Of a stretch of 47,142 bases of DNA, positions 1-47,142 are shown in pieces (the stretch's first letter is position 1; every line of letters starts with the position of its first letter). A program made the translations under genes and the position numbers. Source of the DNA: Pirellulales bacterium (GTDB taxonomy: Bacteria > Planctomycetota > Planctomycetia > Pirellulales > JACPPG01). The stretch is from contig DASXEJ010000021.1 of the NCBI GenBank assembly GCA_036490175.1, positions 1 through 47,142 on the forward strand, written 5' to 3'. The notes beneath the pieces are model-generated. The model was not told where the DNA came from. It saw nothing but the letters and a program-made list of their open reading frames with translations, and searched no databases.

Positions 1-252
1 TCCCTCTTCGACCAACGACCAAGACAGCAACGGGCTAGAGTTTCGGGATATAGTCCCGTTCCGGCGCATTCAAGAAGGACGACCTTGAAACGCTCCCCGC
101 CCTGCACATACTAATCACCCACTACCGTATGCCGCCACGACCGCCGGCACCGTAGCCCTCGAACCAGGGGCTTTCCTGGCGAGGAGCGGTTATCGCATCA
201 CTACCGGTGGAGTCGAGCCAAGTCCCCCGGATGCCAAGAGTGTTGGGCTTTT
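1..252. other. Window edge, no gene recognised
   Basis: I see no convincing coding region, RNA gene or promoter here. A minus-strand reading frame runs through the stretch, but its translation is Arg/Gly-rich and continues through the palindromic repeat and across the neighbouring small gene in another frame, as expected of a chance frame in GC-rich DNA. Confidence 0.5.
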
Positions 253-343
253 TGCCCGGTGCCATGCCCACGCTGCGTGGGCATGCCTCTGTGTCACAAC
301 CTACTTTGCATGCCCACACTTCGTGTGGGCATGGCACCCGGCA
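253..343. repeat. Paired REP-like palindromes (two copies)
   Basis: Two copies of a palindrome lie back to back. Copy one (259-286) has arms CATGCCCACG and CGTGGGCATG. Copy two (308-337) has CATGCCCACAC and GTGTGGGCATG. The outer arms of the pair, 253-271 and 325-343, are also inverted repeats of each other over 19 bases with one mismatch, so the unit can fold as two small hairpins or one long one. Related palindromes lie at 2872-2900 and 16725-16754. The arrangement resembles REP/BIME elements; whether a RAYT-like transposase mobilises them cannot be told from this window. Confidence 0.8.
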
Positions 344-351
344 AGTTAAAA

Positions 352-588
352 TCACAGTCGCGGCGGCGCGTTGCGGTAAGTGAACGCAACGATCTTCTCG
401 GCCCAATAAAGCACCGCGCCTCCGACCAGCACCTGCGCCAGCATGGCGGCCAAGATTGATATGACCAGCCGGGAGGGACCTAGCGTTGACATCGATGCGG
501 CGATGGTGCCAGAGGTGCCGATTGGATACAGAATGACGGCGAAACCCATCACGCGGATTATGGCTCCAAACAGATCGCGGCCGTCCAT
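352..588 (-). CDS. Small two-helix membrane protein, unknown function
   Basis: A 78-residue protein with two hydrophobic segments, about residues 8-32 (IIRVMGFAVILYPIG...) and 40-63 (LVISILAAMLAQVLVGGAV...), joined by a short Ser/Thr/Gly loop and ending in a basic tail (YRNAPPRL). This is the pattern of a small inner-membrane hairpin protein. The ATG at 588 is preceded on the minus strand by GGGGGTGA six to seven bases upstream, a reasonable ribosome-binding site. The family is not recognised; similar short membrane proteins are common in planctomycetes. The paired REP-like palindrome starts just beyond its stop codon and may act as its 3' end structure. Confidence 0.7.
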   Translation of the reverse strand: MDGRDLFGAIIRVMGFAVILYPIGTSGTIAASMSTLGPSRLVISILAAMLAQVLVGGAVLYWAEKIVAFTYRNAPPRL

Positions 589-693
589 AATTCACCCCCA
601 GTTTGATCGCGGTTGAGATTTGACTTTATGCCCTAATGATTGCCGGCTGCAGTGGTGATCGAAAACGCACGTTGCCCCTTTGCATGTCGTTCG

Positions 694-1383
694 CTATTTA
701 GCCCGGTTCAGCCAAACCATGATTCCGTCGCTGTTGTCGACGTTTTCTCGCCCCTCCCACCCGCCGTTGGGCGTAGCGATGACTTCATGGGCTTGCAATC
801 GCATCAGCACTACCGGCTGGCTTGGCTCCAACACGGCCTGGGTTTTATCGCCCGCAATTTCAGTGGTGCATGGCCTATAGAGCGAAGCTCCGTCCACCTT
901 CTTGATCAACCAATTCGACTCGTTCACGGCATTGCCAATTGCCGTCCCGTCGACGCCAAAGCGAAAGTTCCATTTTCCATCCGAATCCTTACGTAACGTG
1001 ACATTCGCCGGCACTTCGCGGCCACCATCCAGCGGACCGCAAGATCCTGCGTCGGGCACGCCCTGGCGCGGAATCCCTTCGGTCATGCAACCCAGCATCC
1101 ATCGGCCCGATGGCAGCCACACTTTCCATTGCCAGGTGTTCTCTTCCAGATTCTGGAGTCGTAGCACGACGGCTTTGCTTGGATCGTCGATCTCTAAATA
1201 ACCTGCCTCGGCCCGCAGCTTGGAATTGATACTCTCCAATTCGCGGTTGCGACTTTCGAGTTCCAGAGCCAAGCGCGTGGCGCGGAAATGCGCCACGGCG
1301 AGCCCAATGATCAACATCACCAGGAGGATCGTGCGAAGGCGGAACTGAAACCAGCGGTGGCCGGCAGGTAACGATTCTGGCAT
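694..1383 (-). CDS. Planctomycete membrane-anchored hypothetical protein
   Basis: A 229-residue protein of unknown function. The N-terminus carries the motif WFQFRLRTILLVML (residues 11-24) followed by one transmembrane helix to about residue 32. This basic-aromatic leader precedes a helix in many planctomycete membrane proteins. A short coiled-coil-like stretch follows (LALELESRNRELESINSKL, about 38-56), suggesting self-association, and then an extracytoplasmic region of about 170 residues with Trp-rich beta-type sequence and no recognised domain. It is probably anchored by its N-terminus with the bulk outside the cytoplasm. The ATG at 1383 opens the frame; no strong ribosome-binding site is visible. 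Confidence 0.75.
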   Translation of the reverse strand: MPESLPAGHRWFQFRLRTILLVMLIIGLAVAHFRATRLALELESRNRELESINSKLRAEAGYLEIDDPSKAVVLRLQNLEENTWQWKVWLPSGRWMLGCMTEGIPRQGVPDAGSCGPLDGGREVPANVTLRKDSDGKWNFRFGVDGTAIGNAVNESNWLIKKVDGASLYRPCTTEIAGDKTQAVLEPSQPVVLMRLQAHEVIATPNGGWEGRENVDNSDGIMVWLNRAK

Positions 1384-1446
1384 CGCCCCACTCTATCTGC
1401 TCAGCCACGGGATCGGAATCTACCGTGCAGTAATCGCAGAACGCGT

Positions 1447-1650
1447 TTACGCCCGCGACGACTTGCCGCGTCCCCTTAACGCGGTTCGGATCAAGTCAAT
1501 CCCCTTGGGGCCCAGGCCGTGCAGCTTGGCGAGGTCCGCTTCGCGCACTTGGGCAAGTTGCTCGAGGGTTGTGTAGCCGGCCGACGCCAGCGCCCGCAGG
1601 GCCGGTCGTGACAACCCGGCAGGCAGCCCTTCCTTGATGGATGCGGTCAT
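1447..1650 (-). CDS. Helix-hairpin-helix domain protein
   Basis: A short basic protein (67 residues from the ATG at 1650) containing a helix-hairpin-helix-like fold. LSRPALRALASAGYTTLEQLAQV and then LAKLHGLGPKGIDLIRTAL resemble the C-terminal domain of the RNA polymerase alpha subunit and the HhH motifs of DNA-repair proteins. The GLGPKG hairpin is the usual non-specific DNA-backbone contact. The C-terminal tail is Arg/Lys/Ser-rich. The role is probably DNA binding; the partner is unknown. The frame stays open upstream, with an ATG at 1731 and a GTG at 1755, which would add a Lys/Arg-rich N-terminus. I chose 1650 because the folded domain begins just after it, but no clear ribosome-binding site decides. 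Confidence 0.7.
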   Translation of the reverse strand: MTASIKEGLPAGLSRPALRALASAGYTTLEQLAQVREADLAKLHGLGPKGIDLIRTALRGRGKSSRA

Positions 1651-1850
1651 TTTGTCGGCCGCCGCGCGCAAGTTCTTGTCCCTGGTCAACGGACAGTTGG
1701 TACGCGTTTTTTTGTTCTGATTGCGAACCATATTACCGTGGGATGTGCAATGCACACTACCGAGTCAGTGCCGGTCAATCGATCGCTTCAGTTCCATCTA
1801 ACCACTCCGTACGCGCGTGTGCAAACGGTATCCTGTTACGAGACTCGCAT

Positions 1851-1881
1851 AAAAAGAGCCGCCTGCCGGCAGCTCTTTTTT
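1851..1881 (-). terminator. Intrinsic terminator after the aquaporin gene
   Basis: AAAAAGAGC (1851-1859) pairs with GCTCTTTTTT (1872-1881), with the self-complementary TGCCGGCA (1864-1871) and a few unpaired bases between the arms. Read on the minus strand it lies about 63 bases beyond the aquaporin stop codon and ends in a U-run. The A-run on the other side could let it work in both directions. Confidence 0.7.
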
Positions 1882-1943
1882 CGTTTGCTAGAGGATCAAG
1901 AATCCCCGTGTACGATAATCTCGTGCGTAGTGCACGCGGTGCA

Positions 1944-2871
<928 letters not shown>

Positions 2872-2900
2872 GTGCCATGCCCACGCTCGCCGTGGGCATG
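2872..2900. repeat. REP-like palindrome, third copy
   Basis: GTGCCATGCCCACG, then a short CTCG-type loop, then CGTGGGCATG. This is the same core and the same flank (GGTGCCATGCCCACG) as the copy at 259. It lies 48 bases beyond the stop codon of the YchF-like gene, again in a gene 3' region. Confidence 0.75.
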
Positions 2901-2947
2901 TTGAGTTCGATCGCTCACCATCGATGTAGTTGGCCGCCTCCGCAGCG

Positions 2948-3976
2948 CTACACGCTAAAGCGAATGTTCAGAATGTCATCGTCCTTGACGACGTAGTCCT
3001 TCGGCTCCTGACGCACCAGGTTGTTGGCCTTCAACTCGCGCTCGCTCCCCAGACGGACCAGGTCGCCCACGGTCATGACTTCGGCACGAATAAAGCCGCG
3101 TGCCAGGTCGCTATGGATGTTGTCGGCCGCTTCCAGCGCCGTTCCACCCTTGCGCATCATCCACGTGCGAACCTCTTTCTCGCCAGCCGTGAAATAGAGC
3201 ATCTGGCCCGATACTTCCAGGATCGTGCGCAACACCTGGTCGCGTTCCGAACCGGTCAGCCCCAGGTCGCGCTCGAACTCGGTACGTTCCTCGGGAGTCA
3301 TGCGGGCCAGCTCCAGTTCCAGGCCCACGCGGACCGCGATCAACGGCCGGTCGCCCCCGACGGCGGCGGCCCGCGCGGCGGGATCCTCGTCGTCGGCGAT
3401 GTTGAGCACGACCAGGGCAGGTTTTTCCGTCAACAGGCGAAAGCTGCGCGTCGCCTTGAGCTGATCCTCGGTCATGGCCGATTCGGCCAGCGGTTTGCCC
3501 GCTTCCATGGCCGCCAACACCTGCTCCAGCGCGGCCAGCTCGGCAATTTCTTGTTCGCGATTGGGACGCGGCTTCTTGACGCTGTCGCGCAGCCGGTCGA
3601 CGCGCCCGGAAACGATCTCCATATCGGCCAGCAGCAAGTCTTCCTGGAACCGGTTCAAATCCTGCTGGGCCGACGCCGCCCGGTCGAACGCGGCGACCAG
3701 CATGATCACGCAACCGCAATCGCGCAATAAACCGAGTCGAGCGGGGTTGCCCTCGTGCGTCCTACTCAGGCCCGGCGTGTCTACCAGTTCCAGCGAAGCC
3801 TGAGTGATCTTCTTGGGCTGATAGATCTTGCAAAGATCGGCGATACGCGGCTCAGGCACCGGAGCCATGGCACTCTGCCCGGTGTGGCTTTTGGCCGCAT
3901 CCGGCGCAATGCCTGTAAGCCATTCGAAGAGGGTGCTCTTGCCGGCCCCTTGATACCCGATCAAACCGATCTTCAT
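2948..3976 (-). CDS. Divergent YchF-like GTPase/ATPase (DUF933/TGS)
   Basis: A 342-residue translational-type GTPase of the YchF/Obg-related group. The C-terminus is clearly YchF: FTAGEKEVRTWMMRKG, ADNIHSDLARGFIRAEV and KDYVVKDDDILNIRF (about 257-342) form the TGS/DUF933 domain. The G domain is atypical. The P-loop is GYQGAGKST (7-15) where canonical YchF has G-L-P-N-V-G-K-S-T, the G3 motif is DTPGL (66-70) instead of the usual D-x-A-G-L, and the base-contact motif is NIADDE (192-197) in place of N-x-x-E. YchF proteins bind ribosomes and often hydrolyse ATP; nucleotide preference here is open. It is about 20 residues shorter than the usual 363. Because bacteria normally keep one canonical YchF, this looks like a second paralogue. 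It appears to be transcribed alone. Confidence 0.88.
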   Translation of the reverse strand: MKIGLIGYQGAGKSTLFEWLTGIAPDAAKSHTGQSAMAPVPEPRIADLCKIYQPKKITQASLELVDTPGLSRTHEGNPARLGLLRDCGCVIMLVAAFDRAASAQQDLNRFQEDLLLADMEIVSGRVDRLRDSVKKPRPNREQEIAELAALEQVLAAMEAGKPLAESAMTEDQLKATRSFRLLTEKPALVVLNIADDEDPAARAAAVGGDRPLIAVRVGLELELARMTPEERTEFERDLGLTGSERDQVLRTILEVSGQMLYFTAGEKEVRTWMMRKGGTALEAADNIHSDLARGFIRAEVMTVGDLVRLGSERELKANNLVRQEPKDYVVKDDDILNIRFSV

Positions 3977-4153
3977 CTACCGTCCTATAACCCAGGGTCC
4001 GTTTCTTGTTTCAATTTGGTATGCCCGTGCGGATCCGTTGCTCGCCGAGGGGAGCAGCGCTTTGACCACGGAGAAATCTCTATGGTCCACACGGTGGGAC
4101 GGGCCAAGCGTGGCACGCACCACGACCCATTTTGGCAAACAGAAAGTCCCGTC

Positions 4154-6502
4154 CTAGTGCTGGCTGCCGTTGCCAGCCGCGAGTACCCCCGCCAAATCCG
4201 CCAGGGCCTGTTCTACCGTGGCGGCTTCCTGGCTGTCCAGGGTCCGGCGACCGAAGCGGACGCGGTAGAACAACTCGACCAGTTGCCGAGCGATGGGAGC
4301 TGCCCGCTTGGTTTGCGCCGACTCGGCGAGCTGCCCTCCCACGGCCAAAGCGAATTCTCGCTGCGTCTGGCTCGGGCCGCGCAGCATGTCGCGCTGGGCC
4401 AACAACAGCTCCAGGCGACGGTAGAATTCTACGTCGGCATTGTCCGCCGCAATCACCGCGGCGTCGCCGGACGTCCAACGCCAGATTCGGCGCATGATGA
4501 ATCGGCCGGCATAGTAGACGCCCACAAAGAACAGCATGATCACGATCGTCGCCAGCGCTCCGCGCCAACTGAACCAGCCACCGTTGGTCAGCCCCCAATA
4601 GGCCGGACTCACGGCTTTGGCCAGCCTCGTGCCGAGCAGCGCCCAGAACTCGCGATGTGTCAGGGCCGTGGTTACAGACCTCAGAGTTGCCCAAAACGGT
4701 TCATAAATCCTCTCCGTCTGGCGGGAGTGGTTCAGTCCTAGCACGTAGGTTCGCCAACCCGTCCGCATGGACGCCGTGAACTGCCGCAGCGCTTCATAGA
4801 CGTAACTGCTGGCGTTCATCGCCGGCGCAGCGGACACGGTGCCCGTGGGATCGATAATGACCCACCCGCCCTTGGAGCGGTCGAACCATTCCGGCAGCCG
4901 CTCGGGCAGGTATTCCGGCGCCAGATAGGCCTCGACCCAGGCATGGGCGTCCATGGCGCGCACCTGATAGTACCTTCCCGTCCAATCGCCTCCTTTGAAG
5001 CCGACCGCTAGACGCGAAGGAATGCCAACGGCGCGTAACATAACCGCCATCGCGCTGGCAAAGTACTCGCAATGCCCGACCCGATTCGAAGTCAGGAAAT
5101 CTTCGACAGGGTCGAGCTGCGGGTCGCGCGAGATTTCTCCCAGTGAGTAGCGGAAATTCGTCGGATCGCGCAGGTAGTTGGCCAGGACGCGCGTCCGTTC
5201 CAAATGATTCTCGGCCGGGATGGCCCGCACGATTTGCGCGGCGAGCGCCTTGGAGCCGGCGAGTGGATCATAGCCGTTGCTCGGGCTTGGCAGCGTGAGC
5301 AAGCGCTCTTGTTCGTAGCTGTGCTCTTCGAGGAGGGATTGCGCTGGAACAATCGACGACTGCCGTTTATCCACGATGCCGGTTGTGATCAACTCGTAAT
5401 CAATCGTGTTTCCCAGCCGACGCTCCCTGCGCTCCAGCTGCTCTCCGACGTCGGTCCAGAGGATTTTGTCTTGTCTGCTCGTCGAGAAGCTGGGAAAGAT
5501 CGAAAACAACACATCGGTATCAAGCGGTAGGACGACAAACCGTTGCTTGATATAGGGGACCCCGGACGGGATTCGCTGTCTCTCTATCGCCTTACCGTGA
5601 AAAAGCTCTCGCTTCCATTTGCGATTCGCATAGGTCGTCAGCACCACTCCCCGAAACAACGGCTCGTCGACGAGTTCGCACGGTTCATTCGTCGCAGGAT
5701 CCTCCAGGAAAACCTCCATGATCTCTTCGGGGCTTTCACTGATGGCGCCCATCTCGCCCAAATGGACTTCGTTCGTGAAGCCAACGATCCGCTGCGCCGA
5801 TTCGTCGTCGATTTCCCGCCAGGCACCCCGTTCCGACCTGGGGATCACCACAAAAACCAGGCAAGCCATGCCGAGCGCGACGCCGCCGAGATTGGCGACC
5901 AGTCGCGCGAGCGACGGATTCAGCGCTTCGTCAGACTGCTGCGTGACGGCGTGCCCGGCAAAGTGTGCGTCCCGTGACGCCGGCGACGTGGCGCGAGATT
6001 CTCTTATTCCTCGGCCAGCGTCCGCGCCGTACGCACTGATTTGTTCGCGATATAGATAGAAAACCGTCAGCACGCCAATCGCCAGGAACGCATATCCGAC
6101 CAGCAAAAAGCCGAACATCAGGCTTTCGTTGAGCGCCGTGGCAACAGCCGCTTCCATCAGGCTGAGGGTAATCAGCAACCAGTACGTGCCGATTCCTTTT
6201 CGCTTAAGTTGCAACACGAACTGGCTATAAACGGCAAAATTCAACAGGGCCAGCAACCCCGCGTCGGTCGCATCCTGCTGCCACTGGAAGAGGGCCAATA
6301 GCGCGGCTCCCACGCCGGCCGCGTCGGCAGCCCTCTGGTTAAGGACGATCCAACCCTTTGCGTCGGTGATATATACGGTGGCGAAGGCCACGATGACCGC
6401 CGCCACCGGCAGGGCGACTCGCTGTTCGCCCATACCCAACAGCGCGGTCGAGAATGCCACCAGGCAAGCCACCGCAATTTGCAGCATACGATCCAATTGC
6501 AT
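4154..6502 (-). CDS. TgpA-type membrane transglutaminase-like protein (DUF3488-TGc-DUF4129)
   Basis: A 782-residue membrane protein. Five or six helices fill the first 220 residues (DUF3488 region). A large extracytoplasmic part follows with a papain-like transglutaminase domain at about 470-560, with the full catalytic triad: Cys478 in GHCEYFA, His520 in DAHAWVE and Asp551 in IDPTG. A single helix near 665-685 leads to a cytoplasmic tail of about 90 residues resembling DUF4129. It is the last gene of a minus-strand operon after a MoxR ATPase and a DUF58 protein, a conserved trio. The substrate is unknown; in related bacteria these systems act on envelope proteins. The gap to the preceding gene is 122 bases. 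The ATG at 6502 gives a sensible first helix. Confidence 0.92.
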   Translation of the reverse strand: MQLDRMLQIAVACLVAFSTALLGMGEQRVALPVAAVIVAFATVYITDAKGWIVLNQRAADAAGVGAALLALFQWQQDATDAGLLALLNFAVYSQFVLQLKRKGIGTYWLLITLSLMEAAVATALNESLMFGFLLVGYAFLAIGVLTVFYLYREQISAYGADAGRGIRESRATSPASRDAHFAGHAVTQQSDEALNPSLARLVANLGGVALGMACLVFVVIPRSERGAWREIDDESAQRIVGFTNEVHLGEMGAISESPEEIMEVFLEDPATNEPCELVDEPLFRGVVLTTYANRKWKRELFHGKAIERQRIPSGVPYIKQRFVVLPLDTDVLFSIFPSFSTSRQDKILWTDVGEQLERRERRLGNTIDYELITTGIVDKRQSSIVPAQSLLEEHSYEQERLLTLPSPSNGYDPLAGSKALAAQIVRAIPAENHLERTRVLANYLRDPTNFRYSLGEISRDPQLDPVEDFLTSNRVGHCEYFASAMAVMLRAVGIPSRLAVGFKGGDWTGRYYQVRAMDAHAWVEAYLAPEYLPERLPEWFDRSKGGWVIIDPTGTVSAAPAMNASSYVYEALRQFTASMRTGWRTYVLGLNHSRQTERIYEPFWATLRSVTTALTHREFWALLGTRLAKAVSPAYWGLTNGGWFSWRGALATIVIMLFFVGVYYAGRFIMRRIWRWTSGDAAVIAADNADVEFYRRLELLLAQRDMLRGPSQTQREFALAVGGQLAESAQTKRAAPIARQLVELFYRVRFGRRTLDSQEAATVEQALADLAGVLAAGNGSQH

Positions 6503-6624
6503 GTCACTCTCCGCCGCGGTCTATCCGGTACCGAATGTCCGGTCAAAACCGGCATGTCAGCCCCGGCGTGCCTCGCCCATCACCGACCAAACGGGCGATC
6601 GTTGCCGCGCGTCACGTTTCATTT

Positions 6625-7806
6625 TTATAGCGGTACAAAGTAATCAGCCAAATCTGACCGGCCGACGTCGATTGCCTGCAAGCGCCCCAGCCACGCGCGC
6701 TGCCGCGTGTTGCGCCACAACGTTGCGAAGCGCTCGGTATCGCTAAGATCCACCGAGCGAGTCGAGATTACGATCGCGTTCGTGCCCGGCCGTGCTACGT
6801 CTAAAATCTTGGACAGAGCGTTGGGCAAGGCGTCCGTGCTGGTGGCTTCGGCCACCGCCAACGATTCCATCACTTCGCGAGTCAGAGCCAGCGATGCGGG
6901 CCCGCTATCGAATCGTGGCGTCCGCGCCGCGACCGAGATCCACAACGTCCGCCCTCCCCGACGACAAACGTCCGACACGATCGAGGCAGCGAAACTCACG
7001 GCCAACTCGACCTGGGCAGAATGGAATGCGCTCGGACGGTCGGGTTGCCATAGCTCGACCACCAGAGCCAAATCCTGATTGCGCTGCTGCTCGAATTGCC
7101 GCACGACGGGCGCCTGCCGTCGGGCACTGGTGCGCCAGTGGATCCAGCGCCGGCTGTCTCCCTGTCGCCAGTCGCGCAAACCATAGAAGTCTCCTTCCAG
7201 CAAACCCTGGCGGCGTTCCACGTTGCTGGTGCCCAAATCGGAAGATTGCTGCAATCGCTGCCAACGACGCGTCAGCCGACCCAGTCGCGGCAAGACCAAC
7301 ATTGTCTGTGGCTGCTCGATCGTGACCGAGCCGCGCATCAGGCCAAACGGAAACTGCGTGGAAATCCGCAGCGGTCCAAATCGATAGCGGCCGCGCCGCA
7401 TCAATCGGCCCCGATACGATTGCGTCCTGGCTCCTCGCGCCGGAACATAGGCAAACAGCGCTTGCGCCAAGATCGGCTCTTCGGTCGCCCCGTCATCTTG
7501 TCGGCAGATGCGATCGTCGACGCGCGCGGCCCACGAGGCCAGACGCCGCCGCGGATTGGCCAACTCCAATTCCACCATCAACACGTCACCAGATGCCACG
7601 CTGCGAGGAAGCCGCCGCTGCAAAGTAAGACGCCGCAGATTCTGCCGCACGAGCCACCAATTCAATAGTGGCAGGCTGGCCAGCAGGGCAAACAGCACCA
7701 GCAGCAGATTGATTTGCCGCACCAACGCACCGGCCAGCAAAAAGCTCAGCGTGGCGACGTAGCACAGACCTTCCAGCGTGATCTTCGGCAGACCGAGGCT
7801 TCGCAT
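6625..7806 (-). CDS. DUF58 domain protein
   Basis: A 393-residue protein with two N-terminal transmembrane helices (about 12-50, including SFLLAGALVRQINLLLVLF), a beta-rich middle region, and the DUF58 signature GLRDWRQGDSRRWIHWRTSA near residues 207-226. The C-terminal part resembles a von Willebrand A-type fold. DUF58 proteins accompany MoxR AAA+ ATPases and are thought to be their partners or substrates in assembling envelope or extracytoplasmic complexes. It starts 45 bases after the MoxR stop and is followed by the transglutaminase gene on the same strand, so the three genes form an operon. The biochemical role of this family is not established. Confidence 0.9.
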   Translation of the reverse strand: MRSLGLPKITLEGLCYVATLSFLLAGALVRQINLLLVLFALLASLPLLNWWLVRQNLRRLTLQRRLPRSVASGDVLMVELELANPRRRLASWAARVDDRICRQDDGATEEPILAQALFAYVPARGARTQSYRGRLMRRGRYRFGPLRISTQFPFGLMRGSVTIEQPQTMLVLPRLGRLTRRWQRLQQSSDLGTSNVERRQGLLEGDFYGLRDWRQGDSRRWIHWRTSARRQAPVVRQFEQQRNQDLALVVELWQPDRPSAFHSAQVELAVSFAASIVSDVCRRGGRTLWISVAARTPRFDSGPASLALTREVMESLAVAEATSTDALPNALSKILDVARPGTNAIVISTRSVDLSDTERFATLWRNTRQRAWLGRLQAIDVGRSDLADYFVPL

Positions 7807-7851
7807 GATTCGCTAGCGATCCAAGGGGTCGCTCTCCGGGTCGCGCCGCGG

Positions 7852-8793
7852 TCAGCGGGGAACGGGCAAGTCGTCGACGAAGCGCTGGATGATCCCTTCC
7901 ACGGCGCTGCGCTGATTGCCGTGCAAATATCCTTTGGTGATCACACGATGCGCGAGCACCGGCACCGCCAGCCGCTTGATATCGTCGGGCACGACATAAT
8001 CGCGCCCCTCGATCAGCGCCAGCGCTTGGCTGGCGCGGTACAGGCACAGCGCGCCGCGGGTGCTGGCTCCCACGTGCAGGTCATCGCTCTCGCGCGTGGC
8101 CTCGATCAAATCCAGCAGATAATTATGGATCGCCTCGTCCACGGATACTTGCCGCACCGCGTCCTGCAGCGCGATCACCTGCTGGCAATCGAGCACAGGC
8201 GCCAGATGATCGACAGGCTCCCCCTGCCGATGACTGGTCAGCACTTGCAATTCCTCGTCTCGATCGGGATAGCCGATGTTGGATTGCAACAGGAACCGGT
8301 CGAGTTGACTTTCCGGCAAGGGATAAGTTCCCTCGAACTCAAAAGGGTTCTGCGTGGCGATAACCATGAAAGGACGCGGCAGCTTGTACGTGTGGCCGTC
8401 GACCGATACCTGCCCGTCGCTCATGGCCTCGAGCAGCGCGCTTTGCGTGCGCGGCGTGGTGCGATTGATCTCGTCGGCCAGCACGATGTTGGCGAAGATC
8501 GGCCCCTGGCTGAAAAAGAACTCGCTATTCTTCGAGTCGAATACACTCGAACCGACGATGTCGCCCGGCAACAAGTCGGGCGTGAATTGAATGCGGCAGA
8601 ACTTGGCGTTGATGCTCTTGGCCAGCGCCTTGCCAACCAAGGTCTTGCCAACCCCGGGCACGTCCTCTAGCAATACGTGCTCGCCCGACAAAAGCGCGGC
8701 GACGCACAGGCGGACGACGCGTGGCTTCCCCAGGACCACCTTGGAAATATTCGCTTCCAACTCGCCAACAAGGCTGTGCAACTCGGGCGTCAT
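7852..8793 (-). CDS. MoxR-family AAA+ ATPase
   Basis: A 313-residue AAA+ ATPase. The Walker A motif is GVGKT (about 47-51) inside EDVPGVGKTLVGKALA, Walker B is LADEINRT (about 105-112), and the sensor-1 region reads FMVIATQNPFEFEGTYPLPE, the typical MoxR sequence. The C-terminal lid carries the usual ASTRGALCLYRASQALA stretch. MoxR proteins act as chaperone-like ATPases that insert cofactors or help assemble protein complexes; the neighbours (DUF58, transglutaminase) suggest an envelope task. I start it at the ATG at 8793, which fits the family N-terminus; a GTG at 8841 would add 16 unconserved residues. It is the first gene of the operon, so its promoter should lie between 8794 and about 9000. 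Confidence 0.93.
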   Translation of the reverse strand: MTPELHSLVGELEANISKVVLGKPRVVRLCVAALLSGEHVLLEDVPGVGKTLVGKALAKSINAKFCRIQFTPDLLPGDIVGSSVFDSKNSEFFFSQGPIFANIVLADEINRTTPRTQSALLEAMSDGQVSVDGHTYKLPRPFMVIATQNPFEFEGTYPLPESQLDRFLLQSNIGYPDRDEELQVLTSHRQGEPVDHLAPVLDCQQVIALQDAVRQVSVDEAIHNYLLDLIEATRESDDLHVGASTRGALCLYRASQALALIEGRDYVVPDDIKRLAVPVLAHRVITKGYLHGNQRSAVEGIIQRFVDDLPVPR

Positions 8794-9542
8794 ATTCGAC
8801 AGTCCACGCGGAGGAATTCGGTTGGTCGGCGACCCTGCCACAATCGGTCCAGCACCGACCTACTTCGTCCTGGGATTTGCACACCGGGGACCGCCACGTC
8901 CAGGTTGCCTACCAGAAGCGGAATACATGTATGTTAGCTGCGCCAAATACCCACGGTCCACCCCCTCGGGCGGCGCTGGATATGGTGGCAGTCCCCAGGA
9001 ATCGCCGCGTGCGACCGCATTGCCATCCTATTATTAGGGCACCGCATTATTAGGGTATCGTGCAATTCGGCAAAATCTTTCGCAGTGCTGGCAGATCATC
9101 GAGCTGAAAATCGTAATTGACTCAGCCGCCGAGTTGCCGGATCACGGCCGACGCCTGTTGTTGCCGTCGGGCGCTGTGTACCCACCAGCCAAGCCAAATC
9201 GCAAAAATCGTCCGCGCAATAAACAGCGTTCGTAAGGTTGACGCAAACCAACCGCGCCGCGGACGAGATGCTGCCTCCATGCCTCACATTCTAACGTTTC
9301 GGAAACGCGCCGCGCACGGCGTTTGCGCGCCGATACATCTACTGCACATAGACATGGATAATGTCGGTCGACAGTGCCCACCTGGCGGCCGATTGACTCT
9401 CCCTGCCGCGCCCCCTAGACTCAGCGAATTCCGAGGCGAAATGCGGTCGCCCACCGTCGGCCGACAGGCGTTCTGCCCGACCCTCACACCTGAGCCGCAT
9501 CTCTTCGCCAGACAACCACTATAGCCCTTTCGATTTGTCACT
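8794..9542. other. Divergent intergenic region, moxR to tkt
   Basis: About 750 bases without a convincing gene. Several frames are open on both strands, but their translations are Arg/Pro/Cys-rich and mutually overlapping. The region must contain divergent promoters for the moxR operon (-) and transketolase (+); I could not assign them. A 10-base direct repeat ATTATTAGGG occurs at 9030-9039 and 9046-9055. Confidence 0.5.
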
Positions 9543-11600
9543 ATGGCTACCACGACAACGAGCATCGAACAGCTCTCGATCAACACCATCCGGACCTTGG
9601 CAATGGACGCCGTGCAGGCGGCCAACTCCGGACATCCCGGCACCCCGATGGCGCTTGCGCCCGTAGCGTACTCGCTATGGAACAACGTGCTACGGTATGA
9701 CCCCGATCAGCCACTGTGGCCGGGCCGCGATCGATTCGTGCTTTCCTGCGGTCACGCTTCCATGCTGCTGTATGCCACGCTTCACTTGGCTGGCGTCAAA
9801 CGACTGGACGCCCACGGTCGTCCGACCGACCAACTGGCAGTACCGCTCGATCAAATCAAGCAATTCCGCCAGTTGCACAGCCTTTGCCCCGGTCATCCCG
9901 AACATGGCATGACCTCGGGGGTCGAAACGACCACCGGACCGTTAGGGCAAGGAATTGGCAACAGCGTCGGCATGGCGGTGGCCCAACGTTGGCTGGCCAG
10001 CCACTTCAACCGGCCGGGCTTCGACCTGTTCGACTACCGCATCTATGCCCTGTGCAGCGACGGCGACATGATGGAAGGAATCAGCGGCGAGGCCGCGTCG
10101 CTAGCTGGCCATCTCAAGCTGGCGAACCTGTGCTGGATCTACGACGACAATCACATCACGATCGAAGGCAACACGTCGCTGGCCTTCAGCGAGGACGTCG
10201 GCCGGCGCTTCGAGGGTTACGGCTGGCACGTGATCCACGTGGGCGATGCCAACGACCTCGACGCTCTGAACGCCGCTTATGAAGAGGTCGAGCGCGCGAC
10301 CGAAGCGCCGACTTTGATCATCGTTCGCAGCCACATTGGATACGGATCGCCGCACAAGCAAGACAGTCATTCGGCGCACGGCAGCCCGCTCGGGGACGAC
10401 GAGATTCGGCTGACGAAAGGAGCCTACGGTTGGCCGGCCGACGCCAAGTTCCTGGTGCCGGACGAAGTCCGCGCCCAGTTCGCAGACCATGTCGGCAAAC
10501 GCGGCAAAGAACTGTTCGCCAAGTGGCAGGCCAGCTTCACACAGTACGAAAAGAAACACCCCGAACTGGCCGCCCAGTGGCGGCAGATGGAAGCCCGCGC
10601 GTTGCCCGAGGGCTGGGAACAGGCCGTCCCCACGTATCCGGCCGACCCCAAGGGTATGGCCACCCGCATTTCGTCAGGCAAGACGCTCAACGCGCTGGCC
10701 GCCCGGATCCCTTGGCTGATCGGTGGCGCCGCAGATCTCGCGCCGTCGACGATGACGATGTTGGAGTTCGATGGCGCCGGCGTGTTTTCCGCTATCGAAG
10801 CAGGGCGGAACATGCACTTTGGTATTCGCGAGCATGGCATGGCGTCGGCCGCCAATGGAATCGCCTTGTCGTTTATCCGTCCGTATGTCTCGACGTTCCT
10901 GGTGTTCAGTGACTATCTCCGCCCCACGCTGCGGCTGGCGGCAATCATGGAACTGCCGGTGATTCACGTTTATACGCACGATTCGATCGGCGTCGGCGAG
11001 GATGGCCCCACACACCAGCCGGTCGAGCATTACGCCGCGCTGCGTGCGATTCCGCGGTTGTTGTTCTTCCGGCCTGGCGATGCCAACGAGGTGGCGGAAA
11101 CCTACCGCGTGGTGCTCAAGCTGACGAACCGCCCGGCGGCGCTCAGCCTGACGCGGCAAAACCTGCCCACGCTCGATCGCAGCAAATACGCGGCGGCAAC
11201 CGGCGTGGCAAAGGGCGGATACGTGTTGGCCGATGCAACCGACGGCAAGCCGGATATCATACTGATGGCCACGGGCAGCGAGTTGCACGTGGCCGTGCAA
11301 GCTCACGAAAAGCTGACGGCTGCCGGAGTGAAGTCGCGTGTCGTCAGCCTCCCCTGCACCGAGCTGTTCGACGAGCAGCCGCAGGAATATCGGGACAGCG
11401 TGTTGCCTCCGACCGTGACGGCCCGCGTGGCGGTCGAGTCCGGAGTGCAACAAGGATGGGAGCGGTATATAGGCCTGCGCGGCCGATTCGTCGGCATGAC
11501 CGGCTACGGCGCCAGTGCCCCCGCCGGCCTGCTATTCAAAGAGTTCGGCATCACCGCCGAGCATGTCTTGGCAGAGGCTCAAACGCTGCTAAAGAAATAA
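9543..11600 (+). CDS. tkt: Transketolase
   Basis: A 685-residue transketolase, close to the usual 660-680. It transfers two-carbon ketol units between sugar phosphates in the pentose phosphate pathway, using thiamine diphosphate and a divalent metal in the cytoplasm. Visible signatures are ANSGHPGTPMALAPVAY at the N-terminus (substrate and cofactor His), FVLSCGHASMLLYATLHLAG, the ThDP/metal-binding stretch CSDGDMMEGISGEAASLAGH, YDDNHITIEG, the pyrimidine-domain sequence FGIREHGMASAANGIALS, THDSIGVGEDGPTHQPVE, and the C-terminal domain with ATGSELHVAVQAHEKL. The ATG at 9543 fits the family N-terminus, though no strong ribosome-binding site precedes it. The gene stands alone, divergent from the moxR operon and convergent with the acetyltransferase gene. 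Confidence 0.97.
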   Translation: MATTTTSIEQLSINTIRTLAMDAVQAANSGHPGTPMALAPVAYSLWNNVLRYDPDQPLWPGRDRFVLSCGHASMLLYATLHLAGVKRLDAHGRPTDQLAVPLDQIKQFRQLHSLCPGHPEHGMTSGVETTTGPLGQGIGNSVGMAVAQRWLASHFNRPGFDLFDYRIYALCSDGDMMEGISGEAASLAGHLKLANLCWIYDDNHITIEGNTSLAFSEDVGRRFEGYGWHVIHVGDANDLDALNAAYEEVERATEAPTLIIVRSHIGYGSPHKQDSHSAHGSPLGDDEIRLTKGAYGWPADAKFLVPDEVRAQFADHVGKRGKELFAKWQASFTQYEKKHPELAAQWRQMEARALPEGWEQAVPTYPADPKGMATRISSGKTLNALAARIPWLIGGAADLAPSTMTMLEFDGAGVFSAIEAGRNMHFGIREHGMASAANGIALSFIRPYVSTFLVFSDYLRPTLRLAAIMELPVIHVYTHDSIGVGEDGPTHQPVEHYAALRAIPRLLFFRPGDANEVAETYRVVLKLTNRPAALSLTRQNLPTLDRSKYAAATGVAKGGYVLADATDGKPDIILMATGSELHVAVQAHEKLTAAGVKSRVVSLPCTELFDEQPQEYRDSVLPPTVTARVAVESGVQQGWERYIGLRGRFVGMTGYGASAPAGLLFKEFGITAEHVLAEAQTLLKK

Positions 11601-11691
11601 GTAGGTAGCGCAGAATTCGTAGGCACTGCAATAAGTAAGCAGTGAGCACCGCTGCGGATCATTGATCCGATTCAACATCGTGCAGCGCACG

Positions 11692-13200
11692 CTACGTCGA
11701 CATTTCGTCCAGCGGCGGGCGCCACACCGGCAGGCGGGGAAACAGCGCGCGGGCCGTTTCGGCGGCCAACTGTGTCGAGGCGCGCAGTCGGCCTTCGGCC
11801 AGCGCTTCGTCGATATCGAGATGTCCCAACAGCAAGCGCGTGAAATGCGCGCCGCCGCAGGACAGGTAGCTACGTCCGATCTTATGGCGACCGAACTTTA
11901 CGCTCCGCCGCGAGACGACCAGCCGGTACTTCTCGCCATCGACCAGGATGCCCAGCTCGCAAGGCCGTGTCAGCCCTGCCGCTTCGGCCCGCTTGTGCAA
12001 CTCGGGACAGAGCATCTTGAGGAATCCGGGCGGATTCATGAGCTTGGCCATGAAGACCTCGCCTTGGTTGGATTCCGTCGTTTGCAGCGTGCCGCCCGCC
12101 CGGCAAAAAATCTCTAGCAGCGGATCGTCCGGCGGAGCGTGCATGGTGACCATGTGGTAGTCACGTTCGATCGCTTCGCTGCACGCGCGGGCCAACAGCT
12201 CGCGGGCCACGTGTCGATGCGTACTGGCGGTGGCCAGTTCCAACACGCGATCTTCGCCCGTGATGAGATAGCCGACGAGCTTGTTCGGGTCGTCCTGCAA
12301 TTCAAAGTTGTCCGGCCCATCGACGGCGACATAGATACGCTCGAATCCCTTGCGACTGACCAGCCATCGCCAATAGGCCTCGGTCCGCTCGAAGTGCCCG
12401 GCGCGGCCGGCCGTCATCTCGCCATACAGCCGCATCAGGGCGGGCAGCTCGACTTGGCGCCACGGCCGAATGCCAACCGAGGCCTCGCCCGGCACAAATC
12501 CGCGCGCCGACAATTGCGCCAGCAGATCGCGGCTGCCGGCCTGCGCCTGGCTGTGCCGTCCGCAGAGCGCCCAGCCAAAACGGCGAAAGAAGTGCGGCAC
12601 CTTGGTCTTCAAGATGCCCAGCACGACGCCATCGCGGCGCATGGTTTCGTCGGCAGCCCGCGCCAATAGCGAAGCGCATCCCAGCTGACGAAACTCGGGC
12701 AATGTCCCCATCCACGACAGCACGTCCGTAGGAAAGCTGAGCCCGGCGAAGTGCATGACGCGCTTGGTCAACAACAGGTGCGAGACGGTTTGGTCTCCCC
12801 GTTTGACGAGCAGGCGATCGCGCGGTTCGTAGAACGGATCATCCAGCGAGCCGTAGAATGCGTCGCGCGTTGGCCCTTGAAAGACCTCGGTCAGCAGGTG
12901 GTGCACCACCGGATGATCACCGGCGCAGCCTACAAAAATTTTGCCTGCCGCATCCCGGGGCCGCGCGTTGTCGCGCGTCCGCAAGCTGGTCGCGCGAAAA
13001 GATTCGCGACGATTCGACGTGGGGGGCGCTGTGGTAACCGCGGCAGCGCGTGCATTGGACAGGTCCACTCGGCCCACTGCGGTCGAGGGCAGAATTGCAG
13101 GCAAAAGCGGCCTTTTCTGGCCTACTTTGGATGCCTTTTCCGAGTCCGTTCGGCGGCCCTTGGGCCGCGCGCCCGCGAAAGCTGAAGTCGCTGCGCACAT
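11692..13200 (-). CDS. Eis-like GNAT acetyltransferase with SCP-like C-terminus
   Basis: A 502-residue acetyltransferase of the three-part Eis-like type. The first GNAT domain (about 88-230) carries the acetyl-CoA-binding region LPEFRQLGCASLLARAADE, with a FFRRFGWALCG strand after it. A second degenerate GNAT domain (about 245-390) includes YLITGEDRVLELAT. The C-terminal 90 residues (CELGILVDGEKYRLVV... FGRHKIGRSYLSCGG) resemble the sterol-carrier-protein fold of Eis. Eis-family enzymes acetylate amines on small molecules or proteins; the acceptor here is unknown. The first 85 residues are Arg/Ser/Ala-rich, without family similarity that I can see, and may be untranslated or a flexible extension; no other ATG is available. 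It converges with transketolase, 91 bases apart. Confidence 0.75.
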   Translation of the reverse strand: MCAATSAFAGARPKGRRTDSEKASKVGQKRPLLPAILPSTAVGRVDLSNARAAAVTTAPPTSNRRESFRATSLRTRDNARPRDAAGKIFVGCAGDHPVVHHLLTEVFQGPTRDAFYGSLDDPFYEPRDRLLVKRGDQTVSHLLLTKRVMHFAGLSFPTDVLSWMGTLPEFRQLGCASLLARAADETMRRDGVVLGILKTKVPHFFRRFGWALCGRHSQAQAGSRDLLAQLSARGFVPGEASVGIRPWRQVELPALMRLYGEMTAGRAGHFERTEAYWRWLVSRKGFERIYVAVDGPDNFELQDDPNKLVGYLITGEDRVLELATASTHRHVARELLARACSEAIERDYHMVTMHAPPDDPLLEIFCRAGGTLQTTESNQGEVFMAKLMNPPGFLKMLCPELHKRAEAAGLTRPCELGILVDGEKYRLVVSRRSVKFGRHKIGRSYLSCGGAHFTRLLLGHLDIDEALAEGRLRASTQLAAETARALFPRLPVWRPPLDEMST

Positions 13201-13806
13201 CGGCGTGAATCCTTTCCGCTCGGTACTCCTCGATCCGTCTTGACAATAGCTTAGGGACTCGTCCTACGAAAAGCTAGTAAAAAAGACAGAATACTGCCCA
13301 TTCATCCTGGCTAGAAAAAACACACGCGTGTCAGGATCCAACGACACCAACACCACTGAAGTACGCGACATCGACGCCACGCCCAACGCGCCGCGGCTAG
13401 TGATCCCGCGCCAACAATTTTCGCCCAGCCAGCAGAATTCACGCAAAATCGCTGCACGTGCGTTGCAAACCCTTGCGACGCATGCCCCGAGCGAAGACTT
13501 GTTCCGGTCTCTGTGCGTAGCATAACAGCAGGCATGATTCGTTCGCCGTGCAACGCGCACAATCACCGCGCGACTGTCGCTCGCGGCGGCAAATTTTCTC
13601 TTGGCAACTTTCGGCGACGAACCCTTGATGAGCCGCACACGTTCCCTCGGACGTCTGGCGAGCCGCCTGGGCGGCGCAGTCTAAAGGCGACGCCTAGGCC
13701 AGGCACCGCACCAGCGACAATCCAGTCCAGGATCGACTCGCGAGCCGCTGCAGTGCTCGTAACTCGATCTCGACGACCTACCAGAGGCAGCAGGTGATAG
13801 AAAAAG
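13201..13806. other. Intergenic region, no gene recognised
   Basis: About 600 bases with only weak, overlapping reading frames on both strands, Arg/Ser/Cys-rich and without recognisable motifs. It must hold the minus-strand promoter of the acetyltransferase gene and, toward the right end, the plus-strand promoter of the porin transcript. Confidence 0.45.
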
Positions 13807-13904
13807 CGACCTGAGGGCCGTCATATCTTGCCCAGTCGCACGACTTGACGGGGAATTCGATTTCCCCATTTTTTCTGGCGGTACCAACGGGCGGCCTCAG
13901 GTCG
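13807..13904 (+). promoter_or_regulatory. Structured 5' leader of the porin gene, possible attenuator
   Basis: An outer stem pairs CGACCTGAGGGCCG (13807-13820) with CGGCCTCAGGTCG (13892-13904), 13 pairs with one bulged G. Inside it are two smaller hairpins: AGTC-GCAC-GACT near 13834-13845, and GGGGAA (13850-13855) with TTCCCC (13862-13867) around a TTCGAT loop. The last is followed at once by six T residues (13869-13874), so it has the form of a weak intrinsic terminator. No plus-strand gene ends nearby, which leaves no obvious reason for a terminator other than control of the porin transcript starting upstream. The element ends 70 bases before the porin ATG. The folding is read by eye; the regulatory role is inference. 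Confidence 0.55.
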
Positions 13905-13974
13905 AAGACTATTTATGTGGAGGACTTGTGCGTCAATTTAATAGTCGGCAGGTAGCCTTTAACCTGGGTGGCGG

Positions 13975-15462
13975 ATGGGTTCCTTCGTGCAACGGTGCGT
14001 CGGACCTGTCTTGCTGTGCACGCTGGTCGTTTTCCATATCAACAGCGTCGAACGGGTCGTTGCGCAGTCGTCCGATCAGGCGGCGCAGAACGGCGACATC
14101 AATCTGCAACCCGGCAACGGCGCGAACTTTGTCGGCGCACCGGTGACGGGTGCCCCGGCATCGGGCTCATCGGCCACGGCGCTAACGTCGATCAGCGGTA
14201 ACCCGGCGGCCGTGAACATCATCACGGGCAACGGCAACCTGGGAAAAATCCTGGGGGTAAACCGCAACGGCTGGCGCCTGGGCGGAGCCACGATCAACGA
14301 TGCCAACGGCATCCTCTCGGGAGGATTGGGCCCTGGATTGTGGGCCGGTCAGAACTTGACGCTGGCCGACGTTTCGTTCGATGCGGACGAAGCCGGCTGC
14401 GCGGACGGCGCGATGTTTGGCTCGGAGTTCCTCTTCTACAACGGCTATGGCGCTGGTCCCACCGTCAACGGCGTCGAGCAAAGCCAAGGCTCGCCCAACG
14501 CATTAGCGGGCACGGTGCTGGGCTTCAATTCTCTCGACAGCAAACCGCCGGTCAATCGTGTGGAGCTTTATCAGCTGTGGTACCGGCAAGTGCTGTTCGA
14601 CGAGAAGATGGTCGTGCGCGTCGGCAAATCGGTGCCGACCTACGACTTTGGCAACGTCACGCGCCCCGTGCGGATGGCCGAAGCCACGTCGAACATACCG
14701 GCCAGCTCGGGCGCGATCATGACGCCGCTGTACGTCAACCCGACCATGCTGGGCGTGATACCGGGCTACTACAATTCCGCCACGGGTATCGTGATCTCAT
14801 TGCTTCCCACGGAAAACGTGTATTTGCAATACGGCTTCTACGACGGCAATGGGGCCACCGGCAGCAACACGGGCGATAAGGGACCGCAATTCACCGGGCA
14901 TTATTTTCACATCGGCGAAGTGGGGACGCACTGGATCATTGGCCAGGACAAGAAGCCGGGCAAATTCGGCATTGGCTATTGGGGGCAAACCGGACCGCTT
15001 GTCACCTTTAGCAACACGATCGAGAACGGCGCGCAGGGCGTGTACCTGTTCGGCTCGCAGCGGCTTTATTGGGAGGAGCCCGGCGTGAGCCATAATGGGC
15101 TGGGAGCCTTCTACCAATTCGGCTCTACCAATAACGACATCACCTTTACGCAACGCTACGTCGGCGGAGGCGTGACGTATTACGGATTGCTGCCGGGCCG
15201 CGACAACGATTCGGCGGGCTTCGCGATGGGTTGGGGCCGCATGACCAACGACCCCAATGCCGGCAAAGCCTACTTCACGGGTTATGGCCCCGGCCCACAA
15301 CCGCTCGGTGATCACGAGTGGATCTACACCTGGTATTACCAGATCCAGGTGCGCGATGGGCTATTCCTGCAACCGAACCTTACATACATCCCCGACCCGG
15401 CGCGCGTGCCGGGAACACCGGCGGCATTTCCGCTGACGATCCAGGCCGTGATGCTGTTCTAG
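13975..15462 (+). CDS. OprB-like carbohydrate-selective outer-membrane porin
   Basis: A 495-residue secreted protein. The N-terminus is a signal peptide (basic start, hydrophobic core PVLLCTLVVFHI, cleavage probable near VVAQSS at about 31-33). The body is rich in Gly, aromatic residues and alternating strands typical of a beta-barrel, with stretches such as LYQLWYRQVLFDEKMVVRVG, ENVYLQYGFYDGNGATG, GKFGIGYWGQTG and the terminal strand FPLTIQAVMLF ending in Phe, as outer-membrane proteins do. These match the OprB carbohydrate-porin group expanded in planctomycetes. It should let sugars or small solutes cross the outer membrane. An in-frame stop at 13960 fixes the start to the ATG at 13975; GGGTGG lies just upstream. 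Its expression is probably governed by the structured leader. Confidence 0.85.
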   Translation: MGSFVQRCVGPVLLCTLVVFHINSVERVVAQSSDQAAQNGDINLQPGNGANFVGAPVTGAPASGSSATALTSISGNPAAVNIITGNGNLGKILGVNRNGWRLGGATINDANGILSGGLGPGLWAGQNLTLADVSFDADEAGCADGAMFGSEFLFYNGYGAGPTVNGVEQSQGSPNALAGTVLGFNSLDSKPPVNRVELYQLWYRQVLFDEKMVVRVGKSVPTYDFGNVTRPVRMAEATSNIPASSGAIMTPLYVNPTMLGVIPGYYNSATGIVISLLPTENVYLQYGFYDGNGATGSNTGDKGPQFTGHYFHIGEVGTHWIIGQDKKPGKFGIGYWGQTGPLVTFSNTIENGAQGVYLFGSQRLYWEEPGVSHNGLGAFYQFGSTNNDITFTQRYVGGGVTYYGLLPGRDNDSAGFAMGWGRMTNDPNAGKAYFTGYGPGPQPLGDHEWIYTWYYQIQVRDGLFLQPNLTYIPDPARVPGTPAAFPLTIQAVMLF

Positions 15463-15501
15463 GATCCCGGTGCGCATCGGGTAGAGTGGTTTCAATAAAG
15501 T

Positions 15502-15547
15502 GGCCATGCCGGCAAACGCTTTCGCGCTTGGCCGGCATGGCCTTTTT
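15502..15547 (+). terminator. Strong intrinsic terminator of the porin gene
   Basis: GGCCATGCCGGC (15502-15513) pairs perfectly with GCCGGCATGGCC (15531-15542), a 12-base-pair GC-rich stem with a 17-base loop, followed by five T residues (15543-15547). It lies 40 bases beyond the porin stop codon. Confidence 0.9.
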
Positions 15548-15592
15548 CTTCGTGCGTAGACGGACTACGCCTGCCTGCGCCTCGACGATCGA

Positions 15593-16297
15593 CTAGTAGT
15601 CGACCTTGTCCTGACGGACGGCGTATTCCTTCCAGACTTCGACGGCTTCCGGACGCAGGATGGTCTGCTCCGAAATCGCACGGTCTTCAACCGGCTTGGC
15701 GAACTGCTCGTAGATAAAGGCGTCGTCGAAGTTGCCGTACTTCTTCGAGTCACCCACCGTTGCACCGTAGACAATGCCGTCCAGACCGGCCCAGTAGGCG
15801 GTCGCCAGGCACATCGGACACGGTTCGGACGAGGTGTACAGGATGCAGCCGTCCAGCTTGGGCGTCTTCAGCAGGGCGCACGCCTGACGAATCGCGTCCA
15901 TCTCGCCGTGCCAGGTCGGGTCGTTCTGCGCAACGACGTGGTTCATGCCGTCGGACAAAACGTCGCCGTTCCTGTTGACGATCACCGCGCCAAAGGCACC
16001 GCCGACCTTGTATTCAACGCCCGCCTTGCGCGAGTTGGCAATCGCGCGACGCATAAACTCTTCGTGCTTGTCGGTCGGGAAACGGCCCAGAATCTCGGCC
16101 GAAGTGATTCTCGGCTTGTCGCTGGGTACGGCACCGGTGGTACCCATATCCTTGGGGACCGGAATGAAAGCCATAGCGGTCTTCGGGCTCGAAGCCTGCA
16201 AGAACCACATCACGGCCACGACCAAACAGCCGCTCACGATCAAACCCAAGATAATCCGCCCCGCACGCGCCTTGGAACACATTTGCGAACAGTTCAT
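15593..16297 (-). CDS. Membrane-anchored cytidine/guanine-deaminase-like nucleoside deaminase
   Basis: A 234-residue zinc deaminase of the CDA fold. The zinc site is complete: His130 and Glu132 in WHGEMDAI, and Cys160/Cys163 in SEPCPMCLATAYWAG. GGAFGAVIVNRNGDVLSDG before it is the substrate-pocket strand pair of guanine deaminase/TadA-type enzymes, and the C-terminal YGNFDDAFIYEQFA region also fits guanine-deaminase relatives. Two features are unusual. The zinc motif is HGE instead of the usual HAE, and a single hydrophobic helix at about 13-34 (GRIILGLIVSGCLVVAVMWF) precedes a Pro/Gly linker, so the catalytic domain should be anchored outside the cytoplasm. The start at 16297 is supported by TTGGAG eight to thirteen bases upstream; the frame stays open further upstream without family similarity. 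The exact base or nucleoside substrate is not known. Confidence 0.85.
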   Translation of the reverse strand: MNCSQMCSKARAGRIILGLIVSGCLVVAVMWFLQASSPKTAMAFIPVPKDMGTTGAVPSDKPRITSAEILGRFPTDKHEEFMRRAIANSRKAGVEYKVGGAFGAVIVNRNGDVLSDGMNHVVAQNDPTWHGEMDAIRQACALLKTPKLDGCILYTSSEPCPMCLATAYWAGLDGIVYGATVGDSKKYGNFDDAFIYEQFAKPVEDRAISEQTILRPEAVEVWKEYAVRQDKVDY

Positions 16298-16724
16298 AAC
16301 GCGACTCCAATTGACCAGTAGATCGGTGAAAACCAGAACGTTCCACAACGTGGACCGAGGTGAGGGATGGTTCTCGTGCTCCACGCGCCAAGGGTAGGTC
16401 ACCTGCTTGGCACGGCAACTGAACGAGCAGCCGCGGCGGGCCATCGAGCGGAATGCAAAAACGCCCACTGCTGCTGACGCCGATCGGGCCCGTTGTAGCG
16501 ATCGCCCGTAGCGAATACGCATCACCGTGGCGATAAGGCGGCGCCGCGAACCGGCTTGAAAACGGGCTGCCGGTCCAGTCTGCGTTGGAAAATAATGACC
16601 TCGGGTGACACGGGCACCCGCGCTTCGCGGATGTGCTGAATCCCTGCGGATCGGCTTCTAATCCGACCCAGTCACGCGCCCCAGATTGGCGGCGCATGGC
16701 GCGGCCATTAGTGTTTGTCGAAAG
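16298..16724. other. Intergenic region upstream of the deaminase gene
   Basis: No gene recognised. Open frames on both strands give Arg/Ser-rich chance translations. The minus-strand promoter of the deaminase should lie at the left end. A REP-like palindrome follows at 16725-16754. Confidence 0.45.
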
Positions 16725-16754
16725 GCATGCCCACGTGGCGTGGGCATGGCACCC
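16725..16754. repeat. REP-like palindrome, fourth copy
   Basis: GCATGCCCACG, then a short loop, then CGTGGGCATGGCACCC. Both arms match the copies near 253-343, including the GGCACCC flank, here in the opposite orientation to the copy at 2872. It lies in the intergenic space between the Rrf2 gene end and the deaminase start. Confidence 0.75.
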
Positions 16755-16877
16755 GATGGGTTGCCTGCAGCGCGGACGTGACAGAAGGATCGGTTCGGAG
16801 GTGGCGCTGGGAAGCAGCTTCCCGAGAGCCGATGCCGGTGGCCCGCTAGCTACTACCTACCGACGACCGCGCGCTTG

Positions 16878-17306
16878 TCAGATGTAGTACATGTTTTCCG
16901 CCTGGTGGCGGGCACGATCGACCAATTCGTCGAAGGTGATCTTTTCGAGCATCTTCTTCTGCACTGCGGCGACTTCGCGCCAGGCGGATTCCAAAACCTT
17001 GGCCACGACCGAGCCGGGGGCGGCGCTCGTGGTCACTTGCTCGTCGGGACCTTCAGTGACGTTCATCACCTCGGCCAGCGTGATCTCCTCGGGCGTCTTG
17101 GCCAACTGATAGCCGCCGGCGGCGCCGCGCGTGCTCACCACTAAACCTGCCCCCTTCAACTGCAGCAGAATTTGCACGAGGAACCGTGAGGGAATGCCGT
17201 GCTCTTCGGCGATTTTGCGTATACGCACCGGCTCGCCGATTGGGTAACTCGCCGAGAGTTCGAGCATCGCAATGCAAGCGTATTCGGTCTTGGCGGAGAC
17301 TTTCAC
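16878..17306 (-). CDS. Rrf2-family transcriptional regulator, CymR-like
   Basis: A 142-residue Rrf2 winged-helix regulator. The family N-terminus is clear: MKVSAKTEYACIAMLELS, then IRKIAEEHGIPSRFLVQILLQLKGAGLV (helix-turn-helix) and STRGAAGGYQLAKTPEEIT (wing). The three clustered cysteines that hold the Fe-S cluster in IscR/NsrR/RsrR are absent, with only Cys11 present, so it should sense something other than an Fe-S cluster, as CymR does for cysteine supply. It lies 27 bases downstream of cysH on the same strand, almost certainly in one transcript. The likely role is control of sulfate assimilation and of its own operon. Confidence 0.9.
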   Translation of the reverse strand: MKVSAKTEYACIAMLELSASYPIGEPVRIRKIAEEHGIPSRFLVQILLQLKGAGLVVSTRGAAGGYQLAKTPEEITLAEVMNVTEGPDEQVTTSAAPGSVVAKVLESAWREVAAVQKKMLEKITFDELVDRARHQAENMYYI

Positions 17307-17333
17307 AGGCGTGGTATTTCGTCGTGGAAGTTG

Positions 17334-18134
17334 TCAGTCGGCGGTATGCAGTCCGCACTCGACTTTGGCCGTTCCGCTCCAGCGGCCCGCGCGTTCGTCC
17401 TCGCCAAACATCACCGCTCTGGTGCAAGGCCAGCAACCGATGCTGGTGTAGCCTTGATCGTGCAGCGAATTGTAAGGAATGTCCTGGCTGGCAATCAGCT
17501 TCCAGACATCCTTCTTGGTCCAGTTGGCCAACGGGCTGATTTTGACCAAGCCAAACTTCTTGTCCCAACCCACGATCGGCGCTCGCGCCCGATCGGCACT
17601 CTGGTCGCGACGAATGCCGCTCATCCAGGCCCGCATACCGATCGCTGCCTGGCGGAGAACGGTTACCTTACGGTCAAAGCAGCATTTGTCAGGATGATTC
17701 GTATAGACCGGCCCATCATGCTGGGCTTCATACTCGGCGACGGTTGTCGGGGCGCTCTTGTACTCGACCGCGATTCCATAGCGGGTCAAAATCCGCTCAC
17801 GCAAGGCGAGAGTCTCGGGAAACTGGTAGCCCGTCTCCAGGTTGAACACCGGCGTCCGTGGCTCGACCTCGGCCAGATAGTGAATAATGACGCAGCCCTC
17901 GGGACCGAAGGCCGTGGCCATCGTTAGCTTCGGAAAATAATGCTGCACGGCCCAGGCGATGATCTCGCGCGGGCTGGCCCCTTCCAGGGCCTCACTATGC
18001 TCGCGCAACTGGTCCAGCATCTCCTCCGACGGGAGCGTCGGATTCGCGATAGCGGCCGGGGTTTCAGGCACTGCCCGCAGGGATTTCCCGTTCGCCAAGC
18101 CCGTGTTTGCTGCGGTCGTATCCAAAGTTTTCAT
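17334..18134 (-). CDS. cysH: Assimilatory adenylyl-sulfate (APS) reductase
   Basis: The PAPS/APS reductase of sulfate assimilation, reducing activated sulfate to sulfite with thioredoxin as donor. Signatures include ATAFGPEGCVIIH and VFNLETGYQFPET (nucleotide-binding core), the paired cysteines in DKCCFDRK, WMSGIRRDQSADRA, SPLANWTKKDVW, GCWPCTRAV, and the C-terminal catalytic ECGLH. The CC...CxxC set ligates a 4Fe-4S cluster and marks the APS-using type rather than the cluster-free PAPS type. The frame extends to an ATG at 18209, but that ATG lies inside a well-formed -10 box, so a transcript from that promoter would begin after it. I therefore start at the in-frame ATG at 18134. The product is 266 residues, and the Rrf2 gene follows in the same operon. 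Confidence 0.92.
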   Translation of the reverse strand: MKTLDTTAANTGLANGKSLRAVPETPAAIANPTLPSEEMLDQLREHSEALEGASPREIIAWAVQHYFPKLTMATAFGPEGCVIIHYLAEVEPRTPVFNLETGYQFPETLALRERILTRYGIAVEYKSAPTTVAEYEAQHDGPVYTNHPDKCCFDRKVTVLRQAAIGMRAWMSGIRRDQSADRARAPIVGWDKKFGLVKISPLANWTKKDVWKLIASQDIPYNSLHDQGYTSIGCWPCTRAVMFGEDERAGRWSGTAKVECGLHTAD

Positions 18135-18204
18135 GTCCGCAGGGCTAATCACGGGTGCATGCTCCGGCAAACCCCAGCCAGGGGAGGGGTTAGTTAAGAT
18201 TTCA

Positions 18205-18234
18205 ATCATATGAATGTTGCCTAACTAAGTCAAC
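18205..18234 (-). promoter_or_regulatory. cysH promoter with Rrf2-type operator
   Basis: On the minus strand TTGACT (complement of 18228-18233), a 17-base spacer and TATGAT (complement of 18205-18210) form a sigma70-type promoter. The -35 and spacer overlap the imperfect palindrome GTTGCCTAACTAAGTCAAC (18216-18234). TAACTAA at 18222-18228 has an exact inverted partner TTAGTTA at 18190-18196, just past the expected transcription start. Such a site is where an Rrf2 regulator would be expected to bind; the gene for one is in the same operon. Confidence 0.65.
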
Positions 18235-18505
18235 TATGCGGTCCTGTCTTGATCATCGTCGGCTTCGTCCGCGGAACTTCAGCCGATATGCGCCGGTTGT
18301 AGCGGTCATTGGGGCCACCCGCCGGACGCCGCCGGGAACCGCAAGTCCTTGGCCTTCCGTTGCTTGACTAGCCTTTCGCAACCCGTCACGATCGCTGCTT
18401 GGCCGCCGTGGCGGCTTGCCGCGGACGCATCCCGACCAGGGATCGCCTTTCCAAACCGGACCGGTGGCCTGCGCCACCTTGATTGCATCGCAGGGACACA
18501 GTGCC

Positions 18506-20002
18506 ATGCCAACAGAAGAAGTCTATTTAGCAGTCGATCTGGGAGCCTCGGGGGGGCGCGTGCTGGCGGGCTTGTTGGATGGCCGGCGCTTGCGGCTGGA
18601 AGAGGTGCACCGCTTCGACAATGGCGGCATCCCCGCCGCCGGAGGTCTGTACTGGGATTTGCTCGGGCTTTGGAGCCAGATCGTCGTCGGCCTCCGCGCC
18701 GCCGCGGCACGGTTTCCGGGGCGAGTGAAAAGCGTCGGCGTTGATACTTGGGGGATCGACTTCGCCTTCTTGGGGCGCGGCGACGTGCTGCTCGAAAATC
18801 CACATTCGTATCGCGATCCACGATGCGAGGGGATGATGGAGCGGGCCCTCGAGCGAGTTCCCCGCGCCGAGATCTTTTCCAAGACCGGCGCCCAGTTCCT
18901 CAATATCAATACTCTCTATCAACTGCTCGCACTCAGCGAACAGAACTCGCCCCTATTGGAAATGGCCGAGTCGTTTTTGATGATGCCCGACCTGTTTCAT
19001 TGGCTGATGACCGGCGTCAAGGCAAACGAATACACCGATGCCAGCACCACCCAGTTCTTTAATCCGACCAAAGGCCGCTGGGCCACCGGCTTGCTCGGGC
19101 AACTGGGGATTCCGTCGCATTTTCTGGGCGAGATCGTTCAGCCGGGCACGAACTTGGGCCCGCTCACGCGTCAGGTTGCCGCCGAAACCGGACTCACTGG
19201 TGTGTCCGTCGTCCTGCCGGGGACGCACGACACGGCCAGCGCCGTGATGGCGGTGCCGGCCCGCGGAGAAGTAAGCGAACGGCCCGATTGGTGCTACATC
19301 AGCTCGGGCACGTGGTCATTAATGGGCGCCGAGCTGCCCGCCCCCGTGGTGACGGACAAATGTCTCGAACTTACCTTCACCAACGAAGGGGGCGTGGGGG
19401 GGCGCACGCGGCTGCTAAAAAACATCATTGGGCTATGGCTGGTGCAAGAATGCCGTCGCGTTTGGCAGCGCGCCGGCAAAACGTTTAGTTGGGACGATCT
19501 GAATCGAATGGCCGCCGCCGCGCCGCCGTTGGCGTCGCTGGTTGATCCCGACGATGGCGCCTTGATGGCCCCCAGCGACATGCCCGCCACGATTCGCACA
19601 TTGTGCCAGCGCAAGGGCCAGCCCGTGCCGCATGACGAAGGAGCGGTGATCCGCACCGCGATCGAAAGCCTGGCGCTGCGCTATCGGCAAGTCCTGGGAC
19701 GGCTGGAAGAGTTGACCGGCGGCCCCGTGAAAACGATTCACGTGGTGGGAGGTGGCACGCAAAACCAACAGCTCTGTCAGGCCACGGCCGACGCCTGCCA
19801 GCGACACGTCGTAGCCGGACCCGTCGAAGCTACGGCCATCGGCAACGTGATGGTGCAAGCCATCGCCAGCGGCGCCGTAGGATCGATCGCCGAAGCACGC
19901 GAGATCATCCGCGAGAGTTTTCCGGTTGTTAACTACGAACCGCGCGAGGGAGACGCCTGGGCCGAGGCGGCCGAGCGCTTTCAGACATTGACCAAAGGTT
20001 GA
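18506..20002 (+). CDS. rhaB: L-rhamnulokinase
   Basis: A 498-residue sugar kinase of the FGGY family, matching rhamnulokinase in length and sequence. It phosphorylates L-rhamnulose with ATP in the cytoplasm. Motifs are YLAVDLGASGGRVLAGLLDG at the N-terminus, VGVDTWGIDFAFL, TDASTTQFFNPTKGRW, VLPGTHDTASAVMAVPA, WCYISSGTWSLMG, and HVVGGGTQNQQLCQATAD with GPVEATAIGNVMVQA near the C-terminus. The start at 18506 is supported by AGGGA ten to fourteen bases upstream and by the family N-terminus; the frame is open upstream but not conserved. Rhamnose isomerase and aldolase genes are not adjacent, so the pathway is scattered or completed elsewhere. It ends in the hairpin at 20056-20083. Confidence 0.95.
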   Translation: MPTEEVYLAVDLGASGGRVLAGLLDGRRLRLEEVHRFDNGGIPAAGGLYWDLLGLWSQIVVGLRAAAARFPGRVKSVGVDTWGIDFAFLGRGDVLLENPHSYRDPRCEGMMERALERVPRAEIFSKTGAQFLNINTLYQLLALSEQNSPLLEMAESFLMMPDLFHWLMTGVKANEYTDASTTQFFNPTKGRWATGLLGQLGIPSHFLGEIVQPGTNLGPLTRQVAAETGLTGVSVVLPGTHDTASAVMAVPARGEVSERPDWCYISSGTWSLMGAELPAPVVTDKCLELTFTNEGGVGGRTRLLKNIIGLWLVQECRRVWQRAGKTFSWDDLNRMAAAAPPLASLVDPDDGALMAPSDMPATIRTLCQRKGQPVPHDEGAVIRTAIESLALRYRQVLGRLEELTGGPVKTIHVVGGGTQNQQLCQATADACQRHVVAGPVEATAIGNVMVQAIASGAVGSIAEAREIIRESFPVVNYEPREGDAWAEAAERFQTLTKG

Positions 20003-20055
20003 TGCAGTGCGAGCGTTGGCGGCCACGCCAGGGGAGAGAAGCGCGGCTTGGGCGT

Positions 20056-20083
20056 GGCGACCGCGCGAAAACGGTCGCCTTTT
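20056..20083 (+). terminator. Terminator of rhaB
   Basis: GGCGACCG (20056-20063) pairs with CGGTCGCC (20072-20079) around a CGCGAAAA loop, followed by TTTT. It starts 54 bases after the rhaB stop and overlaps the last codon of the convergent toxin gene. Confidence 0.75.
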
Positions 20084-20483
20084 ATTCCTGCAACCAATCG
20101 ACGACACGAAGACCAGGAACGGGTTCAAAGTGTCGGGTGTTGTGCGTTACCACGGTGAGATCGTGAACCACAGCGACGGCTGCGATCATTAGGTCGACGG
20201 AGTTGACGACCGTTCCCTTCGTCAGCATCAGGCTTTGTAGCTGACCGAATTGCCGCGCGCAATGGCGGTCGAAATCGATCACTGTAAGATCGGCAAGTAG
20301 ATCGTGCTGCAGAACCGCCAAAAGCTCTTCAGGTTTCGCGCGCCGAAAGGCCCAGGTATAGAGCTCGCCGAGCACGATCGTCGGTAGATACAGATGTCCG
20401 CTGTGCTGGACAAAACGGTGGGTTAGTCCAGTCCGACGTTTGAGGTAGGCCGAGCAGATGTTGGTATCGAGGAGAAAGCTCAC
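20082..20483 (-). CDS. vapC: VapC-like PIN-domain toxin
   Basis: A 133-residue PIN-domain ribonuclease, the toxin of a type II toxin-antitoxin pair. The acidic active-site residues are in place: Asp6 in FLLDTNICSAYLK, Glu40 in IVLGELYTW and Asp97 in NSVDLMIAAVA, with THNTRHFEPVPGLRVVDW at the end, typical of VapC. VapC toxins cut RNA (often initiator tRNA or rRNA) when released from their antitoxin. The start is the GTG at 20483, whose GTGA overlaps the antitoxin stop codon by four bases, giving translational coupling; the open frame upstream lies over the antitoxin gene and is not coding. The target RNA cannot be read from the sequence. Confidence 0.9.
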   Translation of the reverse strand: MSFLLDTNICSAYLKRRTGLTHRFVQHSGHLYLPTIVLGELYTWAFRRAKPEELLAVLQHDLLADLTVIDFDRHCARQFGQLQSLMLTKGTVVNSVDLMIAAVAVVHDLTVVTHNTRHFEPVPGLRVVDWLQE

Positions 20484-20731
20484 CCAGGAATCTCGCGATC
20501 GATTGATCGTGCGCGAGCCGCCTGAATTTGGTCGAGGATCTCGTCGTCTTCGGGTCGCCACAAGTTGGCCAAGGCACCGGCAGAGCGTAACAAGCCCTCG
20601 GGGCTGCACGCCGATCGACCCGCCGCACGTAACGTGACTTCAACCTCTTGGCCGTCGCCCAGCCCAGGATCATTCGCCAGTTCGATAATCCTGCCACGAA
20701 TGACGCCGTGAAGATTTGATGGAACGTTCAT
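20480..20731 (-). CDS. Probable antitoxin of the VapC-like toxin
   Basis: An 83-residue protein immediately upstream of the PIN toxin and overlapping it by four bases. The N-terminal half (LHGVIRGRIIELANDPGLGDGQEVEVTL) looks like the short beta-rich swapped-hairpin DNA-binding domain of antitoxins that carry a G-x-I-x-x-x-x-I-E-L ... G-x-x-V-x-V pattern. The C-terminal half is helical and charged (RPEDDEILDQIQAARARSIDRE), the usual toxin-binding tail. It should neutralise VapC and, with it, repress the operon. It is not a typical CopG, Phd or SpoVT/AbrB-type VapB by eye, so the antitoxin class is uncertain. The ATG at 20731 has GGGGGTG five to eleven bases upstream. Confidence 0.8.
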   Translation of the reverse strand: MNVPSNLHGVIRGRIIELANDPGLGDGQEVEVTLRAAGRSACSPEGLLRSAGALANLWRPEDDEILDQIQAARARSIDREIPG

Positions 20732-21181
20732 ACGCACCCCCGAAATTCATACGCCGGTTGTAGTCCCCGCGGAGCAATACTCATGGGCGGATATAGGGCA
20801 TCGTGGCGGGTTCTCTTGCAGTCAATTCTACTGCCGAAACGCCGGCTGCTGAACATGCGTCCGCCAAAACGCGTCCGAATTCTGGCTCGTCGTTGACTGG
20901 GTCCCAGCCTGAGCCGTCGCCGCTTTCTAGGGATTTGTAGGCACCGACGCCCCTCTCAATAAAGGCGCGCCTTTGCACGTCCCCGTGGCGGCGATGAGCA
21001 GGATTGCCACCTCGTGACCGTGCGGGGCCTGACGGGTGACATCTGTTGTTTCGTTCATTACAACAATCTATCGCGTGTAGCACGACCGGGCCATTGTGAC
21101 GCATGACACGCCGCAAACCGCCTTGTTCGCGACAGTTTCAAAGCACGCTAGTCCACGGCATCACTGAAAGAGACACCACGC
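20732..21181. other. Intergenic region, possibly with gene remnants
   Basis: About 450 bases between divergent genes. Two short minus-strand frames overlap here, one from an ATG at 21058 (43 codons) and one ending at 20781, but neither has a recognisable motif or a good ribosome-binding site. They could be the remains of a small frameshifted gene. The promoter of the toxin-antitoxin operon should lie just above 20731. Confidence 0.4.
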
Positions 21182-22231
21182 ATGATCAACGTTGGTATCG
21201 TCGGCATCGGATTTATGGGCATGATTCATTATCTCGCCTACCAGCAGGTGCGCGGCTGTAAGGTCGTTGCCATTGCGACGCGGGATAAGAAGAAGCTGGC
21301 CGGCGATTGGCGGGGCATCCAAGGGAACTTTGGCCCACCCGGCACGCAGATGGATTTGCGTGGAGTACACGGCAATGCGGATTGGCGTGCGATGCTCGAT
21401 GATCCGACGATCGACGTAGTGGATATCTGTTTGCCGCCGGCGCTGCACACCGAAGTGGCGCTGGCCGCCTTTGCCGCCGGCAAGCATGTGTTTTGCGAGA
21501 AGCCGATTGCCCTGACGACGGCCGACGCCACGCGCATGGTTCGCGCCGCCGCCAAGGCGGGCAAGCAATTGTTGATCGGCCACGTATTGCCCTTCATGCC
21601 CGAGTATGCGTTTGCCCGCGCCGCCATAACGGGCGGCAAGTACGGCAAGCTGCTCGGAGGAAACTTCAAACGCGTAATTGCGGATCCGCTCTGGATTCCG
21701 GATTTTTATGACGCTGCCCGGGTCGGCGGCCCCGTCGTCGACCTGCACATTCATGACGCGCATTTCATTCGTCTGGTGTGCGGTATGCCATCGGCCGTAT
21801 TCAGCACGGGCCGGATGCGCGGCGAGGTCGTGGAATTCATCGACACGCAATTCCTCTTTGGCGACCGGCAACTGGCCGTCTCGGCCACCAGCGGCGTCAT
21901 CGCGCAGCAAGGCCGCAGCTTCACGCATGCTTTCGAGATCTATCTCGAACGGGCCACGATCCTGTTCGACTCGGCGGTATTTGCCGGGGTTGCCACCACG
22001 GCGACACCTCTGACGCTGCTCACGGCAAAGGGCCGCGTCGAGCATCCGGCGCTCAAACCGGTCGACGCTTTCGCCGCTGAGTTAGGCGAGGTCGTAAGCG
22101 CGGTCAAAGCCAACAAACCGTCGGAGCTGCTATCGGGCACACTGGCACTCGATGCCCTGATGCTTTGTCAACGCGAAACGGAATCGGTCCGCCTGGGCCG
22201 CGTCGTGAAGCTACCTGCCGGAGCGCGATAG
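21182..22231 (+). CDS. Gfo/Idh/MocA-family oxidoreductase
   Basis: A 349-residue NAD(P)-dependent sugar or cyclitol dehydrogenase of the Gfo/Idh/MocA group, a family greatly expanded in planctomycetes. The Rossmann motif VGIVGIGFMGMIHYLAY opens the protein, followed by DVVDICLPPALHTEVALAA and the conserved CEKPIALTTADA (Lys of the E-K-P motif lines the active site). The C-terminal half is the beta-sheet substrate domain, with VVDLHIHDAHFIRLVCG carrying the catalytic-type D-x-x-x-H segment. There is no signal peptide, so it is cytoplasmic. The substrate cannot be deduced; the rhamnulokinase gene nearby is separated by the toxin-antitoxin pair and gives no firm hint. It appears to be transcribed alone. 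Confidence 0.92.
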   Translation: MINVGIVGIGFMGMIHYLAYQQVRGCKVVAIATRDKKKLAGDWRGIQGNFGPPGTQMDLRGVHGNADWRAMLDDPTIDVVDICLPPALHTEVALAAFAAGKHVFCEKPIALTTADATRMVRAAAKAGKQLLIGHVLPFMPEYAFARAAITGGKYGKLLGGNFKRVIADPLWIPDFYDAARVGGPVVDLHIHDAHFIRLVCGMPSAVFSTGRMRGEVVEFIDTQFLFGDRQLAVSATSGVIAQQGRSFTHAFEIYLERATILFDSAVFAGVATTATPLTLLTAKGRVEHPALKPVDAFAAELGEVVSAVKANKPSELLSGTLALDALMLCQRETESVRLGRVVKLPAGAR

Positions 22232-22736
22232 CAACGGTCTGTCACCGCCGTCGGGTTCCAGGGCTCATAGAGATATAGCCTCCGAGGGCACAGAGAACTT
22301 CGGCAGAGAGAAGATGCCGATTGATGGTCCCCTAGAGTTCGAAGTTGCGGGGTGGCTCTGATCGTCGGTTCCTTACTTCTCTGTGATCTCGGTGGCTAAT
22401 CGTTTAGGCGTCCCATAGCCTATCAATATCAGGAACCTTGTACGGGCGTGTGATTGCGCCAGCCGCTTTACGGCCGCGCGTACTCGGGCGTCGGCGAGGG
22501 GCAAGTCCTGCTCGGCCAGATTCCTGTTCACGTGCGGTTTATGACGGGCATGCTGTCTACGCCACTTTTGCGACAGCACGCCCTACGCTGTGCGCTCTCG
22601 GGACTTGCGCGTTCCCGCCTGCAATCGTCGCAGCTGCGTCCTTGGGCACGTTGGCATTTTCTGATGCGAAAGGACCGGCGGCGGTGCGAATCTGCAGCCT
22701 GTAGCGAGCGCGCTGCAAGCCCTGCGCAAAAGTTTT
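22232..22736. other. Intergenic region upstream of the S41 protease gene
   Basis: No gene recognised. It contains the inverted-repeat pair at 22276-22398 and, to its right, Arg/Leu-rich chance frames. The protease promoter follows at 22737. Confidence 0.5.
22276..22398. repeat. Long-range inverted repeat
   Basis: TAGCCTCCGAGGGCACAGAG (beginning at 22276, continuing AACT to 22299) is an imperfect inverted copy of 22375-22398, whose reverse complement begins TAGCCACCGAGATCACAGAG. About 20 of 24 bases match. The arms enclose 75 bases of unrelated sequence. It may be a small dispersed non-coding element. Confidence 0.55.
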
Positions 22737-22765
22737 TTGACCGTCTTCGTATCGTGACCTATATT
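22737..22765 (+). promoter_or_regulatory. Sigma70-type promoter of the S41 protease gene
   Basis: TTGACC (22737-22742), a 17-base spacer and TATATT (22760-22765) lie about 147 bases upstream of the protease ATG, giving a 5' leader of about 140 bases. The match to the housekeeping consensus is good (5/6 and 5/6). Confidence 0.7.
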
Positions 22766-22911
22766 GAATTTGGCCGCGGGGCCTGACGAATGCCCCGTGT
22801 CCCTACAACCGGCAGCTTGGTTATTTCCCGCGCCCGTGTACGCCCGCCTCCGAAGCCCTGCGACCGACATCCGGCCCGTCTCGCTGAGCGGCTACAACCC
22901 AGGACCTGAAC

Positions 22912-24603
22912 ATGCACCGTAGGGTTCCGTTTGCGCTTTGCGCCCTCTTGCTCTCGCTGGTCTCGGCGTTGTCTGCGCCGTCGCTAGCGGTGGCTCAGAT
23001 TTCGATCGTCACCCCTCCCGCCGCCAACGTTCCGGCCGGCGGCAGTCCCGCGCCAGAACTCGAACGCGGACAGACTCTCGAAGGGGAACGACGCTGGGGC
23101 GAGGCTCTGACGTTTTACGAAGAGCAGCTGCGCAAATTTCCCCACGATCCGGCGCTCGAGCAACGGCTCGAGCTGTCCCGCATGCACTACGAGTTGGGAC
23201 GTCGCTACAACGACCCCAGCTACAAGCGGGCCATCAAGACCATGCCCGAGCGTGACGCGCTGGATTTGTACGGCGAAGTGCTGTTGAAGATCCAGTCGCA
23301 CTACGTCGAAGCCCCGAACTGGAAACAACTGATCGACCATAGCACGCGTGCCTTCCAGGTGGCGCTGGCCGATCCAGTGTTCGTAGAGAACTCACTCCCG
23401 CGCTTGCCGCAGGCCCAGATCGACCGCTTCCGCCGCGAGGTCGACGAGCGCGTGGCCAGCTGGCAGATTACGAATCGTCATCAGGCTCGTGATGCCGTCG
23501 TATATATTGCCCGCCTAGGACGCGAACGTCTTGGGTTGAGCAACACCGTCACGATTCTGGAATACACCTGCGGTGCGACCAGCGGCCTGGATGCCTACTC
23601 GACGTTTCTCACAGCCGACCAGCTTAACGAAGTCTATTCGCAGATCGAAGGCAACTTTGTTGGTCTCGGTGTCGAGCTCAAGGCCAGTGATCGTGCTCTG
23701 CTGATCCTCAAAGTGATCACCGGCAGCCCAGCCGAAAAGGCGGGCATTCGTGCCGGCGATCGCATCGTGGCTGTTGACGGCCAGTCGACTTCGGAGCTGT
23801 CCACCGACCAGGCAGCGAACCTGTTGCAGGGCAAAGAGGGGACTTTTGTCGAGGTCACTTTGCAGGCCACGGACGCGACCTCTCGCAAGTTGCGCATTCG
23901 CCGCGAGCAGATCGAAGCTCCTAGTGTCGACGGCGGCCGCATCGTCGACGAGAGCGCCGGTGTCGCCTACCTGAAGATGCACCAGTTCCAGAAGACGACT
24001 GTTCGCGAGCTGGACGCCGAACTGTGGCGCCTGCACAAGCTCGGCATGAAGAGCCTGATCCTGGACCTGCGCAACAATCCCGGTGGCCTGCTAGCGGTAA
24101 GCGTCGAAGTCGTCGACAAGTTCGTCGAGGGAGGCATCATCGTCTCCACTCGCGGTCGCGGCCCGCAAGAAGACTACAAGTACACGGCTCATGCCGATGG
24201 CACGTGGCGGATGCCGCTGATCGTGATGATCGACGGTGACAGCGCCAGTGCCAGCGAAATCGTGGCCGGTGCTATTCGGGATCACCGCCGTGGTCTCATC
24301 GTCGGCAGCACCAGTTACGGTAAGTGGTCCGTGCAAGGAATCTTCCCCTTGAACCAGGGCAACTCCGGGCTGCGGCTGACCACGGCCAAGTTCTATTCAC
24401 CGCTGGATCATTCTTACAGCGGAATCGGCGTGCGTCCGGATGTGGAAGTGCAGCAAGTTGCCAAGCCCGTCGTCGATGCCAACGACCACGCCGGCCTGGT
24501 GGACGACGGCAGCGACGCTCCGCTGGAAGCCGCCGTTCGTCTGTCACGCGATCAGCTGGCCGGCAAGTACAATCGCCTGCCAGCCGATGCCAGCCGCCAG
24601 TAA
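22912..24603 (+). CDS. Secreted C-terminal processing protease (PDZ-S41)
   Basis: A 563-residue exported serine protease of family S41 (CtpA/Tsp type). A signal peptide covers about 1-29 (ALCALLLSLVSALSAPSLAVAQ). A TPR-like helical region follows (about 50-200), then a PDZ domain at about 240-330 (FVGLGVELKASD... GIRAGDRIVAVDGQST) and the protease core. The catalytic dyad is visible: Ser446 in GDSASASEI and Lys471 in SYGKWSVQG, 25 residues apart as in Tsp; LDLRNNPGGLL is the conserved core strand. Such enzymes trim or degrade periplasmic proteins from their C-termini. The ATG at 22912 has CAGGA eight to twelve bases upstream, and a good promoter lies at 22737. It converges with the SDR gene. 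Confidence 0.93.
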   Translation: MHRRVPFALCALLLSLVSALSAPSLAVAQISIVTPPAANVPAGGSPAPELERGQTLEGERRWGEALTFYEEQLRKFPHDPALEQRLELSRMHYELGRRYNDPSYKRAIKTMPERDALDLYGEVLLKIQSHYVEAPNWKQLIDHSTRAFQVALADPVFVENSLPRLPQAQIDRFRREVDERVASWQITNRHQARDAVVYIARLGRERLGLSNTVTILEYTCGATSGLDAYSTFLTADQLNEVYSQIEGNFVGLGVELKASDRALLILKVITGSPAEKAGIRAGDRIVAVDGQSTSELSTDQAANLLQGKEGTFVEVTLQATDATSRKLRIRREQIEAPSVDGGRIVDESAGVAYLKMHQFQKTTVRELDAELWRLHKLGMKSLILDLRNNPGGLLAVSVEVVDKFVEGGIIVSTRGRGPQEDYKYTAHADGTWRMPLIVMIDGDSASASEIVAGAIRDHRRGLIVGSTSYGKWSVQGIFPLNQGNSGLRLTTAKFYSPLDHSYSGIGVRPDVEVQQVAKPVVDANDHAGLVDDGSDAPLEAAVRLSRDQLAGKYNRLPADASRQ

Positions 24604-24728
24604 GCGGTGATCGATTGAGTGCTGAGCGCAGAGCGAAACACTCATAACGCGCCCGCAACGGCCGCCTAAACGACGATAAACGGACGTCTTGTCCAGCACT
24701 CGTCGCTGCGGGTTTCGCCCCAGGCGAT

Positions 24729-25484
24729 TCACGCCATCATCAGCCTTCCGCCCGAGGCGACGATGCTTTGCCCTGTCATATAGCTCGATTCGTCGCTCAG
24801 CAAAAAGCGAATCAGCGCGGCCAGCTCCTCGGGTTTGCCAATCCGCTGCAAGGGTGTGGCGGCGATCACTTCGGCCTTGCGCTCTGGCGGTAGCACGTCG
24901 GCCATCTCGGTGTCTACCAGGCCGGGCACGACGCAATTGACGCGCACGTTGTGCGGGGCGAAGGCCTCGGCACAACAACGCGTCAGGGCCATCACGCCCG
25001 CCTTCGAGGCCGAGTAGTGGATCTGCATCTGTCGCGGCAACAGCGCAGCGATCGACGAGACGGTGACGATCCGGCCGAAACCGCGTTCGATCATTTCGTC
25101 CTTGACGGCGAATACTGCCAGATAGGCTCCGTTCAGGTTCACGTCGATCATTTCTCGCCAGGTGTCATAGGTCAGCTGGTTATGGTCGGCGATGTTGCTA
25201 ATGGCGCCGCAATGGGCGAGAAACGAAATCGGCCCCAGCTGGCTGCGCGTGCGCGCGACCAGCCGCGCTACGTCGGCCGGCTGCGCGGCGTTGCACGGTT
25301 CGGCGATCGCCTTCCGCCCTAGCTGGCGGATCTCGGCCACGGTCTGCTTAGCGTCGGCAACGCGCGAGCCATAGCTGATCGCCACATCGGCCCCTTCACT
25401 CGCCAGGCGTAGTGCCGTGGCCCGGCCGATGCCACGCGAGCCGCCTGTGACCAGCGCCACGCGATCTTGAAATTCCGCCGACAT
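24729..25484 (-). CDS. Short-chain dehydrogenase/reductase (FabG-like)
   Basis: A 251-residue classical SDR. The NAD(P)-binding motif TGGSRGIGRATALRLA, the AHCGAISN stretch (variant of N-A-G), the catalytic Ser in VTVSSIAALL, the Tyr-x-x-x-Lys pair in IHYSASKAGVMAL, and VNCVVPGLVDTEM are all present. A 3-oxoacyl-ACP reductase-like fold is certain; the substrate is not. The start is well supported by a full AGGAGG four bases before the ATG at 25484. It lies 131 bases downstream of the glycerate kinase gene on the same strand and may share its transcript; a link to glycerate or hydroxyacid metabolism is possible but unproven. Confidence 0.93.
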   Translation of the reverse strand: MSAEFQDRVALVTGGSRGIGRATALRLASEGADVAISYGSRVADAKQTVAEIRQLGRKAIAEPCNAAQPADVARLVARTRSQLGPISFLAHCGAISNIADHNQLTYDTWREMIDVNLNGAYLAVFAVKDEMIERGFGRIVTVSSIAALLPRQMQIHYSASKAGVMALTRCCAEAFAPHNVRVNCVVPGLVDTEMADVLPPERKAEVIAATPLQRIGKPEELAALIRFLLSDESSYMTGQSIVASGGRLMMA

Positions 25485-25615
25485 GAGACCTCCTGAGAGT
25501 CTGGTTTCTGATACTTATTGGAAGTGCTGGCGCGCTCGCGTCATACGCACGGCTGCGCACGCGGACGCATGGTGGCTATGCGCAAAACCGTCAGTGGACC
25601 GCCAGCGACGAGCAG

Positions 25616-26998
25616 TTAGCTCTGACTGCCGACGTCATTTTGGCGCTCTGGCGGGTCGACCACAATCACCCGCACATCGCATACATTGGTGTGCGTGGGC
25701 CCGGTCTTGACGAGCGCGGCGAGCGGCTCGAAATAGTGATAGGCGTCGTTGCGGCGTAAATAATCGGCCGTATCGAGACCGCGCGACTGGGCTGCGACAA
25801 GAATCTGCTCGTCGAGTAGCGCGCCAGCGGCATCGGTTGGTCCATCCTCTCCATCAGTGCCGCCCGAAATCATCGCAAAGTGATCGACGTTCTCGTGGGC
25901 CAGTTGTTCGGCCGCGGCCAATACGAGCTGTTGATTGCGCCCGCCCCGCCCGCGCGTCTCGGCCGGCGCTAGCTTCACCACCGGCTCGCCTCCGCTCACC
26001 AGGCAGTGCGGTCCGGCTGCCCGTCGCATGACCAGAAGTTTGTCGGCGAGCTGGCGTCCTACATCTTCGGCAAAGCCTTCTCGCGGATTTGTCGGCGCCG
26101 TTTCGACCGTATAACCCAGCCGCGCCGCCTCACGGGCCGAGGCATCCACGGCCGTGGAATTGTTGCCGATTACCAGGTTCGTGGCCGGGCAGCCGGTTCG
26201 ATGGTCAGATCGTTTCGCAGCAGACCGCAGATAGTCGAACACCGCCGGAGCGATGCCAGCCTCCTGGGCATGAAACTTTTCAAGCACGGCCAGGGCGTCG
26301 TCCGGAGTCGACGGATCGTCAACTGTCGGGCCCGAAGCAATGATGTCCAAGGGATCGCCGAGCACGTCAGAAATAATGAGCGTAACCAGTCGCCCCGCCC
26401 GACACGCGCGCCGCAGACCCCCCCCTTTGATTCGGCTGAGCTGCTTGCGGACCGTGTTGAGCTGACGAATGTCGGCCCCCGCCGCGCTCAGATGCCGTGT
26501 GACAGCCAGCTTGTCGACGAGCGAGATACCCGCAACCGGAGCCGGCAATAGCGCGCTTCCGCCCCCCGAAATGAGCGCCAGACAAAGATCGTCGGCCGTG
26601 GCTTCCCCAACTAAACGCAAAATCTGCTCCGCGCCCGCGGCCCCCTCGGGCGTGGGCTCGTTCTGTCCCGGTTGTCGCGCGGTGTGCAAATGAATCGCCG
26701 CGAGCGGTCGCACACAGTCGGCCGGCACATTCAGCCAGCCTGCCACCTGCTTCTCGGCAAGCAAGCGCGGCCCGAGAGCCTGCTCGACACCTTCGGCCAT
26801 GCCGGCTCCTGCTTTGCCGGCGCCGACTACCACGATGCGGCGGATGGCCTTCAGATCGTATGAATCGTGACCCACGAACAGCCGATCCCCTTCGACGCGC
26901 AAGGCGTTACGAACCAGCAGTCGCGAATCAACGGCCGCCACGCCGGCACGCCAGATCTGCAAAGCATCGGCGGCTAGATTACGGCTTTCGCTCGGCAC
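25616..26998 (-). CDS. Glycerate 2-kinase, type 2 (DUF4147-MOFRL)
   Basis: A 460-residue kinase of the GckA/TtuD family, phosphorylating D-glycerate to 2-phosphoglycerate with ATP. The N-terminal DUF4147 domain shows VVVGAGKAGAGMAEGVEQ, ALISGGGSALLPAP, LNTVRKQLSRIKGG and ISDVLGDPLDIIASGPTVDD. The C-terminal MOFRL domain shows GGRNQQLVLAAAEQL and MISGGTDGEDGPTDAAGAL. Length and motif order fit the family. The start is a GTG at 26998 with no clear ribosome-binding site; the N-terminal sequence from there looks natural (LAADALQIWRAGVAAVDS). It precedes the SDR gene on the same strand. Confidence 0.93.
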   Translation of the reverse strand: MPSESRNLAADALQIWRAGVAAVDSRLLVRNALRVEGDRLFVGHDSYDLKAIRRIVVVGAGKAGAGMAEGVEQALGPRLLAEKQVAGWLNVPADCVRPLAAIHLHTARQPGQNEPTPEGAAGAEQILRLVGEATADDLCLALISGGGSALLPAPVAGISLVDKLAVTRHLSAAGADIRQLNTVRKQLSRIKGGGLRRACRAGRLVTLIISDVLGDPLDIIASGPTVDDPSTPDDALAVLEKFHAQEAGIAPAVFDYLRSAAKRSDHRTGCPATNLVIGNNSTAVDASAREAARLGYTVETAPTNPREGFAEDVGRQLADKLLVMRRAAGPHCLVSGGEPVVKLAPAETRGRGGRNQQLVLAAAEQLAHENVDHFAMISGGTDGEDGPTDAAGALLDEQILVAAQSRGLDTADYLRRNDAYHYFEPLAALVKTGPTHTNVCDVRVIVVDPPERQNDVGSQS

Positions 26999-27080
26999 GG
27001 CGATTCGATCTGGAGGAAGTAAAAAGATAGAACTCGTAAAGGAATTGTAAAGTTGCGGGACTCACAGAAGGAGTAAGGCA

Positions 27081-27284
27081 ATGGCGTGCATGTCTCCGTT
27101 TAATGCGCGAGAATCGGTCCGCACTCCGGGCGTCGGAGAGATTCAACTAGCCTTCACGTACGGAGGCGAGCACCAAACAGAGCCTCCTTCGTTTCCCTCC
27201 CAGCAAGAATTCATGGCGGTTAAATCGCAAAAATTTGCTCCGTTTGCGTTTGGCCAAGAAATCGGCGCGGCCCGCTATTTCTGA
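27081..27284 (+). CDS. Possible small protein, unknown
   Basis: A 67-codon frame in the gap between two minus-strand genes. Its ATG at 27081 is preceded by AAGGAG with good spacing, one of the better ribosome-binding sites of the window. The translation (ending KSQKFAPFAFGQEIGAARYF) has no signal peptide, helix or recognised motif and is less Arg-rich than chance frames nearby. It may be a real small gene or a coincidence; no homologous family comes to mind. Confidence 0.35.
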   Translation: MACMSPFNARESVRTPGVGEIQLAFTYGGEHQTEPPSFPSQQEFMAVKSQKFAPFAFGQEIGAARYF

Positions 27285-27298
27285 AGTATGACGATCGC

Positions 27299-28501
27299 TT
27301 ACGAGCCCAAAGCCAACCCCCGACCGCGGCGTGGATAGAACAACAGCCCTAGCACCACAAGTAAAGGAAGGGCGAGTGTCGAAGGCTCGGGGATCGTCGC
27401 GCTCCAGGCTTGGAGTTGTCCTTGGGGATTGTATCCGTAGCCAACGACAGTTCGGCCATCGGCGGAGATCGCGGTCGGAACGTACAGATTCCACCCAGCG
27501 ACATTCGTGGCACCATGAGCGATCAGATAATCCTGCAACGGAAGCATGCCGGTATTCTGCGTCCAAAGGTACGCCTGATGGTTTAGATTGCTTGTGCCGA
27601 ATGTGTTCCACCCAACGACAATCGAGCCATCGCCAGAAACCGCCACAGCCTCGGTCGATGTATAGCCTGCCGGCAGCCCAAGGTTCGTGACCGTCCCATC
27701 CTTCCACATCAGCGAGGCGGAATTCCCGCCGTTCGTACCGCCATAGCCAACGACTGTCTGGCCGTCTGCTGACACTGCCAGGGCGACGGTTGAGTTTTCA
27801 CCTTGCGGGATTACCAGCGGTGTCATGATCCCGCCCCCCATCCCATCGGCGACCCAGCGGAACGCCTGATTGGAACTCGAGGCGGCGGATACGCCATGGC
27901 CGACGACTACGTTTCCGTCGGCCGACACTGCGGTGGCTTCGCTGAAGTTGATAAAACCACCAGGCAGAAATCCCAGGCCGGTCATTATGCCGTTTTGCCA
28001 GCGGAACGCCTCGGTATTCATGCTGGCGTCGAAGGCTTGACCGACAACGATCGAGCCGTCGAAAGAAATGCCAGCTGGAATTACTCCGTCATTCGTCGAC
28101 AGCTGACCGAGCGTTGACAGGTTGCCGCCCCTTAGCAACAGGTACTGTGCAGAGAGCGAGTCGCTAAACCCTTGACCAAGAATCGTCGAGCCATCGCCTG
28201 AAATACCTTTTGCGTACCCTATGAACCCATTATCGGGCAGGTTGGTGAGTGGCGTCATCACCCCATTGGTCCATACAACCCCTTCTTCAAAGTACGGCGA
28301 GAAAATCGATTGATTGGTTTGAGTGTAACCGACGATCATTGTCCCATTGGACGAAACGCCCATTGCGCCGCTCTGGCCATGAACGAATGGCAATCCCTGA
28401 AAACTATCGGCGAGCGTGATATTCGCTGTGACAATTCCAACAACACTCGTCGTCACCGCGATTAAACCATTCCGCAACGAATGCAGTTGCAACGCGAACA
28501 T
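27299..28501 (-). CDS. HAF-repeat protein with PEP-CTERM sorting signal
   Basis: A 400-residue secreted protein. An N-terminal signal peptide ends near TANITLADS (about 32). The body is a run of about seven HAF-type repeats, each with the pattern A-x-S-x-D-G-x-x-V-V-G-x (for example AVSADGNVVVGHG, AVSADGQTVVGYG, AVSGDGSIVVGW, AISADGRTVVGYG), probably forming a beta-propeller or solenoid. The C-terminus is a complete PEP-CTERM tail: IPEPSTLALPLLVVLGLLF followed by YPRRGRG. An exosortase should process the protein, which would then be released or anchored at the cell surface with exopolysaccharide. The exosortase gene is not in this window. The ATG at 28501 opens the signal peptide; the ribosome-binding site is weak. 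Confidence 0.9.
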   Translation of the reverse strand: MFALQLHSLRNGLIAVTTSVVGIVTANITLADSFQGLPFVHGQSGAMGVSSNGTMIVGYTQTNQSIFSPYFEEGVVWTNGVMTPLTNLPDNGFIGYAKGISGDGSTILGQGFSDSLSAQYLLLRGGNLSTLGQLSTNDGVIPAGISFDGSIVVGQAFDASMNTEAFRWQNGIMTGLGFLPGGFINFSEATAVSADGNVVVGHGVSAASSSNQAFRWVADGMGGGIMTPLVIPQGENSTVALAVSADGQTVVGYGGTNGGNSASLMWKDGTVTNLGLPAGYTSTEAVAVSGDGSIVVGWNTFGTSNLNHQAYLWTQNTGMLPLQDYLIAHGATNVAGWNLYVPTAISADGRTVVGYGYNPQGQLQAWSATIPEPSTLALPLLVVLGLLFYPRRGRGLALGS

Positions 28502-29212
28502 TATTGATGCCCTATTTTTTGTGCGATCAGTTTTTAGATGGCCCTCTCGCCGCGTGAAGCGAGCAGGCCAAGGCGCAGAGCAGTATCGCCGAAAAGCCGA
28601 GTATCACCGCTAAACACGGCAAACGACTGGGGTAAGCGTGTCGCGCCGCTTGACATCGCTTACAACCCCCCAAGGCGTCAGCGTTCGAAGGCGACCAGTA
28701 GCGTGCTCCGCAGCGCAGCGCGAGTGAGATAGAAGATGCGAAGCAACTGCCCGATTCTGGCCAGCAGCGACCATTCCAAGGTATCCGCCCCTGTACCGAA
28801 TCGCAATAAATTGTCGATTCCCCTACGAAATTGGTCCGCATGCGGCTGAGGTGCAACGTTCCTATGTTTCACATTTGACTGTAAGTGGCTGATGGCGTGG
28901 CCGTGCGAGTCGCCAACGGCTCGCGCAATTGCTGCTTACACAGGGGGCAGCGCCGGAGTGCTTAACTTTTGGCAAACAGAGAGCCGGCCGTCAGCTTTCG
29001 GCCATAACCCTTGATTCAGACGGCAGTTTCGGCATACTAGGGCCACGACAAGCCGTTTTTATGGCCGCCCCGGCACGCCGATTGCCTAAAGCTCGCGCAG
29101 CGGAAGGATTGTATCCGCGCTTCTGCGCCACGGATCGGCGAACGATTTCTGCTGTTCGCTTGGGCTAACGTCCTGTTAGGCGGTCGTCCCCAGCGTCAAG
29201 TTTCTGGAAGGG
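28502..29212. other. Intergenic region upstream of glutamine synthetase
   Basis: About 710 bases. A minus-strand frame ending at 28527 has a hydrophobic stretch (LPCLAVILGFSAILLCALACSL) near its end but no good start and no family match. The rest gives chance translations. Promoters for the PEP-CTERM gene (-) and glutamine synthetase (+) must lie here; I see no sigma54-type GG-N10-GC site that I would defend. Confidence 0.45.
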
Positions 29213-31480
29213 ATGAAATCAGTGAGTACCCACGTCCTCGGTGGCACTTCGACCAATGGAAATGGTTCGGCGGCGGCTGGCAACTCCCATGGAGCGCCTG
29301 CGCACGCGTCGGCACGTTCGGCCGCGATCTCGGCGGTGACGAACTGGCGCCCGAGCTCGCCCCCCCTGAGCTTTGCCGACACCGCTTCGCACGAGGTATT
29401 CGGCGCGAATGTTTTCAGCCGCTCAGTCATGAAAGAACGGCTGCCCAAGCCCGTCTTCAAGGCGCTCATCAAAACAATCGAGTTGGGGGCCAAGCTCGAT
29501 CCCTCGATTGCCGACGTCGTGGCCGCGGCCATGAAGGATTGGGCGATCTCGAAGGGAGCCACCCACTATGCTCACGTCTTTTACCCGCTGACCGGGCTGA
29601 CGGCCGAAAAGCACGACAGCTTTCTCTCGCTCGATAGCGAGGGGAACGCCTTGGCCGAGTTCAGTGGCAAGGCTCTGATTCAGGGCGAGCCCGACGGCTC
29701 TAGCTTTCCGACCGGCGGTATTCGCGCCACGTTCGAGGCGCGCGGCTACACGATCTGGGACGTAACGAGCCCGGCCTACATTTTGGAGAACCCCAACGGC
29801 ACCACGCTGTGCATTCCCACGGCGTTTGTCTCGTGGACCGGAGAAGCGCTCGACAAGAAGACCCCCGTACTGCGGTCGATGCAGGCCCTGAACAAGCAGG
29901 CTCATCGCATTCTCAAGCTGTTCGGCCACGACGACGGAGCCTTCGTGGCGTCGACAGCCGGTCCCGAGCAAGAGTACTTCTTGGTTGATCGCCACTTCTA
30001 TTTCGCGCGGCCCGACTTGTACACAGCAGGCCGCACGCTGTTCGGAGCCAAGCCACCGAAGGGGCAGGAATTCGAAGATCATTACTTCGGCGCCATCCCC
30101 GAGCGCGTGCTGGCCTTCATGTTGGAAGTCGAGCGCGATCTGAGCAAGCTCGGCGTGCCGGTGAAGACCCGTCATAACGAAGTGGCGCCGGGCCAATACG
30201 AGATCGCGCCGATCTTCGAATCGGCCAACCTGGCGACCGATCATCAACACCTGGTGATGATCACCCTGAAGCGCGTCGCCGAGAAATACGGCATGGCTTG
30301 CTTGACCCACGAAAAGCCCTTTGCCGGCGTCAACGGTTCGGGCAAGCACGTCAACTGGTCGCTGGGTAGTGCCTCGCAAGGCAACCTGCTCGATCCCGGC
30401 GACAACCCGCACACGAACGCCCAATTCCTGGTGTTCTGCGCGGCGGTCATTCGTGCCGTCAAGAAGTATCAAGGCTTGCTGCGGGCGGTCGTCGCCACGG
30501 CCGGCAACGATCACCGCCTAGGCGCCAACGAGGCTCCTCCGGCGATTATCTCGATCTTCCTGGGCGACCAACTGACCGACGTCTTCCAGCAGATCAAGGC
30601 GGGCGGTGCCAACAGTTCGATCGCCAAGGGAACGCTCACGGTCGGTGTCGACGTGTTGCCGCCATTGCCGAAGGATGCCGGCGACCGTAACCGTACCAGC
30701 CCGTTTGCCTTTACGGGCAACCGCTTCGAGTTCCGTGCGGTGGGATCGAATCAATCGATCGCCGGCCCGCTCGTTGCGATGAACACCATCATCTGTGAAT
30801 CGCTCGACTACTGTGCCACCAAGCTCGAGGCCGCCACGGCCGGCAAGCCCGACGCCCTGCACGGAGCTGTGCAGAAGTTGTTGACCGAGATCATCAACGA
30901 GTCGGAGTCGATCGTCTTCAACGGCGACGGCTACTCGGCCGCCTGGCACCAGGAAGCCGCCAAGCGAGGATTGAAGAATCTGAAGTCCTCGATCGACGCT
31001 CTTCCCGAGTTGAGCGATTCGGACGTGAAAGCCCTGTTTATCAAGTACGGGGTGCTATCCGAGCGCGAGTTGCAAAGCCGCTTGGACATCTACCTGGAAC
31101 AGTATTGCAAGACGGTCCGCGTCGAAGCGCTGCTCACGATTGAGATGTCCAAGACGTTGATCTTCCCGGCCGTCATTCGCTATCAGAACGAACTGGCATC
31201 GACCTGCGCCAACCTGAAGCTGGTCGGCTACGAGTTCGATACCGACACGCTGGACAAGATCACCGAGTTGGTGAAGTGCCTGCAGGACAGCACCTCGATG
31301 CTGGAAAAGGCCCTGGCCCATCACGGTGCCGCCAGCCTGGACGACGAGGCGCGTCACTTTTGCGAAGAAGTGCTGCCGGCCATGTCAGCCGTCCGCAAGT
31401 ACGCCGACGAACTGGAAGGCTGGGTAGCCGACGACCTGTGGCCGCTGCCGACCTACCAGGAAATGCTGTTTATCAAGTAG
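29213..31480 (+). CDS. glnN: Glutamine synthetase type III
   Basis: A 755-residue GSIII enzyme making glutamine from glutamate, ammonia and ATP. The size is diagnostic, since type I is about 470 residues and type II about 350. Motifs include [19 protein letters not shown] (GSIII N-terminus, about 63-81), [62 protein letters not shown] (catalytic loop and ATP contacts), [15 protein letters not shown] and [18 protein letters not shown]. The first 60 residues are a Ser/Ala/Gly-rich extension of unknown use. The ATG at 29213 has GGAAGG upstream. A PII gene lies at the window end; no direct link is shown. The gene appears to be alone and ends in a strong terminator. Confidence 0.96.
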
Positions 31481-31495
31481 TTCGAGCCTCGGATC

Positions 31496-31545
31496 GATCC
31501 CGTCGCGCGTATTGCGACTGCGCGCGACGGGATCGCCGTTTTTTT
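31496..31545 (+). terminator. Strong intrinsic terminator of glnN
   Basis: GATCCCGTCGCGCG (31496-31509) pairs perfectly with CGCGCGACGGGATC (31521-31534), a 14-base-pair stem, followed by GCCG and seven T residues (31539-31545). It lies 15 bases after the stop codon. Confidence 0.9.
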
Positions 31546-31780
31546 GGGCGTCTCAGCAGCGGGCCAATAGGACCTCGCAGCACCCGCGTCCAAGACAACT
31601 CCGCGGGGCGCGGGGAACTTAAAAAGTCTCGCGCCAACTGATGGACCTGCCTCGCTAATTGCCGAGAGCATGGCGTCTGCCCACGCCAATTCACGTTCCT
31701 CCTAGTGCGATGCCAGGTTTCTTTGCCGCCCGTTGAAGCGGGTCATCTGGCCGTTATGGCTCAATTTGGGCGAATTGCCG

Positions 31781-31831
31781 TTGACGGTTGCGCTTGTCCT
31801 GAACTAGAATCAGATTCTGTTTCTGGTTCTA
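31781..31831 (+). promoter_or_regulatory. TetR-gene promoter with overlapping operator
   Basis: TTGACG (31781-31786), an 18-base spacer and TAGAAT (31805-31810) form a promoter. The -10 box is also the start of an inverted repeat: TAGAATCAGA (31805-31814) and TCTGGTTCTA (31822-31831), nine of ten positions symmetric, 27 bases overall. An inner palindrome AGAATCAGATTCT (31806-31818) overlaps it. A repressor bound here would block RNA polymerase, as expected for TetR autoregulation. AGGAG (31834-31838) and the ATG follow directly. Confidence 0.7.
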
Positions 31832-31847
31832 CGAGGAGCCCCGAGTT

Positions 31848-32504
31848 ATGGCCGTCGCCGCCGAGCCGAACGTCAAATGGGCCCACCCACATACGCAAGC
31901 GCGCAGTGAAGAAACGCTCGGGCGGATACTGGATGCGACCGAGGCGCTGCTGACCCGGCACCCGTTCGAGGAAATCTCGATCGGCGATATCGTCCGCAAA
32001 AGCCGCTCGTCCGTGGGGGCGTTCTACGCCCGCTTTCCCGACAAGGACGCACTCTTGGGGTGCCTGTACGAGCGTTTCCGGCAAGAGCAGGCGGAATTGA
32101 CCGACGCGCTGTTCGATCCGCCGCGGTGGCAGAACCAGTCGCTCGCGGCGGTCCTGGCCACAGCGATTCCGTTTCTCGTTCAGTTGCATCGCGACCGGCA
32201 GGGACTCTTGCGGGCCTTCGCGGCCAAGGCCTGTAGCGACGAGCGCTTTCGCCAGGTCTGGAAACAAGCCCGCGACCATGCCGCCAAACGACTCAAGGAA
32301 TTGGTCGCCGCACGAACGGACGAGATCGCGCATCCTGATCCCGAATTGGCCGTCGAGGCGGGCCTGTCGATGGTGATGTGTACGGTCGAACTAAAATTGC
32401 AATTAGGTGAAATCGACGACCCAGCCATGGATGTGCTGGCGCAAGAACTGGTGCGAGCGCTCGTGGCTTATACGGGCATTCGTAACATGGCGGGCGTTCA
32501 GTAA
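31848..32504 (+). CDS. TetR/AcrR-family transcriptional regulator
   Basis: A 218-residue TetR-type repressor. The DNA-binding domain lies at about 22-70: ETLGRILDATEALLTRHPFE, then ISIGDIVRKSRSSVGAFYARFPDKDALL, the usual helix-turn-helix with the Y/F-x-x-F-x-x-K-x-x-L ending. The C-terminal part is all-helical and should bind a ligand and dimerise. The ATG at 31848 has AGGAG nine bases upstream. The palindrome overlapping its own -10 box argues for autoregulation. The next gene on the same strand, 110 bases downstream, encodes the redoxin-cytochrome-monooxygenase fusion and could be a co-regulated target. The ligand is unknown. Confidence 0.92.
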   Translation: MAVAAEPNVKWAHPHTQARSEETLGRILDATEALLTRHPFEEISIGDIVRKSRSSVGAFYARFPDKDALLGCLYERFRQEQAELTDALFDPPRWQNQSLAAVLATAIPFLVQLHRDRQGLLRAFAAKACSDERFRQVWKQARDHAAKRLKELVAARTDEIAHPDPELAVEAGLSMVMCTVELKLQLGEIDDPAMDVLAQELVRALVAYTGIRNMAGVQ

Positions 32505-32614
32505 ACGAAATAGGCGAGTGGTCTCGCAAACACGAAATGAGCAATTAGCGGGTTGCCCGCGCTGTCTTTTCTACTGTCAAAAAAACATCGGCCTCAGGCT
32601 ATTGGGACGTTGCG

Positions 32615-34414
32615 ATGATTGCCAACTTGCGTTTCCGTGGTGCGATGGTCTTGGTCATGCTCTCCTGTGCCTGGTGTTCGCCGGTCGCGTCAGGAGCCGA
32701 AGCGTCGGACGTGCTGCCGAAGTGCCTTGGCCAGAAATCGCCTGATTTTCGCCTGCCCGATGCCAGCGGCCAGGAACATGCACTAGCCGATCTGCAGGAC
32801 GCGCGCTTGGTTGTCGTGGCCTTCTTGGGCACCGAGTGTCCCCTGGCAAAACTGTACGGACCGCGCCTCGAACATTTAGCGGCTCAATACGCGGAACGTG
32901 GCGTACGTGTGCTGGGAATCGACGCCAACGTGCAAGACACCCCTGACGAGGTCGGGGCCTACGCACACGAGCATGGGATCACGTTTCCTCTGTTGGTCGA
33001 TCGCGGCAACATGATTGCCGACAAGCTGGGCGCCACCCGCACTCCCGAGGTGTTCCTGTTGGACGAAAAACGCGTCGTGCGCTATCAAGGACGCATCGAC
33101 GATCAATTCGGCATCGGCGTGCAAAAGGCCAAGCCCACACGGCAGGATCTAGCCACGGCCATCGACGAATTGCTGGCTGGCGGAAACGTGTCCCAGCCCG
33201 AGTTGCCGGCCCCAGGATGTTTTATTGGTCGCGTGACGCGTCCCGCGGCAGACGCCGAGATCACCTATTCGCGACAGATCGCGCGCATCTTCCAGCGGCA
33301 CTGCGTGGAATGCCATCGCGAGGGCGAGATTGGCCCGTTCGCCATGACGAGCTATGCCGAGGTAGTCGGCTGGGGCGAAACCATCCGCGAGGTCGTTGAC
33401 CAAGGACGCATGCCCCCCTGGTTCGCCGATCCCAAGCACGGGAAATTCGTCAACGATCAACGGCTCTCCGACGAAGAAAAACGGCAAATCACGCAGTGGG
33501 TCGCCTCGGGCTGTCCCGAGGGAGATCCTGCCGAGCAGCCTGCACCGCGCACGTTTGTCGACGGTTGGAACATTCCGCAGCCGGACGTGGTCTTCAAGAT
33601 GCGCGCCGAACCGTATCAGGTTCCGGCCGAAGGCGTCGTGGATTACCAGCACTACGTCATCGATCCGGGATTCACCGAAGACAAATGGTCGATTGCCAGC
33701 GAAGCCCGGCCGGGCAACCATTCCGTGGTCCATCACATACTGGTGTTTTTGCACCCGCCGGGCCAGCCGCTCGAGATTGGCCGCGGCTCGCTGCTGGCGG
33801 CGTATGCTCCCGGCTCGCCTCCACGGCAAGTCCAGAAAGGCATGGCGAAACGGATTCCGGCCGGGTCGAAAATCATCATGCAAGTTCACTACACGCCCAA
33901 CGGCCGCCCACAGCAGGATCTCAGCTCGCTGGGCCTGGTGCTGTGCGATGCCAAGGACGTGAAGCAGGAAGTCGAATCCGGTTGGGCCGTGAACTTTGCC
34001 ATCGCCATACCACCCGGCATGGCGAACTACAAATCTTTCTCGATGCACCGATTCGAGGATGACCGGCTGCTGTTGATCCTCACGCCGCACATGCATATGC
34101 GCGGCAAATCGTTCCGTTACGAAGCATGGTATCCCACCGGCAAGCGCGAGGTGCTGTTGGATGTTCCCCGCTGGGACTTCAACTGGCAAATCGACTACGT
34201 GCTGGCCGAGCCGAAGTTGATGCCCAAGGGGACGCAGTTACGCTGCTTCGCGACGTACGATAATTCGCCGTCGAACCCGGCGAATCCCGACCCCAACAAA
34301 TGGGTCTTCTTCGGCGAGCAGAGCTGGGACGAGATGATGATGGGTTGGTTCACCGCCGCCACATTACCCCCCAGCCCGCAGGCCGGCCCGACCGAAGTGA
34401 CCGGCGGACAATAA
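32615..34414 (+). CDS. Redoxin - cytochrome c - copper monooxygenase-like fusion protein
   Basis: A 599-residue exported protein with three parts. A signal peptide covers about 1-28. A peroxiredoxin/TlpA-like thioredoxin domain (about 38-190) has a single cysteine, Cys75, in FLGTECPLAK. A short cytochrome c-like segment holds one heme site, Cys230-x-x-Cys233-His234, with Met266 in RMPPWF as a possible axial ligand. The C-terminal half (about 310-580) resembles the copper type II ascorbate-dependent monooxygenases (PHM/DBH): His373-His374 in VVHHILVF, His425 in QVHYTPNG, His492 and His494 in TPHMHMRG, and a Met in DEMMMGWF match the His3 and His2Met copper sites. It could be a periplasmic oxidase or hydroxylase with built-in electron-transfer domains. 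The substrate is unknown. No strong ribosome-binding site precedes the ATG. Confidence 0.85.
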   Translation: MIANLRFRGAMVLVMLSCAWCSPVASGAEASDVLPKCLGQKSPDFRLPDASGQEHALADLQDARLVVVAFLGTECPLAKLYGPRLEHLAAQYAERGVRVLGIDANVQDTPDEVGAYAHEHGITFPLLVDRGNMIADKLGATRTPEVFLLDEKRVVRYQGRIDDQFGIGVQKAKPTRQDLATAIDELLAGGNVSQPELPAPGCFIGRVTRPAADAEITYSRQIARIFQRHCVECHREGEIGPFAMTSYAEVVGWGETIREVVDQGRMPPWFADPKHGKFVNDQRLSDEEKRQITQWVASGCPEGDPAEQPAPRTFVDGWNIPQPDVVFKMRAEPYQVPAEGVVDYQHYVIDPGFTEDKWSIASEARPGNHSVVHHILVFLHPPGQPLEIGRGSLLAAYAPGSPPRQVQKGMAKRIPAGSKIIMQVHYTPNGRPQQDLSSLGLVLCDAKDVKQEVESGWAVNFAIAIPPGMANYKSFSMHRFEDDRLLLILTPHMHMRGKSFRYEAWYPTGKREVLLDVPRWDFNWQIDYVLAEPKLMPKGTQLRCFATYDNSPSNPANPDPNKWVFFGEQSWDEMMMGWFTAATLPPSPQAGPTEVTGGQ

Positions 34415-34607
34415 TCGGGCGGCGGAACATGCAGACCACGGGTAGTGGCATGCCTGCCCCCTCTGCGCAATGCGCTATATAGATGGCCGATCTGGAAAGC
34501 GCGAACCTGGTGGATGGACCAGACCTCTTTGCACGAGCCGATCGCTACGTGCGTTGCTATAGGGGTGGACCGTGTGAAATCGTTTCTTGATCAAGCTGAG
34601 GGCTGGC

Positions 34608-35060
34608 ATGCAGATCCAAACCGTCACCGAGGCCAACTTTGCTGAAGTATTGCCGCTGGTGGCGGCCTATCAGCAGTTCTATCTCGCCGCGCCCGATGCC
34701 GAACGCAACCGCCGGCATTTCTCCCGATTTCTTACGGATCACTCGCAAGGAATCCTGTTCCTGGCCCGAGCCGACGATGGCGCCGCCGTCGGAATGGCGA
34801 CCTTGTACTTCACCAACTCCTCGGTGCGGGCTTGCGTGCAATGTTTGATGAACGATCTTTACGTGGCGCCGAGCGCGCGAGGGCAAGGGATCGGCCGGGC
34901 GCTGATCGAGCACTGTCGGCAGCATGCCCAGCAGCTTGGCTACGACGCGATTATCTGGACCACGGCAACATCGAATGCCACGGCGCAGCGGTTGTACGAC
35001 AGCCTAGGTGCCACCAGCAGCCAATGGCTGCACTATCGACTACCGTCGGTGGCTTCCTGA
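34608..35060 (+). CDS. GNAT-family N-acetyltransferase
   Basis: A 150-residue single-domain acetyltransferase. The core GNAT signature is CLMNDLYVAPSARGQGIGRALIEHC, where R-G-Q-G-I-G-R/A is the acetyl-CoA pyrophosphate loop, followed by IIWTTATSNATAQRLYDSLGA, the usual C-terminal helix and strand. FLARADDGAAVGMATLYF is the preceding beta-strand pair. The acceptor may be a small amine or a protein; nothing in the neighbourhood indicates which. The ATG at 34608 is chosen because GAGGG lies six to ten bases upstream; a TTG at 34587 is the only earlier option in frame. Confidence 0.92.
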   Translation: MQIQTVTEANFAEVLPLVAAYQQFYLAAPDAERNRRHFSRFLTDHSQGILFLARADDGAAVGMATLYFTNSSVRACVQCLMNDLYVAPSARGQGIGRALIEHCRQHAQQLGYDAIIWTTATSNATAQRLYDSLGATSSQWLHYRLPSVAS

Positions 35061-35298
35061 GCGAGCCTTCGATGGCGCCTCGCTTTCTCTTTTTGGTTGA
35101 AGAACGAACCAATCATGTTTGCGCGTTATTGATGCCCAGGCTTACGGTTTATACAGGGCATTTGCGCATTCGTGGGCCGGCCGGTCAGTACAATGCGGCT
35201 ACGATTTTTCGCCTGCTAGACGGCTAACAATCGGTCCGCACGTCACGCGGCGTCTTGTTCGTACCAGACGATCGAACCACACGGAGGGATTTGAAACG

Positions 35299-35496
35299 AT
35301 GCCCGCCTTCGTCGAGTTCCACCATAAAAATCGCAAGGTGATTCTGAACCTGGAACAGGTGTGCGTCATTGAGGAACGCGCGGACAGTCCCGACTTGTTG
35401 ATTCGCTGCTCGAATGCCGAAGATTATCTGGCGGTCGGCGCCGAGGGTGAAAAGGTGCGGGCCGCGCTCCGCGATTTCTGGTGTGCGACCAAATGA
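35299..35496 (+). CDS. Small conserved-looking protein, unknown function
   Basis: A 65-residue cytoplasmic protein (MPAFVEFHHKNRKVILNLEQ at its start), mostly beta-strand by pattern, with no signal peptide or transmembrane helix. GGAGGG ten to sixteen bases before the ATG at 35299 is a good ribosome-binding site and decides the start; the frame is open further upstream without coding character. The pattern V-x-F-x-x-K/N-x-x-V-x-L-N-L-E-Q-V resembles short planctomycete hypothetical proteins and single-domain beta-barrel folds, but I do not recognise the family. It ends 43 bases before the convergent EF-hand gene. Confidence 0.7.
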   Translation: MPAFVEFHHKNRKVILNLEQVCVIEERADSPDLLIRCSNAEDYLAVGAEGEKVRAALRDFWCATK

Positions 35497-35539
35497 ACGT
35501 CGCGGGGGTGTCGCTCGCCGGAGTGTCACACGCAGTGGG

Positions 35540-37195
35540 CTACGGCGCGGGGGCCGCGGCTGCTTCGTCGGCATCTATCAGGCCATCCCGATTCTTATCC
35601 AACCGTGCGAACGCGTCCGCCGTGCCGAGAAATTCTCGCGCGCTAAGATCACCATCCTGGTTTCTATCCATCGCCACGAACCATTCCGGACCCGCGGCAT
35701 GCGCCTCGCGCTTTGACCCACCCAGACCCAATCGCGCCCCGGCAGTGCGGGCGTCGGCAAACTCGGCCGACACGCGAAATAGTTCCAGCGTCAGCCGCTG
35801 CGTGATCTCATCCCCTGCCAGAAAATTATCGCCGTTGCGGTCCGCCACGGCGATCAATTGCGGCGCGGCCAGAATCTCGCGCACAGAGAGCTGATGGTCC
35901 GGAGCATCTGACGTGCTGTCCAAAAGATCGAATAAGTCCTGCCCTCCGTTGATGACTCGCAACACCAGCCGCGTGCTGGCCGCCTGCACCCTGGTGTGCA
36001 GATAGGGCTTGAATTCCTCCGGCGAAACCTTGCCGTCTTTGTCGGCGTCCATCGCCACCAGCGAACCGGCCACGAGCGACGCGCGCTGACACTCGGCCTC
36101 GTCCAGGTAACCGTTCTTGTCGCCATCGTAGTCAGCAAAGGGAAACTCGTCGTCGATGCTGCGGCCCGGATTGCGATTATGCCGCCTTAGTTCGATCTCG
36201 AGTCCACGCCCTTCAATCCGCAGGTCGCCCGTGAGCCGACGATGAATCGTAAAAGCCGAGGCTTTGCCGCTGGCATTCGACCGCCGTGTTCCGGCGGGAC
36301 CAGCCCCGATCGGAATCGATACTTCCAGATCGAAGTGTTGCTGGTAGGCCGCGGCCAATTCGTCGGCCGTCGCGCGGCCGGAATCCGCGTCGGACAATTG
36401 GCGCACGATCGCTGGCTCGGGCAGTAGTTCGGCATCGTCGCCCGCGATCGAGAGTTGGCCGTCGTGGTTGCGGTCGTAATGCTTTAGCAAGGCCGCGGCA
36501 ATCTGCGCGCGAGAGACGTCAGACCCCAGGGCCAGCACGGTCGATGGCGTCTCGCCGATCGAATTCCCTTCAGACACGTCCGATTTCGCCACGGCGCGCG
36601 GATCGTCAATCAGTTCATCGGCGGTAATGGCTTCGTCATCGTTGAAGTCGCGACGCCGGAGCAATTGCTCGGCGGCCTGTAATTCGGCCAGCGATAGCCG
36701 ACGATCGCCGTCGGAATCGAGGATGGCGAAGATGGCCGTCCCGTTCACGCTCGGCTCCTCGCGCACAACCAGCGGCGGCGCGGCCTGCAGAAAATACGCG
36801 ACCATTTCTGCCGAGCCCAACGTGGCGCCGTCAACTGCCAATCGCTTTAATTCCGCCACCGCCTCCCGGCCCGGTCCACAAATCATGCCGGCCAGCTTGC
36901 TGGCTTGCTCGACCGTAATGCGACCATCGCCATCAGCATCGATGTCGGCAAAGGCCCGCTCGATGCGCTCCTGCCACGCTTGCCGGAACGGGGTTTTATC
37001 CACTGCAATGTGCAGCCGCAGCGCGAGCGGCTTCAAGGGCGTGAAGAGTATCAGGTCCTGTACATCGGCAGCCACTTCGTCGCGGGCTGCGACAGAGGCG
37101 TTCACCTTTACCGACGTATCAAGCGGCGCATCGTCTGCCGCCAATACCGCTCCGCAGCCAAACAGATACACAACCGCCAGGCACAACCGCTGCAT
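35540..37195 (-). CDS. Secreted protein with about nine EF-hand motifs
   Basis: A 551-residue exported protein. A signal peptide spans about 1-19 (LAVVYLFGCGAVLAA). EF-hand loops of the D-x-D/N-x-D-G-x-[IVL]-x-x-x-E type recur: DIDADGDGRITVEQ, DSDGDRRLSLAE, DFNDDEAITADE, DRNHDGQLSIAG, DYDGDKNGYLDEAE, DADKDGKVSPEE, DRNGDNFLAGDE, DRNQDGDLSARE and DKNRDGLIDADE. Some lack the final Glu or a middle Asp and may not bind calcium. They are spread along the chain rather than in tandem pairs only. The likely role is calcium-dependent structure or binding outside the cytoplasm. The start codon directly abuts the stop of the DUF1501 gene (TAGATG), so the two are translationally coupled; DUF1549/1553 lies upstream in the same operon. 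Confidence 0.9.
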   Translation of the reverse strand: MQRLCLAVVYLFGCGAVLAADDAPLDTSVKVNASVAARDEVAADVQDLILFTPLKPLALRLHIAVDKTPFRQAWQERIERAFADIDADGDGRITVEQASKLAGMICGPGREAVAELKRLAVDGATLGSAEMVAYFLQAAPPLVVREEPSVNGTAIFAILDSDGDRRLSLAELQAAEQLLRRRDFNDDEAITADELIDDPRAVAKSDVSEGNSIGETPSTVLALGSDVSRAQIAAALLKHYDRNHDGQLSIAGDDAELLPEPAIVRQLSDADSGRATADELAAAYQQHFDLEVSIPIGAGPAGTRRSNASGKASAFTIHRRLTGDLRIEGRGLEIELRRHNRNPGRSIDDEFPFADYDGDKNGYLDEAECQRASLVAGSLVAMDADKDGKVSPEEFKPYLHTRVQAASTRLVLRVINGGQDLFDLLDSTSDAPDHQLSVREILAAPQLIAVADRNGDNFLAGDEITQRLTLELFRVSAEFADARTAGARLGLGGSKREAHAAGPEWFVAMDRNQDGDLSAREFLGTADAFARLDKNRDGLIDADEAAAAPAP

Positions 37196-38539
37196 CTAAA
37201 GAATCTCCGCCAGCGGCTGGGCCTTGCTATCGACAATACCGATCGGCCGGCCCGTGTTCGAGATGTTCTGCTTTGCCGGATCGATGTCCAGAGCCTGGCA
37301 AATCGTGGCCAACAGGTCGGGCACGGCGACCGGGCGGTCTTCGATCGTGGTGCCATCGGCGCTCGTGCGGCCGATGGCCTGGCCGCCGCGGATGCCGCCG
37401 CCTGCAAGCACAGCGCTCCAAGCATTTGGAAAGTGATCTCGCCCGCCGCCAGGATTGATCTTGGGGGTACGGCCGAATTCCCCCATCCACACGACCATGG
37501 TGCTGTCGAGCAAGCCGCCAGCGCGCAGGTCGTCCAAGAGAGCTGACCAGGCCGGATCAAGCACTCCGCTGAGTTTCTTCACGGTCTCGAAATTATCGGC
37601 GTGCGTGTCCCAACCAAGTACCTGGTTGTCGACGCCGCTGAGCGTGACCTCGACAAACGGGACGCCCCGCTCGACCAATCGACGGGCCAGCAGGCAACCC
37701 TGACCGAATTTGCTTTTGCCGTACCGCTCGCGGGTGGCATCGGTCTCTTCGCCGAGTTCGAAAGCCTTGGCAGCGGCGCTGCGCATCAAACGCACCGCCC
37801 GCCCGTAAGCCACGTCATGCGGGGCCGCGGCCGGGCGCTCGCGGATGAAGCGGTTATTCTGCGCCGTTAATAACGACAACCGGCCGTCGACCGAATCCGG
37901 GCTAACTGTGTCCGGCAGCGCGAGGTTTTCTACCTTCAGCGCCACCGGGCTGTTGCCCTCGCCGCCACTAGGGCCGTCGCCAACCACCAATGGCGCGTAG
38001 TTCGGACCTAAAAAACCTGGCCCGTAAGCGGCCGGCGCAAGCGATCTGAAAGGCGCGATGCTGACAAAGTTCGGCAGTTCGGCATCGTCGTGCCCCAACT
38101 CCTTGGCCACCAGCGATCCCAGCGTGGGATAGCGAATCGCACCCACCGGCAGATAGCCCGTGCGCACCAGCGTGGTCGCACGGCCGTGGTCCCCTTCCTT
38201 CGTGGTCATTGAGCGGATGATGGCCATGTCCGAGGCATGCGTCGCCAGGCGCGGCAAGTGTTCCGAGATCTTTACGCCCGACACCGTGGTATCGATGTCT
38301 TTGAAAGAGCCGCCGTTGTCCGTGCCCGGTTTCAGGTCGAAGGTATCCATCTGGCTCGGTCCGCCGTTCATCCACAGCAGGATGCAGCTGCCGCGCCGCT
38401 TGGCAGGATTGCTGGCCGCGGCCAGCGCTTCCAGCCAGCCCGACATTGAGCCGCCCAGCACCCCGGCCGCCGAGAGTTGCATCCAACGGCGACGATCGCT
38501 GCGCGATAGATCCGACAGGCGTTTCAACAATCGGCTCAT
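37196..38539 (-). CDS. DUF1501 protein, Tat-type leader
   Basis: A 447-residue member of DUF1501, a family with an alkaline phosphatase/sulfatase-like fold that is very abundant in planctomycetes. The N-terminus has a twin-arginine-type signal: DRRRWMQLSAAGVLGGSMSG (about 15-34), so it should be exported folded by Tat. Family motifs include CILLWMNGGPSQMDTFDLKP, SEHLPRLATHASDMAIIRSM, GDHGRATTLVRTGYLP, TLSGVDNQVLGWDTHADNFE, VVWMGEFGRTPKINPGGGRDH and AGGGIRGGQAIGRT. The D-T-F-D, G-E-F-G-R-T-P and G-R-D-H segments hold the likely metal ligands. It lies between the DUF1549/1553 gene (54 bases upstream) and the EF-hand gene. The substrate and reaction are unproven. Confidence 0.93.
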   Translation of the reverse strand: MSRLLKRLSDLSRSDRRRWMQLSAAGVLGGSMSGWLEALAAASNPAKRRGSCILLWMNGGPSQMDTFDLKPGTDNGGSFKDIDTTVSGVKISEHLPRLATHASDMAIIRSMTTKEGDHGRATTLVRTGYLPVGAIRYPTLGSLVAKELGHDDAELPNFVSIAPFRSLAPAAYGPGFLGPNYAPLVVGDGPSGGEGNSPVALKVENLALPDTVSPDSVDGRLSLLTAQNNRFIRERPAAAPHDVAYGRAVRLMRSAAAKAFELGEETDATRERYGKSKFGQGCLLARRLVERGVPFVEVTLSGVDNQVLGWDTHADNFETVKKLSGVLDPAWSALLDDLRAGGLLDSTMVVWMGEFGRTPKINPGGGRDHFPNAWSAVLAGGGIRGGQAIGRTSADGTTIEDRPVAVPDLLATICQALDIDPAKQNISNTGRPIGIVDSKAQPLAEIL

Positions 38540-38593
38540 GCTCGCCTCTCCTAGAATCAGCGGCTGAAATCGGCACGCGATTCGCCGCTGGCA

Positions 38594-40309
38594 TTAATGG
38601 TTGGACACGAACTCGGCACTATTCAAAAGCACCCACAGGACATCGGCCAAGCGGCCGTCTTGATCGCCGGCTTTGACGTAGGCCAGGAATTCGGCCGTTT
38701 CGTCATCGTGGGGCATGCGACAAAGTGTCGCTAAAAACAACATGTCCACGCGATCTTTGGCGTCGACGAAGGGGATCTTGCGGATCGCGGTCAATGTCTT
38801 GCTACGGTCGACGCTGGTCGCATCTCCCACCAGCTTGCCGTTCATCAGCGTCAGGGCTTGCACGATCGTGGTTTGATTTTCACTGCGCTGGCGCCCCTCG
38901 GCGGCAAACTTGTTGCGAAAATCAACCCGCACCGAATCGGCCTGAAACGGCTGCGCGTTGCGCGGCGGCGGCGCTTCGTAAAAGCCGGTCGCCTGCACCA
39001 GGCTGTCGAATAGCTGATCGGCCGTCATGCGGCGCACAGGCATGCAGGCGAATTGAGCGGTTAGGTCCGTGTCGGTCGTCGGAACCTTGCTCGACAACTG
39101 ATAGGCGCGCGACAGGGCAATGCCGCGCATCAACTGCTTGAGATCAAACCGCGTGGCAACAAATTGCTCGGCCAACTGCTCCACCAACTGGGCGCGGCGC
39201 GGGTCAGGCGCTTCCACGGAGTCAGCTGGTGCGGAAAGGCTCTTGCCGAAAAACTGCTCCCAGACGCGGTTCACGGCCGCGCGGGCAAAAAACGGATTTT
39301 GCGGGTGCGTCATCCATTGGGCGAGCGCCGTCCGATTGCCAATCTCGGCCCGCCACGTGGGAACGGACCCGTCCAAAAACTTTGGCAGCGCCACCATCTC
39401 GGTACCGGGGATTTTCAATCCGCCCCGATCGAAACTGTCGGACAGCGACACCATCATCATGTTGTCGGCAGTCGGCCCATCCAGGCCGCGAAAGAACGCC
39501 GCCAGCGACCAGAAATCTTCTTGCTTCCATTTGGCGAAGGGATGGTCGTGGCACTGGGCACATTCGACCTGCACGCCCAGGAAAACGCTCGATAGGCTGG
39601 CGGCGATGCTTTCTGGCTTGCGTTCGTTCGCCTGGAAGAAGGCAATCGGACTGGGAATGGTCCCGGCCAATGGTTGCCCGCGGCGCGTGGGCAGGGCGCT
39701 GCTGCTGGATACCAACTCTGCCACCAGTTGGTTGTAAGGCGTGTTGGCGGTGAAACGCAGTCGCAGCCACGACTCCAGCTCGGGTAACGAAACACGCAAC
39801 TCGGGATTCGTCCCCAACAGCAAAGTATCTCGCCAGGTGTTGGCGAAGTGGGATGCGCAGATCGCGCTCGCCAATAGTTGGTCGACAAGCCGCTCGCGCT
39901 TATTGGCCCCTGTATCGGACAGAAACTCTCTGGACTGCGCGACGGAAGGAATCTTGCCGGCCAGGTCCAGGTAGATACGTCGCATGAACTCGGCGTCGTC
40001 CGACGCAATCGTCGGTTCGATGCCCGCCGCCAACCACGCCTCGGCCAGTGCCTGGTCGATTTGCGCCGTCATCTCTCGCGCGCGGGCATGATTGGGCGCG
40101 GCCAAAGCCGTCGCCGCCGGCGGCTGAACAGCAGGCAGTGCTGCCGGTGCCTCGGCCAGACCATGCAGCGGATTTAAGCACCAGCCGTACACGCCGATGC
40201 ATAGAAATGTCAGTGCGAGGAATCGGCCGCGGCCGCGCACCGCCACAAATCTTGAAACATAACGGCCGACCCGGAATCGGGTCTGTGGGCCCTGCCATAA
40301 GAACGCCAT
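38594..40309 (-). CDS. DUF1549/DUF1553 (PSCyt2-PSD1) protein
   Basis: A 571-residue planctomycete-type protein. A hydrophobic anchor or signal lies at about 29-52 (RFLALTFLCIGVYGWCL). DUF1549 follows: FMRRIYLDLAGKIPSVAQSREFL, FANTWRDTLLLG, and a heme-like VECAQCHDHPFAKWKQEDFW with Cys250-x-x-Cys253-His254. The C-terminal DUF1553 part includes MTHPQNPFFARAAVNRVWEQFFG, RAYQLSSKVP, RRMTADQLFDSLVQATGFY and LFLATLCRMP. The lack of an N-terminal cytochrome domain makes it a short form. It is regularly paired with DUF1501 proteins, as here, 54 bases upstream of one. The CxxCH may bind heme or be structural. The function is not established. Confidence 0.92.
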   Translation of the reverse strand: MAFLWQGPQTRFRVGRYVSRFVAVRGRGRFLALTFLCIGVYGWCLNPLHGLAEAPAALPAVQPPAATALAAPNHARAREMTAQIDQALAEAWLAAGIEPTIASDDAEFMRRIYLDLAGKIPSVAQSREFLSDTGANKRERLVDQLLASAICASHFANTWRDTLLLGTNPELRVSLPELESWLRLRFTANTPYNQLVAELVSSSSALPTRRGQPLAGTIPSPIAFFQANERKPESIAASLSSVFLGVQVECAQCHDHPFAKWKQEDFWSLAAFFRGLDGPTADNMMMVSLSDSFDRGGLKIPGTEMVALPKFLDGSVPTWRAEIGNRTALAQWMTHPQNPFFARAAVNRVWEQFFGKSLSAPADSVEAPDPRRAQLVEQLAEQFVATRFDLKQLMRGIALSRAYQLSSKVPTTDTDLTAQFACMPVRRMTADQLFDSLVQATGFYEAPPPRNAQPFQADSVRVDFRNKFAAEGRQRSENQTTIVQALTLMNGKLVGDATSVDRSKTLTAIRKIPFVDAKDRVDMLFLATLCRMPHDDETAEFLAYVKAGDQDGRLADVLWVLLNSAEFVSNH

Positions 40310-40417
40310 CGCCAGTTCCTCAGCCTGCCGTCTGGATGAAGCGACGCTGAGGCTGATTCTACCCCTGTCGGCCGCACGCGCAAAGCGAATTCTGCGGTGC
40401 GGCCGAAAGCCCCCGGC

Positions 40418-40957
40418 CTAATAGTCGTCCACCGGCGCGATCGAGTACGGCTGCTCGGCGATCCGGCCCAGTTCGTCCAACGTGCGACGCTGCCCCACAG
40501 AGGGCCAGCCCGAGATGCCGGCCAGTTCCGGCATGACGTCCAGCAGTTGGTCGATCAGGCGCTCGGCCAGGGTGTGCATGCACGGATCCTGCGAACTCTC
40601 CAGGATCGTAGCGGCCGTTTTCATGACTTTTACCAGCGCCGCACGTGCCAGCACCGGCTGCGAAAGTTGCAGCATGGGCTCGTTCAGCAATTCGGCCACG
40701 GGCACGTCCAGCAGCTTTTGCCAGCGATACAGCTCGCTGAGCAACAGGTCGTAATTCTCGTTCTCTTGCCGGCGGACCTCGTCGGTCGACAGCAGCAGCC
40801 CTTGCCGCGCCGCCCTCAGCGATACTCCCTGTTGCGCCCGCACCTCGGCGATGCGGTGCAACGGACCACTGGTCAACAAGAGATCTCTCGCCCCGGAAAC
40901 TCGGCCATTGCTCGGCCGCCGGCAACTACAGTCGTGATCTTGATTCGGCATGACCAT
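40418..40957 (-). CDS. Helix-turn-helix-like protein
   Basis: A 179-residue cytoplasmic protein. Residues about 33-90 read like an altered XRE-type helix-turn-helix: LHRIAEVRAQQGVSLRAAAR-like helices, VRRQENENYDLLLSELYRWQ, and LLDVPVAELL, which copies the end of a Cro/CI domain. The rest is helical without a known domain. The ATG at 40957 has GAGGAAG eight to fourteen bases upstream, supporting this start. It is 108 bases upstream of the DUF1549/1553 gene on the same strand, so it could regulate the DUF1549-DUF1501-EF-hand genes or simply be co-transcribed. DNA binding is an inference. Confidence 0.7.
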   Translation of the reverse strand: MVMPNQDHDCSCRRPSNGRVSGARDLLLTSGPLHRIAEVRAQQGVSLRAARQGLLLSTDEVRRQENENYDLLLSELYRWQKLLDVPVAELLNEPMLQLSQPVLARAALVKVMKTAATILESSQDPCMHTLAERLIDQLLDVMPELAGISGWPSVGQRRTLDELGRIAEQPYSIAPVDDY

Positions 40958-41075
40958 GTTACAACTTCCTCAATTGAAAGAATCCCACCCTGATTGAAAC
41001 TGCCGCCGAAATTCTGCGGCCCCGGTAACTCCAACTATTCCTTCACTCACGGCCCTCGCCGCGAGTGGTCACCTG

Positions 41076-41360
41076 TCAAACGCTGTCGCCGCGTGCAAAC
41101 AGACTGCGTGCGGCGGCAATGACGACCAGCGTCACGTAGGTCGTCAGGGCCGCGGGCCCTTGGCCGTTGGGCCCGTTTTCGGTCGTGCCTGGCCCGTCCG
41201 GTCTTGTTGCGGTTTGCGATACCGTTTCTGTCTCCGTGATCGGTGGCGTTGGTACGGTCAGCCGATTGCACGGCCCCAGCGTCCGGCCACAGCGAATGCA
41301 GCGGACTTGGGCGCGAGCGGTCGATACCACCAACCCACACGGACATTGCAAAACGCACAT
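41076..41360 (-). CDS. Zinc-ribbon hypothetical protein
   Basis: A 94-residue protein. The N-terminus carries a zinc ribbon: CVLQCPCGLVV, then CIRCGRTL about 16 residues later, giving the C-x-C ... C-x-x-C ligand set plus flanking cysteines. A Pro/Thr/Gly-rich linker follows (about 37-68), then a hydrophobic stretch ALTTYVTLVVIAAARSLF (about 71-88) that may be a membrane helix. The start at 41360 is firmly supported by GGAGGTG six to twelve bases upstream, which rules out the longer frame starting at 41414. It is the first of a run of same-strand genes (HTH, DUF1549/1553, DUF1501, EF-hand). The function is unknown. Confidence 0.75.
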   Translation of the reverse strand: MCVLQCPCGLVVSTARAQVRCIRCGRTLGPCNRLTVPTPPITETETVSQTATRPDGPGTTENGPNGQGPAALTTYVTLVVIAAARSLFARGDSV

Positions 41361-41850
41361 TTCGGCACCTCCGTAAGCCAGCGCTCGATCGGCCTCGGCC
41401 GGGTGATTTGCCAACAGGCCTTTCCCCGCCGGGGCTCACTGGATAACGCGACGTTTGCGCACCGAGTCCGCAAAGATTTTCAAGAATGTCCGCCAGCGGC
41501 TGAGCCGACCGCCCTGCGGATCAGCCTTTCCCGGCCTTTTTTCATTGGGTGAAACGGCATTCAGGAAGCACGCCTGAATGGCGCGGCGATGCGCTTAGGG
41601 CGATTTGCCCAGCCCCCAAACTCCTCTCAGGCCGCACCGGGGAAATGTGCCAGCGTCATTGCCCGTCATACTTCCGGGCCCCATTCGACGAACCTGTCGT
41701 GACAGTCAGAATGGAACCGGCGGACGCTGGGCGACCGCCCTCAGGCGAGACGGGAATTAGCCTCACATCGATCCCGGATGAAGTACAATCGGGGCTTGCT
41801 GTCGCGATGACTGGCAGCAATTGTCACGCGCGCTCTACAGGGCCGCCCGC
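41361..41850. other. Divergent intergenic region before the ECF gene
   Basis: About 490 bases without a convincing gene. A hairpin GGCTGAGCCG/CGGATCAGCC lies at 41498-41526, followed by short T-runs. TACAAT near 41786 could be the -10 box of the sigma-factor gene, but I see no matching -35. The promoter of the zinc-ribbon gene must lie at the left end. Confidence 0.45.
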
Positions 41851-42429
41851 ATGCCCGCCACTCCGTCTGAACAAGCAACTCGGATTGTCAACGAACTCGC
41901 CGCGGGAGATCACCGCGCCGCCGAGGAGCTGATGCCGCTGGTTTACGACGAGTTTCGCGAATTGGCGGGCGCGTATTTGCGCCAAGAGACAAAGGCCCAC
42001 ACGCTGCAGCCGACGGCACTGGTACACGAGGCATATTTGCGGCTGATCGACCAGACGCGGGTCAACTGGCAAGGGCGCACGCATTTCTTCGCCGTCGGCG
42101 CGCAGGCCATGCGTCGCATACTGGTCGACCATGCCCGTGCCAGGCACCGCGACAAACGAGGCGGCGGCTGGCATCGTATCGCGCTAGACGAGCATCTGAT
42201 GGTCTCACCCGACCACGATGCCGATATACTGGCCGTCGACGAGGCGATCGATAAGCTGAACGCCATCGACGGCCGGCAGGCGCGGATCGTTGAGCTGCGT
42301 TTCTTCGGAGGTTTGACGGTCGAAGAGGTGGCCCAGGTTCTCGGCGTCTCGAAGCGCACCGTCGAAAACGAGTGGAAAATCATCCGCGCCTGGATGAGAC
42401 GAGAACTCGCCGGGGAATCCGTGCCGTGA
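41851..42429 (+). CDS. ECF-type RNA polymerase sigma factor
   Basis: A 192-residue extracytoplasmic-function sigma factor of the planctomycete/acidobacterial type. Region 2 reads ELMPLVYDEFRELAGAYLRQ and LQPTALVHEAYLRLIDQTRV...WQGRTHFFAVGAQAMRRILVDHARAR, a hallmark of this group. Region 4 is DGRQARIVELRFFGGLTVEEVAQVLGVSKRTVENEWKIIRAWMRREL with a clear helix-turn-helix. There is no anti-sigma gene; instead the Ser/Thr kinase gene overlaps its stop by four bases (GTGA). ECF factors of this type are thought to be switched by kinase phosphorylation. I start at the ATG at 41851; a TTG at 41821 would add ten residues. Confidence 0.93.
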   Translation: MPATPSEQATRIVNELAAGDHRAAEELMPLVYDEFRELAGAYLRQETKAHTLQPTALVHEAYLRLIDQTRVNWQGRTHFFAVGAQAMRRILVDHARARHRDKRGGGWHRIALDEHLMVSPDHDADILAVDEAIDKLNAIDGRQARIVELRFFGGLTVEEVAQVLGVSKRTVENEWKIIRAWMRRELAGESVP

Positions 42430-44786
42430 CGAGCGACCATTACGATCGCGCCAAGAAGCTCTTCCTCTTGGTTTGCAGCCTGGACGAATCGGCGCGGGCC
42501 GAGACCCTGGGGCGTGAATGCGGCGGCAATGCAGCGCTCCGTTCCGAGGTCGAATCTTTGCTCGCGCACCATGCCACGCAGACGATTCTTCAGGAGCCCC
42601 ACGAGCGATACGCCATCAGACCGCGTGATCCTTGGCATGTGCCGGCGACTGCCCGGCGTGCCTTCGGCGTGGTCTGGCACGACATTGTCGAACGGAAGGT
42701 TACCTATCTGGCCGGACTGTTGGCCTTGCTGTTGCTGCTGGCCGGGGGCGTTTGGTCACATTACGGGGTCGAGAATTCTCTGCGCGACGTGCTACGCGAC
42801 GAGTTACAGACCGTGCTCGACGCCGACCTGACCGCGCTGGAGCTTTGGCTGCGCGAGCAGCAAGCCGAGGCCAAACGCTGGGCCCGCCAGGAAGATGTAT
42901 ACGAGCCGATTGCCGAGTTGGTACGCCTGGCGCGCGATTCCGCAACCGCCGACGATGCCACTACCGCCTTGCGCGAGGCAACGGCCCAGGCAACGCTGCG
43001 CGAATCGCTGGCGGCGTATATCGAAGACGCCGAGGGTCGCACGGCGTACGCCGTCGTCGATCGCTCGGGGCTCGTGCTCGGTGCACGGGCCAACAACGCT
43101 ATCGGCATTCACTTGAACGCCGAGGGGATGGCCGACAATGCCTACGCCTTTGCTGGCCAGACACGCGTCGCCCGCCCCCATCCCCAAGGGTCGTTCGCAC
43201 TCGATCGCCCTGTGCGACTCGATGAGCCGATGATTTGGGTAAGCACGCCGGTGCGAAACGAAGCGGGCACGATCGTTGCCTCGCTCAATCTGGGAGTAAG
43301 CGCCGACGAACAATTCACTCGGATCCTGTCCGTGGGGCGGATCGGCAAGTCCGGCGAGACATACGCCTTCGACGAGCGGGGATGGTTTCTCTCGGATAGC
43401 CGCTTCAACGATCAGCTGAAATCGGCGGGGCTGATCCCCAACGAGCAACAGGCAAGGGCCATCTTCAACATGCAGGTGCGCGACCCTGGAGCGGACCTGA
43501 CCAAGGGCGCCAAGCTGTCGTCGCCCCAAGAGACGCTACCGCTCACCCGCGCGGCCCACCTGGCAATCGCACAGCAAGACGGATTCGATGTACACGGCTA
43601 TCGCGACTACCGCGGCGTAAAAGTCATCGGCGCCTGGAAGTGGCTGCCCGAATATGGCTTCGGTGTCGTAACCGAGGTGGATTACGCCGAGGCTTACGCA
43701 CCGTTGCGTTATCCGATCATCGCCTCGTGGTTGCCGCTGGTGGTGCTACTGATGGCCACCGGGGGGCTGGTCTACTCGGGTTATCACATTGCCCAATTGC
43801 AACGACAGATCGGCGTAGCACGCCAATTGGGCCAATACACTTTGGAAGAGAAGATCGGCGAAGGGGGCATCGGCGTCGTGTATCGCGCACGGCACGCCAT
43901 GCTCAGGCGTCCAACGGCCGTCAAGCTGCTCAAGCCCGAGCAGATGACCACCATCGCCATCGCGCGCTTCGAACGCGAGGTGCAGTTGGCCAGCCAATTG
44001 ACGCACCCCAATACCATCGAGATCTACGACTTTGGCCGCACGGCCGACGGCGTGTTTTACTACGCGATGGAGTTTTTGCCTGGCGCGTCGCTGGCCCAGT
44101 TGATTCAGATCGAAGGGGCCATTCCCCCCGCGCGGGCCGTGGCGATCCTGAAACAGATTTGCGGATCTCTGGCCGAGGCTCACGCCATCGGCCTGGTACA
44201 CCGAGACATCAAGCCCCATAACGTCATGCTCTGCGAGCGCGGTGGCCAGCCAGATTTCGTGAAGGTGCTCGACTTCGGACTGGTCAAAAGCATCGCCAGC
44301 GGAGGTGACGATCCGACGTTGACCGCGTCGACGGCGCTTACGGGCACGCCTTTGTACATGGCGCCAGAACGTCTTAAGGACCCCACGGTAAATGACCCGC
44401 GCTCGGATCTCTATTCGTTGGGGGCGGTCGGCTACAACCTGCTGACAGGCCGCAGTATTTTCCACTGTGCCAGCGATTTGGACGTGCTCTTTCACGTCAT
44501 GAACATCGTGCCGCCGCCGCCACAGACCTTTAATCCGGCGATTCCCCCGGCACTCAACCAATTGATCGTCGCCTGCTTGGCCAAAGACCCAAAGGATCGC
44601 CCGCAAACGGCGCTCGATATTCTGCACGCGCTGGACGAGATTCCAGGGCTCGGCACGTGGACCGAGGCCGATGCGCGCACCTGGTGGAAAGAGAAAGGCG
44701 CGGCCGTGCTCCAATTGCGCCGCAAATCGGTGGCCGACACCGTGGACTTCGAATCCCATGCCACGGCGATCAAGGACAAAGCATGA
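42426..44786 (+). CDS. Cache-domain membrane Ser/Thr protein kinase
   Basis: A 786-residue sensor kinase. A short N-terminal module (DHYDRAKKLFLLVCSLDESARAETL... LRSEVESLLAHH) resembles the leader common to planctomycete kinases next to ECF factors. Helix one spans about 93-110, an extracytoplasmic double-Cache-like sensor about 115-430 (AYAVVDRSGLVLGARAN, IGKSGETYAFDERGWFLSDS), helix two about 430-455, and a cytoplasmic kinase about 471-745. Kinase residues are intact: GEGGIGVVYRA loop, Lys500 in AVKLLK, HRDIKPHNV, DFG and APE. An RD-type kinase should be active. The start is the GTG at 42426 inside GTGA, overlapping the sigma-factor stop. Placing the kinase after the sensor rather than before it is unusual. 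It probably phosphorylates the sigma factor on ligand binding. Confidence 0.93.
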   Translation: MTSDHYDRAKKLFLLVCSLDESARAETLGRECGGNAALRSEVESLLAHHATQTILQEPHERYAIRPRDPWHVPATARRAFGVVWHDIVERKVTYLAGLLALLLLLAGGVWSHYGVENSLRDVLRDELQTVLDADLTALELWLREQQAEAKRWARQEDVYEPIAELVRLARDSATADDATTALREATAQATLRESLAAYIEDAEGRTAYAVVDRSGLVLGARANNAIGIHLNAEGMADNAYAFAGQTRVARPHPQGSFALDRPVRLDEPMIWVSTPVRNEAGTIVASLNLGVSADEQFTRILSVGRIGKSGETYAFDERGWFLSDSRFNDQLKSAGLIPNEQQARAIFNMQVRDPGADLTKGAKLSSPQETLPLTRAAHLAIAQQDGFDVHGYRDYRGVKVIGAWKWLPEYGFGVVTEVDYAEAYAPLRYPIIASWLPLVVLLMATGGLVYSGYHIAQLQRQIGVARQLGQYTLEEKIGEGGIGVVYRARHAMLRRPTAVKLLKPEQMTTIAIARFEREVQLASQLTHPNTIEIYDFGRTADGVFYYAMEFLPGASLAQLIQIEGAIPPARAVAILKQICGSLAEAHAIGLVHRDIKPHNVMLCERGGQPDFVKVLDFGLVKSIASGGDDPTLTASTALTGTPLYMAPERLKDPTVNDPRSDLYSLGAVGYNLLTGRSIFHCASDLDVLFHVMNIVPPPPQTFNPAIPPALNQLIVACLAKDPKDRPQTALDILHALDEIPGLGTWTEADARTWWKEKGAAVLQLRRKSVADTVDFESHATAIKDKA

Positions 44787-44855
44787 CGCAGGCGCTCGAA
44801 GGACAGACAATCGTGGCCGCGTTGCAATGGCGTTCCAATCCGGAGGCCAAGGTTG

Positions 44856-46214
44856 TTAGCCGGTGAATAGCGGCTCGATGACCTGGCCCTGGTTCAGGCG
44901 GATCGGCCGGTTCATGCGGTCGCGCACTTCGGCCTCGCTGCCGACCCCCAGCGCGCTATAGATCGTCGCCCCCAGGTCCGAGGGATAGTATTCCCGCGAG
45001 GCGGGAAAGGCTGCGATCTTGTCGGACTTGCCAAGCACTTGCCCGCCGCGCACGCCGCCACCGGCCAACAGTGCGAAGAATACTCCGGCCCAATGATCGC
45101 GGCCGTCGGGCGTAAACGAGGCCGTGCCGACGTTGCCTCCCAGTTTCGGAGTGCGTGAGAATTCTCCCACCATCACGACCAACGTATCGTCCCATAGGCC
45201 GCGGGCTGAAAGATCGTCGAACAGCGTGGCCAGGGCCTGATCCAGCGGCGGCAGCAACCGTTCTTTGAGCTGCTTACAGTTGTCGTTATGCGTATCCCAA
45301 TTATTCATGCGTCCCATATTGGCCTGCACGATCGGGACACCCGCCTCGACCAGCCGACGTGCCAACAACAGCGACTGGCCGAACGCATGCCGGCCATATC
45401 GATCGCGCAACTCTCCCGGTTCCTGATCGATGGCAAAAGCCTGCCCGACTTTGCCCGAGGTCAGCACATCAAAAGCCTGTTGTTGCAAGTCGGCAAAGGG
45501 TCCACGATCAGTCCGTGCCACCAATCCGGCGCGCTGCTGTTCGATCTCGGCTAGCAAGGACTGCCGCTGCGCAAGGCGCTCGACCGAGAGACCCACGGGC
45601 AGGCTTGTCAGTTCGACTTTGAACTTTGGATCGTTGGGATCTTGCGTGACGTGCCACGGGTCGTGCCGGGGACCGAGCCAACCGGCGTCCTGGCCAGAGA
45701 AACCGTAGCCGTTATTCAAGTAGGTGGGCAGCATCACGCCATTCGGGATGCCGTCATTGCGGGGCCGCAGAAAGTCGAGCCCCGACGCATAGCAGGGCCA
45801 ATCAAAACGCGAGGCCATGTGCGTGGCACCGGGGGGCATCTTGTCGATGCCTGTCAGCAACATGTGCGTAGCGTGTTCGTGGCTGGGCAAACCGTGAGTC
45901 ATCGAGCGAATGATGGCGTAACGATCGGCCCGCGCGGCCAACAGCGGCAAATGCTCGCAAATCTGGATGCCCGGCACCGCAGTCGAGATGGGCTGGAAAC
46001 TGCCGCGGACCTCGGCCGGGGCGTCGGGCTTCATATCGAAAGTGTCGATATGGCTGGGCGCGCCGGTCAAGAAGACCAGGATGACGCTCTTGGCTTTGCC
46101 ACTGGTGACAGACGTCGCGCCGGTTGCAGCCTGGGCGCGACGCGCCAACAGCGACGGCAACCCCATGCCCAGCAATCCGCAATAGCCGACCTGCAACAGC
46201 TCGCGCCGATTCAT
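44856..46214 (-). CDS. DUF1501 protein, second copy, Tat-type leader
   Basis: A 452-residue DUF1501 protein, related to the one at 37196 but not a near copy. The N-terminus MNRRELLQVGYCGLLGMGLPSLLARRAQA is a Tat signal (R-R-x-L-L) with cleavage near AQA-AT. Family segments are SVILVFLTGAPSHIDTFDMKP, EHLPLLAARADRYAIIRSMTHGLPSHEHATH, FGQSLLLARRLVEAGVPIVQANMG, NWDTHNDNC, LVVMVGEFSRTPKLGGNVG, PDGRDHWAGVFFALLAGGGVRGGQVLGKS. It has an added His-rich segment (GLPSHEHATHMLL). The ATG at 46214 opens the Tat signal; a TTG at 46253 is less likely. Unlike the other copy it has no DUF1549/1553 neighbour here. The substrate is unknown. Confidence 0.93.
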   Translation of the reverse strand: MNRRELLQVGYCGLLGMGLPSLLARRAQAATGATSVTSGKAKSVILVFLTGAPSHIDTFDMKPDAPAEVRGSFQPISTAVPGIQICEHLPLLAARADRYAIIRSMTHGLPSHEHATHMLLTGIDKMPPGATHMASRFDWPCYASGLDFLRPRNDGIPNGVMLPTYLNNGYGFSGQDAGWLGPRHDPWHVTQDPNDPKFKVELTSLPVGLSVERLAQRQSLLAEIEQQRAGLVARTDRGPFADLQQQAFDVLTSGKVGQAFAIDQEPGELRDRYGRHAFGQSLLLARRLVEAGVPIVQANMGRMNNWDTHNDNCKQLKERLLPPLDQALATLFDDLSARGLWDDTLVVMVGEFSRTPKLGGNVGTASFTPDGRDHWAGVFFALLAGGGVRGGQVLGKSDKIAAFPASREYYPSDLGATIYSALGVGSEAEVRDRMNRPIRLNQGQVIEPLFTG

Positions 46215-46448
46215 ACCGATCGCGTGCGCATGCGTAGTAGGAAAAGGTGGCAACGTTCGGCTCCGTTCGGGCGGGATCGGCGGGGAGCAAGACAGGTGCA
46301 GGACCCATGTGAACCTACCAGGAACACATCAGCCAATCAACATGCGTTGCGACGCGCAATTGTCAGCCATTTCCCTCTCGAACCGGAGTAGGCGGCCCGA
46401 TCGCCACGAAGAAATTGTGCGGGGTGCTTCACCGGGGGATAGGCCGCG

Positions 46449-46820
46449 CTAGCCAAGATCCGCGAGAAGCTCATCCACGCGGGCGTGAAACTGGCCGCGG
46501 GACAGCACCAAATCGCAACCGGCGGCATTCGCGCGCTCGAGCAGTGCTTCGTGTACGTGCGGACCGAAAGCAATTATCTTGCCCGGCGGTTGCGGTAGAG
46601 CCCGCAACTGTGTCACGGCCTCTCCTACGTCGAGGCTCGGGGTGCTGAGATCGATAATCGCCAACATGTAACTGTCGGCAGCGGCTCGGTCGGCGATCGC
46701 CGCCACGCTATTGATCGTGTTGATTTGCACACGCTGGCGGGCACCAGCCCCGGCCACCTTCGACGAAGTCGCCAGATCCGTCGACAACAGCAAAACCAAC
46801 GCGCGAGGGGCAGGGTTCAT
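46449..46820 (-). CDS. Degenerate response-regulator receiver domain
   Basis: A 123-residue single-domain protein with a CheY-like beta/alpha pattern: ALVLLLSTDL, AIADRAAADSYMLAIIDLSTP, and GKIIAFGPHVHEALLERANAAGCDLVLSRGQF. The phospho-acceptor Asp is kept in AIIDLSTPSLD, but the acidic pair after strand one is reduced to a single Asp, the Thr/Ser of strand four is replaced by FG, and the conserved Lys of strand five is replaced (DLVLSR). It is therefore probably a pseudo-receiver, signalling by binding rather than phosphorylation. There is no output domain. The start at 46820 is the natural N-terminus; the frame is open upstream. It lies 72 bases downstream of the PII gene on the same strand. 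Confidence 0.75.
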   Translation of the reverse strand: MNPAPRALVLLLSTDLATSSKVAGAGARQRVQINTINSVAAIADRAAADSYMLAIIDLSTPSLDVGEAVTQLRALPQPPGKIIAFGPHVHEALLERANAAGCDLVLSRGQFHARVDELLADLG

Positions 46821-46892
46821 GACAGACTTGCGCCGAACAATGAGAGAAAAAGCTGAAGAGCCCCATCGGCGGCACGTGCCGCACACGTGTCG

Positions 46893-47142
46893 TCACACGG
46901 CTTCCGGACCTTGCAGCACGTCGCTAATCCGCACCACGCGTTCGGCCGGCAGGACGAAAATCTTGCCGTCGCCAATGCTTCCTTCGGGCCCAGTACGCGC
47001 CACTGTGCTAATGCAGTCCATCGTGCGGTCGACAAAATCGTCGTTGACCAGAATCTCCAGCGAGACCTTCCGCAGCAGGTTGGTCTTGTACTCGTGACCG
47101 CGGTACATGGCGGCCCGGCCACGCTGCTGGCCGAACCCCTGC
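46893..47142 (-). CDS. glnB: PII nitrogen regulatory protein (partial, 5' end outside window)
   Basis: The C-terminal 82 residues of a PII signal protein; the gene runs off the right edge of the window. The T-loop is visible as GFGQQRGRAAMYRGHEYKTN, with the Tyr of A-M-Y-R-G at the place uridylylated in enteric GlnB. The body reads VSLEILVNDDFVDRTMDCI and the C-terminal nucleotide/2-oxoglutarate region TGPEGSIGDGKIFVLPAERVVRI, with a three-residue insertion (PEG) before the usual IGDGKIFV. PII proteins sense ATP/ADP and 2-oxoglutarate and control ammonium transport, glutamine synthetase and transcription. GlnB cannot be told from GlnK without the neighbouring genes. The internal ATG at 47108 is a methionine in the T-loop, not the start. 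Confidence 0.93.
   Translation of the reverse strand, partial: QGFGQQRGRAAMYRGHEYKTNLLRKVSLEILVNDDFVDRTMDCISTVARTGPEGSIGDGKIFVLPAERVVRISDVLQGPEAV

Follow-up and report, generated by a model that had tools for sequence, protein, structure and literature searches.

A proposed PHM/DBH-class copper monooxygenase with fused heme and redoxin modules in planctomycetes

A 47,142-nucleotide stretch of DNA from a Pirellulales bacterium (contig DASXEJ010000021.1, hereafter the window) contains a single open reading frame for a 599-residue protein in which a redoxin, a mono-heme cytochrome c and a PHM/DBH-type copper domain are fused. The gene begins with ATG and occupies positions 32615–34414 of the plus strand, the coordinates at which an earlier sequence-only reading had placed it, and all features of the fusion protein given below lie on that strand. 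From the N- to the C-terminus the order is a signal-like stretch, the redoxin, the cytochrome c and the PHM/DBH-type domain. Residues 1–28 (32615–32698) resemble a signal peptide and are modelled with a pLDDT below 50 for most of their length, and the protein looks exported as judged from its sequence. An AF2 model built with an 80-sequence input has a mean pLDDT of 90.9 and a pTM of 0.86. The three domains, the PHM fold, six candidate copper ligands, a heme-attachment site with an invariant methionine and two redoxin cysteines are apparent in the sequence and the predicted structure. We propose, with somewhat better than even confidence, that the protein is an exported copper monooxygenase of the PHM/DBH class that carries its own electron-supply modules.

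The copper domain is not recognizable in the window protein taken alone. About 270 residues after the cytochrome have no Pfam match, Cu2_monooxygen and Cu2_monoox_C being unmatched even at an E value of 1, and profiles were needed because single-sequence Pfam and NCBIfam scans both miss the PHM part. When 177,635 PDB sequences were searched with a profile of 15 paralogs from the same genome, only PHM entries were matched (12 sequences, best E value 6.7e-6), and a profile of 31 diverse sequences, searched against the same 177,635, matched nothing but DBH and PHM, with human DBH best (4.6e-8) and PHM next (8.5e-8). With a whole-protein profile, redoxins fill the best 60 of 222 PDB matches. Among 80 homologs scanned with Pfam at E values up to 1, Cu2_monoox_C is found in 62 (best 4.9e-8) and Cu2_monooxygen in 13. 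The N-terminal half of the domain, the CuH half (residues 324–455; 33584–33979), is defined by profile and structural matches and the C-terminal CuM half (residues 456–587; 33980–34375) by Pfam, profile and structural matches.

The sequence-only reading had listed a full HH, H, HxH and M set of copper ligands, and all six residues are present and invariant in an 80-row alignment. In the profile alignments H373 and H374 (33731–33736) fall on the HH pair of PHM and DBH and are the predicted CuH ligands equivalent to PHM H107 and H108, while H425 (33887–33889), the third predicted CuH ligand, lies in a QVHY/EVHY motif common to PHM and DBH and corresponds to PHM H172. H492 and H494, which flank a methionine (34088–34096), fall on the HxH pair and are predicted CuM ligands equivalent to H242 and H244 of PHM, which we take to be its CuM histidines. 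The last predicted CuM ligand, M574 (34334–34336), is part of a DEMM-type motif that lies opposite the methionine of the PHM DEM(C) motif, M314. M574 is aligned just in a sub-threshold second stretch of the 31-sequence profile. PDB titles name PHM variants at H107, H108, H172 and M314.

Structure prediction, which had been suggested as a check, bears out the assignment. PHM and DBH are the top Foldseek matches of the model (E values 1.1e-15 and 1.2e-13), PHM being the best. VIA-align superimposes model residues 324–587 on residues 62–327 of rat PHM (Z score 21.9, 246 aligned residues, 2.7 Å), the match ending at model residue 587 and PHM residue 327, and aligns 266 residues with human DBH (4zel) at a Z score of 21.8 and 3.4 Å; the absence of a family from the VIA-align list was not counted as its exclusion. 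With homology to both halves, a predicted PHM double jelly-roll fold and the six ligands, the window protein is assigned by sequence and model to the PHM/DBH superfamily. Two copper sites about 11 Å apart, the spacing named in the sequence-only reading, would follow from the PHM-like fold together with the aligned ligands. It resembles PHM (PF01082/PF03712) in its fold over residues 324–587 and in the HH/H/HxH/M ligands, but it is only about 17% identical, is bacterial, is fused to heme c and redoxin modules and does not keep the peptide anchors discussed below. DBH carries a DOMON domain and has neither the cytochrome c nor the redoxin of the window protein. PHM is described as a double jelly-roll protein that is widespread in eukaryotes (PMC8812541).

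Conservation was assessed in two alignments. The 80-row alignment comprises the window protein and 79 of 80 loci, with one partial locus (L082) left out; the loci were kept from at least 593 matches in a species collection by means of two peptide patterns, one of which contains HMHxRGK, and wherever the record title of a kept locus names a taxon it is a planctomycete. The histidine columns that are invariant in all 80 rows are exactly 234, 373, 374, 425, 492 and 494, that is, the heme histidine and five copper-type histidines, and M266, M574, C75, C202, C230 and C233 are likewise invariant. The invariance of positions 492 and 494 is partly by construction, since the HMHxRGK pattern was used to find loci. 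The second alignment, of the 15 own-genome paralogs, which were retrieved with the whole protein, shows the same conservation, M574 being present in each of the 14 untruncated sequences. The domains have correlated pairwise distances (r from 0.31 to 0.56, with none of 200 permutations as high), as expected for modules that are inherited jointly.

The mono-heme cytochrome c domain (residues 215–300; 33257–33514) contains the one CxxCH site of the protein, which the sequence-only reading had also given as single. This is CVECH at residues 230–234 (33302–33316), with Cys230, Cys233 and His234 all invariant. M266, in an RMPPW motif (33410–33412), does not vary in either alignment (80 and 15 rows) and is a candidate distal heme ligand. 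Pfam Cytochrome_CBB3 matches with an E value of 1.3e-5, slightly below its curated cut-off. A model of residues 208–322 alone, built with 41 of the 80 rows (pLDDT 86.0), most closely matches mono-heme PccH (4rlr), although weakly (Z score 6.7, 76 aligned residues, 2.0 Å), and PccH is a stand-alone protein of low similarity to the domain. The 18 proteins listed for this model are, judged by their titles, heme-c proteins or proteins containing a heme-c domain, and Foldseek returned nothing for it at E values up to 0.001. The evidence from the fold is modest and that from the motif strong; a CxxCH with a methionine in reach fits a class I-like mono-heme cytochrome c.

The redoxin domain (residues 34–209; 32714–33241) is matched by Pfam AhpC-TSA over residues 39–157 with an E value of 2e-21. 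Among solved structures, the domain comes closest in fold to the single-domain thioredoxin-like proteins 3u5r (Sinorhizobium; Z score 25.9, 174 aligned residues, 1.9 Å), 2cvb (Thermus; 25.7), 2ywo and 2ywi (Geobacillus), all with Z scores of 24.7–25.9, and ResA and DsbE are also among the close folds. The domain had been credited with one cysteine, but there are two: C75, in ECPLAK (32837–32839), is invariant in 80 of 80 rows and in 14 of 14 untruncated paralog rows, and C202, in GCFIGR (33218–33220), is present in every row of both alignments (80 and 15). The GC motif near the C-terminus of the redoxin aligns in 3u5r and 2cvb. A predicted thioredoxin fold with C75 as N-terminal active-site cysteine places the domain with the AhpC/TSA-type redoxins. 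The CxxC of TlpA/ResA proteins is absent, position 78 being alanine in the window protein and in 53 of 80 rows and cysteine in 1 of 80 (2 of 15 among the paralogs), and 2cvb likewise has CxxC where the window redoxin has CxxA.

At one locus (L131; G005:C70, minus strand, 2520–2518) an in-frame TGA falls exactly at the position of C202, and the frame is open on both sides of it, as far as a later TAA. The same genome encodes SelA (E value 1e-169) and SelB (9.6e-108), both above curated cut-offs, so this TGA likely encodes selenocysteine. Exchange of cysteine for selenocysteine usually marks a redox-active residue. With a selenocysteine-like TGA there and both SelA and SelB encoded by the genome, C202 is itself likely to be redox-active. 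The assignment of selenocysteine falls short of proof since the fusion gene is present in only one of the two genomes of that order and the hairpin following the TGA is not outstanding (its 46-nucleotide energy takes rank 52 among the gene's 549 codon windows); Rfam found no SECIS-type family at the locus. Selenocysteine as a general feature of the family was considered and rejected: 13 of 14 loci with an indicated in-frame stop have none in the aligned part, and the remaining one, L129 (the same place as L131), does; L130, taken in addition on the same ground, has none.

PHM and DBH are ascorbate-dependent and transfer electrons between two distant coppers. From the features above we infer metal and heme binding, a flow of electrons, chemistry on O2 and a substrate. 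In the proposed mechanism, electrons from the periplasm would enter via the cytochrome c domain, which would load CuH and CuM singly in place of the ascorbate and cytochrome b561 supply of animals; CuM would then activate O2 and hydroxylate a C–H bond in a substrate that is small and probably hydrophobic. Through C75 and C202 the redoxin could act as a thiol redox partner that clears peroxide from uncoupled turnover; alternatively, it might feed or protect the metal sites, or aid maturation.

The redoxin also invites a different reading, in which the enzyme is driven by peroxide, like a peroxygenase, or scavenges it, with the redoxin and heme handling H2O2, the PHM part using or removing it, and O2 not a true co-substrate. 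AhpC-TSA is present in 80 of 80 rows scanned, and a second invariant cysteine with a selenocysteine-like variant at that position would suit such an enzyme. However, the redoxin, with its CxxA motif, resembles ResA/DsbE-type and thioredoxin-like proteins, and forms without a redoxin occur, and we consider this reading unlikely. These forms are three planctomycete proteins (L104, L105 and L106) that share the cytochrome c and PHM-like domain of the window fusion, with all ligands present, and differ from it in lacking the redoxin and, in L105 and L106, in having EF-hand-like tails; their existence indicates that heme plus PHM is the common core. They also weigh against the notion that the redoxin is a ResA/CcmG-like maturation module whose task is to hold the CxxCH in reduced form so that heme can be attached, the rest of the protein working as proposed above. 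Although ResA and DsbE are near structural neighbours and the redoxin is fused directly to the cytochrome, the second cysteine of a CxxC is, as noted, almost never kept, and we hold a maturation role to be improbable to a similar degree.

Fusion proteins of this kind are common in planctomycetes, as a survey of their architectures established. This genome encodes 15 (the window protein and 14 others, two of them cut by contig ends), and each of five genomes of the genus, this one included, has 12–20 matches at E values up to 1e-60, where a match may be a piece of a protein. Within the class, 55 of 59 genomes have a match, usually 1–5 and 23 in one (G300), and in the phylum sample 121 of 294 genomes have one at E values up to 1e-60, with at most four candidates scored per genome. 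The simplest interpretation of so many paralogs is that the set covers different substrates. Three own-genome paralogs (L013, L016 and L019) have a GAF-like C-terminal domain with E values from 1.8e-6 to 3.8e-4, at or below the curated cut-off. These tails, the EF-hand-like ones and the many paralogs per genome are what a sensor or signalling protein might display, its heme/copper/thiol unit reading O2 or the redox state without being a catalyst. Yet none of the 80 rows departs from the set of six copper ligands, the window copy has neither kind of tail and it looks exported, and we judge a sensory role a little less probable still than the two readings just discussed. In a tandem pair of paralogs (L018; G000:C2, 2580–6891), each member has a glycine-rich insert of variable length between the HH pair and the next ligand.

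Outside the phylum, plasmid records were searched. An actinobacterial relative (L115; NZ_LT559118.1, 3593–4954) has a PHM-like frame with 26.5% identity in which the HH, HxH and DEMC motifs are present, and the record has no annotated gene there. No CxxCH is present in frame upstream of its PHM part, so some relatives must obtain their electrons in another way.

The substrate cannot be carried over from PHM, because its peptide anchors are not kept. The residues that anchor the peptide carboxylate in PHM are R240, N316 and Y318. At the equivalent positions 490, 576 and 578, set by counting from H492 and M574, the commonest residues are M/S/T/F, I/V and Y/F/W, respectively, and the anchors are mostly absent. 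A true peptide hydroxylase or amidating enzyme like animal PHM, for which the fold and metal ligands identical in kind would speak, is on this account very improbable.

One branch of the family provides a hint of another substrate. At eight loci (L047, L051, L079, L088, L092, L096, L098 and L101) a gene for an MMPL/RND transporter lies directly downstream on the same strand, with gaps of −32 to 280 bp. These loci are eight of the nine rows of one clade in a quick tree (SH-aLRT 99), and no such gene was found at the 71 loci outside it, where downstream sequence of at least 2.4 kb is available for 58 of the 79 tree loci overall; the ninth row (L087), with about 1.3 kb of downstream sequence only, has no such gene there. 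Matches of these transporters to the HAE3, MMPL and HpnN models fall below the cut-offs, and the fusion gene and the MMPL/HpnN-like transporter gene form an apparent two-gene operon in this clade. An RND transporter of the hydrophobe or hopanoid kind hints, for that branch alone, that the substrate may be hydrophobic; the window protein lies outside it. As a family-wide clue the gene neighbourhood was rejected: sulfatase genes lie near nine loci and were given no weight because they occur in both orientations and have no fixed place.

The superfamily of the copper domain is a known one; the arrangement with tethered heme and redoxin was not found in print. No publication describing a redoxin–heme c–PHM fusion was recognized by titles and the starts of abstracts, in a search that most subscription papers fall outside, and the available parts of PMC6107167 and PMC8567305 do not treat one. 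Sequence databases very probably contain such proteins already. More broadly, and with slightly less than even confidence, the family may represent an unreported class of PHM-type monooxygenases, spread across the phylum, that are self-wired: heme c would replace ascorbate as electron source, a redoxin (in some cases a selenoprotein) would add a third redox module, and paralog families would hydroxylate varied hydrophobic molecules in the planctomycete periplasm, with an HpnN/MMPL-like lipid transporter as the partner of one branch. The sequence-only reading, in so far as it joined the fold, the six predicted ligands and the fused heme and redoxin modules, is supported by sequence and model alike.

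PHM/DBH-type two-copper domains serve in the synthesis of human peptide hormones and noradrenaline, and the route by which electrons reach each copper is a long-studied question. If the proposal is true, these proteins are bacterial counterparts of animal hormone enzymes, electron transfer to the coppers could be followed directly from a heme donor attached covalently to the same chain, and planctomycetes, whose genomes can have as many as 20 matches or more, would possess an uncharted capacity for periplasmic hydroxylation.

In the window, a TetR-family regulator gene (31848–32504, plus strand; Pfam TetR_N, E value 1.4e-9) lies 110 bp upstream of the fusion gene. The adjacency is kept in three of three genus orthologs examined (fusion proteins 77.6–80.2% and TetR proteins about 80% identical), and the fourth other genome of the genus has no ortholog of the window fusion. 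TetR is not among the recurrent neighbours in the wider locus set, and L022 has no aligned TetR gene. The adjacent regulator probably controls the window copy, and the ligand of the regulator could be the substrate itself or a compound related to it. Elsewhere in the window, at 35540–40309 on the minus strand, a gene for an EF-hand protein lies beside a DUF1501 gene and a PSCyt2/PSD1 (DUF1549/DUF1553) gene, and the three apparently form one transcription unit.

Follow-up and report, generated by a model that had tools for sequence, protein, structure and literature searches.

The question of how a Ser/Thr kinase picks out its sigma factor from the dozens in a single cell is raised by a gene pair in a 47,142-nucleotide stretch of DNA (the window) from a Pirellulales bacterium, whose genome yielded 51 sigma-region-4 matches. 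The gene of an ECF-type sigma factor (41851..42429, forward strand; 192 amino acids) is followed there by that of a receptor Ser/Thr kinase (42426..44786, forward strand; GTG start; 786 amino acids). The nearest named relatives of the pair were found in Planctomycetaceae, Planctomycetia and Pirellulales MAGs.

Organisation of the locus

The sigma factor reading frame runs from an ATG at 41851 to a TGA at 42427-42429, with an alternative in-frame TTG start at 41821. As the initial annotation had stated, the sigma stop and the kinase start have GTGA in common (42426..42429, forward strand), and this overlap is kept in relatives. Junctions were compared in 16 independent pairs of a sigma factor and a kinase with a double-Cache (dCache) sensor; an RTGA overlap was found in 14, an 8-base overlap in one and a short gap in one. 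A chance overlap was ruled out, as 14/16 pairs keep RTGA. This conservation argues for matched production of the two proteins, which are probably translationally coupled. An overlap of four bases is an ordinary operon feature, however, and the earlier wording "translationally fused" was too strong for a junction that is otherwise real.

No anti-sigma gene was detected with Pfam among the six ORFs neighbouring the pair, which agrees with the earlier report that none was present. The sequence TACAAT was observed at 41784-41789 (forward strand), just 5' of the sigma start; it is identical at two related loci (L077 and L079) and reads TACACT at L128 and TAGAAT at L080. By sequence it resembles a housekeeping -10 element, which would make the pair not self-controlled.

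A small divergent gene (40418..40957, reverse strand; 179 amino acids), with an XRE-like HTH by eye, was considered as a possible third member. Its product gave no Pfam match and no convincing NCBIfam match. The gene is also divergent to the pair at L077, L080, L128, L213 and L214, and a second copy lies elsewhere in the window genome and in several others. It is no more than a candidate for a dedicated partner, because the family occurs in 46/57 genomes of the order and often does not lie near such pairs. Planctomycete-type DUF1501 genes flank the region (37196-40309 and 44856-46253, reverse strand), one of them adjoining a DUF1549/DUF1553 gene.

The sigma factor

The sigma factor matched PF07638 (E 4.6e-64) and TIGR02999 (E 3.7e-66). 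Its sigma2.2 motif is LQPTALVHEAY, in which QPTA, with T55, is present and the acidic DxxD is absent. In EcfP (STTA) and EcfK (QATE) the Thr in third place is the residue that the adjoining kinase phosphorylates, and it stands in for the acidic contacts made in ordinary ECFs (PMC8103513, PMC8999054 and PMC13147305). The Thr55 codon (42013..42015, forward strand) marks the position phosphorylated in those two proteins (PMC13147305 and PMC8103513), and Thr was present at the equivalent position in all 15 readable partner sigma factors. A putative second phosphosite is Ser119 in the sigma2-sigma4 linker (codon 42205..42207, forward strand), by comparison with the linker sites described for EcfK in PMC13147305; the position is mostly Ser/Thr across partner sigma factors, its register to EcfK being approximate. 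The same paper states that an EcfK T51A mutant retained function, so T55 may not be the sole or main switch.

Judged from the Thr motif, the Ser/Thr kinase gene found next to it and the lack of an anti-sigma gene beside it, the pair is probably of the ECF43 kind, the models matched being PF07638/TIGR02999. ECF43-type sigma/kinase signalling is a known kind.

The kinase and its double-Cache sensor

The catalytic domain lies at the C-terminus (43836..44612, forward strand), where a Pkinase match was obtained at amino acids 471-729 (E 1.5e-48) and the kinase fold was confirmed by fold search. K500, E518, HRD 592-594, N599 and DFG 616-618 were invariant across 57 homologues, and the claim that every key residue is in place was thus borne out. 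Among related loci, L084 / L141 show a shift of the kinase reading frame immediately ahead of the glycine loop, caused by either an assembly error or a true frameshift.

The kinase was modelled using AlphaFold2 with the 57 homologues. In the model, three N-terminal helices (amino acids 3-52, pLDDT 90-95) are followed by a loose linker and by a membrane helix that continues as part of the sensor; the kinase fold comes after a second membrane helix. The first transmembrane helix was located at 42699..42758 (about amino acids 92-111), the extracytoplasmic sensor at 42759..43697 (about amino acids 112-424) and the second transmembrane helix at 43713..43775 (about amino acids 430-450), all on the forward strand. 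A dCache_1 match at amino acids 125-416 (E 3.9e-6) scored 27 bits, below the Pfam curated cut-off of 45; the model was detected in 55/57 homologues at E <= 0.01, the best value being 1.8e-16. Structure prediction of the sensor alone, a check proposed in the initial annotation, gave a pLDDT of 96 and two PAS-like modules preceded by a long N-terminal helix, which is the double-Cache layout; the top PDB fold matches were double-Cache sensors, including PctA, DctB, Mlp24 and PscC. The sensor is therefore predicted to be a double Cache domain between two membrane helices, as had been proposed.

Residues of the proximal module are strongly conserved. The amino-acid/AI-2 pocket of PctA consists of R126, W128, Y144, D146 and D173 (PMC7584622), and no R-x-W-Y was seen on reading the sequence of the distal module. 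An amino-acid/AI-2 ligand class was rejected on that reading.

The N-terminal domain and the adjacent sigma factor

Kinases with a dCache sensor occur widely, in Planctomycetota as well as in other phyla, and the majority lack an adjacent sigma factor; the Cache domain was accordingly rejected as the mark of the pairing. The feature that tracks the sigma factor is the N-terminal three-helix domain (42426..42590, forward strand; amino acids 1-55), noted in the initial annotation simply as helices, for which there is no Pfam model and which we propose as a sigma-coupling module.

Two sets of dCache kinases were compared. The first was assembled from the genus together with 392 genomes of the phylum, and the second comprised 80 named loci in GTDB genomes, which were found by an alignment scan, while a single-protein contig scan found none. 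In the first set a sigma gene lay directly upstream of all 12 kinases with a strong domain and of 0/44 without it; among four weak copies, L066 has a sigma gene downstream only and L072, L074 and L075 have none. In the second, a sigma gene accompanied 9/10 domain-bearing kinases (the exception being L135) and 0/70 without the domain. With the five domain loci common to both sets counted once, 16 of the 17 dCache kinases with a clear domain have a sigma gene directly upstream, compared with none of about 100 without it, a group in which some loci are common to the two sets and a few have fewer than 300 upstream bases (Fisher 16/1 vs 0/100, P about 1e-18, with 100 a round figure and related sequences counted as independent). 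The suggestion that gene overlap and Cache domain co-occur was thus not upheld, although the sigma/dCache-kinase pairing itself is conserved in relatives. Both kinds of dCache kinase, with and without the domain, are present in a single genome (G001).

A reverse search was run on 40 relatives with the domain alone. A sigma gene of the same group lay directly upstream in 27/30 loci examined, and all 30 carry kinases. Kinase-free proteins bearing the domain were sought and none was obtained; two candidates (L219 and L220) were broken reading frames of kinases. Across three genomes (G000, G001 and G003) the domain was present in 10/10 Thr-type sigma/kinase pairs vs 0/13 acidic-type pairs, and the remaining sigma factors had no kinase in the stretch examined. 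As the domain is almost confined to kinases with a sigma factor next door, it probably links receptor to sigma. Counting against such a role are L135, with a clear domain and no sigma gene nearby, and L072, L074 and L075, with an eroded domain and no sigma gene. In the tree the last three lie among the sigma-coupled kinases, as would be expected if loss of the sigma factor is followed by decay of the domain.

Relatives of the domain and possible exchange of kinase bodies

A domain profile built from dCache kinases only gave no match in Pfam. Against the PDB its best match was to residues 7-57 of 9EED (E 7.8e-8; next match 0.075), a structure of residues 1-364 of PknS, the proven EcfK kinase. 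On this profile evidence the domain is a homologue of the helices at the N-terminus of PknS. According to the available part of the 9EED paper, the first 81 residues of PknS are absent from the crystal density and predicted as helices; no tested function for these helices was found in that part. The domain may already have been described in the survey of ECF43 kinases by Iyer et al. 2020.

In a catalytic-domain tree the sigma-coupled dCache kinases and the sigma-less ones fell into one group (support 100/99), and the classical domain-bearing kinases from the same genomes lay elsewhere. In a sensor-plus-kinase tree the coupled dCache kinases clustered and 88 uncoupled ones split off (support 100). 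The coupled dCache kinases may thus have a single origin, and because the tree permits this, the co-occurrence may partly mirror shared ancestry.

Genome G408 (L213 and L256) has a sigma factor that is closest to those of the window's group, the divergent gene and a similar N-terminal domain, the last on a kinase body with no Cache sensor and many hydrophobic segments. Distances of domain and sigma factor, corrected for the kinase domain, gave a partial r of 0.69 in the dCache set and 0.31 in the classical set, which is supportive only, 55 residues being few and relatedness being partly removed. Being found on unrelated kinase bodies, the domain looks like a portable sigma-coupling module. A wider form of this proposal is that it is a portable sigma-docking module defining Thr-type (ECF43-like) pairs across phyla, in which sigma factor and module stay matched and receptor bodies vary, double-Cache receptors with a distal kinase domain being among them; we consider the odds on this to be even.

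Comparison with known systems

The closest counterpart is EcfK/PknS of Xanthomonas citri (ECF43), which likewise has a Thr-motif sigma factor adjoining a membrane Ser/Thr kinase with a homologous N-terminal helical domain, and for which direct phosphorylation of the sigma factor was demonstrated (PMC13147305). PknS has the order N-terminal domain, kinase, membrane, sensor, whereas in the window kinase, which crosses the membrane twice, the double-Cache sensor precedes a C-terminal catalytic domain. In EcfP/PknT of Vibrio parahaemolyticus (ECF43) an inactive sigma factor is phosphorylated on a sigma2.2 Thr by the adjacent kinase (PMC8999054); it is likened to the window pair by description rather than sequence, and its signal (polymyxin) differs. 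The sigma-less dCache receptor Ser/Thr kinases of Planctomycetota and other phyla share the sensor, membrane layout and catalytic-domain lineage of the window kinase but lack both N-terminal domain and sigma partner. Planctomycete sigma factors of the ECF59, ECF61, ECF62 and ECF217 type also adjoin Ser/Thr kinases (PMC8999054); the acidic-motif pairs, putatively of these types, differ in having an acidic sigma2.2 and kinases without the domain.

The initial annotation had regarded a Cache sensor built into the kinase as a specific version of kinase-controlled ECF signalling. This needs qualifying: a survey of 2016 (PMC4822843) already lists Ser/Thr kinases that carry Cache-type sensors, and PMC13147305, citing Iyer et al. 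2020, notes that the extracytoplasmic domains of ECF43-linked kinases are varied.

Proposed pathway and alternatives

The reading that we favour, at a probability of about two in three, is, largely as the initial annotation had suggested, a one-step pathway from membrane to transcription; it would be of the ECF43 (EcfP/PknT, EcfK/PknS) kind, in which the N-terminal domain couples a double-Cache receptor to the sigma factor. The sigma factor would be inactive when made, because its RNA-polymerase-contacting sigma2.2 carries Q-P-T-A where other ECFs are acidic. The kinase is predicted to cross the membrane twice, with the N-terminal helices and catalytic domain inside and the double Cache outside. 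A signal at the sensor would switch the kinase, which would phosphorylate T55 of the sigma factor and perhaps also S119 of the linker, and the added charge would allow the sigma factor to join RNA polymerase. The three-helix domain would couple receptor to sigma, most likely by docking the sigma factor, and the four-base overlap would have the two proteins produced together. The conserved pairing, the retained Thr and the lack of a neighbouring anti-sigma gene make kinase-to-sigma signalling a well-supported inference.

The domain might instead be an anti-sigma-like inhibitor that holds the sigma factor at the membrane until phosphorylation releases it, making the kinase both jailer and switch. 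It is small, helical, always N-terminal and made right after the sigma factor (GTGA overlap), and it tracks the sigma factor rather than the kinase type. A sigma2.2 already without acidic contacts needs no second lock, however, all domain-bearing proteins seen are kinases and none a kinase-free anti-sigma, and the domain is unlike known anti-sigma Pfam models; we regard this as unlikely. We give no better chance to a domain that never touches the sigma factor, regulates the kinase (for example by promoting dimers) and is found beside the sigma factor because the pair is inherited as a unit. In its favour, the coupled dCache kinases may all go back to one origin, in which case the counts would overstate independent events. 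Against it, the domain is carried by separate kinase lineages and by both architectures, lying either next to the catalytic domain or about 475 residues from it; sigma-less relatives (L072, L074, L075 and L144) have lost it or keep it in eroded form; and its distances track the sigma factor beyond the kinase domain.

An ordinary ECF43-type pair whose sensor is triggered by physical stress or through a periplasmic protein, and not by a small molecule, is also improbable, if slightly less so. Direct binding of small molecules has been described for many dCache domains, and this, with the well-formed double Cache and its conserved proximal module, argues for a small molecule; the PctA-type motif unseen in the sensor (sequence reading against PMC7584622) points the other way.

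A short domain that marks Thr-type pairs, is not found in the other ECF/kinase pairs and has a homologous counterpart at the N-terminus of PknS makes kinase-sigma recognition directly testable. If the domain docks the sigma factor, it would help to predict which kinase controls which sigma factor, and it would provide a component with which membrane receptors could be rewired to transcription in strains used in the laboratory.
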